This document shows positions 1 through 64,000 of a stretch of DNA of 64,000 bases, piece after piece (position 1 is the first letter of the stretch; each line of letters begins with the position of its first letter). The notes under the pieces are model-generated. The model was not told the origin of the DNA. It saw only the letters and a program-made list of their open reading frames with translations, and did no database searches. The position numbers were made by a program, and so were the translations under genes. Origin of the DNA: Anseranas semipalmata (Eukaryota > Chordata > Aves > Anseriformes > Anseranatidae); assembly GCA_013399115.1 (NCBI GenBank), contig VXAA01005193.1, positions 1,705,372 to 1,769,371 of the forward strand, given 5' to 3'.

Positions 1-468
1 ATGACCAAGAATAAAGAGCATCCACCCTCTTATACTACAGAAAGAATAAATAAATAATATCAAAGAAATGTTCACCACAGACTGGCCATGGGCACCGAAT
101 TCTCTGGCCATCCTTAATAACTAAAGCAATGCCAGATGTGCATGCACTCTTCCACCCCTGGGACCATCTCTAGTAGGATAGTACATACTTCTGTCTCCAA
201 GGCCCAAAATGGCTATTTTTCCCCCTCAAGAGGCATTACTACATGTTTATAGGGAGCAAGATACAAGAAAAGGACAAGATTGGAATCCAGATTTATGGCC
301 TTGAACAAGTTTCTTGAAAATGATGTGCCCAGTTTCCCAGCAAAAAAAGGAAAAACATCCACAGGCTGCAGCATCTAGCCTTGTTCTGAGGTCCCCAAAG
401 CTTGACACTTTCCCGTGCCAATTATTTTTTAACTGCAGAGGTTGGTATTCCCTTCTCTTGATTCTTAC
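1..468 (-). other. ACCS intron 7, running off the left edge
   Basis: Starting from the GTAAGA donor at 468, no further ACCS coding block could be matched on the minus strand. I see no repeat and no other gene. The next coding exon should lie beyond the edge. Confidence 0.7.
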
Positions 469-566
469 CTTACTGTCTAAATAGGCATACACCAGCTTGA
501 CGTTGCCATACAGAAAGACGCTCTGGGTGATACCACCATAAAAGGGAGTAGCAATCAGAACAGCCT
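469..566 (-). CDS. ACCS: ACCS exon 7, residues 507-539 (last exon inside the window)
   Basis: The acceptor is ggttccag and the donor AGTAAG|GTAAGA, ending in phase 0. The split codon gives Glu507. It encodes EAVLIATPFYGGITQ, then SVFLYGNVKLVYAYLDSK. The TPFYGG box corresponds to the TPYY segment of aminotransferases that stacks on the cofactor ring. The following exon, and the cofactor lysine, lie to the left of position 1. Confidence 0.94.
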
Positions 567-3500
567 CTGGAACCAAGCCAACAAAACTTGTTAGAGACAG
601 GTCCCAGTCCTCCTCTCTCTTCCAACATATTTCAGCTAAGCATGAAAGCTTTTCTACAATTATGCCCTCTGGAAACACTTTAATGTTACTGCCTTTTTCT
701 CTGCTTTCTTTCTATATTAATTCTTCAGTCTTCTGCAAGAACTAGGACACTGTACATCCATCCTCAGTAACCCTGGTAAGCTTGAGCATAGCCCACATTT
801 AGTGGGCTAAACAGAGCACCCCAAAACAGTGAAGGCAGACAGGGCAAGACACAGAGTGTAAGCGTCAGAGATCTGCAGACTGTGAAGGCATTGAATTTCA
901 CAATACAATGCTGCAGGAAACAAGAACCATGCAGTAGGCCAGCGCCAATTTCGCTCTTTCACTTTCATCAAACAATATTTAAACTGAGTAACTCATTTCC
1001 CAACAAAAATAAACATTAAAAACATCTCCCAGCAATCCACTTACCCCCAGGATCACAAAGGACTGTAGCTAATGCGGAAAACAAAGAGCCACAACCGTTC
1101 AAAACAATCACCTAGAGAAGAAAGAGAGAGGCTAGTGATAAATTGGTCCATAGAAAGATACCACCACAAAAAACAATTTCTAACAATATCACCAAAATGT
1201 ATTTTCTCCCTAATTCTCTAGCATGGATGTTCCCAGAATTTTCCTGCTGAATTCCCACTTCTACCAGAAATAACTTTAATCCTTTACTCTGCTTCATGAC
1301 ACTTTGTCCAGGTGCCTTTCTCAATTGTAATAAACAACACAGTATTTAGAAAGAGCAGGTTTTAAGTTGGAAACAAACTGGGGAGAAGTTCTAAACCTCT
1401 AGAAAGGCAAAATCCTTTTCACCAGCTAATATGAGTTATCTTCTCTTTATGGTAACAGCAGCTCCTACCTCCCACCAAATTTGTTCAATAGTGGAAACTG
1501 CTGTGTTGTACAGGAGCAAGTTTGAGTCCTTCTAGAAGACCGATGCGCACAGGTCCCATGAGTTCAATCCAAGCATCAGGTAGAATCTGCTGCCTTGGAG
1601 AGGCAATGATCAGCAAACTGATCAGTGATAACTTCAGCTTATGTGAAGTAGGGGCTTCTGCTGAATTACTGCAGCCAGAAGAGCAGTGGCTGCACCAGCT
1701 CCTGCTGCCTTTATAACCCAGCAAAAGCAGGACTCATGCACACACCGAGCCCAGCCTGCATCCCTCCCAGGTCAGCAAGTCCTGCAGAGACTCAGGTCTT
1801 GACACCTTCTTTACAACACTGTCACAAAGTCTGAAAACGTCTGTTCTTGCCAGGTAAAACTACTATTGGCTTAATGACAGATTTTGTCCTGAGGTGTAAC
1901 AGCAAAACAGAAATTAAACACAGCTGAAACAATGGGCACTCTTTGTCAAGGCTGAGGGATACAAGCACTGTAGGTCCCAGAGCTGAGTAAGTAGATAAAA
2001 GCATAAAGCTTCACTGAGAGCAATGGCATGAGGAGTTGGCACACAAAAGTAAAGAATAAGGCAAATATACAGCAGAACTGAAGTGTTTTGGCTGAAGTGT
2101 GCATCAAAAGCTACTAAAATGGCTATGATTCAATCTCATTTACATGATAGAAGGCTGTCATCTTACAAAATCACTTGTTTTAAAAAAATAAGATGAAATT
2201 GTTTGACAACAAATGGCAATACATTAGAATAGACACCAATGGAAAGTGGGTTACCCACATTTTCTGCCTTAAGAGGTGCAGGGGCCTTGCAGTAATAGGT
2301 CAAAAATCGAGCCACTTCCTCCCGTAAACTGAGAAAGACACAAAAGCAAATATTGATTCAGCTTATTCTCCAAGAGGCTGGGCTTCCCTAGGTCCACATC
2401 TCAGGAAAATAAAGCCAGAAAACAGGATAGCTCAGGCCCATGCCACAGACATGACTGTTACACATGGCAAAGGTGTCATGGATAATGTGCATACATTTCT
2501 GAAGAGCTTTAATCAAGGACAGAACTGAAGGATTGAAGTCCCCAATGTCCACCATGTCTCAAGGAACTTTTTGGAGTTACCTGATTTGTTACTGTATACA
2601 GTGCTGTTAAAACTGCACTTGCTTTAGAAAATTAGCATCTTCTCTTATATAAAAGGATTTTTAACTGGATTTTTAAAGGATTTCTAACTAGTTGGGTGAC
2701 TAATTTACAGTTTTGAAAAGAAAAAGATGATTAAATGACCTAGAAATGTTTTAACTAATGTGTAGCAGAAGTGCTTTGAACTCATCCATTTTGTTTATCA
2801 GACAAGTACTCAAAAAGAGAAGCATTACAGGAATGAGAAGACTTACAACATATGTCCCTTCCAGTCAGGATACTGAAGCAGTGGAGGCTCCATGAGGTTC
2901 ATATCAGTCTGTGTCAGCTGTGAGCAACAGGAAGAAACATTAAAAGCACAATCATTGATACCAGAAACATGGAAATAGGCAGGATCCATGTGCAGGCACA
3001 CACCTGCATAGACACATACACACAAAACTTCAACAGCCTTAAAACTGGATTGAGAAAGCCACTGACCATCAAAATTAATGCAAAATTAATAATTGCCTTG
3101 GAGAGGCAATGATCAGCAAGCAGATCAGTGATAACTGCAGTTTATGGGAAGTAGGGGCTTTTGCTAAATTATTGCAGACAAAACTTCACTGCACAGAGAT
3201 CTACAAAAAGGATGCCAAACAGGCAATACAAATGATGCCCCCCAAAAAGACTTTCTGAACAAATGAAGCCAAAGTTTCTGAACCCAAAGAGTCCCAAAGA
3301 GTGTTTTGCCCAAGTTCTAAGGACAACAGCTTTCAGCTGGCAATTAAGTCCCAATCGTGAAAGCTCTAGAATCACGAAAGCTCAGGTCTAGACTGTCAGA
3401 AAGAGATAGACAGGATTTAAAATCACAGTCTGATATGTATTTTCTTTTTTTAAAGAACTTTCAATATATTATTTTTTTATGAATTCTACCTTTCATTGGT

Positions 3501-6500
3501 ATCTCAATTCTGAGTTACTCCAGACCTATAGTACTGATAAGTCTTGGTAAGTGTTAGAGGGTAACAGGAACTTTCAAAAGACAAGAGAAAAATAAAATTA
3601 TCTTCTTGAATGTCTTCCTTAGGGCAGATACTTTGTTCTTTATTAGGAGTTTATTCTGTTCTCAAAGTCAGATTCACCTGAACTGTGGGCAAGCTTTAGA
3701 GCCCTTTTTAATGTTTAGATTTAGGTAAAATAAGCACACTGCTTTGATCTAAACATTTTCAAGGTTGTAATTATCAGGGTTTCACATAATCCAGTTCTAT
3801 GAAGTTGCAAGGGGAAGTGCAGCAGTGATCAGGGCAGTGAGAAGAGTACGTTTTACATGAACAAAAAGGGAATAAACAAATGTTATGTGCAAGGTAACTG
3901 CCAACTATTTGATGACAACCAATCTATGAGTTAATGCTAAAAAAGGCAGGGGAGTGTGGACACAACGAGTAAGTGATGGTGCAAAGGAAGAGGGAAATTT
4001 AACATGCAGTGTGAAAGTCTACCACATAGTAACAAAACCACAACATTCTGCATTGGTGTTTTAATAACTTGTGCCAAGCTCTGGAGTTTAAAGACACTGT
4101 CCTCATCCCATGCAGAATTACAACCTGACATTAGGGGAATAAAGTTCCTTTATTCATCTGTAGATGTTCTTGAAGCCTATGTAGCACAGAACTATGTCTC
4201 CTTAGATCTCTCTCCTAAACTCATCTAGAGAATGCAACATAAAACATATCAGCAGACTCAGCCAAAACAGGCTATGCATTAATAAAGAGGAGATCCCTTA
4301 AAGATAATGCTTTAAGGGCTAAGAAAATCAGATGGGCCAACCAAAATGAAGACTGTCTGAGATCTCATGCCACAGAATATTATCCAATTTTAAGGGTCAA
4401 AAGTTGAAGACAGAAATCTGACACACTGCTTTATTCAGTGGAAACAGTGAGTATTTATTGCTCCCAATAGCAATAAATTATTTTTCCTACAATCCCAGCT
4501 GGTGCTGCATTCAGTGAACCCCTGCTGTAACTCTGGGCTGTGATGACAAAGAAGCTGGGAACGGTAACTTTGTCCAACTTCTTGCCACGTGCATGATGGC
4601 TCATCATACTATAGCTCATTCTCACAATAAGGCTAACGACGATGCAACTGAATGCTGTCTCCCTCCGCACTACTTGCTGCAGGCGCTGTGTTAGTGTAGG
4701 GAAAGGACAGTGAACAAAGGGAGGTACAACCTACGCAGCCCTGAGGGCACCTTCCGTGTGCACACCTACCAGGCAGCAGCTCTGCCTTACCTGTTCTTTT
4801 AGCTGGAAGGCCGAGTGGTGGGGTTGCATCCCCGAGTCAGTGGTGTGGCAGGCAGGAATAAAACAAGGAACATTTTGAGGGTGGGAATTGGTGGAACGGG
4901 AGTAACAGTGAGCTTCAAACCGCAGAGACTGACTGTCAGAACCCCAGCCACCTTCCCTCCCCACAGGCAAGGAAAAGTGCAGCCTTCCCACCTAGGAGGC
5001 TGAATCCGGGCAATAATTTTAATGGAAATCAAGAAACGTTCCTCTAAGGCACAGGTCTGTTGTTTTCTTTTGCCATTTTTTTTTTAAGTCATGCCATTTG
5101 TTTCATGCAATTGAACAAAGTGTCTGACTAGCAGCTGATCCAGTATGATTTCAAGAGATTTCATGACATGTCACATTCACTGCTGCCACCCTCTCAAATT
5201 TTAGGTAAATTCAGAACTGGGTGTCCAACCTGTGTAACTTTACAATGGACAGAGTCCACTTCCTCTGTCCCAGGCTATGAAGATCCTTGAAATTAAAGAG
5301 AGATCAAAACTAGTTCTGAGACCTCTGTATTAAATGAAATACAGTCAGTAGGAGAAAATAAAATGCATCTTAATTTCATTTAAGTACTGAGTCTCGAGTA
5401 TTTGAATGAGCCAAGTACATTCCCACAGGGAAACACACAATGAAGGGCAACAGAAAAACACCCCTGTTTCTATCCTCCTGGAAAAATAACATAAATAAGT
5501 GTACAAATAGCTGGATTCAAAAGTGACTCCCAACAATAAGAAATTCACAAGGAAAAACTTTACCAGAGAAACCTGACCAGCAGCAATAACGCTAGGAAAG
5601 TACAGACACTGAGGAGGAACTACACAGCACATTTGGTATTTCTTTTTGGAATAGGACTTACCCGTTTAGACATCAGGTCAAAGCAGAGTTTATTCTCACT
5701 GGTGCCAAAATTAATTATACCCTAGAAAAAGAAATAATTTATAATGGAAGGACGCAAAAAAAACATGTAAATACATCACCTTAGCTATTACTTCACTGAC
5801 CTGCTCCCAAAAATCTTACCAAGGAAAAGTCAAAATACAGTTCACATAAACCTCGCAATATATAACTAGAGACATATATGTATGTGAGTGTTTATATATA
5901 TATCTCAGGCCCTCAGCTTCTTAGGCAATAAACATTCTGTAAATAAGTAAGTACTAACAATTTATACTTCTTTACAAAATATGTTTAACTTATTCTTGAA
6001 TTCACTCATTGGTATGCATCTCACTGCAAAAACACATAAAACAGTTCTGGGAAAACTGAGGTTTACACTTCTGCAGCAGTTTAAAGCAATGTTTTTGATA
6101 CTTTTCTTTATCTAAATTTACTGTTTATCAGTCATTACCATTCCACTCCACTGATTCTTTCAAATAACCACATAAACACAGAGTCATTACATTTTCCCTC
6201 TGCAGAGACAATCCCGCAGTACCAGGTCTAGGATTTGGCCCTGCTTATTTAACATTATATTAGATGCTGAAGATCTCAAGTCAACTAGCACATTTTCATT
6301 ACTGGAAGAGGTTGGATAAATAAATTTTAAAAAATACAAAAGGCAATCTAAACAACTGTACAAATATGATGTTACTAAAGTACAAGTCCAATTTTAGGTA
6401 TTTGTTTAAAAATCTACTACTTACATTGTTAGTAGAAGTTAGTAGAAGTGGCAGTTTGTGCCTTGTAATGCACCTCTTTTCAAAAAATTTACTGTGTTTT

Positions 6501-9485
6501 TGTATCTTAAAAATCTAGTTTTCACCTCCCAACACTGTGTGACTCAAGTCAGGGCTCAGAATAAAACATTTTTAAATTTTCAAGTAGTTCTGTATCTGAA
6601 TGCAGGATCTATTTAAAAGTAATCCACAGATAAATCATTATTTATATTCACTATACTTGTTACTTATTCAATAATAATTATTAATACAGCCTCTGTGCCA
6701 CCAGGGGGTGTGTGACGAGCTACTTACAACTGAGCAGCAGAGCTTAAACAGGCAGGAAAAGCTCCGAGTGTTAGTTAATTTTTTAAAAAATGTCTACTAC
6801 TTTGTTGTTTTATCTCATCCACCACCCATCACCAGCAATAACTGGTGATTGTCCTCAGTGGGCAACAGTGGTGGTGAGATAAAAAAAGAGGAACAGGAGC
6901 CCTGTGTGTTCCTGCAGGTTTCTTTCACCTTTGAAGGTCTACTACTGCCACTGGCTCCCGACAGGAAAATCAGGGCATGCAAACCTGCACAGTTACTTTT
7001 TATTTCACGTCCTAGAACAAACAGCTTGACCCACCACACCTGGGTGAGCCAGGAAAACACTCTGAGACTCCCACTCACATTGGGGTTCTTGTCTTCATCA
7101 TACTTGTCAGCATGATAAGCTTTGTACCCTTCCTCGGTGGAGCCCCGGAAAATGTTGGCGATGTTGCCCCGAGCGGAGAGGTAGGGGCTCCTCTGGAACT
7201 CGCCCGGGTGGCAGAAGCCGTGCACGTCAACCCTCCTGTCGGACAGTGGTCGAGCCCTCAGCTCATGCAGGTCGCCTCCTCCTCCTCCGAGGCCGGTGAT
7301 TTCGGACAGCGCCTGTTTGAAGTCCAAGCCCCGAGGCATTGCAACGGAAGAGGAAGAGCCACTGTGGCTCTGCTTCAGGATGCTGAGCATCTGGGCAAAA
7401 ACATTGAACATGCGGAACTCATGCTCCCGCTCCAGTTCGAAACGCCGCTGCTCCAGCTGCATCCGACGCTCCTCCACGTCCAAGTCTCGCTGAAATCGTC
7501 GCTCCTCCATCTGCAAAAAGCGCTCTTCCATGGCCCGCTGAGACGTCAGGGTCTTCAGCAAGAGATCGTCGAGCGGGTCCTTCACGCGCTGGCCTTTCCG
7601 CTTTTTTCTCAGGCGATGCAAGGCGGAGAAGCCGGGCCGAGGAACCACGTTCTGGATCCGCGATGAGTTGGCCATGTTGGGCTCACTGAAACCTGTAAAG
7701 ATTTAAAAGGAGGAAGAAAAATGACACGTGCAGCAAGTAAAATGGTGTGGGCATGCTTTGCCACCTTCCACTGCCCTTCCTAGAAAACACCAGTCTATCT
7801 ACACTAGGATTTTACTGGAAAACCAAAGTAAAATCAGTCAGGAACATCTCAGAGTTTGTGAGGTTGTTTGAAGTTTGTTTTTCCTTAACTTCACATACTG
7901 GGCTCCCTATTATGCTGCCAGCAGCTGACCTGGCTCCCCGTCTGCTCTCTGGATTGACCTTAATGAGTCAACCCCTTCTGACACTGCCCTTGGCTACCTA
8001 CGCAACCACCACAGGGAGGACATAGCGTTTCTTCCTGATCTCGGAAATAAACCTCACACTGATCATCACCTCTCTTCCTCCCAAGCACACTGTGTTCTTC
8101 CATCAACCTGTCCTAGACTGGTTGGAAATCTCTGTGACTTCCAGATTCCACCTTTCACAGCAGCCAAGTAATGGTCAATTGCACTCCCAGTAAAGAAGTC
8201 TCATCTCCTTTAAACAGATAAGCTGCTTCTACCAGTGACTTTCAAAAACATCTTCTTTCCAAGTTCTAATTAACAGATTAGAAAGCCAGGCAATGATTAT
8301 CCCCAAGTATTCTTCATTGGTGAGTGTCCTAAAAGATTAGATATGGAAAACATTTAAACAGAACACAAGGAAAGTTTCACCTGCAGGTTTATAGCATCGC
8401 AATGGCAGAAGAGGGTCTCCTGATACAATTCAGCATGAGGACTGCAGACAGCCCTGGTCATGTTCAATCGACACCAAAAAGCATGCAATTTTTTTTTTTT
8501 TTTTTAATAATGTAAGCACTGTCAGCATTATATGCAGAAAACTAGCACGAATGCCTATCCCAGCTTATAGCAGATGCGACAGTCCTTTGGATTTCATATG
8601 CAGTATTCAGCCTAGCACGGTAATTTTAGATTTTATTTACCTGCAGCAAGACACGTTTCAGGAATTGCCAGAAGACTATTAATGCGGATACCAGCCTTCT
8701 ACTTTAAAGCTTTTTGGGACGTGGAAAATAAGAATCCAAACGTCAATGCAAAAAACCAGGTGTCTATCTCCGCACCAGAAAAAAAAAATCTCTCTTTCTG
8801 GGAAACAAGGCGGCAACCTTATGCTGGAATGTAAAAGGCCATCCCTACCTGAAGGTGAAACACTGGTTTCAATGGGAATCTCCACCCTGGAGATGGGAGA
8901 GTCGTTCTGGGCCCTCTCCAAGAAGGCTCTCTCCATCTCCTGTTCTTCAGGGGAGCCCTGCTGGTAAGACATGGATGGTGGGGGCTCTGGGGTCAAGCAG
9001 TGTTCATCAGAGTTCACCTCCTCACATTTGATTTCCATCAGTTCGGGGTGCTGCGAGTGCCCGAAGGGCAGGGCGGAGGCGGCGAACTGGTGGTGGTAGC
9101 TCTCCACCATGCTGCCCTGCAGCACCTGCTGGGCCATCATGCTGCCGCTCAGCGGGCCGTAGGCCAGCGAGGGGCGGCTGTTGAGCACCCGGTCCATCAC
9201 GTCGTAGAACTTCCAGGTCCGGCCGCCCCGCGGGGCCTTGCTGTTGTCCTTGATCCGCCGGTACTCCAGCTTCATCTTCTTGATCTTCTCCCGGCACTGG
9301 TCGCCCGTCCGGTGGATGCCCTTCTCCCTCAGCACCTCGGCGATGCGGTTGAAGACGTGCTGGTTCCGCAGGCAGCTCTCCAGCTCCATCTGCACCGACT
9401 CGTCGGCCCAGAGCTGCAGCAGCTCCACCACCTCGGGGTCCGACCAGTTGCTGCCGCGCTCGTACTTCTTCCCCCGAAAATCCAT
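469..9485 (-). CDS. ACCS: ACCS/ACCSL-like protein with N-terminal Myb/SANT (trihelix) domain; 5' part, seven coding exons
   Basis: Joined exons (minus strand): 9485-8849, 7692-7079, 5721-5662, 2917-2847, 2328-2259, 1111-1045, 566-469. Every junction has AG/GT sites and the phases (1,0,0,2,0,1,0) keep one frame through 539 residues. Residues 12-102 are a Myb/SANT-like domain, 239-250 a basic patch, 252-320 a charged coiled coil, and from about 381 onward the chain aligns with vertebrate ACCS (GTSENKLCFDL, LLQYPDW, LREEVA, TPFYGGITQ). ACCS proteins belong to the class I/II PLP aminotransferase fold; from memory, human ACCS has little or no true ACC synthase activity. The catalytic lysine region lies beyond the left edge, so activity cannot be judged here. 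The start at 9485 has G at -3 and +4, but the frame stays open upstream into the N-run, so an earlier start is possible. The sequence mixes ACCS-like and ACCSL-like residues, as expected of a gene from before the mammalian duplication. Confidence 0.92.
567..1044 (-). other. ACCS intron 6
   Basis: The donor is GTAAGT at 1044 and the acceptor ccag ends at 567. It is ordinary AT-rich intronic sequence in which I see no other feature. Confidence 0.8.
1045..1111 (-). CDS. ACCS: ACCS exon 6, residues 485-506 plus one base of 507
   Basis: The acceptor is ctctag and the donor GGGG|GTAAGT, leaving phase 1. It encodes VIVLNGCGSLFSALATVLC and then DPG. This is the loop that contacts the PLP phosphate in fold-type I aminotransferases. 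The NGCGS sequence differs slightly from the human ACCS and ACCSL versions (NGGAS and NGCCS, from memory). Confidence 0.94.
1112..2258 (-). other. ACCS intron 5, containing one copy of an 84-base repeat
   Basis: The donor is GTGGGT and the acceptor ctctag. The stretch 1591-1674 is one copy of an 84-base unit whose second copy lies in intron 3. Nothing else is recognisable. Confidence 0.8.
1591..1674 (+). repeat. 84-base intronic repeat, copy A
   Basis: Begins TGCCTTGGAGAGGCAATGAT and ends in ATTACTGCAG. By eye it matches 3094-3177 over 84 ungapped positions with 8 mismatches. Family not recognised. Confidence 0.8.
2259..2328 (-). CDS. ACCS: ACCS exon 5, residues 461 (last base) to 484
   Basis: The acceptor is tttctcag. 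It encodes LREEVARFLTYYCKAPAPL and then KAEN. LREEVARFL is a strongly conserved ACCS/ACCSL block. Frame and homology to the next exon (EN|VIVLNG) require the donor AAT|GTGGGT, a weaker site than the flanking GTAAGT-type donors. The overlapping GTAACC four bases downstream would break the frame. Confidence 0.93.
2847..2917 (-). CDS. ACCS: ACCS exon 4, residues 438-460 plus two bases of 461
   Basis: The acceptor is ctcacag and the donor ATGTT|GTAAGT, leaving phase 2. It encodes LTQTDMNLMEPPLLQYPDW and then KGHM. The LLQYPDW motif is diagnostic of ACCS/ACCSL; human ACCSL also has YPDW, while human ACCS has YADW. The split codon with exon 5 gives Phe461. Confidence 0.95.
2918..5661 (-). other. 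ACCS intron 3 (about 2.7 kb), containing the second copy of the 84-base repeat
   Basis: The largest intron of the gene inside the window. Apart from the repeat copy at 3094-3177, I see no exon-like block with flanking splice sites that matches a known family. The stretch around 4740-4990 is locally GC-rich without a recognisable gene. Confidence 0.75.
3094..3177 (+). repeat. 84-base intronic repeat, copy B
   Basis: Same orientation as 1591-1674, about 1.5 kb away, with 8 differences in 84 aligned bases. It is either a local duplication or two insertions of an unidentified short element. Confidence 0.8.
5662..5721 (-). CDS. ACCS: ACCS exon 3, residues 418-437
   Basis: A 60-base phase-0 exon with acceptor ttttctag and donor CGG|GTAAGT. 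It encodes GIINFGTSENKLCFDL followed by MSKR. The GTSENKL segment is the first conserved box of ACC synthase-like enzymes, equivalent to the plant AENQL box, whose Glu contributes to the active site. Confidence 0.95.
5722..7078 (-). other. ACCS intron 2
   Basis: The donor is GTGAGT at 7078 and the acceptor ctttttctag ends at 5722. It is AT-rich with a TA/TG-rich low-complexity patch at about 5868-5903. Exon 2 can be read through into this intron as an open frame to 6815, but homology to ACCS stops exactly at the donor. Confidence 0.8.
7079..7692 (-). CDS. ACCS: ACCS exon 2: basic patch, coiled coil, linker and start of ACCS homology, residues 213-417
   Basis: The acceptor (tttacag) is at 7693-7694 and the donor is AAT|GTGAGT. 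The split codon from exon 1 gives Gly213, followed in frame by Phe-Ser-Glu-Pro-Asn and then Met219. Residues 239-250 (RLRKKRKGQRVK) look like a nuclear localisation signal. Residues 252-320 form a charged coiled coil with repeated MEER/VEERR/LEQRR units. A Gly run (GGGGG, near residue 350) leads to a linker. From about residue 381 (YLSARG, then EEGYKAYH and DEDKNP) the sequence matches the conserved start of vertebrate ACCS. From memory, human ACCSL keeps a related coiled-coil segment upstream of its enzyme domain. Met219 has A at -3 and G at +4, so it could start a shorter isoform lacking the DNA-binding domain. Confidence 0.92.
7693..8848 (-). other. ACCS intron 1
   Basis: The donor is GTAGGG at 8848 and the acceptor tttacag ends at 7693. 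It joins the Myb/SANT exon to the coiled-coil exon. It contains a T-run at 8489-8505. No other gene is seen. Confidence 0.85.
8849..9485 (-). CDS. ACCS: ACCS exon 1: Myb/SANT-like (trihelix) domain and acidic linker, residues 1-212
   Basis: This exon encodes a Myb/SANT-like DNA-binding module of the Myb_DNA-bind_4 type. Trp14, Trp26 and Trp91 mark the hydrophobic core. A Cys64-Arg-Glu-Lys segment and a basic third helix (KKMKLEYRRIK, residues 69-79) would face DNA. Residues 103-212 are a low-complexity linker rich in Ser, Gln, Pro and Glu. It contains a sumoylation-type motif, Ile152-Lys153-Cys-Glu155. The exon ends in phase 1 at a CAG|GTAGGG donor. Read alone it would pass for an MSANTD-family gene; the in-frame splice to the next exon is why I assign it to ACCS. 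Codon use is very GC-rich, as usual for a CpG-island first exon. Its upstream edge abuts an assembly gap. Confidence 0.88.
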
Positions 9486-9501
9486 CCCTCCCGCGGCCCG
9501 C

Positions 9502-9522
9502 GGGCGCCGGGGGCGGGCGGGG
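9502..9522 (+). other. G-quadruplex-capable motif beside gap 1
   Basis: Four G-runs (3, 5, 3 and 4 G) separated by loops of 4, 1 and 1 bases, 34 bases from the N-run. Confidence 0.7.
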
Positions 9523-9556
9523 CCCAGGGGCTCCGGGCCTGGCCCTCCCGGGACCC

Positions 9557-9973
9557 NNNNNNNNNNNNNNNNNNNNNNNNNNNNNNNNNNNNNNNNNNNN
9601 NNNNNNNNNNNNNNNNNNNNNNNNNNNNNNNNNNNNNNNNNNNNNNNNNNNNNNNNNNNNNNNNNNNNNNNNNNNNNNNNNNNNNNNNNNNNNNNNNNNN
9701 NNNNNNNNNNNNNNNNNNNNNNNNNNNNNNNNNNNNNNNNNNNNNNNNNNNNNNNNNNNNNNNNNNNNNNNNNNNNNNNNNNNNNNNNNNNNNNNNNNNN
9801 NNNNNNNNNNNNNNNNNNNNNNNNNNNNNNNNNNNNNNNNNNNNNNNNNNNNNNNNNNNNNNNNNNNNNNNNNNNNNNNNNNNNNNNNNNNNNNNNNNNN
9901 NNNNNNNNNNNNNNNNNNNNNNNNNNNNNNNNNNNNNNNNNNNNNNNNNNNNNNNNNNNNNNNNNNNNNNNNN
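9557..9973. other. Assembly gap of 417 N
   Basis: Unresolved bases directly upstream of the ACCS start codon, flanked by extremely GC-rich sequence. The 5' UTR, the promoter and possibly more N-terminal codons are probably hidden here. Confidence 1.
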
Positions 9974-10110
9974 GATCCCCGGCGCCTGGCTCCGTGCTCG
10001 CCCCCCCGCCGCATCGCCAGGTCACCCCCGCAGGAGCCGTGATCGCGCAGCGCGGGTCTCACGGAGCCCCGCGGCCGCCTCAGCCGCGAAACCTCGGCGA
10101 GAGGGAAGCA

Positions 10111-13100
10111 AAAACCCCGATCTCAGCTACATTTTGAAGAATACCTTGAAAACTGTCTCTAAGGGGGGGAAGAAAGAAAAAAAAAAGGAGAGATACAAGA
10201 CTTAGCTTTAAAAATGGTACTACCTTGCCTAATAACTTCTGTTCAGATAGTAGTTAGGATTTCGTAAGTTTTTCTGCTTCGCTGGAATTTGTTTCCACAC
10301 GTCTGTGTGGCCCCATGAGAGAGATTTTTTTTTCTTTCCTAGGGTTTTTCAAGGGAAAGGCACTCATTCTGTTCCACATGTACAGACTTCATTACATAAG
10401 GACATTTACACTGACTGCTTGTTAGACTACACAAAGAACAGGGCAGCAATGAATAGAGCCATCGATTACATAAGTTTAATAGTAAATAGAATTAGATTAA
10501 AGGCAGCATGGAATAGTTCTATAAAAAGCTTCTCAAAGATGCCTGAGAGCCTGGCTGCAGCCTATTGCACCTGAGGGACATCACCAGAGAGCAGCGTACC
10601 TCTGCTTACGCCCTGCCTGCAGAAAAAGCTAGTATTTCAGAATCGAGGCATCGCAAGACATGGAACCTCAATCATAATATAAAACAGCAATAATAAATGT
10701 TGAACCATTTCCTCGTTCATGGCTCAGTTGTTTCCTTCTTTTTCTGCCACGTGAAGTGGAAATCCTGATTGACAGAAATCCCTCTTTACCTTTCCTTTTC
10801 ACGCAGTAAGCTCAGAAATGCAAACTGAACGCTGTCACACAGCACCTTCCTTCTTCTCAAAGCATGCCATGCCTCTGTTTCATCTCAGCAAATAGCATCC
10901 GAGCGCCACGGATCCTGGGCACTCCTTCCCCGAACGCACTGCATACCTCAACTCATTTTCTAGCAAGCCATGACACGTGACCCTGAAAATACCCCCCTCT
11001 AAAACCGGTGCTAAGTTTCACTGTTTTGTTATGCTTAGCTTGTTCTAGGTCTCCAAGTCCTTAATGCAAATAGTCAATGATCAGCTAAGTCTTAGACAAC
11101 GTTTGCCCTGCACGTCCCATAACATCAGAGCAGGGGACTGTGCTCCCCGCCAGGGCCTGCGAGCAACGATATGCTAAATACATTTTCATTAATTTGGGAG
11201 TTTAGAGCAATGGGATGACTACAGATGGTGCTGAAGCGACAGCCCTGGAAGCCGAGATTTCCGATCATCGACAGCACGCGTGCGAGCTGAGCGGCAGGGG
11301 CCCCTTGAACACCAGACCTTCGGCTGGGAAACGTGACAGCCGCCAGGGTCGGCTTGGGTCTGCTTTCACAAAAGCACACGCTAACGAGGAAATTATTTTA
11401 ACTACAGCATAAAGTGGCCTTCAAGCGAGAGCCGCGCAGAGGGCGNCGGGGCGGGCGGGGGTTTGTCGGTGCTTTGCCTAAGGCCCAGCAGCACCGCGGC
11501 TGAACCCGCTCCTGGGCTGACCTGAAGCCGGATGAGTGAGCGGACCCCTGTCTAGCTCCTAAGAGAGCACGCTGGTTAAAATTCCTTGCAGCAATTGTAG
11601 CTTACAAATTAAAGTCCAGTAGGCCATCGAGAAAAACACCCTCCTCGTTTGGCAGATAATTTAGAATTAAAGCAGGACCTCATGTCTACCAGGACATCAC
11701 TAATTCATCACTAATTCCTCCATCTCTGCTTTTTTTTTGGAGATGGGTTTATATCTCACTGGCTTTCAGAGCAAGCAAGTCCCAAAAACCTTTACAGATG
11801 CCTTCTCTTGGGCTTCTTATTGTATTGGCAGACAGAGCAGGGGTACAGTTGACCTTGTACAATTAGGCAATCACTTTAATAAGCAGCTTCAGCACACGGA
11901 CATGAGAGAAGAGAAGCCAAAGTTTCTGAGGGACTCGTGTTCTCAACGCATCCCCAAAGGGTTAGTCAAGGTACTTTGCAGTAAAACCTACAGAGGGCAG
12001 TAAAACAGTCTTCAGAAACCTTTTGTAAAGCAGAGCTGGACAAGGAAAAGAAAGAAAAGAGGAATTTGATTATTTATCACCTAGATTTCCTGAGACCGAC
12101 TTTTCTGGGGGGAGTGGGATCAATTTTGTAACTGATTAAACAGCACGTTGCCTTTTCTGTTAAATTCTGGGCAGAAGCACAGGACGTGCCCAGCTGTGGG
12201 CAGAGGGAGCTGTGGGAACTGCTGGGCACTTTCCACCCTCACCTTCAGTGCATCATCAATGCAAAGAGCAGAGGAACGGTGTTTTTCCTTCTTTCTGTAC
12301 GAATTGCTTAGGTGAGAGCCAGGCCTGCTTACTCACCCCATGCAGCTCGTTACTGGGATTCCCTGGAGCAGGAAGCGGTGGTGGGGCTGGGGCTGTATTT
12401 TAAGTACTGGCTAACTCTGTGACTAATAACAAACAGAGATAAAGTGAATCTGAGTGTCTAAATTCATATGCTAGAGGGAATGAAGAAAAGGAATGGATTC
12501 AAATTCCTATGACCAAACCTACTTCTGGCAATTGCAGGTCTGGACAGGATTAAAATGAAGAGAGACCAATTATCCTCTTCAAACATACCTGGATTCTTCT
12601 AGGTTCAGCTGTCATAACACCATTTCTCTATGTTGTGACTAAGTGTCTATTCTACAGATGAAATGGTGACAAATTCCAGGATAGGAGTCGATTGCACTTT
12701 GGCTAAACTGATGAGCATATCACAGTTAACTAGGGAGTGACAGGGCCTATGTTTTCTTCTTCAAAGTGAAATAAGTGGCTGATGCCCCAGCCAAGAAATC
12801 AAACCCAATATGTCCATCAGGGCAAACAAATTTAACTCTCCATATGACACCAACACTCTTCATACTATGTGTCAAGAAAGTTCTTGTGGTGCTACGTGCC
12901 CTGTGCATCCTTCAGCAAAGGCTTGGAAGGCACTTTGTGGCACTCATCACTGGCAGATTCACAAGTACATTTTATTTCCTCGCAGAGCTGGTTAAGGCCT
13001 CCCTTTCTGCTCTCCCATACACAGAAATTTGGCATTGCCCTACCCAGAGTAAGAAACCCTGAACAGCCTCACCGTGAGGGACACGCTGTGTGGCAGCTGA

Positions 13101-16080
13101 GAACACGGCCTGTTTGCAGCTTCTCCATGGTCACTGATACTGGAAGAAGACCACAGGGGAAAACCGTGATGAAGAGAGAGGAAGAAAAGTGGAAATACTG
13201 ACTCTTGCTGGAACATGAGCACTCAGAGCTGCTTCCCTCTTGACATGCTGTTTACATTAGCCAGTCATGCATTTTTATTTGTTTGGTTTCTTTCGTTTTT
13301 GGCCATTGCTTCTTCTCAGGCTGAATCTGGTCTGTACTGCGAGTTCTTTGCAAGAAGCACGCAAATGTTTTCTCCCTCTCTGCTGCCAGAGAACAACATG
13401 GTCAGGTCAGGACCTGCAGACACCGAGCCAGGAGCCCCTCAGCTGACTGTGGGCCTCAAAGCCCACAGCTGCAGATCACAAAAAACCCAGCTTGGTAGGA
13501 CACGGTTACTGTTCTCATCACAGAAAGTTATGCTTTCTGACAGGGTTATCCTTTATACTGAAAGAGATACTAAAACAGTAGCAAATTTCTTTGGGAAAAG
13601 AGTGACAACCTGCAGGGATGTATGTGTTGCTATATTGCTCTACAAAATCAGGACATGCTCACACCAAAATTGCATCGAGGTAAACACAAGAGATAAAATT
13701 CCAAAGGCAATGATGCAACAAATCCAAGTATCAGCCCATCTCCCTTTCCTTGGCTGGCTGCACTGTTCCCTTCAATTGTTGCAAGTTTTTTGTCCCTCCA
13801 GTTTTAAGCAATGTGTCTTCAGGATCTGTCACCATTTGCCTTAAAAGAGAAAAACCAAAGGCAAGGAAAGGAGCTGGCTAATTGGCCCTTATCTGATGTT
13901 AAATATAGACACAGCGATCTCCCTGTTTGGCCTGATAGGATTAGATTTCTAGATAAAACCATGGGTGAGAATCCTTCTGCATTTTCATTTATAATAGTGA
14001 GCAGTTTACATAGCTTTTGCCTGAAATAACTACATGAGCTGAAAGTGGGATTGTGATTCCTGTAGCATGACCCCAGCAAGACCTGTTCATCCACACCGAG
14101 TCTTTCCTAACCAGGGGGGTCAGAAGTGCCAGCAGCAAAGATTTTTGCAATTGCAGGGAAAATTAAGTATTTATATACAGTGGGAAACCGAGCTCTTAAC
14201 GAAGCCTTTCCCACACAGCTGTAATGCTGCCTGCAGCACCTGCCGCCATGGGTGTTCTTGCTTTTCACGTGGCCCTGCCAGTGCAGCTCAGTCCCAGCTT
14301 GCAGGGGCCCCGCAGCTGTTCTAGCCCAGTCCAGCCTCATGCACTGACAGCAGATCATCGTCCTCATCCTGACCTTTTTTTTTTTATTCTGCCAGAGAGC
14401 CTGAGAATAACACATGATGCTAACATTTGTGGGTAGCTTTGTGTCGGAGGCTGAGGCCACAAAACTCGTATCACTGCTTGCCTTGAATGGGGAGAGCTAC
14501 AGAGGCAGCATCGATGTACTCATCCAGCTGAGCTGTGTGCAGCTTCTCCTTCCTGGACCAAGTGCAGTCCTCAAAAGGGAACGTTCCCCTCATGTGTTGT
14601 CAGAGCTGTCTTCCTTCTTAGTAACAGACAATAAATAAAGTCTTTTGTTTGTTTGTTTATTTAAAGCTCCTCTTTGCAGTCAGTCAATGAGAGCTGGAGA
14701 TCTTTCTGTACTTCATTCTCCCCATCTTGTGCAAGAGCTTCAGTAATGTTGCCCTTAAAAATTCTGTAATTGCTCTCAGTTCCCAGGAACATTGACTGAC
14801 CTTGTACAACTACCAGGACACTCAGGAAACAGCCTGGGACTCCATGAGACAACATTGGTCCTCCTGAACTGCATCACACCAGCTGCCCGGGCCTTACAAA
14901 GCGTTGGTGCCTCATCCAGCTAAGCCATGTCTGAACACGGTGTGGCCCAGAAAAGAAATTCCAATTTTTAAATGCTATTTTAATGCAAATTTTTCAAGAA
15001 GGGGTTGGGGAAATCATTGTTGTTTGGCTGTGCAAGAGAGTGAGTGACAGGGAGGTTTTTGAGCTGCCTGAATCAAATTTCTAAGTAAGCATAAAGTTTT
15101 TGCTAGCCTATCATTTAAATTCAAATAACCACATTGGACTGATCGCTCTCTGGAAAGGAGACATGACCAGAAGTTAGAATAGCATCAGTATCTGATACTG
15201 TTAAGTAGATATTTGGCAGTGCTGCTAAAAGCCTATATTCCCTTCAGAGTAGTGTGTGAATGAAAAAAACTGACCATGGAAAGAAATACAGAATCACTCA
15301 GAATGGAAGTCAGTTATCCCAAGACTGCAAATCCTCCTAGTTTTCCACAAGGACACAGAACCAGAACCTGAAATCCCTCTAAAGATGGTAGCCCCCAGGC
15401 ACTTAAATTGCAGCAGGGGGGGAGGATCCTCCTGTCCTGACAGATATGCAACCCGTCATTCGTATTTGGAAAGTAAAATAAGGGAGAAACAGCCAATAAA
15501 AGCATGTAGGTGCTTCTGCTACCTTTGTTTCCAAAAGGGCTGCCAAGCACCTCTTTCTTCCTCTGTTTTCATTGAACACTATCTCCTGCCCCAGCCCTTT
15601 GCCTGGCACCGACCAGCAGCGACACAGGCGAGGCCACTCCAAAGCCAGGTTACCAACAGCTCAAGACTGAGAAAGAAACCTCTTTGCCCAAAGATCTGTC
15701 TGGTTTTTGCAACTATATTGTCTGGGTTCTCTGTTGTGCTCTTCTGTTATTTACTTCTCTACCTAAGGCAGCACTGCCGCGACACAGTTCCTAGAAAATA
15801 CAAAGTTTTTGTATCTCCAGCTGAAGACTCCCCAGCCTCCCTAAGCAACCTACTCATTTTGTAATCCATAATAATCACTAAAACCTTCCCTATCTGTTGT
15901 CTTGCAAGCTGTTCCCTAACTTGTATCTGTACAGTGGATTATTCATTCCTATTCTGGGTCTGTCCATATCAAATACTTTTCCCTTTGGTCCCCCAGCTTC
16001 TGAAGACCACTTTGACTTCTGATCCTGTTCTCCCATGTACTTGCATGCCTCCTGGCATGACACTGTCATCAGGAATAATG
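10111..16080. other. Intergenic, no gene supported
   Basis: Mixed-composition sequence with only short, unrecognised ORFs. There is a GC-rich patch with one N near 11430-11530, a short tandem of CATCACTAATT at about 11693-11716, and a (TTTG)n-like stretch at about 14642-14660. I see no CR1 fragment, RNA gene or conserved protein block. Confidence 0.6.
11441..11461 (+). other. G-quadruplex-capable motif containing an unresolved base
   Basis: G-runs of 3, 4, 3 and 5 G with short loops. The single N of this region (11446) falls in the first loop. Confidence 0.7.
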
Positions 16081-16690
16081 AGCATCATCTCTTTTGCACT
16101 ACGAAGCCATTAACAACAAGACTGACTGCCCCGGCAGAGACCCCTGCAGCCCCCTCACTGCTCCCTTCCCATTTGATGTAAGACCCCAGGGACTGTTCTG
16201 CAAATAGGCTTTTCCATGGGACCGTGCACCCATATTCCACCAGTTTCACCTAGGGTTAATATCCATAGCCAGCTTATGAGCATCATATGAATGAGGGTGG
16301 AAAACTTTACTGTACTGGGAATATAGGACATCTCCATTTTCTTCCCTGGTTGGTTATTCTGTCAGAAGAAAAGAGGGCAGGCTGCTCTGATAGGATTTCT
16401 TCCTGACGGTCCCGTATGCCTGCAACTTATCACCTTATTATCTTTGAGATACTTACGCAGAGATTATTTGGTCCACTTTTTCCAGGAACTGGGATGACTC
16501 CTGTCCAGTTCCTTTCACCTCTTTCTCTCTCTCTTTTCTTCAAAGACCAGCATTATGTGTACCCTTTTCCTACATTTTGGAATCTCATCCATTTTCCATG
16601 GTATCTCAGAAATAATTTCTAACACTTCTGCAACTGTCTCATCCAGTTCCCCAGAACAACAGACTTCATCAGTTCAGTGAACACAAAGTA
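16080..16690 (-). mobile_element. Decayed CR1 LINE fragment, reverse transcriptase part
   Basis: On the minus strand, translated pieces in shifting frames resemble the CR1 reverse transcriptase. IISEIPWKMDEIPKCRKRVH (about 16560-16620) is followed by LKDNKVIS (about 16427-16450) and then LQGSLPGQSV, similar to the PQGSVLGPV motif (about 16110-16140). Several stops and frame changes show a long-dead copy. Ends are approximate. Confidence 0.5.
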
Positions 16691-17512
16691 TCTAAGCAAA
16701 CTCCAATCCATCAGGGGCTGTTCTCTCCAATGCTGCTCGTCAGCCAACCCGTTCCTTAAAGCAGAACAACCACATCCATGCAATGCTGGGTCTGATCTAA
16801 TTACCTTTGCCAGACCCCACTGTTTCTTCTCACTCCTCAGCTTCACCTGTGCAGCTCAGAAGTAGCACACGCTGATTAGCAAGCAAAGATATTGCATTAC
16901 AGTGGTGCAGACCCATCCAGGAGGTTGCCACAAAGCTCATTAGTTCTGCTGGTACTGAGCTGGTTTGATCCAACAGGCAGCTCCTCCACCCCAATATCCA
17001 TCTTCCAATATGTTCTCCCCTACCAGCCAAATTATGGTGAGCTGACTAACAGTCATCACACTGCACCGGTCCAGTTACAAAAAGTTGGCAGAGGGGGAAA
17101 AAATGACCCTTAAAAAACTAGCAGTTGGTCAACCCAGTCTTGACTTCTACTTGCAAATGCCTCACGACTGCTTATGACTGTAACCTTACAACACAGTCAT
17201 GCAGCTTGCTCCCAGTTCACAACTAAGAAAAATAGGCATAGACCAATTCAATGACTTGCCACAGGTCAAAAAGAACATGTGCAAAGAAGTGCTACCAAAA
17301 GATGCTAGCTGTCTTGTCCACATTCAGTGCCCCAGCTACAGCAGCATCAGCTATCCAGAACTAGGGTATCCCAGAAATGAGCTAGACCTGTTTTCTAAAG
17401 TGAACAAAAATATTTCCCCATACCTTACAGCTGATACAAAACACAGCTGGAGTAGGATACTAACATTTTGCTCTTACCTGTGGACTTTGCTCGCAGAAAT
17501 AGAAATAGGCTG

Positions 17513-17528
17513 TCAGTCAGTCAGTCAG
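17513..17528 (+). repeat. (TCAG)4 simple repeat
   Basis: Four perfect tetranucleotide units. Confidence 0.9.
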
Positions 17529-20500
17529 ATTTTCCTGTAGGATCCTAGGCACGGCTCCTGTTATAACTCTGGCAAAAAAGCTGAGGAAATGCTCTTTTTC
17601 ATAATTGTTTACTTTGTCAGGTGTGTTCATTAGACTCAGATTGCATCAAGGAGCTCCCAGAAAAGCATGTGGGAGAATCACACCCCCCCTTGCAGGCTTT
17701 TCTCAATCAGGGGACGTGTCCTTGTGGCCTCAGCTAGGGTCACGTGCCTTGCCGTATTTAAAGAGCAGCATGTGTACTGGTTATCAATCATCAGGCAAGG
17801 GCCTCCTGGGGTGTAAGAAAACATTCAGAAATTACAGCTATTGCTAGAAATTTCTGAAAATCTGATTTCTCTCAGGCTGTCAGGGGTTTTATTGCATTAA
17901 GTACAGACTTTGTTTTGCAGTTTTTGGCAAACCTTTTCTTTAAGAACTCCATCTCAGCTCAAACTGTACTGTGTTCAGTCATTTTAACTGGATGATGTTT
18001 ACTGAGCTGTTCTTAGGCAGTGATTCATTCTGAAGAACTTCACAAAAGGTTCTAAAAACATTTAAGAAAATATTTCTAGATTTTCAAGTGAAAGGCTGTT
18101 GAGCTGTTCTCCGGTCCAGATGTCAATAGCAATCAGATGTCAGTGCCTTGAGGATTTCCAGTGCAAACTCTGTTTGCCACCCGCTAAATTCAGATTTGCA
18201 AAGGCTAGAGGGTTTATGCAGAGATCCCCTCCTAACCTGAGACTGTCCCAAGCAAATTCCCATTCCAGAGCTTGATGCAATACTTGAGCCCCCTCTTTCC
18301 AGTGCTAATAAACATTTGGCAAGTTGAGGCCCCTTTGCAGGGACTCTCAAGTCTGCTGAAAGCCAGTCTCTGCTGCTAACATGTTGACATCATTTTTCAA
18401 ATGTGTTACCTGGCAGCAGCAAAAGAATCTGCTTTGTTTTTGTAAGTGATTTTTAAAAATAGTATTTATGTGTAGTGCCAGTGAGTACTCATGCCCTGCA
18501 TACACCCAGAAGGGGCATGTCATGCTCAGCCGCAAATGGGAACTTTCCCCCTGCTGCCCTGCCATTGCTGCACAGCTTGGCACTGTTGGGTGACTACAAG
18601 AGATGAAAGAACATTTTTCAGTCTCTATTTTAGTCTTCAATGCATCTGGCAAGACTTTGGAAAGGGGGCTGCTTTTGTGCCATAGCAGTTGCACAGCAGA
18701 AACAGAACAGATGCCAGCTCCACCAAATCCCCCATCCAGACCACTGGGATGTGGCCAGGATCATCATCTCTTTGCTGACCCAGGAGAGGAAATGGAGATC
18801 ACCAGTATTAAAGAGGTGAGCTGCTTGGCTTGAACCTAAGGCAGGTGTCTGTAACTAAGACTGTCATAGCAGCCTCCATCCTTCATAAATCAGGGATGGG
18901 TGGGAGAGAGAAAACAGGGTCTGACCTGCAGTTTTGTTAAAGATTTACGAACAAAAGCCTTCGCATCACATTCCCAACTTCACAGCCTTTCAGTCTGTCC
19001 TGTACATGCCAGGAGTGTCTGCCCCATCCTTAAGAGACCTTGCTTTAATTTAACCCAAATTTAAGTCTGCGCTTAAAAAGATACCTTGCAGGCCAGACCT
19101 AGTTCATGTCCCTTCACTCCTTCTCCTCTACGGTTTTGGGTACATTGTAACAGACTGAATAGGGTAATGATCAATAGGGTAATTGCACACAGAATTTCCT
19201 TTTGAAATGTGTGTGTTACACCATCTTGCTTTCCTCTGTTTTCCCATATTTCAGTTTGGCTGGAACTGCTTTGGTTCAGAAGTGACCAAGATTGCAGTAA
19301 CTTTTATGAAGGAAATTAGTTGCATTTCAAGCCAGCTATTTAGAAATAATGAATACTGCACAGAAAAACCATTAAGACTGTTGCTGGCCCAGAGGTCATG
19401 ACTGAAACAGGCTGTTTGTCCCACAAGGAAACCTGGCTCTTTCCAGTTGGAAGCAAAAAACATTTTGGCAAGCAGAGGCAGCATACATGGAAGTGTGTCT
19501 TGCTTGTGCCCACGCTACTTCAGTCTGATGGATGGGATTTTACTTGCTCATCTCCATGAAAAGCCTTAAAGTTCACTAAATTCAAACATGCAAAAAGAGA
19601 GAAATCAGCGTATAATTATGTTCAGAGAGACAGAACGGATTTCCAAGCCAGCTCTCCTCATTAGCATACTTTGAACCTCTTTGCAGACAGAAGCGTCAGG
19701 AAGCGTCAGAGTCTGTTTAAGCTAGCAGTAATCTGCTTTAATTAGCTGTAGCCAGTTTTAACCACTCCAAACCTCATTTGCATCACCAACCTTTGAGGCA
19801 AGGGCTTTGCTGAATGAACGGCAGTAGTCACTTGGTACCCAGGAGGCAGCATCATGTATCGCATGTGTGTCCCCAGGAGCAGAAGGCACTGGGGTGGAAA
19901 ACCTCCTGCGCCAAGCTGGAGTCACCTCCTAGCCGTGTTGTCTCACCAGTCACTCGCTTGTGCTCCAAGCCACTGGGGAAGAGTGAGAGATCATTGCTGT
20001 CTCCCTCCCAGAGTCAGGTCCAAGCCACGTGTCTGCCCACATGGAGAACACACCAGATGTTTCCCAAGTGATGCTGGGGAAAAAGCACAGGTGATCCACT
20101 GAGTACATGGTCAAGGTCTAGCCTCTGATCCCAAACCAATTGTAGTTATTTACAGAACAATTTGAAAGAAGGGAGGAAGAAAACAAGTTTTACTTACAGC
20201 TTTCATATTTATTTTCTCCATCAGCTGCTCTGTTAAAAGAAAAATGTGGATAGTAATACACACAAAAACATGTCATTCCCTGAGGTCTGTGTATCCCCTA
20301 TTCTGATTAATAAAACCAGAAATTAAAACCAGCCTGTTTTCCACCAATGGTTTTATTATCAGTATATCGAGTTAGCAAATGTTCAGAAACAGTCATCCTG
20401 ACCTCTCCTTTTCCAAGAGACTTGCTTTAAAGTTCCAATTTTTGAGAAATAATAATAAACTTTTTTTTTTCAGGATGTTAGTGATTTTAGACTCACTCAA

Positions 20501-22790
20501 TTTCTAGCTTCACGCTACAAACACCAGAGCTAGGAAGGCATTAACTAAATGTAAATAAACAAACACTGATTTTTCCATGGAGCTGGGGTGTTAAGAAGAG
20601 TGACAACAATCACAAGATTGAAAGAAAAATCCAGACTTTGGCAACCCAGAGCAGGTCCTCTTTCTTTCCCACTTGCACTCAGTCAAGCTGTTGGCTTCAC
20701 TCTTGCCCTTTCCCTCCCTCTCATCCAGTGGGAATATATATTTGCATATGAATAGGCTTCAGAGGCTACCCCAAAACTTTGGCAACTTTTTCAGAATTTG
20801 TGCTCTGGTTCACAGCCTCTGTCAAAATTATCTGCAACAGTGTCAGATGTTACCGCTCCTAGCTCTCTGCTTTACTCCTCTGCTGAAGATCATCACTCCT
20901 GCAGGTTGTGGTAACACCTGGCAAACCTCTGTGTGAACTTTAGAGAGAGGTTTAGAAATATCTGACACCTTGGCAGATAAAGTCACTGATGCCAGATTCA
21001 GAGCTTATAGAAGTAGGTGAATTTTTTCTCAACAAGGATGAGCAGTGCAGTGCTTGTGCTCCAAGCAAAGCATGCTTTGCTGTAATTTCTCTCCATGTTC
21101 ATAGAAAGTACTGAAAGATTACAAGAGAAATGTGTAAAAGAAACACAAAGAAGCTGCTCTTCAGTTGATCCATGGTGTTAAGAGGGGTCTGGGACCCTAC
21201 TGGCTTGAGAAATCACCATCACAGTGTGATGCTGGTCTGGGGTTATAAATGAGTTGAGTATGGTGGTACCTTACCTCTGATGTGAGACTCAACTGAGATG
21301 ATACGTTGGTCACGACGGTTGATGGTTTAAGCATCGGCCTTTCATAGTCTACTCCAAGACTTCTTCGTTTGCATATGCTAAGTAATCTCATTTTGTTCTG
21401 AGGAGTACTCTGAGGTTTTTGGTGACACAGCTTCATTGCTTTCTCCTAAATATTTAGCTGTGCAATCTCATGCTGTTCAGCTCTGGAATGTCTCAAGATG
21501 GAAGAAGGAAATGAGCCTGCCTGGAGCTGGGCCCAGCATTTCTCTGGCAAATGTACATCAAATAAAACAAAACATTTACAGACATAAATAAGAGATGAGA
21601 GATCAAAGGGGAGGAGGGGGGAACCCAAATATCTCTCCTGCTGTGTCCAGCTTTAATTCAAACACAAATATTAGAGATGGAGGGGAAGAGTAGAAAGCGA
21701 TACACAGAAAAGAATGTGGAAAAGTTATACATTCCAGCACAATCACAAACCTGCCAGCAAGACAAATGAGAATAGGCAGGTAACAGTGTTGCCTTTTATG
21801 GGAAATCTTCCATTCAAAGGAATTCTCTTAGTTTCTGCATGACCGTGTCTAGCTGGTCTTTTCCCCAACATTGGCTGATTCTGGATTCACAGATCCTGTC
21901 TACAACAAACCACAGGAAATATTTTCAGTTAGAGTCACTTTGCATCTCACACAATACTGGAGAAGAAACCTAGCACAGACCTACCAAGAGAAGCCCCAGA
22001 GCTATTAGATTTACTTTAAAAATAAAATGGTCTGTTTTAAACCATCATGCTAAAGGCAAGTGGAAGAGGATGCAACCTGTCATCTACAGATCAGAAGGAA
22101 ATTAGCCCCATCTCTCTAACTTTACCTTTCTTTCTGATGTGGTCAAGAGACAGCAGCTGTGGTCATGGTTTCTGGGTGGAACAAAACTGTCTCCTAAAAA
22201 CATGATTAAGATCTGCTGCTAAACAGCACCAGGTGAGAACTTGATTGCTATGGACTCAAGCAACAGTCAAAGAGATGCCAGAAGCAAAAGGACCTGTTTT
22301 CATTTCACAGGTGTCCTAAGGTAAAAATGCTTTCATGAACTTTGAGTCAATGTGTTATGTTCTTTCAGGGAGTTATAGCTTTAACTTATTTTCTGTCAAA
22401 CTAAAACATCACTGAACCATATTCATTCTAGAAAGCAGGAATGTCTATGAGATGCTACAGTGGTGGTTCTCAGAGACACATAAATAGGTAATAATTATTT
22501 TCAGTTCCCCCATAATTAGGTGATATTGGGATAGGAATCCTAATCCAGATAATTCAAAATACCAATTTCAGCAAAAAGACAGCAGGTGGAAGTCTGGCAA
22601 AAGCAGTCATTTTCAGCATGGAAACATCTGAACTAGGGTTGGCATAGTTTACCCCTGATATCCAGGCAAGGCAACAGTAAGAGTCTCAGAAGGTCCTCAC
22701 TTGAAGAAAGAGCTGGGCAACAGGTGGCTAGGCAAGCTGCCTTTACTGGAGGCTTAAAAACAAAACTAAATTTCTTGTAAATGATTCAGT

Positions 22791-22805
22791 AAAAAAAAAA
22801 AAAAA
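22791..22805 (+). repeat. A-run
   Basis: Fifteen consecutive A. No element boundary is evident next to it. Confidence 0.9.
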
Positions 22806-24510
22806 TTGTTCCAGTTTCAGCAGTGGTCAAAAACAATCAATCTTAAGGCATGTTGAAAAGATCACAAAATATGAAGTAATTATAGGAATGACAGTAATCC
22901 ATCCTGAGAAACAACTGTCTTTAATTTTCTTTTTCAAAAGAAATAGTCAAATAAAAATAGAAAAGGACTAGGGAGGCACTAGGAAGATTGGGAAATGACA
23001 GAAATATATGCCCATACAAAATCGCAGAGGGTGCTCCAAAGAAATGGTTCTAGAAGAGAAAGGAAGCACATGAGCAGGGATACGAGAGGGCAGACATAGG
23101 GATACTTGTGGAAGAGATTATTTAAGCATACCTAATTACCTCAGTATGAAGTATAAGAACTGGGGAGCACCCAGTTAGAGCAGCTCCGAGCGTAAAAACA
23201 ATTCCTGTGCTTGGTTCCTGCTAGACAGACCCTGCATTGGGAAGGTGTGGTACACCCTGGTGGGCATTGCATTTTCTAAACCGCTTTCACAAAGGGAAAT
23301 CTATTCTTCCTTTCTAGGTCCCAGTGGTTTTCTTTATCCTTCACACTGGAAAATCTCCCCAGGATTCACCAGTATTTCGCTTAGGAATGCGCCTGCTGCA
23401 GCACGGGGCAGGCAGGCAGCCTCCTGCCTGACCTCCCCCTCGCACACTGAGGGCAGACGAATTTCTGCTGCTGCAGCCTCACATTTTTGGGAGAGACAGC
23501 CTCACATGCCAGGTCCATCGGAGGGGCTGCTGCTATTCACTGCTGAATTTGAATCAACAAAAGGCTTTCTCTATTCATCGTTATTCAACAACTTTGGGAT
23601 TTTCAAGAATAGAACAAATTGTAATGACCAAATTTCTGCATTCATAATAAACTAGCACCAGTGAAGGGGGTAATTAGTCAGATGAGCACGTCTGGGGAGC
23701 GGGAGCCAATCTGGGACGTGTGTGCTTGACAGAGCAATCGCAGAGCTCTGGAGATGGCGGGCGGGGGGTATTCCAGGAACCAGGAATTATGGAAACACTC
23801 AGACCAGCGAGCAGCTGCAGTAACAAAAGCACAAACCAGATGCCAGGCCCTATGAGCTCAGGAGGAAATACGGATGCGGATCGGAGCGGTGTGGGGAGCT
23901 GACGTCAGCAGGGCTGCAGCAGGATCGCTTTTGGCCCCCGTACAAGCCCACCGCTATCGCAATTCCCTCTGCAAACTCCCTGTGACTCCCTTCCAAATTG
24001 CCTGCCTTTCAGAGACTTGGACCCCTTTCGTGTTTATGTGTTGGGAGTACAAGGGTGTAACAGCCTGTTTTTCCACTTCGTGTGCTCCTGCACAGACTAC
24101 TGCATCCATAGCAAATTAGACTCAACCAGATCAGGCTGTTTTTAACCCAATAGCTGAGAGGAACAGAGCCTGGGACCAGCTGAAACTTCTGGTTTGGGGT
24201 TTCCTTACAAACTGCAGCAAAGGCCAGGTCTGCTCAGGTTCACAAACACTTTGTCACACTGGGCTGTGCTTTAAACTTGGTCCTTAATCTTGCTCAGAAC
24301 AAGTGAGGAGAGCCTGCCCAAAGCCCCCTTCCGGATAGGACTGTACCAGAGTAGAAACAAAGCCCTGGATGAAGGCTGGGACCTGGCAAGCTCCACACCA
24401 TCTGTGGGCCCTGCCTGGCCTGGGCACTCGCTCTGTGAGCGAAACCTTTCCTGCAAGTCTTTTTGCTTTCTGCAGCCAGGTAAATACTGTAGAAGGTGGT
24501 GCCTCATGTA

Positions 24511-24705
24511 CACAGAACCACAGAAGGGTTGCGATTTGAAGGGACCTCTGGATCCCATCTGGTCCAACCACCCTGCTCAGAAAGCAGGGCTGCCTTGAGC
24601 AGGTTGCTCAGGACCATGTCCAGGCAGCCTCTGAAGATCCCCAAGGAAGGAGACTCCACAACCTCTCTGGGCAACCTGTGCCAGAGCTCCGTCACCCGCA
24701 TAGAT
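24511..24705 (-). mobile_element. CR1 LINE 3'-end fragment
   Basis: Translated on the minus strand it gives LWHRLPREVVESPSLGIFRG, the well-known C-terminal block of the CR1 ORF2 protein. The 3' UTR follows, with AAGGGACCTCTGG-type sequence on the plus strand. The element is truncated at its 5' side, as usual for CR1, and cannot move on its own. Confidence 0.9.
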
Positions 24706-25870
24706 TCACAGCTTTGTATCAGACCCTTGAAGGCACCAGGACACTGAGAAGAACAAACATTTTTTCAAACCTACAGCAGGAACAAAACCCTGAGCTTTTT
24801 GCATACTTAGGGAAGGTGTGAGCCAGCTCCGGTCCTGGCCAGAGGTGGCAGCTTTATGCCCATCCCTCGCACCACTACACTCAAGCCACAGGACCCATTT
24901 GCTCTGCAGAGACTCTGAATTTCATCAGGTGCATTGCACGTAGGGCCTGCAGAGCCTGTCACAGTGTAAACAGAGAGCAGCTGGAGCCCAGGTAGCCCAT
25001 GAGACTTCTCAAGCTGGGAGCCCACAGGGAGCCAAAGCAGTGACAGCTTCTGTCCCCAGGGGACCTGCCACAGCCCCAGGCACCGCTCTGAGTACCTGGA
25101 GACCTGGGGAGAGGAGCTCAGCCAGCTACGCTCACCCCCTCGTTTGCTTTGGGATGGGCACGGTGAGAAAAGTTCTCCCTCTCCTAGTCCTTTCTTCATG
25201 GCCCAACCTCTCCTGTCTGATTTCTGCTCTCCTTCCTTTCTCCTCCGCTCTGGACATCACCCAGGTGTTGCTCCATCCTCACAGCAAAGACTGATTTGTG
25301 CTTGTAAGCAGCTGAGAAGATATGCACAGGCAATGCTTATGCATGCACACCTCATCTTAACAACCAAGACTGGTGTAATGTGAGGTGCAGGCTTTAAGCT
25401 CAACAATTTTTTCTGCAAATAACAACCTGGTGGGTCCTGTGGGTTACAGAGAGAGAGTATTCACACAGATTATGCAGTTGGGTAAAGCCAGTGCTTGCAA
25501 AGGGAGAAGCTACTCCAGGCCTTCCAAATACACCAGTTTCAAAGGGACTCACACTTAATCCCAAAGGATTGGCTATTACGAGGATTAAAAGCAACAGAAA
25601 TAGGACATAACTGAAGTGGAAAATGAAAAAGTGGGACAGGCGTATTCTTGACCTACTCTATTATCTACTTGCTTTGAAAATTAGAACATTGAAGCCTCTG
25701 GTAATCATTCGTGAGGTTCTCAAAATATTTCTCAAAATATTTTTATATGTGCTATGGTTTTCACCCACACTTTCAGAGGTTACAGGGAAAGAAAGGTCTC
25801 TGAATAGAGAGTGACATCCCAGCCAGCATGGGAAAAAAATCTCTGCAGCGTGGGAAGATTGAACAGAATT

Positions 25871-25887
25871 AAAAAAAAAAAAAAAAA
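25871..25887 (+). repeat. A-run
   Basis: Seventeen consecutive A. Confidence 0.9.
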
Positions 25888-26479
25888 GTAGAAGTTACTG
25901 ACTCAAGAAAAAGGGACTGAACTGCTTTTGCCATGAGAAAAGGAATAGAGAAAATGGATAAAGGAAGGAAAGGAAGTAGGACACAGCTCACTTGGGAACA
26001 CAGTAGCCAACCTGCCTTGCCAATCCTCTGGCGCTAGTGCAGCAGGGGCCCAGGACCCAGTTTGCTGTCTCCAGGGGTCTCTTGCCCTAGATCTGGCCGA
26101 GTTAAAGCCTTCCTCAGCTACTCCCGAAAAAGTCAAATCTACATTAGTGGAGGTGAATTGCTATTCTGACAAAACACATCATGTCCTGAAGGAGAGAGGG
26201 GACAATGCTTCCAGTTAAGGCTTGTGGGTGACGTGCTCTGGGATACTACCACTCAGTTATGGTGGCAGTCAGGTAGTTCACCAGCAAGACATTGCCAAAG
26301 TGGGAATTCAGAGAAGAGAAAAAAATACACAGGAGAGAGGTCTGAGCTAGACTGTCAGAGCTGAGCTGTCTCTGCCACTTGGCTGAGAGACAAAGCAGAT
26401 GTGCTGGTAAGCCTGCAAATATGGCAAAAATAAGCAGAAGAATTTTTTTATACATCTGAAAAGGACTTAGCCAGAAAGG

Positions 26480-26501
26480 AAAAAAAAAAAAAAAAAAAAA
26501 A
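26480..26501 (+). repeat. A-run
   Basis: Twenty-two consecutive A. No adjacent element could be identified. Confidence 0.9.
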
Positions 26502-29500
26502 GGACTAAAGAAAAATCATGCAATTTCAGTAGTTCTGAAAGCTTTGTTACAGGAGCATTTTTTCAAGTTAGACTGGCCAAGATGCTAAGAAATCCTGCAG
26601 AGGGACTGGGTTTGCATTAGCAGAAGAAGGGACAGGAGGAAAAGGAGTGCTCTGTGATTCTGGGCAATATCACAGATCTGCTTTGTGGTGCGTGAGGAAG
26701 GGGCATCAGGTGCTTGGGTCACTTCAGAGACCTAACAGCATGCTCTGGTCTGGTGGTCTTGTGAAGTTATTAGTGAGCAAAGGTTTATTGGGAAAGAAAA
26801 TGTAAAGAACAGCATTGCACCCAGCTCCCTGCTCTCCCACAGCCTGCATGTTTCCACAAGAGACGTGGCACTCGCTAGCTGCCTGATGAGTCCCACCTCT
26901 CCCCACCCCATGCCGCCTGCTCCAGCCTGGAGCTGCTGAGCTGTTCAAGTGCTTCAGTAACGTGGAAGCACATGTGACAGAGGAAAGGTTGCGTGAAGGC
27001 ATCTTTCACCATCAGCTCTGTTTACCTGTCCAGCACTTCTTCCTGCACTTCACTCCTATCATTGAATTCTGACCTACAATAACCTGTGTTTTTTTAAATC
27101 TTCTAACCAAACAACACAAGCAATCCTGCTGATTTCAGCGTACAGGAAGAAACCACTCGATGTAAGCAACAATAATGAAATCAGGCCCTAAAAGTTCAGA
27201 TTAAACCACGTCAAATTGCACTAGTGACTCACTCTGCCTGGTGACTCCTCGTTTAGGATGCTGAGGAGTACAGGGCTGCCTGGAGATGATCTTTGTGTGC
27301 AAACGCATTAGGAGGAAGGATGTGCAACATCAACTCGGGGAAGCACAGAGAAAACCTGCAGCGCATCAGCGCAATGGGATAGGCAAGTTTATCAGATGTG
27401 ACTTCTTTCCAGGGTCTGCCTAGATTCTAATCTCTGTGAAATCTGCTGAGCTGCAGATCACACCAGATCGGTCACACCAGAAAGCAGCCTGCACGTGTAC
27501 CCAGAGAGCTGAGCATCAGCTAACTCCACACACAAAGTTTTGGGCTTCAGACCACCCTGACAGCTTGAGGTAGAAGAGGAGGAGAGCTGGGAAGGACAGG
27601 GATTACAGCACGGGGCCTCCAGCAGGGTACGTTGAATCATGCAAGCAGGAGGAGAGGATTCATCAATGCGATTAAAAATAAATAAATAAACAGGGAAAGG
27701 CTTGGGCAGCCCTGCTGAACCCATGGAGCAAACAAACACCAGGAAGCCTTTGCAACGTGCCTGAGAGTGGGGCTGAAGGCACAGGTTTCCCAGAAGCGGC
27801 GGTTGGGCAAGCAAGACCCACATCATCCGAAGGCAGGCGGGGTGGCAGGTCACCCAGCCCTCCCGAGCAGCCGGGGACATGCAGCAGTCGCTCCGGCAGG
27901 GGAGGGAGCGCACAAACACCATACAGCCCTGCTGTGGGGGTGGGAGATGGGAACAAGTAAAGCGCTTTGCCAGCTTCCACAAGAAGGGAATAAAAATGAC
28001 AAAATGAGAGCCTTAATTGCAGAGCAGAGACGCATCGTTCCCTCCTCTCTACACCCCGTAAGGATGTGCCACGCAGATGTCTCTGGCTGGGGCGTCTGCC
28101 AGCAGGCTTTTGCAGAGGCATTGTCCCTGGATGGGGACTGTGTGCTGGCAAAGAAATTACGTCTTTTATGTGCTCGGTAACTGCAATTGCGGCTGCAGCT
28201 TTATGTGCCTTACTTGTTAGAAGACAGCCTGTTCCTCCTTCCTCCTCATCTATCCATCACGAGGAGGAGAGCAGCTTTATCATGGGCCAAATAACAGATG
28301 AGGGGAGAAAGGACAGATGAGTACAAGCACAGGTCTGACATTCACAGTGGAGGTGAGAGCATGCCTGTAACACACGCTCGTCATGGCTGCAGGGAAACAG
28401 GAGAGCCAGAGGCAGCGGCCACAGGAGGAGGAGGGCAACCAAGGCCAGGGCTTCACCGTGCCCTTCCTTGGACACTTCCTGCGGTGCCTGCAGGAAGGTC
28501 ACCGCCACGGCGGCAGGAGCTGCAATCCTCGATACTGTTCCAGCAAGGCAGATAAGTGACGAGACAGGGAGCCTTGGGGGCCCCAAGGGCACGGCCCCAG
28601 CAGTTCACACCAGGTGCTCGGCGAGGAAGGTGCTCGGAGGACGGGTGCTGTGGCGAGGCTCACCCCTTGCAGGAGGACAGCCCTCAACCCTCACCGCTCC
28701 GGTTGCAGGGCAGCTTGTTTTCGCTGGGAGGCAGCTGGGGGCCCATGGGGCCCCCCTCGCACCCCAGAGAGGCAGGGATTTGTGCAGGGAGGGAGCAGGG
28801 GAGGCAGCGCTGCGATGCTCTACTGCTCTACCCGCCTCGCCTGCAGCAGGCGAGGGGATTGATTGATTCATTTTGTTCTCTCACGGAATACGAAAACCAA
28901 AAAAAAAAAAAAAAGCAACGGTTGTTGTGAGTCCATCCAAGTTGGAAGTGTTTTGGAATTTATGACAGATCAAAAACATTTGGCTTCAGATTAAGTGAAA
29001 TGTTTTATTAGGTGGGAAACAAATAATTTCCTTTCTGGGGGGCATTTTCTATAAAAGCCAAAGGAACCGTAAGAAACGGCTGGATTCCCAAGGGAATGGA
29101 GACAATTCCCTGAGCAGCTGGCTGCAGAACTACATCTACCCTCACCTAGAGAGTCCTTTGAGACAAGGCAGAGCCTCTTCAGCAGGAGACGTTCACTGTT
29201 ACACAGCACAGAATGGCCCTGGTGCTGGTTGTTCACCACAGATGAAGGAACCCATTTTCAAACCTGATGCATGTGAGCCAGAACATGCAATTTTACCTGC
29301 TTACACCCCCGTTATAGAGGGTCTCAACCACCAAACTTTCGGATGTGCTGTGCATGTCTTTCAGTCACTATTTTTGAAGCCATTCCACTATTTCTATAAC
29401 AAAACACAATGGAGACAGCAGAGCGCAGCAGCCAAGTGGACGAAGCACCAGGACATCAGCCATTGCAGAGGAAGGCTTGGGCATGGGTCTCCTGCACCAG

Positions 29501-32500
29501 AAGAGTCTTCTGCCTAGGGAGGGGATGGGACACCCTGACAATAATTGGCAGCCAGTTACTCTTAGGGTCCCAACCTAAATTTGAAACATTTTGTTACAGA
29601 AACATCAACAAATAAGTCAGTATACACTACAGCCATAGATGGCTGAAACATTTTCACCTAAACTAAATTATTTTTGCCTAAACTAATCAAATTGTTTTGA
29701 GCAAGCAGATACTGCAATTTTTGGCAATGAATGCTTCCCCACAGCACCCCAGGTGAAAGGCCAAGCCCAGCGGACAGCAGCAGGATGGCCAAAGCGGAAC
29801 ACGTTATTCCCAGCCTTGACCAACCAGTCCATCATCTCTTGCACAGCCCCAGGCAACGCCGGCTCCCCATCTTGCCTTTGCCAGCTGTATAAGCAGGAAC
29901 ACAGGTGGATTCATTGCCTGTCCAACCCAACAGCAACTGACTGCCTGACAGGCACATAAAGCCAGCGGCAGAGCAGCCGACTTGAACCCATCTGGCCTTT
30001 CCCCAGGCCAGGACTTTAATCCTTAGCACTCTCCTCCCAGCTGCCCCACAATTTGATCTAGAAGGTAAATACTGATGGCTATGGGCGAGTTTTGCATTTC
30101 TCTTACAGGACTGCAGTTCCTGGAATTCACCTCATCAAGGTCTCGCTCTCTGTTTACCTATGGGCAACAAAACTGCAATGCAGAGAAACTAAGCATCCCA
30201 TAGCTGTATAATCTCAATATCCTGTGAAGACACTTGGAAATGAAGGTGGTAGGCATGCCTTGGCTTTAGAGTCATAATATTTCAGATTTGATTTTAGTCT
30301 GTACTAGGATAAAATATACACAAAATTGGGTCATTGGATCTCTTTAGGCAATAGTCAAACTTCCCAAGAGGTTTGGGTTCTTTTGGGTGTTTTCTTTCTT
30401 TTTTTTTTTTTAAGCACTAAATATACCTGTGACCAAATTCCCAAGAAAGTAACATCTCCCACATGTAGAAAGTGCTAACAGTTTTTTGTCCCCGTTGAGC
30501 TTCAAATTCGTTCTGTAGAGACAGAACATAGCAATGTCTTATCAGAGCCTGTAAAACAATTTTCTTTCTCTTTACTTAGTGTTTTAGAAATGGCCAAACT
30601 TGTTCTGCACTTAGTCTCCACTGAATGAGCCTCCAGAGTCTGTGTGCAAGCAAGGCTCAGAGTGTGTTGTCATTTATCCTTCAATAGCAGCCAGTGCTAT
30701 CCAGGAGCATAGCACGGTCCCAGCAGCTCCAGCCACACCCGCTCAAAATCCCAGTACCAAGAGGATGGGAGTCAGATCTCAGGCTAGCTGAACAACAGGA
30801 TTCCTTTCTGTAGAAATTTCTAATAGCTTGAAATGACATTTCAAATAGGCATAAAAAAGTTTTGCAAGTTTCCTATGAAAAAGAAATTCTGTGAAAGTTA
30901 ATTTCAGAAACACTGATGCATGGTGTTTCCAAAATATAAGAGGTAGCCCAGGACATCTGTAGCTGTTGAACAGAATTGCCAGTTGTTGTTTTTTTCCCCA
31001 ATATCACTGTTGCTCTGCACTGAATAGGGACAGCAAATTTATTTGGGAGTGAGCAACAGTGAAACCTAAGAAGTCTCATCAACTTCACTCAGGAGCCAAG
31101 CTTCCAGCTTCCATGGGACAAGAGGAGTCCCATCTCAGCCAGCCAGAAGACGCCAGGACCACAGGGCAGTAACTCAGGGGCAAACCTTGGAAGCTGTGTT
31201 TTTGTGCAGCACCTAGGTCGAACGCATGATAGAACTGACAAGTTATCCAGCAGAAGACTGACAATTAAAGTCAGTCAAACCACGTTTCCATCAAACATTT
31301 CTGCTTCACAACGTAGACATTTTCTAACTGCATCATCTTTGCTGAAACATTCCTAACAAGCTCTGTTCAGTTCTGCTTGCTCCAAAAATTATAGTTTCTC
31401 TTCATACAGACTGCATGAGAACCATCATTAGGACATTATCAACGCAGATCCTTTGAGCATGCAGATGGACAGTCTAATTCTGTCACCAGTAGCATCAGCT
31501 GTAGCAAATCGTGCACGCGTGCTTCCTTAACCGATTTGTCATGGTGTTTAGAAACACACTGGGACACAGTAAATAGACAGCATCGGCCAGCTCTGCAACT
31601 CTTCATTAATTACTGTGGAGCCGTGACCTAGCATAGGTAGGTGCTTTTCAGAGGGGAGCCACAGAGATCAACTTTGTTTTGGAAACAGGCACCTGGACAG
31701 TCCATAAAAGCACAGGACTGCTAAGAAAGAAAAACACGTTCCAATTAACCACTAACGACTTATTTTCCTTTGTGTTGAACAGATTGTGCTGAACAAAGCA
31801 AAGCTCAGAGCCTGGAGCATTTAAACAAAAACACAAACCAGTGCACCGAGAGGCTATAAAAGGAAGCAATGCGTAAGAAGCCTCATTTCTGCATCCTTTT
31901 ACAGTACTGTCTAGGAACACATAGTGCTTGGTACAGCCACAGTATCAGGGCCGTTGAGCTCTCAACTGCATTAGGTGTCCTAAGAGGCAGAATGTGCTCA
32001 GCAAAGGCCAAATTCTCTATTCACTTAGAAAAAAACAGGCTCCCTGGTTCCCACGATCAAAGGGATTGCATCAGTGGGCAAACGCAGTCAGGTCCCTGTT
32101 GTCACAACAGTCATTGCCAAACACTGCTGGCAATCAGGGCTGCTGGTACCCGGAGTAAAGGCAGAAGCAGCAGGACAACGTGGTAGGGCCTCCCAGATAC
32201 GTGGCTACGTCTCCACACAGTACAAGAGCAGCTACGAGCACAGCCTGCTCCATGGCCTGTCCCCTCACAGACAGCCCCCAGCCTGACTGCAGAGCAGCCT
32301 AAAAACCATGCCCAAGCACGCCGCACCTCAGGAGATGGCCTCCAGACCAATGCCGAGCTCACATCGGGGTGATCTTGTCCTCCAGATGTGGGGGCACTGA
32401 CACCCCGAGTGCCCTTTGGAGCAGGGATGGTTTATGGCTGCTGGCTTGTACCAGGCTGGAAGCCTCTGGAGGCTGCTGACCTGGGGGTGCTTCTCGGACC

Positions 32501-35500
32501 AGGACACCCGGGCTAGCACACGAGATGCATGTGAGTGGATGTGTAAATGCGCTGAAGATGTTACCACGACACGTGGCTGAACTGGGAACAGCCGGCTTCA
32601 CCTGCACACGTCGGTGTGGTCCCACATTTCATTCAGCAGAAGGGAGACAACTGCCAAGAGAGATTTTCTCTTCCACAAGTTCAAACTTAGAAGAGTTAAA
32701 GGAGAAAGGGCCTCTGTCCCAGTTGCATAAATAAAAACATTTCCACGCAGAACGGGACTGAAATGGAGGTTAGATAAGCAAGGCCTTGGCAGCAGGAAAA
32801 ACAAACAAAGCCAATCCCTGCTACGCCCACTGAGAAGCAGCCTGTTTTGCCATCAGCAGCTTGTCACATAAGACCTGCAAATACTCACAAGCGGGCAAGA
32901 CCAACTCAATGAGGTTTCTGTGAGCCCAGCCAGGAGGAGAAAGGGCCCGCGGCTGGGATTATCTCAGGCTGGATGTTACCGGCATTGCGACAGGCTGCAC
33001 CCGAGAAGGCTCAGCGTGTGAGCAGGGGGAAGCTCCTGGCCCTCACCTGAAGGCCACCCCGATGCCAGACGTGCACCGTGCTGGCTGAGGACAGGGAGCA
33101 AGTTCAGAGCATGCAAGCTCCTGGCAAACCTCGTCCCCCTCAACGGGGCTGTCGGCACACCCTCCTCTGTTAAGAGCCCAGCTAGGGCTCAGGCGGCGGT
33201 GGGCAGCTTGGCTGCTTCTGCTGAGAGCTCAGCACCCAGCTGACAGCAAGAGGTGCTGGGACCCAGGCGGACGTCGGAGCGCCCACCTCCCCGCACCTCT
33301 CCGAGGGAGCCCAGGCCCCGCCAGAAACCACACGGCCACGCACGAGGCAGCCGCTCCCTGGCAGCGATGGGGCTCCCAGCAGCTGCCTCTCCCCCGTGGC
33401 CAGCAAGCAGCTTCTTGGCCGCGGGGATGAATCAGAGGCAGCGCCGGTGCCACGAGCGCGGCGCAGAGCAGCGTCTCTGCTGCCGAAGCCTCCCTCTCCG
33501 CCCCCCGCAGCTCTCTCCCTCTGATTTTATTCCCAGAGCCCAGAGATTGCTTTTAACAAAGACAGTTGAGTCATTTCCCAGCCCTGATGTGCCATCTACC
33601 AAATGCTTCAGATGACTGATGTCTGAAGAAAGAATCCAGCCTGTTCCCTCCTGCACCTCTTAAAGCAGCTGAAATGGAGCAATTATACCCGATTTCTGTG
33701 ACAAAGAACGAGAAGTCCTGTCATTATCACAGCTTCCCCTTGGAAAGGCTGTGGGTGAGAGGAGGAAATACATGAGCAGTGTCACAACAATAACAGGCTG
33801 ATGCACGCCATGAGCTGCAGCAGGCTGCGAGCCTGTAACAGGAGGATTGGAAAGGGTGAAGCCCATCAGATTCATCCGGGCATCACGGGAGGGCAGCGCT
33901 GCTTGGTGATGTGCCCGAAGGAGCAGGGGGCAGCCTCTAAGGGACCCCTACCAAGTGGCTGCCAGTGCCAGTGCTGGCAAGGCAGGCACCTGGGGTCTCC
34001 AGGAACCACCTGGCGCATCCCTTCCCACCTCCAGCCCCACAGCTCTCCCGCCCCATCTCAGCCACCCCCCGAGCTCGCCACACACACAGCTGGCCAGGAC
34101 CAGAGGGAGCTTGGGGTGCCTGCGCTCCTGCATGGCTCGCAGCGGTGCCGCTCCTCTCCTGGGCCCCCCACAGCCTGCGCCTCTTCCACCTTGCCCCACA
34201 GACATCTGAACCACAGGGCCTGGTTACACCTCGGTCAAGCATTCTCCATCTCCTGGCTAATTAGCTGCAAACAGCAGAAAATGAAAAGCAACCTGAGGAT
34301 TGCCCTTTTACTGATGCAACACCTTGCAGTGCTGAAATGAAAGCATAAATGAGACCACAATAAAGGTACGGGCCCACACTTCTGTGCCTGGAAAGCTATA
34401 TGCTGTTTATACCGTTGGCAGGAGACTGACTTTATGAATAAGTCATCATGTGCTCATGTTTCCAAGGTTGAGCACAGCCTATATCCCTTGGATGAAACCC
34501 ATGCACACCTCTCCAGCCACAAACAGCGGTCCCAGAGAGCAGCTATTGCTGTCATTTTGTTTCTTTTAGCAACAGGAATATCCTTGGTCAAAAGTCACTG
34601 TCCCTGTGGCAGGGTCACTGACCCAGCCTTGCCAAAACCACAGCAAAGTTCTCTTTAAAGCTGAGTGCTTCTCTCCCCATAGCAACTCCCTGCCCCGACA
34701 CCAGTGGCTGTCAACTCATCTCTCCATTGTCATACGAAAGAAGGAATAACAAGTGAAAACCACAAACCAGGGTGGCCTGGGAACATTTTGACAGTCTGAC
34801 AAAGGAAAGCAGAGGAAGTTTCTACTTGTTTATACATTTTCAGATCTTAGAATAAAGATTTCCCTGAAAAAACATCGTGACTTCCTCTAACCAGATGAAG
34901 AAAACAAGATGTCAACTTGTATCTCATCAGATTTTCTGGCGCAAACGCTGAACCAGATATTGAGATGGATGATGCCATTCATTGAAAATAATGTCCCTTT
35001 TGTGAAGCATAACCTGCATTTAAACACATAGACTAAGCTAAACCTACCGAAAGAACAGAGCGTACAGAAACCTCCAAACCACCCACTCAACCTCAAAGAT
35101 GCAAAACAACCAAATCCACAGCAAGGAGAACAAGTGGGGATGGCAGCCGAAGCCACAGTGACCACATGGAGGTGGCCTAAGAGCTGCACGAGCACGGCCC
35201 CAGGTGCACGGTCCCAGCTCCCCTCTGGGAGCTGCCCAGGTCCCAGCTCTAACAGCAGCTGCTGGGACCCAGACCCGGACCCATCGCTGCACATCACGCC
35301 CACACGGCCCCTCAAGGCCATCTCCAGGAAAGCACGGATGCAGCTGCCCCCTGCCTCTGCTGGGCTTCTCACCCCCAGCACCACAGCACATTTCCCAACA
35401 TGAAGCATGCTTACAGAGCTGCGGTGCCCCCGGGCTCCTGCCATTTCAGCGAGTACGCGCTTGGACCCTGCTAATTTAAGGATTTCGGGAAAGGCAGCAA

Positions 35501-35630
35501 GACCAATGGGCAAAATGGAAGGGAAGCCTGGGACTGAAATAGGGTAGAAGATCTCAATACTAGATAGAACAACAGGATGAGATGCAATCAACACAAGATA
35601 CAGCAAGGGAATTCCCCCTAGCTATCAAGC

Positions 35631-35648
35631 AAAAAAAAAAAAAAAAAA
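35631..35648 (+). repeat. A-run directly before a CR1 fragment
   Basis: Eighteen consecutive A, lying just 5' of the plus-oriented CR1 fragment at 35650. Confidence 0.9.
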
Positions 35649-35649
35649 T

Positions 35650-35837
35650 GATGAGGGTGGTCAAGCAGTGCAATGGGCACCTGGCAGGGCTGTAGGATCA
35701 CCCTTCAGGGAGATAATCCACTGGATATGTCCCGGAGCAACCCGGTGTGGCTTTGAAATTGGCCCTGCTTTGAGTGGAGGGAAGGACCAGGTGCTCCTCT
35801 GAGGTCCCTTCCAACCTGAATTAGATTCTACAATGGT
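35650..35837 (+). mobile_element. CR1 LINE 3'-end fragment
   Basis: Plus-strand sequence with GAGGGTGGTCAAGCAGTG, then GGCCCTGCTTTGAGTGGAGG and GAGGTCCCTTCCAACCTGAA, ending in ATTCTACAATGG. This is the standard CR1 3' region. The terminal ATTCTATG repeats are degraded. Confidence 0.85.
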
Positions 35838-36576
35838 ATTTGATCACAAGTTACCGTTGAGCATTGGAATAAAACAGGAGCTTAAGAATGGATATTTAAT
35901 TATTTAGGAAGGGAGCTGTGATCAAGTTGAAGAAATCAAAGGCAGGAAGATTTGGAAATATTCACTCATTAAAATAAATACGATCGGATAGGCTTTATTG
36001 AAATCATGGGCCAGTCGCATGCCTGACATTCCTAAAACTGCTGGATGGCAACGCAGGCTGGGCAGGAACAGAGCAGCACCCTCTGCCTCCCAGAGCTGAC
36101 CTGCCTACCTCGCAGAGGCGCGGGACCAGCAGGACCTGCTCTGGCAGGTTCTGGGGATAGGAGTGACCTCTCCTGGAGACTGCCAGCCCTATGGTCCCAC
36201 TCCTGAGACCTGCAGGAGCCCAGCCACAGGCTCTGGTCGCCTCCACTTTGCCAGACCATGGGACAAGCCCCCAGCAAATCTCTGCAGGCACGTCCCCCAG
36301 GAAACCCATCGTCTCACACCAGACATCCTCAGCAGCACTGCCAGCCAACAGCAGAAAGAAATATTTTGTTCTGGGCTTGTGTTTGGCATGAGCAGGATTA
36401 TCTGATAATGAAGTGCTTTCTATTTTACCCATGGAGTTCTTTAAGCAGACGCTGGTATATAAAATATTTAAATCTGCAGAACTTATTCCAGTTAACCTGT
36501 CATTGGAGCAGGGTGAAATGCAGAAAGGTGACTACAGAGGACAGTGACAAGTATTAAAAATAGAAAGCTAATTAGC

Positions 36577-36752
36577 CACATAATTACATAATTACAGAAT
36601 AATTTGGGTTGGAAGAGACCTCTGGAAGTCATCTCATCCAAGCTCCTTCCCAAAACAGGTCTGATCAGATCAGGTTGCTCAGGGATTTGTTCAGTTCATC
36701 TTTGAGCATCTCCGGAGACAGAGATTCCCACTTCTCTCTGGGAAATCTGCAT
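36577..36752 (-). mobile_element. CR1 LINE 3'-end fragment
   Basis: The plus strand carries TTTGGGTTGGAAGAGACCTC, then ATCAGGTTGCTCAGGGATTT, the reverse complement of a CR1 3' end. It starts with a degraded terminal repeat (ATAATTACATAATTACAGAA). Confidence 0.85.
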
Positions 36753-36944
36753 GATTTTTAATGGGAACCAGGCCTTATTAAAGCACACTTGGTCCCATAT
36801 TCAGTGAGATCAGTAGTTTATTTAATGAAGATCACTATATCAATATGTTTACCTTGTGAGGCATTTTACAGCCTTACCCGTCATTCTCATATGACAGCAG
36901 CATTCTGCAAAATTAGTATTGCTCATAGAAAGAGTTATCATTAA

Positions 36945-37895
36945 AAGTGACACAAAATTGGTGGGCTTGGAAAGACAAGGAGCATGCTCAGCTGTACAGA
37001 CCTGTCTAGAAGATTGTCCAGCATGACAAATTCATTTCTGCAGTGTGGTTGTTAATACACCCAAATCCAAACGGGGATCATTCATACGGTAACAAAGGAT
37101 GGTGATGGTTACAGGTGTACAGTGGGAAACAGAGCAACATCTCTGAAAGGGATGATTACAAATCTGACTCTACCCTAAGGTATTTCACGGTACAGTCAGT
37201 TAAGCATGACCCCCTAACATGGTACTGCTGCTAGGACACGTGGTTCTTGGATGTACAACCACATAATACTAGAGAGGTGGTATTACCTCGTCATACTGTG
37301 CTGTTGAAACAGCAGCAGAAACTGCTGCATTACACTGAAACAGCACTGTGAGGCTGCACGTCAGTGCTTATGGTTAAAAAAAAAAAAAGAAAAAAAAGAA
37401 AAAAAAAAGAAATTGTAAAGGGTTCAGAAAAGAGCTACAAGAAAGATTCAGCATCTGGAAAACATATTTCTAGTGAGAAACTTAAGAAGGTCAATCCAAG
37501 TTTATCCAGCAGAAGGTCAAAAGATGACTTGAGAACTGTCTGTAATTACCAGTGCCAGAAGAAATGATTAATATTAGGGCTCTTTAATCAGGCAGAGAGG
37601 AGGGGAAAAAAAAAAAAAAAAGGAATATAATTTGATGCAGTGGTTGGAAACAGAAGCTAAGCAAATTCAAATGAAATACAGGGTGCACTATTTAATAAAA
37701 GCCATTAACCATTGGAACAATTTACCTAAGGATGTGGTAGAGTTTCCACAATTTGAAGTCTTGAACTAAAGACCCAACAGCCTTTTTGTAAAGGTACATT
37801 GTAACTCAAGAAACATTGAAGCAGAAATTATTGGCTGAGATTCATTGTCAGAACAGATAATCATAACATCCCCTCTGGTCTTAAAAATACGAAAA
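36945..37895 (+). mobile_element. Old CR1 LINE fragment (C-terminal ORF2 part and 3' UTR)
   Basis: The best part is 37415-37895. It runs from GTTCAGAAAAGAGCTACAAG through AACCATTGGAACAATTTACC (the NHWNNLP-type block of CR1 ORF2) to CCCTCTGGTCTTAAAAATAC, the 3' UTR of an ancient sauropsid CR1 type. Upstream, GTGACACAAAATTGG at about 36950 fits the DDTKLG motif region, so the copy may begin near there, with a decayed middle. A-rich insertions at 37376-37412 and 37604-37621 interrupt it. Confidence 0.7.
37376..37412 (+). repeat. A-rich simple repeat
   Basis: A-runs broken by single G. It lies inside the old CR1 fragment. Confidence 0.9.
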
Positions 37896-40800
37896 GCACC
37901 CAGGAAGAATGGTGAAGACCTCTGAAAGTGCTGAAAGACATCAGAGCAAATTCTGCTGTGTTACAGAAGAAGTTTACCCATCATTAGAAGTTATTGTTAA
38001 AGAATGTGAAATCTTTTTTATAAAAGCCATGATTTCATCAAAAAAGATGAAAAATCCAGTGAGAAAAGTCATCCATACAGCTGCCAACAACTGAAGGAAA
38101 GAGAAGGGCCATTTGTAAAAAACAAAAAGGGGACACAGAGCAATATTCCTCTTCTGCATAGATTGATCATACATCCAAAACAAATAAATCCAGATTTATT
38201 TTGGTGCAACTGAGAGCAGCATCTGGCCTCTCTTTTAATCAAAAGAGGTACAGTTTTGTACTCTGATGAAATCAAACACGGAAAGGTGTAAAAATTACCA
38301 TCTGGAGACCGCTAAATGCCTTTGGGTATGCTCTGCCCAGTTTTGGAGAGCTGGCCTTGGGCCTTGTGCCATCATCGCTGCAGAGGCTTTGTGGGTGCCA
38401 AACACCACCAAAGCAGGCACCAAAGTGGCCGCTCGGTGCCAGTGCCAGGGATAATTCACTGCAGGCAAGGGAGCGTCAGGCAGGCTGGCAGAGCAATCCC
38501 TGGGAAGCGCGCTGTTTTGATGTGAAACCAGATGGTGTTTCACTGGTGTTTTGCTTTCAGATTTCTGGGTTCGTTCGAATCTAGAAAACTCAGGAGGAGG
38601 CAAACCATAAGCAGACAAAAACAAACGCAGGCGGCGAACAAAAAAGTTTGCACAAGAGCCCCTCGCGCGCAGCCCGGGGACGGACGTGCCCTCGTGCCTG
38701 CCCGCGCTGGGAACGGGGCAGAGGAGCCGTGCCGTGAGCGAGGACACACAGACAGCGGGAGATTTACAAATCCAGCTCCTCAGACAGATGGGAAAGGAAA
38801 CAGGAACTCAAAACAGAATAATGCTTTACAGAAGACATTTTTTTTTTTCCTCTAAAATAAATCCCAAACAGCCACCAGCTGGTTCTCATTTCAGCCTGCA
38901 GATGAGCAGATTTCCAGCCAAAAAGCAGCAGCGGATGCCTGGACGCTGCTCTGCCGGAAGCAGAGGGGCGACCGCCCGCACCAGCCTCAGCCCCGGGACC
39001 TTGGCCGAGGATGCCAAACCGAGCTGGCCCACTCTCATGCATTGGTACATGGGCAAGGAGCCCTGCGTCCCCTCCGAAGTGTCACCAGAGCAGCTCAGCG
39101 GCATCAGCAAGAGCAGCCAGGGGCACCCTCCCCTCGGTCCTGGCCCTGTGCTACTGGTGGTGGCATTGTGGTAGCCCCTGCTCACACAGCTGATCCCCAG
39201 GCCAAGTTAAAGCTCTTGGGACCCCCCAGCCCCACTGAGTGACCCCTCCACAGCACTGCCCTGGTGCCAGAAGCAGGGCACTGCTGCGGGATGGGAGCCC
39301 TGCGAAGCACTCGGTGCCATTTTATACAGCCAATACACAAGGGAAAATGGCTGAGGGCAGTAGGCTCAGAAGCAGGTGAGAAGGGGACACCTTCCTCCAT
39401 GCTCAGCCAAAGGCCAAAACCTCTCTATTCCAGAAAAAGGAGGGAATGCCCCCCAAAACCAGCTCTGCACTGTCCCTGCCTTACTTGCTCTGAGAGCATT
39501 GCCATTTTGGCTTCAGAACATTTTGGACCACAACAGCCCACAGCAGCAACAACACACAGGAGGACTGGACACCACCCAGTCAGCCAAAGCCAAGGGCTCC
39601 TGGCCTGGGACCCTCTGAGGTTGCAGGGGTCCTGGTGAGACCCTCCACAGCCCACCCACCTCACAACCTGTGCCGGCCAGGGGAGGACCCTCCAGGTCCC
39701 CAGAGCCCTCCAGACTGCTGCCGTACCCACGGTGATGCAACATGGAGGAAGGACAAGGATTCAGGGAAGCAGCACAGCACTGGCCAGGAGGCACAAAGAC
39801 TTACCGCTTCTCACGGCTGTTGCAGAGCTTACAGACCTCTCTCTCCAAGCAGATACCTACAAGAAGGCTAATTAGTGGTAGGAGAGCCTTCATTTCCTAC
39901 AGCTCTTGAAGAGGCAGCAGCAGGCGGGTTGAGGCTGGAATGGGGGCACCTGTGTGTGTGCTGCAACGGCAGCAACCTTCTCCTCCTCTTCCCTCTCCCT
40001 CTGAAACCTGGCCCACCATTCCTGCCTCTCTGAGGGCACCACGGGGGTTATTTCACACCTGCTGGAGCTGGAGTCAGATAAGGAGAGGCAATGAAGGTAG
40101 GGATCAGCACAGCGGGTTCAATCACCACCTCTCATGGGGGCCTGCCAGCCATTCCCACTGGTTCTACAGTCAGCATCCTTCAGGGCTAAGCCTAGCTCAG
40201 AAGCTTCCTGGGATGGATGCCACGTGAATTTGTATATAAAACAGAGGGAGAGCACATGCATGCTTTATATAAACAGCTATTGGAGCAAGGAACTCTACCA
40301 CGGTTAACATATCCTCAGGTCAGCTGGAGTGTTGTTACAATTGTAAATGGCTTAAGTACAGCTCTTCACCTCCAGGAATTTGTGTTTTAAATATCTTCAA
40401 AATATCATGCACAAACACATCACTATATAAACGGTACATGCGCCTCAGTACCCATGTATTTTGTGGTTACATTTACCTCTCGCTCTCTTGGTCAACAGTC
40501 CTCTAAAAGCCTGGGCACTTTCCAGCCACCCTGTGCAAAGAGCAGCCTGGACTTGCTACCTAATGGCTTATTAGCTCCTGTGACAAACCGGGAGAATTGA
40601 TCAGCTCTGTGTGATTCTGGAGAAGCTGGTTATGGTCTCTTTGAGACTAAATAGTGCCATTTCCCCAACTGGTCCTGCCACCAAGCAGCTACCTGGACAG
40701 AAAGCTGGTGAACGTGGTGAGGGAGAGGGTCACGGAGGAAATCGGGAGGAGCAGACAGTAATTCTTGCACTTGTTTTGAGTTGGACTAAAAATAGAGGCT

Positions 40801-43800
40801 CTTGAACCTGTTTCACTGCAAGAAGCCTGCATAATTCAGGCAAGTTTTACCAGTAAATTGCAGCTATAAAGCAAAAGCCCCGCAGCCTTAAAAGGTCTCT
40901 TGAAGCCCATCCAGAAAAGTGTTCTGCCCAAGTGCCTGTTACAAGAGGGTGAAGGAGGAGGGGTTGGGAAAGCAAATGCCAAGAGAAGCTCGGGGCTGAC
41001 AGGGAAAGAACAAACTTTGCCCCCAGCCTCTGTGCTGTTCCTGTGGTTGGGACAGCACATTCGAGCGCTCGGGGCAAAAGGGAGTCCTCTGCTTGCTCAT
41101 CTCAGCGCTGCCACCCCCAGTACATATGCACAGCGCGTACTGCCTGCTGCCCTGGGAATTGCCTTCTTCCAAGGGAATTTTGGGAAATGATGAGGAATCT
41201 GTGCTTGCCTCACTGCAAGGCAAGCCTCTTAAGAGAAGTTCTGCGCCTGGTTTTGTGAAAGTGTCCAAAGACAAAACCAATTCTTCACTGTGTTTGCAAA
41301 GAAAAGCGCACACAGCCCCGAATACACAGCCATCACTCCTCTGGCTGCTGAGGTGGCAGCTCCGCTTTGTCCCTGCAGTCCCGCGGGTGCCAGGAGCTGG
41401 CACTCTTCCTCCATCTCCTCCTGCCTCTTTGCTGCTTTTCTCTCCCTGGATTCCTTAAACCCCTTCTCGCTTCCTCCTTCCTCCTCACGGTCTCCTCTCA
41501 GCATTTCCTAGCACAGCTGCAGAGGCAGTGACCTGCAGAAAACCATGTAGCCAAGGGTGAGCCCTGGCAAAGCTCGTCCCCTTCTCTTTTGGCCTGTGCA
41601 ATGTTTCCTCATGTGTTATTCGGTTTTAATTCACCCACTACCAGTTCCAGGTCTGCAGAGATATAAACCTCCTTCTACTCCAAACGTTTAATGCGTTACC
41701 TAAGTTCAGTGCCGCAAATCTCCCCATCACAGGGTGGAGAGCAACACCTGTCCCCAAAAACACAGGTGAGAGTGTGCAGCTGAGACGAGATGAAGCAGAT
41801 AGGCTTATTCTCTGGTCAAAAGCAGCGGGGTGCTTTTAGGAATCAGGAGGAAAGCCGCTGGTGCTTCGTGCTGCGCACCAGGCCCCACAGCTCAGCCCTG
41901 CTGCTAGGACCACAGGCGGCCCCTTCCAGCTCCCTGCAGCCTCTGAGACGAGACGCCTTCCCCTCCGCTTGCACCAGGCTGCTTATTGCACGGGTAGCTC
42001 GCAGCAGCAGGGCTGGAAGCAGCCGAGGCAGGGGCCAGCAGTGGCTGCCTCCCCGCGGGCTGCAGCCACCGTGCCCGTGCCGGGGCCGTGCGGGGGGAAT
42101 GCTGCCGGCATCTCCCGCCCGCGGCTGCAGCTCCCTCACGGAGCCGTTTACAGGAGGCAGATCAGGTTTTTCCATTAAAGATCTGTCTAGAAATAACGGG
42201 GGAACACAGGCAGGGAAAGCGATCATGGTGCCATTCAGCAGAGCAAAACTCTTCCAGCTTCGTGATAAATGAGTTAGCGTTCAGGCAGCGAGCAGGAGCA
42301 CCCCGGTGTGAGTCAGCCTGTGCTCTCCCCTCAGCAAAGCCTAAAGGCTTCCTGCTCGACAGCCGAAGACATCTGTGGAAACAAAGACTGAAGCAGAACT
42401 GACAGGAGCTGGGAGGTAAGGCTGCCGTTGGGATTTTGATTGGGCCCTTAGGCAAACAAGTTCAAGTATTTCACTGAAAATAGTAACCAGCCTGTTGGAG
42501 CTGAGAGGATGTCACACAACCGGTGAGGCACTTTTACTGGCATTTTTCAGGCATCAAATGCCCAGGTCACAAGACCCTGACAACGCACTGATGGAGGTCA
42601 ACAAAAGACATGCCTATGGCCGGTCAGCCTTCAGACTTGTAATAATTAAAAATATGCTAGCTGCTCGCCTCCAGCCAAGTGTCCTTTCCTCTCTCACAGC
42701 CAGGGACAACAGGGAGAAGACTGGCTAACTGGAGGTTGGCTTCCATCTACATGTCAATGTATCTGGTCAATCCTGTTACTACCAGGCTTTACCCTTTTAA
42801 AACACAAAGAATCCAGAATTTAGCAGCATGATGTTATTTCCACTATCATTCCTGAAATGTTTGTTGTGACTGGCCAAACACATGAATTTTGCACATTGGA
42901 AAACATGCAGTTGGGTCTCAGGTGGCAGTTGAGAGAAAAAACGAACTGTACCATTGTATTCTTGGTGGAGTACAACAATTTCCCGCAGCATAGCCAAGAA
43001 TTTATTGCTATCATGCTATTGTTCGGACAGGATCATGGCTCTAAAACTGCCTTAAATATCACACACCCAACAGGCCTTCTGCATTGAGCTTGCTCATGAT
43101 GCCCTTCTGATTTGAATTTCAGATGCCTGCTCTTGAATACCGAGATATCAACAGGTCAAGACCAGATCAAGTGGTCTTCAGGGTCACTCTGACAAATGAC
43201 GAAGGACAGCAAGACGTGACGAATGTAGCAATATTTTCCTTAATTTCTCCTACGTCAACCTCTATCAGGCCCCAGGATCTCTCATGCTATCTCCATCCTC
43301 CTATCAACAATTTTCCTTTGCCTGTTACCTCTTGTCCAGGGACATCAGGCAGTAGGCCACCACACATATTATTCCTAAGATATTTTAAAATTGATTTTGT
43401 ACTGGTGAAAGATTACAGCCCCGGAGCATGAGACAGAGCACTGAAACAGAACAGTAGGGCAAGTTGCCCAGATGCTTCCCATTATCAAAATGCCTTCAGG
43501 GAAACTGGGAATTTAATCTTCATGGCCTGCTCCACATCCACTTCCCTGGGAATGCCAATTAGTGTTCAATATGGCATTCTCTAAAACATAACTTTGAACA
43601 GTTTATGAACTCAGCAAAGATCGTGAAGGCATTGCAGACCACCGACTGGCCACAGAATGGCTGTTAGGGAGGATTTTTGGACACAGCTAGCCAGGGTCGC
43701 GTTCTCACCACTGACCCAGAAATGAGTGGCTCCGTAACCTTTTTCCCACCCCTGCTTCTTGCCTCCTAATGACTGCTAAATTGAATCTGAAAACATCAAC

Positions 43801-46800
43801 ACTGGTGACAGGAACAAGAGCTCTGGTTCCTGGGAACAAGTGTTGATGACAGGGGAATCACTGGCTGCAAGCAACACGCTGGATCCTGGGCTCTGCTCCA
43901 TCAGATGAATGTTTCCTTATTATGTCCTCAAAATCTCCAGGGCAGGAGAACATGCAGCAGAAGCACAGTCAGTTATTTTTCAGAGACTTTCCCCTCTGGG
44001 CTGTCAAAGATCTGAAGGAGCTGGCAACCAGCCCATGCTTATTCTGATAAACGCTATTTGTAACTAAAAATGGATTAAAATAACATCTGAGAGCTTGTCT
44101 GAGGGGGAACAAGCAGTCTTGTTCGGTGATGCCATTAGCAGGAAGAGGTGGAGAGAACTATTCTGAGGGCTGCTTATTTTTGGGTTTCACCCCACTTTGT
44201 CGTTTGCCCTGACCGAAGCAGAACAAGGAGACTATAATTAGCACTTGGGGCACTGTCGATGGGAGCAGTAAACAGGCCCTGGCCAAAATTCAGACTCAAG
44301 GCTCGTCCAGCTCTTTGTCCTTTCCCTCCCCACAATACAGACCCAGGGAGCCAGGGCCTTGGCCCCAGTGTCCACCAAAGAGCACGGGTTCTCCGCTGAC
44401 CACAACAGGGCGATAGCTCAGGAGCTAGCTGTGGGCTCTCTTTTCTGTCCACGTGATCCTGCTCTCCATCCTCGGGAAACCAAAATCTTCCCTTTACAGC
44501 CAGCTGGAAGTGAGGGAGGTGCCAGAGTTTTGAGTATTAACGGAGGGAAAGTGCCTAAATCCTACTTTTTATCACTAAATAGCCGCATGCAATTAAAAGG
44601 TCAAACAGGGAGAGGTGAGCTGAGAATGCCAGGAGCCGGGTGAAAGAAGCACAGCCTGTGGGCTTAGAAGAGAAGCTGGTGGCAGTGGTGGGGCAGGATG
44701 CTCAGTCCCCCTGCTGTAGGACAGCACCTGACAGCAGCGCTGGGAGTTTTGCATTTCATGGGGAGCAGAGCGAGTCTCAGCCATCCCCAGGGAGAAGGTG
44801 TCCCTCACAGCATGAACCACAGCCACCGCCTCTCAGCGGAGCATACGAACAAAATGAAATACGTCTGTCTGTCTGCATTTGGGCCCCCTTTCCCTTCCTT
44901 GCTCCATCTGCTTTGAGTGGCAGGTGGGTTCGGAGGCAGCAGTTAGCTGTGGGGGAACCACACCGCACCTACCGAGCATGCCTGGGCTTCAGTGTAGCTG
45001 GGAAGAGGAAAACCTGTCCTCCTGTAGCCTGTCCTGGGGCAGTCCTGCAATCCCCAGAACTTCAGGTATTGCTAGTGCTAACGCTGCTCCACAGGTGGAA
45101 AGGTTAATAGTGCTTAACAGCCACAGCCTCCTGCCTCCAGGTACTTATATTTTTGCACTGTAAGGCTTCTGTTTTACGCATTCATTGGTCAAAAAGAAAT
45201 TCATATTGCAAATAAGGAATTAACAAATTACACCTGTGGATTTAATGAATCGCAAATGAATGCACAATATTTTCCCTTAAATGCATCATGGGTTACTGTA
45301 AGGAACTTGTAATACAGTAGATGTTCATTTCACACATCATCATATCCCTCACCTTCCTCTCACAAATATTGTCTGAAATGATCCTGTGCACAGTCCTCCT
45401 TTTGACATAAATCTGTAGCTTGTGGATCTCTGCACTGGCATTCATGCTTGTCTGCTCCACTGACCGATCTACTGCAGTCCTTCCAAAAGGGCCTTCTGAA
45501 TTGAAATCTTTTTTTTTAAAGATGGGCACAGGCAGGTGAGTGCTAAAATGCTGTAATGCTGTATTGTCACGCGGGTACTTGAAGTCCAGGGAATCACAGC
45601 ACAGATGAAACGCAGATGTCACATCCAGTCTCCCTGCTTGGAAACCCACGCATACCCTGGTGTAAAGAACAAGAGATACAGAATGAGGTTAATTTTCCAC
45701 TGCCTTTCAGTTAACTGAAATAAACTTACAGAGAGGCATGGTTCATAAAATGGGTAGATATCAAGGGTTGTTTCAAAACTTGTTTGACACCCACTGTCAA
45801 AAATACTGATGAAACACTGAGGTGTATCTTCCAAAAGGGCTGTAACCAAAAAGTTTTTCATCTGACAAAAGGTGTTTCCTGCCTTAAATGTCCTAAACCC
45901 CTGGAGCTTGCTTCAGTGTTGACCCAGCAGTTTCTGCCTTATCACTATTATTGCTGCCATGCTCTTTCGCCACTCTAACATCCACAGTTTTCTGGCTGTG
46001 AACAAGCTGTAGCATTTTTAACATTAGATCTGTGGTACATCATCCTCGCTGACATTTTTGTCAGCCTCCGGAGTTGGCATGTGACTGTGGTCCTGGGCAG
46101 CTCTCAGAGCCGCCCGCAGATGTACAGTCTAAAGGATCCATCAAGGGATGCTGCCGTGGCCGTGGGTCTGCTGGGGCTGTGTGATTTCTGCCTGCATCTT
46201 CTGCACCTGGGGGACAGCACCAGCTGCTGCTCCTCCTTGCTGTTTAGCTCAAAAAATGTGACACTGAGGTTTCACATTGGCAATAATAAACTTTGTCTTG
46301 AAAATGGCATGAAAATTAGCTGTGTAAATAAGAACACTGGTAATAGGCAGACAAACTAAACTGCTATTGTAGCACCCAATTTTCATGATGGAGCTTCAAC
46401 AGGCACAAACACTGCAGTTTTCCCCAGCCCTCAGACCATCAGCCATAACCGTGTGAAAAGAGTGTTTCTCCTCCAGCGGGGCCCCTGTGTTCCCAAATCG
46501 ACTCCCTTAGAGATGAGGTTGCTAGAAAGTCACAAATAGTTTTTAATAGTTGATGCATTTCCCCTCTCTTTTTCCAGCCTACAGAGAATGCTAGAATCCC
46601 ATTTCCAAGCTTTTTCTTTCCATAGACAGGAACTGTGGAAAGCGTTATAAAAGCAAAAGCAGAGATCCTTGCCAGGCCAGAGGCTTCCAGGAGCCAAGAC
46701 AGTTTAAAAGAAAAAAAAAAAAAGAAAAGAAAAAGTCCCCAAGCAGCAGGAGATTTACAGCCATGCTGCAGGGGCAGGGCTCGGGCAGCGTGGCGTTACC

Positions 46801-47844
46801 GTGCCGCAAGGTACCGCGAGTGCCTGCATGGTGGCAGCCCTCTGTGCGTGCAGGACTGGCCAGGGTGCCAGCCTGCAGCCCTTCAAAGCAAAGTGTCCCT
46901 GAGGGATGCCTTTGTCACCGGAGGCCAGAGCGAGTGACAGAAGCGGGAGGGACAACTTTCTCCAGGAATATCCCCACTGCAGGCCATGTCTCGCGGCAGC
47001 AGTGACGCACCGGCCGCGCTGCCAACTCCTCCAAGCGCATCCTGGCTTTGGGAAGATGGAAAGCCAATGCAAGAGGTGAATTCCCACAGCCTGCCTGCTG
47101 CACCGCCCAGGTGTAGCACGTCATTCTTCACTGCCGTGGTGGCTCTCATAAAATGTTTGAGGCATAGCAGGACCCAGCTGGCAGCACGCACTGGCACAGC
47201 ACGAATTGGCTGCTATTGGCAGATGTGCCCCCCCGCGTGGGGTGCCAGGGGACCGTCCTGTACCTCTGCCTTCTCCCCAGTTCTCCAGCCCTGGTTCCTG
47301 GGTTGGCAGATCTCGCCTCAGAGGGCTTCTGCAGCAAGGAGACAGGACGAGGAGTCAGTGGCAAGAAATGCATAGCAAGGGAATATTCTGAGGGAGGCTA
47401 AAAATACAGCTCTGACCCTGCTCATTTATATATAGCCAGGTCTATACGTGCGCTGGCTGGCAGCAAGGCAGCAGAGGGGCAAAGACGTCCTGCGATGCAG
47501 ACAAAGAGCTGAAACAGCAAAACTGCCCATGCAGCAGCCAGGCGGCCCTGAAACGGGCAGAGCCGGCAGCACAAAGTCCCAGCCGGGGTGGTGCTGACCT
47601 TGCAACAGGGCACAAACCCCAGGTGCAACTTCTGCCTCGTGGCTGGCAGCTGGGCTGCACCAGAGCAAACCCCATCCTCTCACCCTGCTGCCTCGAAGCA
47701 CTCACTGCAGTCTGGCACTTCATCCAGCCCCTGTTGCTTGGGATTTTATCATCGTATTTCAAGGTGCATTTATCACTATCCTTAAATCCCAGCCTTTGAC
47801 TTTGCAGAAGACTCTCAGTTTCTATTCTGAAAAGAAAACATATT
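37896..47844. other. Intergenic, no gene supported
   Basis: No recognised coding block. GC-rich patches occur at about 38.6-39.2, 41.8-42.1 and 46.7-47.4 kb, with long overlapping ORFs of low-complexity composition. A short A/G-rich tract lies at about 46709-46734. No RNA gene or further CR1 fragment could be identified. Confidence 0.55.
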
Positions 47845-47993
47845 TCTGCTCTACTCAGCATTGGTAAGACCACACTTAGAGTACTGTGTCCAGTTATGGG
47901 CTGCCCAGTACAAGAGAGATCCGGATATATGGGACCAGATGGGCTCCAGAGGTCCCTGCCAACCTCAGCCATTCTGTGATTCTGTGATTCTAG
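47845..47993 (+). mobile_element. Internally deleted CR1 LINE fragment
   Basis: It starts in the ORF2 block VRPHLEYCVQLWAAQYKRD (about 47861-47917). It then jumps to the 3' UTR (GGCTCCAGAGGTCCCTGCCA) and ends in ATTCTGTGATTCTGTGATTC, the CR1 terminal repeat. The several hundred bases that normally lie between are missing. Confidence 0.88.
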
Positions 47994-48282
47994 TCCTCCT
48001 GTGTACAAAAAAGTACTTGAGACTATTGACCCATTTTTCACCCAAGAGGATTCAGGTTGAATCTGGAAACAAGGAAAAGAACCAAAATGCATTTTTTTGT
48101 TTAGTCTCAAAACTTTTTTTGGCACATGATTTGTGTTTCTGACAGCCTGGAGTCGCGGCTCAGCAGACAGTGGTGAGTGAGGCAGCTGGCCTCCAAGTCC
48201 TCTATGCAGAAGTGAGCCACGTGCCCAATCCTGCTACATCAAGATAACACCCTGCTTTTAAAAGCCATCAGGATCACTAATC

Positions 48283-49062
48283 TCAAAGACCTGTACCTTT
48301 CTTCAAAATCACATTGCCCATAAGGCCTGTGCCACAGACCTCTGTCAGCTGAGACCAATAAGTAAGACCTGTATTGGCGGGTCTCACAAGGACCTCCTGA
48401 GATGCTTTACAGCTCCAGGATTTGGAGCGGTTTCTGAAATTGTCTCCCCCCTCGAGGATGCTGTTAGCAGCCATGAAAGGCTTAAACATTTTCACGCTGT
48501 GCTGCCTCACCACCAGCTCCTCATGGCTGCAGTTAGCAGCAAGCAGGGCTATGCTCACAAACAGCCCGACTGCATGGCAGTGCTGAGCTGCTAGGTGTCT
48601 TCCCACCCACTGAAAGGCACATGGAATTAGGTCCCCAGGGTTTGTTTTACAACACTGGAAGGTTGCCAGGTTTGCAGGTTGCAGCAGAGCAAGCTGGAAG
48701 CCAGCTGAAGTAGCTAGCAGAAGTGGCCAAGGAGAAGGGCTTAGGTGGTGGCCTGCAGGCTTGAGAGCATCAACTCTTTCTTCAGGACCATCAAGCCCAA
48801 GAGCCTGCTTGGGGTCACGACACCAGCCACAGGGCTCCAGCCTGGCCTTTTGCAGCAGCCTCCAGCTACGCTGTCCTTCAGGACATGAGGGAATCAGGTA
48901 CGAGTCCCAGAGCCAAATCAGGCAGCGGGAGAAGTGAACACAAGTCTCCATTGCTGTCCCTCCAAGGGTCAGTGCTCCATCCCCCAGACTGGTGTATAAA
49001 ATAACACGCAGACAAATGTCATTGTTTGCTGACATCTGTCTGAGGTCTGTTCTAGGAGACAT
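48283..49062 (-). other. Unrecognised 259-codon open reading frame
   Basis: One of the longest non-gap ORFs outside ACCS. The ATG has A at -3. The translation has mixed composition, is not low-complexity, and contains several Cys and Trp (for example CLIWLWDSYLIPSCPEG). I recognise no domain, signal peptide or splice context. It may be a chance ORF; I list it so that it can be checked. Confidence 0.12.
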
Positions 49063-49348
49063 GGTTGGAGGATAGTTAGGAGGTCAGGCCAGCCCCCTCT
49101 GAGACAACCAGAAGCTTGGCTGCCATGGAGAGCTGAGCATCTATAGGTTTAAGCTTAAATGTTACTTACAGACTCCTACAGACACAGTGGATCCTTTTTT
49201 GATTTAGGCCTTCAGGATAGGAAGTGCTGGCTGGGGGGTGGATGTTCAGCCTTAGCTTTGCCCTCTGAGCACCAGCTGTACAACAGATTCAATGTCCTGT
49301 AGTGACATGACTAACTCTGTTGCCTGCCCTAAGCAGAGACCTAAACAG

Positions 49349-49440
49349 AAAAATGAATAAAGAAAATTAAAAGGAAAACATATAAAAATACATAAATAAA
49401 ATTAATATAGCTATATAACAAGTAAATAATGAATTTAGTT
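49349..49440. repeat. AT-rich low-complexity stretch
   Basis: Almost only A and T with repeated ATAAA/ATATA units. Confidence 0.75.
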
Positions 49441-52400
49441 ACTAAACAACAGCTCCCAGACCCAGCTGTTTCTGGGATCCTGTTTTCCGAGGCCATGCCA
49501 TAAATAACAAGCCTGCCCAGAGCTGGGCAAGCGGAGCATCCCGCAGCGCAGCGCAGCTCTGGCACAGCCCTGCTGGCCATGCCGGGGGAGGCGAAAGCCG
49601 CTCTCCCTGGACCATGGTACCCCAAAATGTGACATGGCCCAGGGCCACGCCAAAAGCTTCTGCCACCCCACACAGGTGGGCACACCGCCACCACTACTGC
49701 AGAAACCCCAGCTCGGTGCCACAGGCATGCAGCGAGGTGCAGGACGGCGCGGATGGGCGTAGTGCAGATCAGTACCAAATCCCACGTCTGGTGTCTGACT
49801 CCAAATTAACTCCCCCGATTTTGGCTTCCTCCCCAGGGGAAGAGCCCCGAAGTGGACTCCTGGAAGAAGTCACATCCAGCCCCAGCCTGACACCCCAGGT
49901 TTTTCCACTACGGGAGGACACCAAGAGCATCAGGGGCGCACACTGCTAGGGCTGGCACGCAGCCGCTGGGACAGCGAGCACAGCAGGCAGGGAGGGGAGC
50001 AGTGCTGAGGCTCTGGCAGAAGCAAGAAAAAAACACCATGGCAGAACTAAGACCAAGCCTTAGATCTGCCATGCGCTGCCCTGGCCGCACCTTGCACCTC
50101 TGAAACTAGCATTTGATTTTATTGCTAAAGACACAAAGATACATGGGTTCCCACTGCATCAAGAGCATGCTGCTCTTGGTGCTGACCAACATTCTGCGAG
50201 CAAAAATCCCTCCTCTAAAAGCCTTTTTGGATCCGCCTCTGCTGGAACCTGACCTGAAAGGATCTGCAGGTTTCTGCACCAGTCTCCAGGGAGCACGGCA
50301 CAAGGAAGAGCTGCTGGCTGCTGAACAACACAGCCAGGTCCCTGGGGCATGCAGAAGGGATTAACATGCCCCTTTCTCCAATCTGACACCACTTTTTCTG
50401 CCTGCCCTAGCCTTCCTGATGGGAAACATCACACTATCATGCTCCCTCCAGCAAAATACCTTCTCAAAATGCTCAAGTTTTTGAGGAACGAATAACACTT
50501 ACCTCACTTGGCCCTTTCAGCCTTAAATATCTGAGCACCAACAGTCAGTATCCCAAAATAGCACACAGTAATTCTGCTCTGATTTTGTTTCTCAGGAGGG
50601 GAGCAGAGCAGCACCGGGGTGATCACGCTGAGAACAATGCCTTTGGGGTTCCTGCTCTTTACTTTCCAGCTCAAGAGCCATAAAGGCATTTACTCACCTC
50701 TCCCATCTCCCCCCAGGACCGGGAGGGCTGCTGGCAGCCGCCTGCACATGCTGGGGCTCATGGGTGCGCTGTGCCGGAGGCTCTGGGAGCAGGGAGAGGT
50801 CCTGGCCCCTGCCTCAACCTCCCTGGGCAGAGCCAGTTCCTCACTGCACACCTTTACAGCAACACCGAAACTCGTAATTTGAGGGCTATCTGTGCTTTTT
50901 TTAATACAGCTTTCAGTTTTAGGGACAGCAAACGCTTGCGTTGTGCAGAGAACACAAGGGGGGCAAGCACTGGTGCATCCTTTTTCCCTGCCGCCGGCCC
51001 TGGCCGCGGAAGCCCCAGCCCACAAGCAGGCTTTGTGCGCAGCTGGCGGCGCTCGCCCCGGCGTGGGCCAGCTGACCCAGCTCCAGCAGCAAGGCCACAC
51101 GGAGGTCAGAGCTCCTCCTGAGCCGTGACCAGGCTACAGCATCCCTGCGGGCAGGCGGGGCTGGGGTGCATGGGGATCGTGGTGCTGGAGCACCCCCGGG
51201 CTCCTCTGCTCACACGCTGTCAGGTCCTCCGTCCTCCTGCTCACAACAAGGGCCCTACTGCTTCCTTATCATAACAGCAGTAAACAAAAAGTCTTAGCAA
51301 TGCTTATAAAAAGTCTGGAGACTCTGGCAGAGGCACTTGAACAGGTTTTATGGGAGCAATTTAAAAGGTCACCTCTGGCAGCCGCCTCCGCTGGTGTGTG
51401 GCACCACGCGTCTCCTCCCGTCCCTCTGCCTTCGCGCCTGCCCGCGGTGCCTGGCTGAAATCAGCGGCAGCTTCTGGAGTTTGACAGGAAAAGAGACAAA
51501 AGTGATCCCCTCCTGGAAAATGGTTGTCTTCCTGGTGAAAGAAATTCAACATTTCAAAATGTGACTTTTGCCCTTGCTGGAGCTCAGGGGTCCCTCACCC
51601 AGACAGCCCACGTGGTGCTCCCACCCCATCAGCTGCTGGGGCAGCTGCTGGCCAGGCGCTGCGAGCGGGACGCAGCTGTGAGATCTGCTTTCAGACCTGT
51701 TCTACCGGCAAGCAGAGGGAGACAGGGAAAATAACACTTGTTTTGAAAATGGGGATGTACTTGACAAGCTGCTGAGGAGGAGGCCAGGTCTGACATGCTG
51801 TCCCACTTGAGCACGTATCAGGCCAAAGGAGAGATAGCGAAATGGAAAATGTGAATCTGCTGGGGTTACAGAGGCAGGCAGGCTCCGTGCTATAAATCAG
51901 AGCTGCAAGCACAGGGAAGACTGAGGCAGGCCGTGCAAGCATTAAGTAGAGTTATGGCTTTCTGTGAAGTCTGTTCACCTCGGGATGATGGCAAGGAAGA
52001 GCAGAACAGGGTGTGACGGATGGAGCACGCTGAGGCGGGGAGCGGTGCTCCGCTCCATGCACTCAGCGCTGCTTCCTCGGGGCCGGTTTTGCTCGGCTAG
52101 GAACACCAGCCAAACAGCCTCACGAACAAAAATGTGCTTGGGCTAAACATCATGTCAACCGTATTTATATTTTCAGGAGCACGGCCGAAAGAGACAGAAG
52201 CCCCAGTCCCAGCATGGCACGGGGCCGCACCACAGCTCCCTCCTCGCAGCTGCACCCTCCGTGTCCTGCTCTGAAAGAGGGTCACTGAGCTGCTGAGTAA
52301 TTCCAGACTGCCATAATGCGAGAGGGCGCTGAGCACAGGTGACACCGGCACCACGTGTGCCAGAGACCTCCAGCTCCTGTGTCTGCACCCTTGGTGGCAC

Positions 52401-53920
52401 CGTACCGCGGGCACATAATGCAAGTGAGGCCACCAAGGTGCAACACCGCTCGCTGTCAGAGCACAGATAACAGCCCGTCCTTGGTGGCTGACACAAAAAA
52501 ACATACTTTCTTAAGAAAATACCTCCTCTTGCTGAGGAAGGAACAGACTGGAAATAAACAGAATCAGCCCAGGAGGAGCAGGCAGCTTGCAGCATGACCC
52601 CGCAGGCTTTTGTGGGGTCCCTCGCATCTAACGCTCTCTTAAGATGGTCACCAAGGACATGGCAGCACATTGCAGGCTTCGGGCCACAGAAGCCTTAAGG
52701 ATGGGCAGGATGCAGAGAGCTGCCAAGTGCCAGGGGATGGACAAGGGAGTCCTGAAACTTCCTTACTGAAACAGCATTTTGTTAAAAAAAATCTGAACAG
52801 CATTCAAAAAGAAAAGCCTGGAGGCCTGACAGAGGAGCACAAACAATTTGGGAGGCTTACTCAGCCAACACAAAGGGCAGGTGCCTGGGCGAGCTGGGCA
52901 GGGGGGAACCTGGAAAGCCTGGAGCAAGAGGGTCACCGGTGGGGCCAACGCGTTAAGCAACACCAGGACCTCTGCGGAGCCCCGCTGGCCTCATCCAGCC
53001 CGGCAGATAAGCAGCAGGAAACACGTCAGGCCAAGCCACGAGACTCGGCCAAGAACTTGCATACATGCATGTGTTTATTTGTGTAGGAAGCGGGGGCATC
53101 TCACAGTGTCAAGAGCTTCCAGCACATCGTACGTGAGCTTGAAACGTACTCAACAGAAATAGGCACTGCACATTTGGTAACAGCAGGGAAGAGCACAATC
53201 CCGGCTTTTCACGCACAATCCCAGTCTACCTGTTATTATTGTCTGGACTCCAGCAATGAACCTGGAGCCAAATTCTGGGGTGATTTATTCATTCAGTATA
53301 ATTCCATTTACTGAGTGGAGTTATTTAGTCATTGCAAAATTTGGCCCAATTGTTTTTATTTGGACATTCATTTTATTTTCATAACCATGCCCCCTGAAAT
53401 GTTAACCCTCCAGCCTATAAAAACAACCATTTTCTCTAGCAGGACCAACATGGCATTTGGAAAGGAACCATATGCCAGCACCCGACTTCTGCTTTATTTA
53501 GCTATGTTCTGGAGGCAGTGCTGATGCTCACTTCAAGATCAGCCTCCGAATGTTTATGCAGGAACTAAGCAGAGGGTAGGAGATAAAGCACACATCCATG
53601 GGGACACAGACACGGCAGGACGAGGAGAGAAATCTCTGCTTGGTGCTCATAAAGCTGAATTTCCAGTCGCTTAGAAGCACCCAACCAGGCAGCACACACA
53701 CAAACTCACGCACTGCGAGGACTGCTGGGAGCAGCCCTTGCTCTGCCCGGATGGGGTGCAGGCAGGGCTCGCGGCCAGGACAGATGGACAGACAGACTTT
53801 GCCCCAGAGCAGAGGCTGCTCCCAGTCAGGACAAAGGTCCCTCGTCCCGCGGCAGCAGGCTGCTGCAGGGCAGCACCAGCACATTGCCTGGGAGCGCCCG
53901 CCTGGCTGCTGGGGAGCCTG

Positions 53921-53950
53921 TCCCCATCCCCGTCCCCATCCCTGTCCCCA
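53921..53950 (+). repeat. Degenerate CCCCRTC tandem repeat
   Basis: About four units of TCCCCATC, CGTCCCCATC and CTGTCCCC type. Confidence 0.75.
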
Positions 53951-54030
53951 CAGGACCTCAGGACAGCAGCTCCGCACAAACCTTCCTCCGAGCAATCTGC
54001 TTGACTGCTTTCTGAGCAGGCTAGTACTTC

Positions 54031-54960
54031 TGGCATCCACAGCATCCGTTGGCAGTGAATTGTGTAATTCTGTTATTCATTGTGCAAGAAAAATATTTCC
54101 TTTTGTTTGTCCTAAACCTGCTGTCTGATAGCTCGTATGGTGCTCCAGCTTTTGTATTGTCAGAAATTATTAACAAGTTCCTCATCGATCTTCTCAAACT
54201 GTTCATGAATGCCTGCATTTCTCTCCTATTCTCTGTTGATTTGTAAACTGTAAGGTCCTACACTATCACATCTCCACCCTGCAATAGGAAACATAGATAC
54301 CTTTTTGGAAATACTTTTTTTGGAAATAACTGGACCTACACAGAAAATTCAAGACACCAGAGCACTGCGATTTTAGATAGCTGCCAGATTAGGATTATTG
54401 TTTTGCTCTTGGTTTCTTTCCTAATAACGCTTAACGTTCTTACCTCTCAATCCTTGCTGAGTAGCAAGCTGACGTAAGACTATCCACAATGACTCCAGCA
54501 TCTCTTTCACTATCAATAACTGCTACTTCAGAGTAGCTGGTGTTGAATAAATGGTCAAGTACACACAGTTCACAGTACTGCAGGGAATGCACTTAGTTTT
54601 TCTGATACTGCCTTATCCTCCTTGAGGGTTCATTTTCAACCCCATTCAGAAGGATGGCCAAAGACTTCCTAGTCAGCTTCCTTCTTTCACTGTGTTTGGA
54701 AAAGGTTATAGCAGAAGTTTCTAGCCTTTTACAAGCCATTCTTCAAAATCTTTTTTTAAGCATGTCTTACTACGATTTCACATTTAGTATCCCAGCATTT
54801 ATGATGCCTCCAGATTTCCCTCTTTGGACACGACTTATGCTTTTTTACAGGATATGTTTTACTTCCAATAATATTATATCCCTTATTTAACTATGTTAGC
54901 TATTTTTATTCATTTTGAAAAGTCTTTCTGGTGGTTAAATTTATCACAGACTCCTAATGT
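54031..54960. repeat. Probable ancient interspersed repeat, unclassified
   Basis: An AT-rich island between GC-rich flanks. Phrases such as ATTCTGTTATTCATTGTGCA, TTTCCTTTTGTTTGTCCTAA and ACTATCCACAATGACTCCAG resemble a high-copy sequence I associate with sauropsid genomes. I cannot assign the family or the exact ends, and see no intact protein. Confidence 0.35.
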
Positions 54961-56376
54961 CCAGAGTCTAGATATCTGCAGGCCTTTTTTACTCTTTTCC
55001 TTTTAATTTTCATCTTTGAAGCTAAGTCTTTACTGTGGAGGATGGGGGGAGGAAGTTTCAGAGCCAGGAAACTTGAATGTTGGATTACCTCTATTGCAGA
55101 GAGCCTCCTGATTGCATTGGTATGCGCCTCGAGCTAGCTCAGGATTTCCCCAAGACTCGTAGGAGCCCCAGCTCGTTGCTGTAGCAAGCACTGTTTATAG
55201 TACGAAAATGTAGCATCAGCATCATGCCCTCTTGCAATATGTACCCAGTCTGTATGAGCGTAGATGACATTTCTCGTTATTATTTATTGTCTGCCTTCGC
55301 ACCCCGCCTGTCTCCCCCACGCAGCACACCCAGGCGCGCGGTGTCGCGGCCCCGTGGAGGCAAGGCTGTGCCTCGGTGCGGGCTGCCCGGTGCTTGCTGG
55401 CTCTGCTCTCCCAGTGCGCTGCTCAGCTCAGGTGTTCTCACGTAAAGCATTGCTCCCCCCTGCGTGACCGGATCGGCCTTCACAACTGCAATGTCCCCCC
55501 GTCACTACAGCTCCTGAAGCGACCATGTTTTGGCTGAGACATGATGTTGCCCTCCTCCTCAGATGCTCGAGTGAAGCCCTCCTTCCTCCCAAGCCCGGAC
55601 TCACATTTGTGCTGACGGAACAAGCCCTCTCCAAATGTGGGAACGCCGTGGGGTCCCTGTGTGGCAGCGGGAGGAGAGCCAGCAGGGGACAGGACCCCTG
55701 AGAAGGCCATGTGCAAGCCCAGCAATGTGTAAATACCATTCATCTGCCTTCCCAGCCTGAAATCCTAAAGCTAATCCTGCATCTAAAGCAAAGCAGAAAC
55801 CTGGGCAGTCCTGCCGCTTCCCTGCTCTGCCTGCCTTCCTGCTTCGTCTATGTGATAAAAATACATAGGGACACTTCACCAAGGGGTAAACACGCGCATA
55901 GCCATAGTCATAAAATTAATAACTAAACCCCTAAAACTGGTGGATTGGTTATTTCAGGCTGATTTTCTGGGAAAAGGAGGAGCTGGTTGATAAGTCTAAC
56001 ATTTATTTTGGGAAACAAACAGAAACGTCCCAGAAAAACATCGATACATTTCTTAACCAGAATAAGCAGGCAACACATCATCTCGTTTCATTGGGTCCCG
56101 AGGGCGCCTGAACTCCGGGGTGCTCCTCGTGGAAGGTGCCCAAACGCAGGCTGTCCCTCCGCCCTGAGGCCGGGTATTTTCGCGTTCCTTCCTTCCCTTC
56201 CCGCCTCCCCCCGGCAGCTCCATCCCCTGCAGCTCTGCCCCCACGCGAAGGCACGGTGCCGCGTCCCTCCAGCCGCCCCTTCGCCCGCCCGCCCTCCCAC
56301 AGGGCACCCGCGAGCCGTGCGGGTCCCTGTGCTGCCACCGCTGCCCGAACACGCTGCGTCGGTGCTGCTGACACTG

Positions 56377-56398
56377 GCTCAGCTCAGCTCAGCTCAGC
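56377..56398 (+). repeat. (GCTCA)4 pentanucleotide repeat
   Basis: Four perfect units and a partial fifth. Confidence 0.9.
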
Positions 56399-57661
56399 GG
56401 CGGTGGTTTGGCAGCAAGAGCGAGCAACAGCCTTGGTGTCCTGCGCTGCTTTACCTCTGCTGGCCTTTACCTAAGGCAGGGTGACAAAGCCGCGCTGCCT
56501 CGCTGGCTTTCCCGTGACAGACTGGAGGAGCGGAGCTCGCGCTCCCTCAGCCATTGGAGGCTGCTGTGAAAAGTCCGAGATGGGTCTTTAACGATCAAGG
56601 GCAGGACCTCCAAATATTTCTCAAAGGGAAAACGCAGACTTGCCAGAAGCCAGGGTTAAAGGCAACAAGCACATAAACATCCTTCGTGCAGTTTTGTGTT
56701 AGCCAAGAGCCGTTTCACGGGCGAGTTGTGTTCTCTCCCTCCCTCTCTGCCTTTCCGCCAGTCCCCGTCCCTCCTGCCCAAGAAAGGTCATTTTCTTCAC
56801 AAGCAGAGGAAAAAAAAACCTCCCACAACAACAGGGTCTTAAATCAAGCCAAGGAAGAAAACTTCCCTTTCACCAGCTCCTAATAAATAACTTCAACCTC
56901 TTCGATGCAAATATTTCCAAACAAAGAATCCCTGTTCAAGACAGAGTCGTAAATTACCGTGGCGGGTCTTGTTTTGTTTGAAATCGGACCCAAGCGGACC
57001 TCGGCTGGGTTTCAGAGAAAGCGAGTCTTCTGCCGTCCCCTGTCAGCGCCCGGGGGGCCGAGGGGAACCCCCTCCCCTGGGCCCTGGCTCCCCACCCTGC
57101 CCATCGCCGCCAGGGAGCAGCTGTCCCGCCTGGGGCTCCGCTTCCCAAAAATGCTCCAGGTTAAGCCTCTGCAGGCTCGCGTGAAGCCCAGGAGCGGCCG
57201 GGCACTGCGGAGCACAGGCTTGGACGCTTCATGCCAGTCCATCAGCGTACTCAGAAGCATCAGCGCATAGCGTGAATGCTTAGGGGGCAAGCCCGGATCA
57301 GCGCCAGGGCACGGCCGGACCAGAGCCAGTCTGACACCAGCGCAGCCACGATCAGGAGCTGACCCTATACTATTTATAGCATGCCATGACATTCGCTCAC
57401 AGGGTGGTTGCAAGTGCATAATGACCCAGTTCACACGTTTAATAGCCTTAAAGCTGGTGCTCCAGAAGAGGTTACATGACTCTGCCATCGCAGTTACTGG
57501 TTACGCAGCTTTAAGGCGTGATTCCTTGTCCCCTGGCACCAGTTACGCTAATTGCACTATCAATTAAATACCTGGAGGTGCTATGCCCTACGCTCATGAG
57601 CTGGGCTGCTCTGTCAGCAGCACTCCCTCCAGACCAGGCAAGCCCAGGCACAGGGATGCAC

Positions 57662-57686
57662 GATGCGATGCGATGCGATGCGATGC
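57662..57686 (+). repeat. (GATGC)5 pentanucleotide repeat
   Basis: Five perfect units. Confidence 0.9.
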
Positions 57687-59295
57687 TGCCTGGGAATTAA
57701 TTAAGTGTGGCCCCATGGGCCCAGGAGGCCGCGCAGGTGGAAGTGAAAGACCCCAGTCTGCTTGCTAACGGCGGCGGGGCTGGGGCAGTGACCCCGCTGC
57801 ACTGTGCAGCCACCTCCTGCTTCAGGAGGTGAGCTCGCCTTGCATGACTTGTTACTGGGCACCATTTTCTGGTCAGGATATAATCTTGCACCTTCACAGC
57901 TTAAAAAATATTCATGAAGTTTGGAGGCAGGCTTGCTGAAGCGCTCTGCATAGCTTGCACCCTCTATTTAAGGTGGCTGTGAGGAGTTAAACTGCAAGTC
58001 CAGGGCACAGGTGCATTGCTGCACAGGTAGCTTGAGCTCTGCTCGGGGATTTCAGGCTCTGGGGACCTCCCTGAGGTTTTTCTCTCTTTCCACCCTCCCC
58101 TTTTGCACATAGCCCAGAGACAGCTGGGGCTGAGCCGAGTGATGGGTGCTGAGGTTCAAAGCAGGCTGGATGCAGCCAGCAGAACCGTGCTCATCTCGTC
58201 TCCAGTGGCGGCTCAAAAAGCCAACACCTGCACCCAGGGCTGCGGGCCCCACACTCTGCTCTGCGCTGCTGGGGAGCCGCAGCCCCTCCGAGGGCAGCCA
58301 GCTGCTGCCACCGCTAGCATTTGGAGAAGCAGCAGCCAGATTTGCTGGAGCTCGTCTGTCAGCCCCCCCATTAGGGCACGGCAGTTTGCTCGCTGTGCCC
58401 CTGACGAGTCAGTAGGTGCCTGCCCGTGTTTCATCCCACGGCTCTGTTGTCACTGTGGTGGTCAGGTAACCGCGCTCAGGTGGCGTTTCTCACCCGGGCA
58501 GTGTCCCTCTGTCCTTCCACCGCGCTCCTGCAGGATCAGACCGCGGCACCGGTGCGGGTCAGGAAATGTGCCAGGACAAGCCAGCTCCCACAGCGAGCTC
58601 GCCCCGGGGGTGCTGGCCCCCGAAACCCACAGGAGCTGCAAGCACCCCTGCACTCCGCGCCCTCCGTTCCCTCCTGGCAGCTGCTCCAGCCTGGAGTGCC
58701 CTGGCGGGATGCTGGGAGCCCAGAGGCAGGAGAAGCCACCCCGCTTGGCACCAACGCAGCGCTTCGACACGAGCACGCAGTACCGGTGCTCACCAGCCGG
58801 ACCGGGCACAGAACAGGAGGGAAATGAAAGAATCGGTTTGAAGTTGAAGCAACAGCTTTTACTCACCCCGCTGGGTGCTCCTCCCGCTGCAGAGGACAGG
58901 ATGATTTACACGTGCAGGGATCTGAAAATAAAATAAAGGTCACTTTAAAAACAAATTCTGCGATGTGATTTCCTGGGATTTGGAGGGTTTGGCCCCTGGG
59001 CTCCCTTCAGCCCTGCCTACTCAATCTCCCCTCCACCTCAAGTCCCATCCTGCTTTTCCACCGGGGTTTGGCTCCCAGCCCCTTCCTGCGCAGACGTAGG
59101 ATGCTCGTGCCTACTCGCTGCCATACTGAGCATCACCATAAGTGGCATCTGCTGGATGCTTTTAAGCTGTGAACTGCTGAAGGGAAATGTACGGCCCACG
59201 TCTCAAGCCTGGGTAGTGGGTGATAGACTCAAAAGCCTTTGACACGATCATTAGCCTCAGTGAAGTGAATTTAATAAGGTGTATTTTTTTTGTTG

Positions 59296-59297
<2 letters not shown>

Positions 59298-59326
<29 letters not shown>
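59298..59326 (+). repeat. T-run
   Basis: About 29 consecutive T, preceded by a shorter T-run from 59284. This could be the poly(A) of a minus-strand retroposed sequence, but no source gene was recognised. Confidence 0.85.
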
Positions 59327-59328
<2 letters not shown>

Positions 59329-61460
59329 AGCCCTTACAGGACAGATACCACAATGCTAAAAACCATTCCAAGAGAAACCTTGAAAATTAGCAGCAAAGGA
59401 GGCCTGAAATAAGGTTTGCTTTTCCACCTGCCCTCAGCATGGCCTCTCCAGGACAGAGCTAAAACTCCCTCCTTTTTCACTCTTTTGCCTAGACCGTAAC
59501 TGCTGGGAAGATGAATGACAGCCTGTCTTTAGCACTGGCATCTCCTATCTGCATGTCATTAGCTTTGAGAGGAAGCAGAAAAACGTTAACAAAGACCAGT
59601 TGAAGAGAAACTTATTTATTCAGCCTAACCGCTGGGATACGGCTTTTTCTCAAATATACTACATATACTGTATATACTATACTAATACGCTACAACAGAT
59701 TCTCAAACCCTCTTTATCCTCTGTATTAACATCCACCCCACCTTGGATTTGTCTCTTGTGAGAGGAAAGCGAGCAGGGCACCCACCGGTGCCCGACGTGG
59801 TGCCGCTGTGCCTGCTGCACGGGGCACGGGCAGGGGCACGATAGGTGGCCTGCGCTAGTGCCAGCTGCTGAACAGACCGAGCCTGCAGCATGGGGAGGAT
59901 GCTATGCAACCTCTGGAAATCTTACAGAGCTCATTAGCCCACTGTGTACCTCACGCAGCATTTAGGCACACGGCTATAGTGTTCCCACGGATGTTCCAAA
60001 CCATTTTGCAAAACCCAAACTCCCAGAACTGTAGCAGCTTTACAGGAACTCATTGACGAAAAATTAGCCCAGCTGCTGGTAACTGTTTCTGACAGCATCT
60101 GGTTCGCCCGGCTGAAAGCTGCTCTGGAGGTGAAGAGCAGCAGGCAGCCACCGGGCTGTGACAGCAGAGGGGCCGAGCCCAGGGGCTCGCAGACTGCGCG
60201 CAGGGGAGGAGGTGGGGGCTTAAACGCATTTTGGCACAGCAGCCAGGTCAGAGCCCAGAGCCATTGCCTTACCTGCTGAGCTGAGAAGGGCTGCTTCCCC
60301 TACTGCAAGGGATTTTCTAAAACTCCTCCGGTACTTAGAAGGCTGGGGAAGGACCTGCCCAAAGCAAGCTTTCCTCCTCCCTGCTGATTTTCCTCAGCCT
60401 TCTGCCAGAGGCAGGCTTCAGTCATGCCCGGTGCCTCCAGCGGGCTCCTCGGGCAGCCCATCAGCCCACTTGGACGGGCTCGGGGGCACCCCGTGGGGCT
60501 GCCCCCAGATCCCCACGCTCCTCTTGTGCCTCTGCCCAGCCCTCAGCACCCCTGGGAAGCCAACGGTGTGCTGCGTATCAGGGGCCACGCTCAGGGCTGG
60601 GGCAGGCAAAAAGCTACAAGAACAGGCTTAAGAAAGGCTCGCCCAGAAGTCCAGCCACAGAAATGTCAGCTAGAGGCTACAGATCACCAGGGGGTGATCC
60701 CTAGGGATGAGGAACTTTAAACTGCCTGAGGGTTGCCCCGAGGGAAGATGTGCCGTGGGAGCAGGCTATCAGCACAGGAATATTGCAAGGAACAGAGAAA
60801 TCCCCAGCCCAGGGATTTGCTTTTTCTTCTGCGGAGAGGTTCAGACGTGCCTCAGCACAAGCACCGCGGTCACAGAGGCTGGGAAGCCCCGCACACGCAC
60901 GCCGAAGCCCCGCAGCTCCACTCCTACCCCACACCAGAGTGCCCGTGCTTTTCGTCTGCAAGCGAAGCCCGTCCCCACGGTGCCGCTTGCTCCAGTAAAT
61001 GAATCCGCGTTAGCTCCGATTACCAACCGTCTGCAGCACTAAACAGTGTACGGGGTCGGAAGGGGAGAAGGGACAAAAGCAACTCGGATGAGAACAGAAA
61101 GTATAAGCGCAGTTCTGTGAACAAACTAGACCTGCCCAGCTGCAGTAATGTTTTCGGGCACAACCACTTACAAATAGTCCTTAAACATCAAGCCAGTTTA
61201 ATACAAAGATCTCCGAAAAGCAAATAAAGTTGTCTAAAATCAATCTAATCCGTCTCCTGTCTCGTTAGCAGGTACCTGACGGTAGGGACTGCAAACTCTC
61301 TCTGAGCAGCATCCCCGGAAAGCGCTGCTGCTTCTGCACCAGCTATCGGCAGCCTTTAAATCCCTTTAGCCCTCTTCAGAGGGGCAAGGAGAGCCCAAGG
61401 AGGACAGGTGGACCCCGGAAAAAAGGACAGTCCGGTAGGTACTGTGCAAATATATTGGAT

Positions 61461-61466
61461 TTTATT
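61461..61466 (-). terminator. Polyadenylation signal AATAAA
   Basis: AATAAA on the minus strand at the end of an AT-rich 3'-UTR-like stretch, with cleavage expected about 15-25 bases further left. It also contains TTATTT and TTAAT-rich sequence typical of unstable mRNAs. Confidence 0.5.
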
Positions 61467-61609
61467 ACTCTTTTATGGAAATAATAACAGACATTCAGGT
61501 AGAAACATATTAAATTAACGCAGTCAACAGTTTAAATGCAAAAATAAATATAAAGTCCAGCAGCTCAATGCATCTAAAACAGCTCATTTCTTCTAACGAA
61601 TAGAAAAGA

Positions 61610-61625
61610 TTTTTTTTTTTTTTTT
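61610..61625 (+). repeat. T-run (A-run on the putative transcript)
   Basis: Sixteen T inside the putative 3' UTR. Confidence 0.9.
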
Positions 61626-61693
61626 GTCTTTTAAACGGAGAGTTTCATACAATCAAATAGAAACGAAGGTACAAGCGCTTTCTTAGAAAACAT

Positions 61694-61714
61694 CCCGGCC
61701 CGGCCGCCCGCCCC
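61694..61714 (-). other. G-quadruplex-capable motif beside gap 2
   Basis: On the minus strand, G-runs of 4, 3, 3 and 3 with loops of 1, 5 and 2 bases, ending five bases from the N-run. Confidence 0.7.
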
Positions 61715-61719
61715 GCCGG

Positions 61720-62548
61720 NNNNNNNNNNNNNNNNNNNNNNNNNNNNNNNNNNNNNNNNNNNNNNNNNNNNNNNNNNNNNNNNNNNNNNNNNNNNNNNNN
61801 NNNNNNNNNNNNNNNNNNNNNNNNNNNNNNNNNNNNNNNNNNNNNNNNNNNNNNNNNNNNNNNNNNNNNNNNNNNNNNNNNNNNNNNNNNNNNNNNNNNN
61901 NNNNNNNNNNNNNNNNNNNNNNNNNNNNNNNNNNNNNNNNNNNNNNNNNNNNNNNNNNNNNNNNNNNNNNNNNNNNNNNNNNNNNNNNNNNNNNNNNNNN
62001 NNNNNNNNNNNNNNNNNNNNNNNNNNNNNNNNNNNNNNNNNNNNNNNNNNNNNNNNNNNNNNNNNNNNNNNNNNNNNNNNNNNNNNNNNNNNNNNNNNNN
62101 NNNNNNNNNNNNNNNNNNNNNNNNNNNNNNNNNNNNNNNNNNNNNNNNNNNNNNNNNNNNNNNNNNNNNNNNNNNNNNNNNNNNNNNNNNNNNNNNNNNN
62201 NNNNNNNNNNNNNNNNNNNNNNNNNNNNNNNNNNNNNNNNNNNNNNNNNNNNNNNNNNNNNNNNNNNNNNNNNNNNNNNNNNNNNNNNNNNNNNNNNNNN
62301 NNNNNNNNNNNNNNNNNNNNNNNNNNNNNNNNNNNNNNNNNNNNNNNNNNNNNNNNNNNNNNNNNNNNNNNNNNNNNNNNNNNNNNNNNNNNNNNNNNNN
62401 NNNNNNNNNNNNNNNNNNNNNNNNNNNNNNNNNNNNNNNNNNNNNNNNNNNNNNNNNNNNNNNNNNNNNNNNNNNNNNNNNNNNNNNNNNNNNNNNNNNN
62501 NNNNNNNNNNNNNNNNNNNNNNNNNNNNNNNNNNNNNNNNNNNNNNNN
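61720..62548. other. Assembly gap of 829 N
   Basis: Unresolved bases between very GC-rich flanks. It probably holds the coding region of the gene proposed at 61442-62660. Confidence 1.
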
Positions 62549-62684
62549 GGGCGAGGCCAGAGCTGTGGGGGGCGAAACGCCCCCGTGCTACAGAAAGCCG
62601 CGTGGGATCCACCCGGGGCCGGCCCACGGCCCGCGCTCGCGTCTCCCTCCCCGCTCTGCGCCTGCCGGTGCGGTTCCAACAGGA

Positions 62685-62691
62685 TTAAATA
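62685..62691 (-). promoter_or_regulatory. TATA-like element (TATTTAA)
   Basis: TATTTAA set in GC-rich sequence on the minus strand. A start site about 25-30 bases downstream (near 62658) would lead into the gap. Confidence 0.35.
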
Positions 62692-62699
62692 CCTGCTCC

Positions 62700-64000
62700 G
62701 GTGCCACTCCGTGTTTTTGCTTTTCCGAGGGATCCTAAAATTTTCCATTCCCCTGTGGGCTCTGCAACACTCATGATGCGCAAACAGATCCCCAGACAAA
62801 AAGCAGCGTACGCGCATTACCGAGCCGAAACAAAAGCTCGCAGATCAGCGAAGGCTGGGACCGCGCTTTCAAGCAGCGCCTGCCAAGGAGGCTCAGTGAT
62901 GGAAAAACCCAACAGCATAGGAAAAACATGCGATGGGAATAGGAAAGGAGCTAGAATGATGCAGAGTAGACAAGCACGAGGGAGGTAGAGCCTGAAGTGG
63001 TTGGTCCAGAAATGGATGCCACCAGAAAGTCTCGGCTCTGTCTCTGGGTGAGACGCGGGACCGCCCGCCCTCCCGCGCAGTGGCGATGTTTCAGGGCTCG
63101 CACAGACGAGGCCGACAGCCATGGGGAACAAACTGTTGTAATTACAGCCCCGTCTCAAACCGGCTATAAAAATACGAATGCTGGTCTGGGAGAAAGGTGA
63201 CTGGCGGCACTTGTCAGCATGCCTCCAGAAGGCTGGCCGCCTCGCTTGTTGCCAGCGCTAAAGAAACATTCAGAGCCTTGGCTTTGGAAAGCATCTGGCC
63301 GCGATCTTGCGGCTCCTTGGCTCCCCGAAGCAGCTTTAGGGCCAGGCTCGGTTTGAAGCCTTTTTATTGGGAGATACAATTAACTTAATAAGGGAACAAT
63401 TTTCTGTTGGGTCAAACTGAATCATTCCAGTTTGGAGAAGGCCGTGTTTTTTACTGTTGATTTTAACGGCTAAATTTAGCCCCTAAAGCCCTGCCTGCAT
63501 TACGAGGACTTTCTCTCCAAGGGACCCTCTTACAACAGATCTCTGCAGCGCAGCGAGGACCGAGGACCGAAGCATGCTTCCTCAGCACGGCCCTTCAAGA
63601 GGACAGGACCGCGGGGGACCTGGAGGGCTCCCGGGGCCGAAGTGGCCTCTCCTGAAGAAGCAAGCTGCGGGCTGACACCGGAGACCTGTTCTGGCAGCGG
63701 AGAAAAGCGCCTCGCGTTCATGTGAAGCAAGGTAAATTTACTCTGCTCTAGCAACAGCCCTAGCACAAGAGGATCCAAGGCCCTGCAGAAAAAAGGCCAG
63801 TTGACTTACTATCTGAAATTCAACGCGAGCATCCCCAGCCCCAACTACCCACCTAGTTTCGTAAAAAAAGTTCGGTGTGAGGGCAAACTGGTTTCCTGTC
63901 AGGTAGGACGAACACTGAACTCCCTCACTATTAGGATTATAACAGGCTCTGGGAAATTTCAATGCTGAGTTGGAGCTACATCACCATGGCAATAACCAGG
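62700..64000. other. Upstream region, no gene supported
   Basis: Moderately GC-rich, with a second A/T-rich TATA-like string (CTATAAAAATA at about 63162-63172, plus strand). ORFs here are short and unrecognised. It may contain regulatory sequence of the gene to its left. Confidence 0.5.

What the first reader, a model, noticed from the sequence alone, without database searches (positions are those of the whole stretch)
7079..9485. Myb/SANT (trihelix) DNA-binding domain spliced in frame onto an ACCS enzyme
The Myb/SANT exon (8849-9485) ends in phase 1 at CAG|GTAGGG. The next exon begins after tttacag with two bases that complete a Gly codon and continues open through five codons into Met219, the coiled coil and the conserved ACCS start. 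Exon 2 then joins exon 3 in phase 0. So one mRNA would encode a sequence-specific DNA-binding module fused to a PLP-fold enzyme. I know of human ACCS only as a protein without such a domain. If real, it suggests a chromatin-associated metabolic enzyme, or an enzyme fold reused as a regulatory domain.
Basis: partly seen in the sequence, partly recalled or inferred. Interest (0 to 1): 0.82.

Follow-up and report, generated by a model that had tools for sequence, protein, structure and literature searches.

The report
Vertebrate DNA-binding/PLP-enzyme fusion protein
In birds and many other jawed vertebrates, one gene encodes a protein that joins a DNA-binding head to a vitamin-B6-type enzyme body; the head is the better conserved of the two, and the form of the gene known from placental mammals lacks it.

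Summary
Exon 1 (9485-8849, minus strand) encodes a Myb/SANT (trihelix) domain and joins exon 2 (7692-7079) in frame. Five further exons give 539 open residues before the gene leaves the window. Pfam finds PF13837 and PF00155 in that chain.

The fusion is not peculiar to this bird. Of the 120 listed relatives (of 423 hits), 97 carry both domains, from birds and other reptiles, monotremes, marsupials, amphibians, coelacanth, ray-finned and cartilaginous fishes. Three contigs of 2.8-3.7 kb encode 852-921-residue fusions, too short to hold the introns, so they look like spliced mRNA. The Myb domain is the slowest-evolving part: 92-93% identical between canary and sharks or chimaera, against 65-68% for the enzyme domain. 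The active-site lysine is kept in 82 of 82 fusions. A tree suggests that unfused placental ACCS derives from the fused gene, though the order of events in mammals is unclear.

Best reading: a nuclear, dimeric DNA-binding regulator whose PLP fold senses a ligand or acts as an enzyme. Bacterial MocR regulators share that logic, not the DNA-binding domain. DNA binding, PLP binding and ligand are untested. Ten paper searches found no description.

The parts
8849..9485 (-). Exon 1: start codon, Myb/SANT (trihelix) domain, acidic linker; ends in phase 1
   Evidence: Pfam
9189..9452 (-). Myb_DNA-bind_4 (PF13837) domain, residues 12-99
   Evidence: E 2.4e-21; helix stretch QCREKIKKMKLEYRR[IL] in 145 of 165 relatives chosen by the N-terminal half alone
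9021..9032 (-). I-K-C-E, sumoylation-type motif (psi-K-x-E; motif recalled) followed by acidic residues
   Evidence: [IV]KxE in 75 of 82 fused proteins; K153 and E155 invariant in 24 of 24 exon-1 sequences aligned
7693..8848 (-). Intron 1, GTAGGG...TTTACAG
7079..7692 (-). Exon 2: completes Gly213, basic stretch, coiled-coil-like helix, linker, start of ACC-synthase similarity; ends in phase 0
7586..7615 (-). Basic stretch RLRKKRKGQR, nuclear-localisation-like (motif recalled)
   Evidence: basic cluster in 79 of 82 fused proteins, judged by eye on the counts
7355..7588 (-). Long charged helix (residues 248-325), probable coiled coil
   Evidence: sequence; 68-69% identity canary to sharks/chimaera; no coiled-coil predictor was run
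7079..7132 (-). First ACC-synthase-like residues (from about residue 400, EGYKAYHADKYDEDKNPN)
   Evidence: the best PDB match aligns from residue 400 of the relative P0006
5662..5721 (-). Exon 3 (60 nt)
   Evidence: tblastn
2847..2917 (-). Exon 4 (71 nt)
   Evidence: tblastn
2259..2328 (-). Exon 5 (70 nt)
   Evidence: tblastn
1045..1111 (-). Exon 6 (67 nt)
   Evidence: tblastn
469..566 (-). Exon 7 (98 nt); the gene continues beyond window position 1, so the PLP lysine is outside the window
   Evidence: tblastn

Best explanation
The window holds the 5' part of a bird gene that encodes one fused protein of about 890 residues (length from relatives): a Myb/SANT trihelix DNA-binding domain, an acidic linker with a sumoylation-type motif, a basic nuclear-localisation-like stretch, a coiled-coil-like helix, and an ACC-synthase-like fold-type-I PLP domain with a C-terminal tail. 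The fusion is shared by cartilaginous and bony fishes and tetrapods, so it existed in the ancestor of jawed vertebrates (from sequence). Mammals also have an unfused copy, the gene called ACCS (supported by a tree). Inferred: the protein works in the nucleus as a dimer, held by the PLP fold and the coiled coil, so that two Myb/SANT heads bind DNA. The PLP domain, which keeps its cofactor lysine, serves mainly as a dimer core and as a sensor of PLP or an amino-acid-like ligand, with or without residual catalysis. I hold the fusion itself at about 0.95; the confidence below is for the whole statement, mechanism included.
For: Exact exon junctions and a 539-residue open chain. Both Pfam domains above their cut-offs; in relatives PF00155 in 44 of 44 scanned and PF13837 in 37, the other 7 being unfused proteins that I had put in. 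97 of 120 listed relatives fused; rows covering the whole query are 47-95% identical. Contigs of 2829, 3666 and 3621 nt encode 852, 902 and 921 aa, while the six introns in the window alone total 7.4 kb. Identity canary to two sharks and a chimaera: Myb 92-93%, PLP 65-68%, linkers 32-42%. Invariant columns in 19 fused proteins with full PLP domain: Myb 71 of 105, PLP 103 of 387, coil 16 of 78, first linker 2 of 107. Tree length on the same 19: Myb 1.27, PLP 3.43, coil 4.89, first linker 7.51 substitutions per site. PLP lysine in 82 of 82 fusions; Asn 82, Asp 80, Tyr 79, the two Arg 78 and 80. PDB best match is plant ACC synthase, E 5e-64.
Against: No experiment shows DNA binding, nuclear location, dimerisation or PLP binding. 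Myb-less models exist (21 of 120 rows), so the fusion may be one of several products. Sensing is inferred by analogy; conservation of catalytic residues fits an enzyme equally well. Myb/SANT folds can also bind proteins (recalled). The Myb domain is not equally conserved everywhere: 80% in Anolis with 11 gapped columns, 85-86% in two teleosts. In the tree the marsupial fused copies do not group with the monotreme fused copies. The structure predictor was switched off, so no fold was checked. The match of exon 1 to a solved trihelix is weak (GT-1, E 3e-4). No bird transcript was read directly.
Confidence: 0.6

Rival explanations
1. A metabolic PLP enzyme tethered to chromatin: the PLP domain is catalytically active (aminotransferase, lyase or similar) and the Myb/SANT head places it on DNA, so that catalysis rather than sensing is the purpose.
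For: Fold-type-I catalytic residues kept: Lys in 82 of 82, Asn 82, Asp 80, Tyr 79, Arg 78 and 80 of 82. The PLP domain is still well conserved (65-68% canary to sharks/chimaera).
Against: The plant Tyr85 position is Trp in 76 of 82 and the AspAT Ser255-like position is Gly in 82 of 82 fusions. The human unfused paralogue was reported to lack ACC synthase activity (PMC2748086, passages). The Myb domain, not the enzyme, is the slowest-evolving part.
Confidence: 0.25
2. The gene mainly makes two separate products, a Myb + coiled-coil factor (by retention of a downstream intron) and a Myb-less ACCS-like enzyme (from an alternative first exon), with the full fusion minor.
For: Rows with PF00155 only: 21 of 120, including turtle, python and caecilian isoform models; rows with PF13837 only: 2 of 120, P0047 (461 aa, ending after exon 4) and P0117 (Anolis, 410 aa, ending just after exon 2). 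Exon 2 lies in its own CpG-rich stretch.
Against: 97 of 120 listed rows are fused, and contigs without room for introns encode whole fusions. Both Myb-only models contain the exon 1-2 junction and the first ACCS-like residues. Fused models occur in every major jawed-vertebrate group listed.
Confidence: 0.12
3. Annotation artefact: two neighbouring genes merged by gene prediction.
For: Most relatives are predicted models; an older Anolis model (P0117) stops after exon 2.
Against: Same or similar junction in many lineages, matching phase at every exon, short contigs encoding the whole chain, and exon 2 itself joining coil and ACCS-like start without an intron.
Confidence: 0.03

Closest known systems
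ACCS / ACCSL (1-aminocyclopropane-1-carboxylate synthase-like proteins of vertebrates)
   Same: Same gene family; PLP domain orthologous or paralogous; many fused proteins are already named ACCS-like protein 1 or 2 in public records.
   Different: Placental ACCS models of about 500 aa have neither Myb domain nor coiled coil. ACCSL itself was not fetched; that it descends from the fused copy is a conjecture.
Trihelix / Myb_DNA-bind_4 factors (plant GT-1; animal MSANTD proteins)
   Same: PF13837 domain above cut-off; only solved relative found is GT-1 (2ebi, E 3e-4); Myb plus coiled coil is a layout usual for such factors (recalled).
   Different: An enzyme domain follows in the same chain; no close unfused paralogue of exon 1 was seen among candidates of about 117-371 aa (67 hits).
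MocR / GabR regulators of bacteria
   Same: A DNA-binding domain together with an aminotransferase-like domain; MocR proteins bind PLP and are described as dimerising like class I aminotransferases (PMC5320631, abstract and passages).
   Different: DNA-binding domain is Myb/SANT, not GntR-type; closest solved PLP relatives are plant ACC synthases; vertebrate; has a coiled-coil-like helix. Likeness of logic, no kinship shown.
Plant ACC synthase (1iax, 1m4n, 7dlw)
   Same: Closest solved structures of the PLP domain, E 5e-64 to 2e-60, within residues 386-803 of P0006.
   Different: Tyr85 position is Trp in 76 of 82 fusions; the PDB plant chains matched only the enzyme part.
Transposase-derived vertebrate transcription factors
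   Same: Vertebrate gene joining a DNA-binding domain to another domain.
   Different: No transposase family among Pfam matches of 44 proteins; a PIF/Harbinger origin of the Myb exon was not tested. The main text of PMC10027918 has no occurrence of ACCS (term search).

Membership tests
Myb_DNA-bind_4 / trihelix | PF13837 above Pfam's gathering score | tested here: met
   76.4 bits against 27; 37 of 44 relatives at E <= 0.001, the other 7 being unfused proteins
Myb_DNA-bind_4 / trihelix | Conserved basic recognition helix | tested here: met
   QCREKIKKMKLEYRR[IL] in 145 of 165 relatives selected without using that stretch; 20 differ at one or more positions
Myb_DNA-bind_4 / trihelix | Sequence-specific DNA binding | not testable with these tools
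   needs in vitro selection or ChIP
Fold-type-I PLP (aminotransferase class I/II) | PF00155 and PLP-binding lysine | tested here: met
   PF00155 204 bits in P0006, 47 bits in the window's partial chain; Lys in 82 of 82 fused relatives. In the window itself the lysine lies beyond its end.
ACC synthase (enzyme) | Tyr85 of plant ACC synthase | tested here: not met
   Trp in 76 of 82, Leu in 2, gap in 4; Trp also in the window's exon 4
ACC synthase (enzyme) | Makes ACC from S-adenosylmethionine | not testable with these tools
   human ACCS product reported to lack it (PMC2748086, passage)
MocR/GabR | GntR-type DNA-binding domain | tested here: not met
   only PF13837 and PF00155 pass, apart from PF01212 in 2 of 44; GeBP-like PF04504 is below cut-off
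MocR/GabR | Aminotransferase-like domain joined to the DNA-binding domain | tested here: met
   PF13837 then PF00155 in one chain
MocR/GabR | PLP-dependent control of transcription | not testable with these tools
   needs reporter and cofactor assays
Domesticated PIF/Harbinger protein | Kinship of the Myb domain with transposon-encoded Myb-like proteins | not tested
   no transposon library used; no transposase family in the Pfam scan of 44 proteins

The most novel reading that the evidence does not exclude
Jawed vertebrates possess their own counterpart of bacterial MocR regulators: a transcription factor whose aminotransferase-type domain reads the level of PLP or of an amino-acid metabolite and passes it to DNA-bound Myb/SANT heads. 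It arose by fusion before sharks and bony fishes split, and placental mammals kept only derived copies without the DNA-binding head.
Probability: 0.35. Interest if true: 0.88.

Novelty: new variant of a known kind. Interest (0 to 1): 0.74.

Why it matters
A vertebrate gene filed as a (sometimes 'probable inactive') homologue of a plant-hormone enzyme turns out to encode a protein whose best conserved part is a putative DNA-binding domain. That recasts an orphan gene: the ancestral product looks like a regulator, and the placental gene that gave the family its name looks like a derived copy without the head. If confirmed it would give a direct link from vitamin B6 or amino-acid chemistry to transcription in animals, testable in chick, Xenopus or sharks, and might help explain why the human protein lacked the expected activity. 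It would also be a separate invention of the DNA-binding-domain plus aminotransferase-fold layout known from bacteria.

Tried and rejected
Two-gene or merger artefact: rejected on junction conservation and contigs without room for introns. Alternative acceptor at 7695: open, but 26 of 82 relatives carry the 7692 junction letter for letter. A second, unfused gene in reptiles and amphibians: several Myb-less rows first looked like one, but in the tree they fall with fused proteins of their own species or group, so I take them as isoforms or partial models; only mammals show separate copies. A separate trihelix paralogue as source of exon 1: the search with exon 1 alone gave 67 hits from 215 candidates. 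As far as I read them (first 28 residues and from residue 150 on) they appear to be exon 1 of this gene, mostly read into intron 1, or partial models; 2 of 67 (P0185, P0188) lack the PF13837 label and look like chimaeric pieces. Length and shared-word filters limit this.

Two controls that I had to mend. The first invariant-column count (Myb 70 of 105, PLP 55 of 387, 22 proteins) was lowered in the PLP domain by truncated models; without P0046, P0049 and P0058 it is 71 of 105 against 103 of 387. The first helix count (130 of 146) chose sequences by a pattern inside the helix; chosen by the N-terminal half it is 145 of 165.

Absence of PF13837 in the 120 rows is partly by construction, because proteins above about 696 aa were not candidates; the placental claim rests on N-terminal ends read and on the lack of named eutherians. 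ACCSL as orthologue of the fused copy: tested only on two short ACCSL-like pieces of rodent models; P0194's is best to the marsupial fused protein, P0200's to elephant ACCS, so unresolved. Jawless vertebrates and invertebrates were not seen, since only the best 120 hits are listed. Neighbouring genes: ten chosen open frames (of 484 of 55 aa or more beyond 11 kb) gave no Pfam match; no tRNA, Rfam or tandem-repeat hits, so synteny was not established.

Paper searches (listings with starts of abstracts) gave no title or abstract start that describes this fusion. Passages were read in PMC10027918, PMC5320631, PMC2748086 and PMC8088581. Most subscription journals are not in the library.
Full report
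What is there. On the minus strand an exon opens with ATG at 9485 and ends at 8849 in CAG|GTAGGG, phase 1. The next begins at 7692 after tttacag, completes a glycine, and runs to 7079 in phase 0. Five more exons follow with AG/GT borders and matching phases, giving 539 residues without a stop; the gene then leaves the window. tblastn with three relatives finds the same seven exons (or, for the unfused P0211, the ACCS-like ones) and no second copy in the window at E 1e-3. An assembly gap (9557-9973) lies just 5' of the start codon.

Domains. Pfam places Myb_DNA-bind_4 at residues 12-99 (E 2.4e-21) and aminotransferase class I/II from residue 420 (E 2.7e-12, partial because the window ends). In the full-length canary relative P0006, plant ACC synthases of the PDB align within residues 386-803, best E 5e-64. 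The only solved relative of exon 1 found is the plant trihelix GT-1, E 3e-4. Between the two domains lie a linker with an I-K-C-E motif, a basic stretch and a long charged helix that I read as a coiled coil; the motif names are recalled, and no coiled-coil predictor was run.

The fusion in other animals. The 539-residue query gave 423 hits (among the 7994 candidates that were scored), 120 listed. 97 of the 120 carry both Pfam labels, 21 only PF00155 and 2 only PF13837; a check of my own finds both parts in 98. First in the list is the swift Apus apus, 95% over the whole query, so I take the window to be from a bird. Fused rows include turtles, crocodilians, lizards, snakes, platypus, echidna, Tasmanian devil, Dromiciops, frogs, salamanders, caecilians, coelacanth, gar, bowfin, teleosts, sharks, a ray and a chimaera. 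No named eutherian is among the 120; four rows (P0047, P0072, P0082, P0088) have no name. Most rows are gene models, so transcript evidence matters: three rows of source 'lgn' (which I take to be assembled archive reads) encode 852, 902 and 921 residues on single contigs of 2829, 3666 and 3621 nt. The six introns seen in the window total 7.4 kb, so such contigs must be spliced RNA, or else retrocopies, which I cannot exclude.

Constraint. Canary against chimaera and two sharks: Myb 92-93%, coil 68-69%, PLP 65-68%, first linker 39-42%, second linker 32-34%; over 21 fused relatives the Myb domain ranges from 80% (Anolis, with 11 gapped columns) to 97%. In 19 fused proteins with full-length PLP domain 71 of 105 Myb columns are invariant, against 103 of 387 in the PLP domain, 16 of 78 in the coil and 2 of 107 in the first linker. 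On the same 19 the tree length is 1.27 substitutions per site for Myb, 3.43 for PLP, 4.89 for the coil and 7.51 for the first linker. The recognition-helix stretch QCREKIKKMKLEYRR[IL] is found in 145 of 165 sequences chosen by the N-terminal half of the domain. Such conservation is expected if specific DNA contacts matter; it is not proof of DNA binding.

The PLP domain. Of 82 Myb-bearing proteins with a full PLP domain the cofactor lysine is kept in 82, the Asn in 82, the Asp in 80, the Tyr in 79 and the two Arg in 78 and 80. The position of plant Tyr85 is Trp in 76, Leu in 2 and a gap in 4, and the AspAT Ser255-like position is Gly in 82 (equivalences from the alignment and recalled AspAT and ACC synthase numbering). 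In 91 proteins without Myb and coil, partial models included, the lysine is kept in 90 (one gap), and the Ser255-like position is Ala in 64, Gly in 23, Ser in 3 and a gap in 1. So PLP binding is likely; classical ACC synthesis is unlikely, in line with the statement that the human gene product lacks that activity (PMC2748086, passages).

History. A PLP-domain tree of 57 proteins (two chosen rows dropped for lack of a full domain; rooted at the midpoint for drawing) follows species groups for most fused proteins. Myb-less reptile, bird and salamander rows sit with fused relatives of their group. Mammals differ: the echidna has a fused protein (P0046) and a 501-residue unfused one (P0210) on contigs of the same length, and Sarcophilus, Macrotis and Notamacropus likewise have two distinct copies (not every marsupial row of the first kind includes the Myb exon). 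Placental proteins group with the unfused marsupial copies (97/84), inside a mammalian clade (100/99). Against a simple history, the marsupial copies of the fused kind group with the unfused mammalian proteins (99/95) and not with the monotreme fused proteins, so one early duplication with one loss of the head does not fit the tree as drawn; long branches, gene conversion or repeated loss are possible. What stands is a fusion before the split of cartilaginous and bony fishes, and a mammalian origin of the unfused copies. Whether placental ACCSL descends from the fused copy is unresolved.

Mechanism. Shown: one open chain, conserved domains, cofactor lysine in relatives. Inferred: nuclear location (basic stretch in 79 of 82 by eye; [IV]KxE in 75 of 82), dimerisation (aminotransferase fold and coil), DNA binding by two heads, and sensing by the PLP domain. 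The closest parallel in logic is the bacterial MocR group, described as a GntR-family DNA-binding domain plus an aminotransferase-like sensory domain that binds PLP (PMC5320631, abstract and passages). The DNA-binding domains differ in family, so this is likeness of working, not membership. The main rival is an active enzyme tethered to chromatin; conservation of catalytic residues does not decide between them.

Expression in birds. A study of laying-hen magnum lists a chicken gene under the name ACCSL in a table of differentially expressed genes (PMC8088581, one passage). It shows only that a gene of that name is expressed.

Novelty. The fused chain is present in public gene models and its domains are precomputed, so the sequence is not new. 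In ten searches of the held paper library I saw no description of the fusion; most subscription journals are missing from it. I rate it a new variant of a known kind.

Mended on re-check: the invariant-column and helix counts, the identity range, and the account of the mammalian part of the tree. None of these changes the odds for the fusion or its mechanism.

Noticed in passing
window 9557-9973: Assembly gap of 417 N directly upstream of the start codon, beside a CpG-rich stretch (9001-9650); may hide the promoter and part of the 5' UTR. A second gap lies at 61720-62548.
   Followed up: partly
window 7051-7750: Exon 2 lies in its own CpG-rich stretch, which may fit an internal promoter for Myb-less isoforms such as those annotated in turtles.
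   Followed up: no
related proteins P0046 and P0210 (echidna): A fused and an unfused copy on contigs of the same listed length (59,719,615), suggesting two copies on one chromosome.
   Followed up: partly
tree: Marsupial copies of the fused kind group with unfused mammalian proteins (99/95) rather than with monotreme fused proteins; unexplained.
   Followed up: no
related proteins P0194 (Cricetulus) and P0200 (Apodemus): Rodent models start with pieces that look like another ACCS-family gene before the ACCS N-terminus, as if two neighbouring genes were joined in the model.
   Followed up: partly
C-terminal tail of relatives, e.g. P0006 TDEVIFVS: DEVI[FYC][VIL]S, similar to a SUMO-interacting motif (recalled), in at least 60 of 82 fused proteins; not seen in the fish proteins P0056, P0078, P0099 and P0119 read. 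Together with the IKCE motif it may form a SUMO circuit.
   Followed up: partly
PLP domain of relatives P0006 and P0078: Best NCBIfam profile is a PLP-dependent cyclodehydratase (NF041364, E 6.7e-35 in P0006, 120.6 bits), far below its cut-off of 415 bits; perhaps a hint at the kind of chemistry.
   Followed up: no
window 11000-64000: Ten chosen open frames gave no Pfam match; CpG-rich stretches at 55.1-57.5 kb and 62.5-63.4 kb may mark other promoters.
   Followed up: partly
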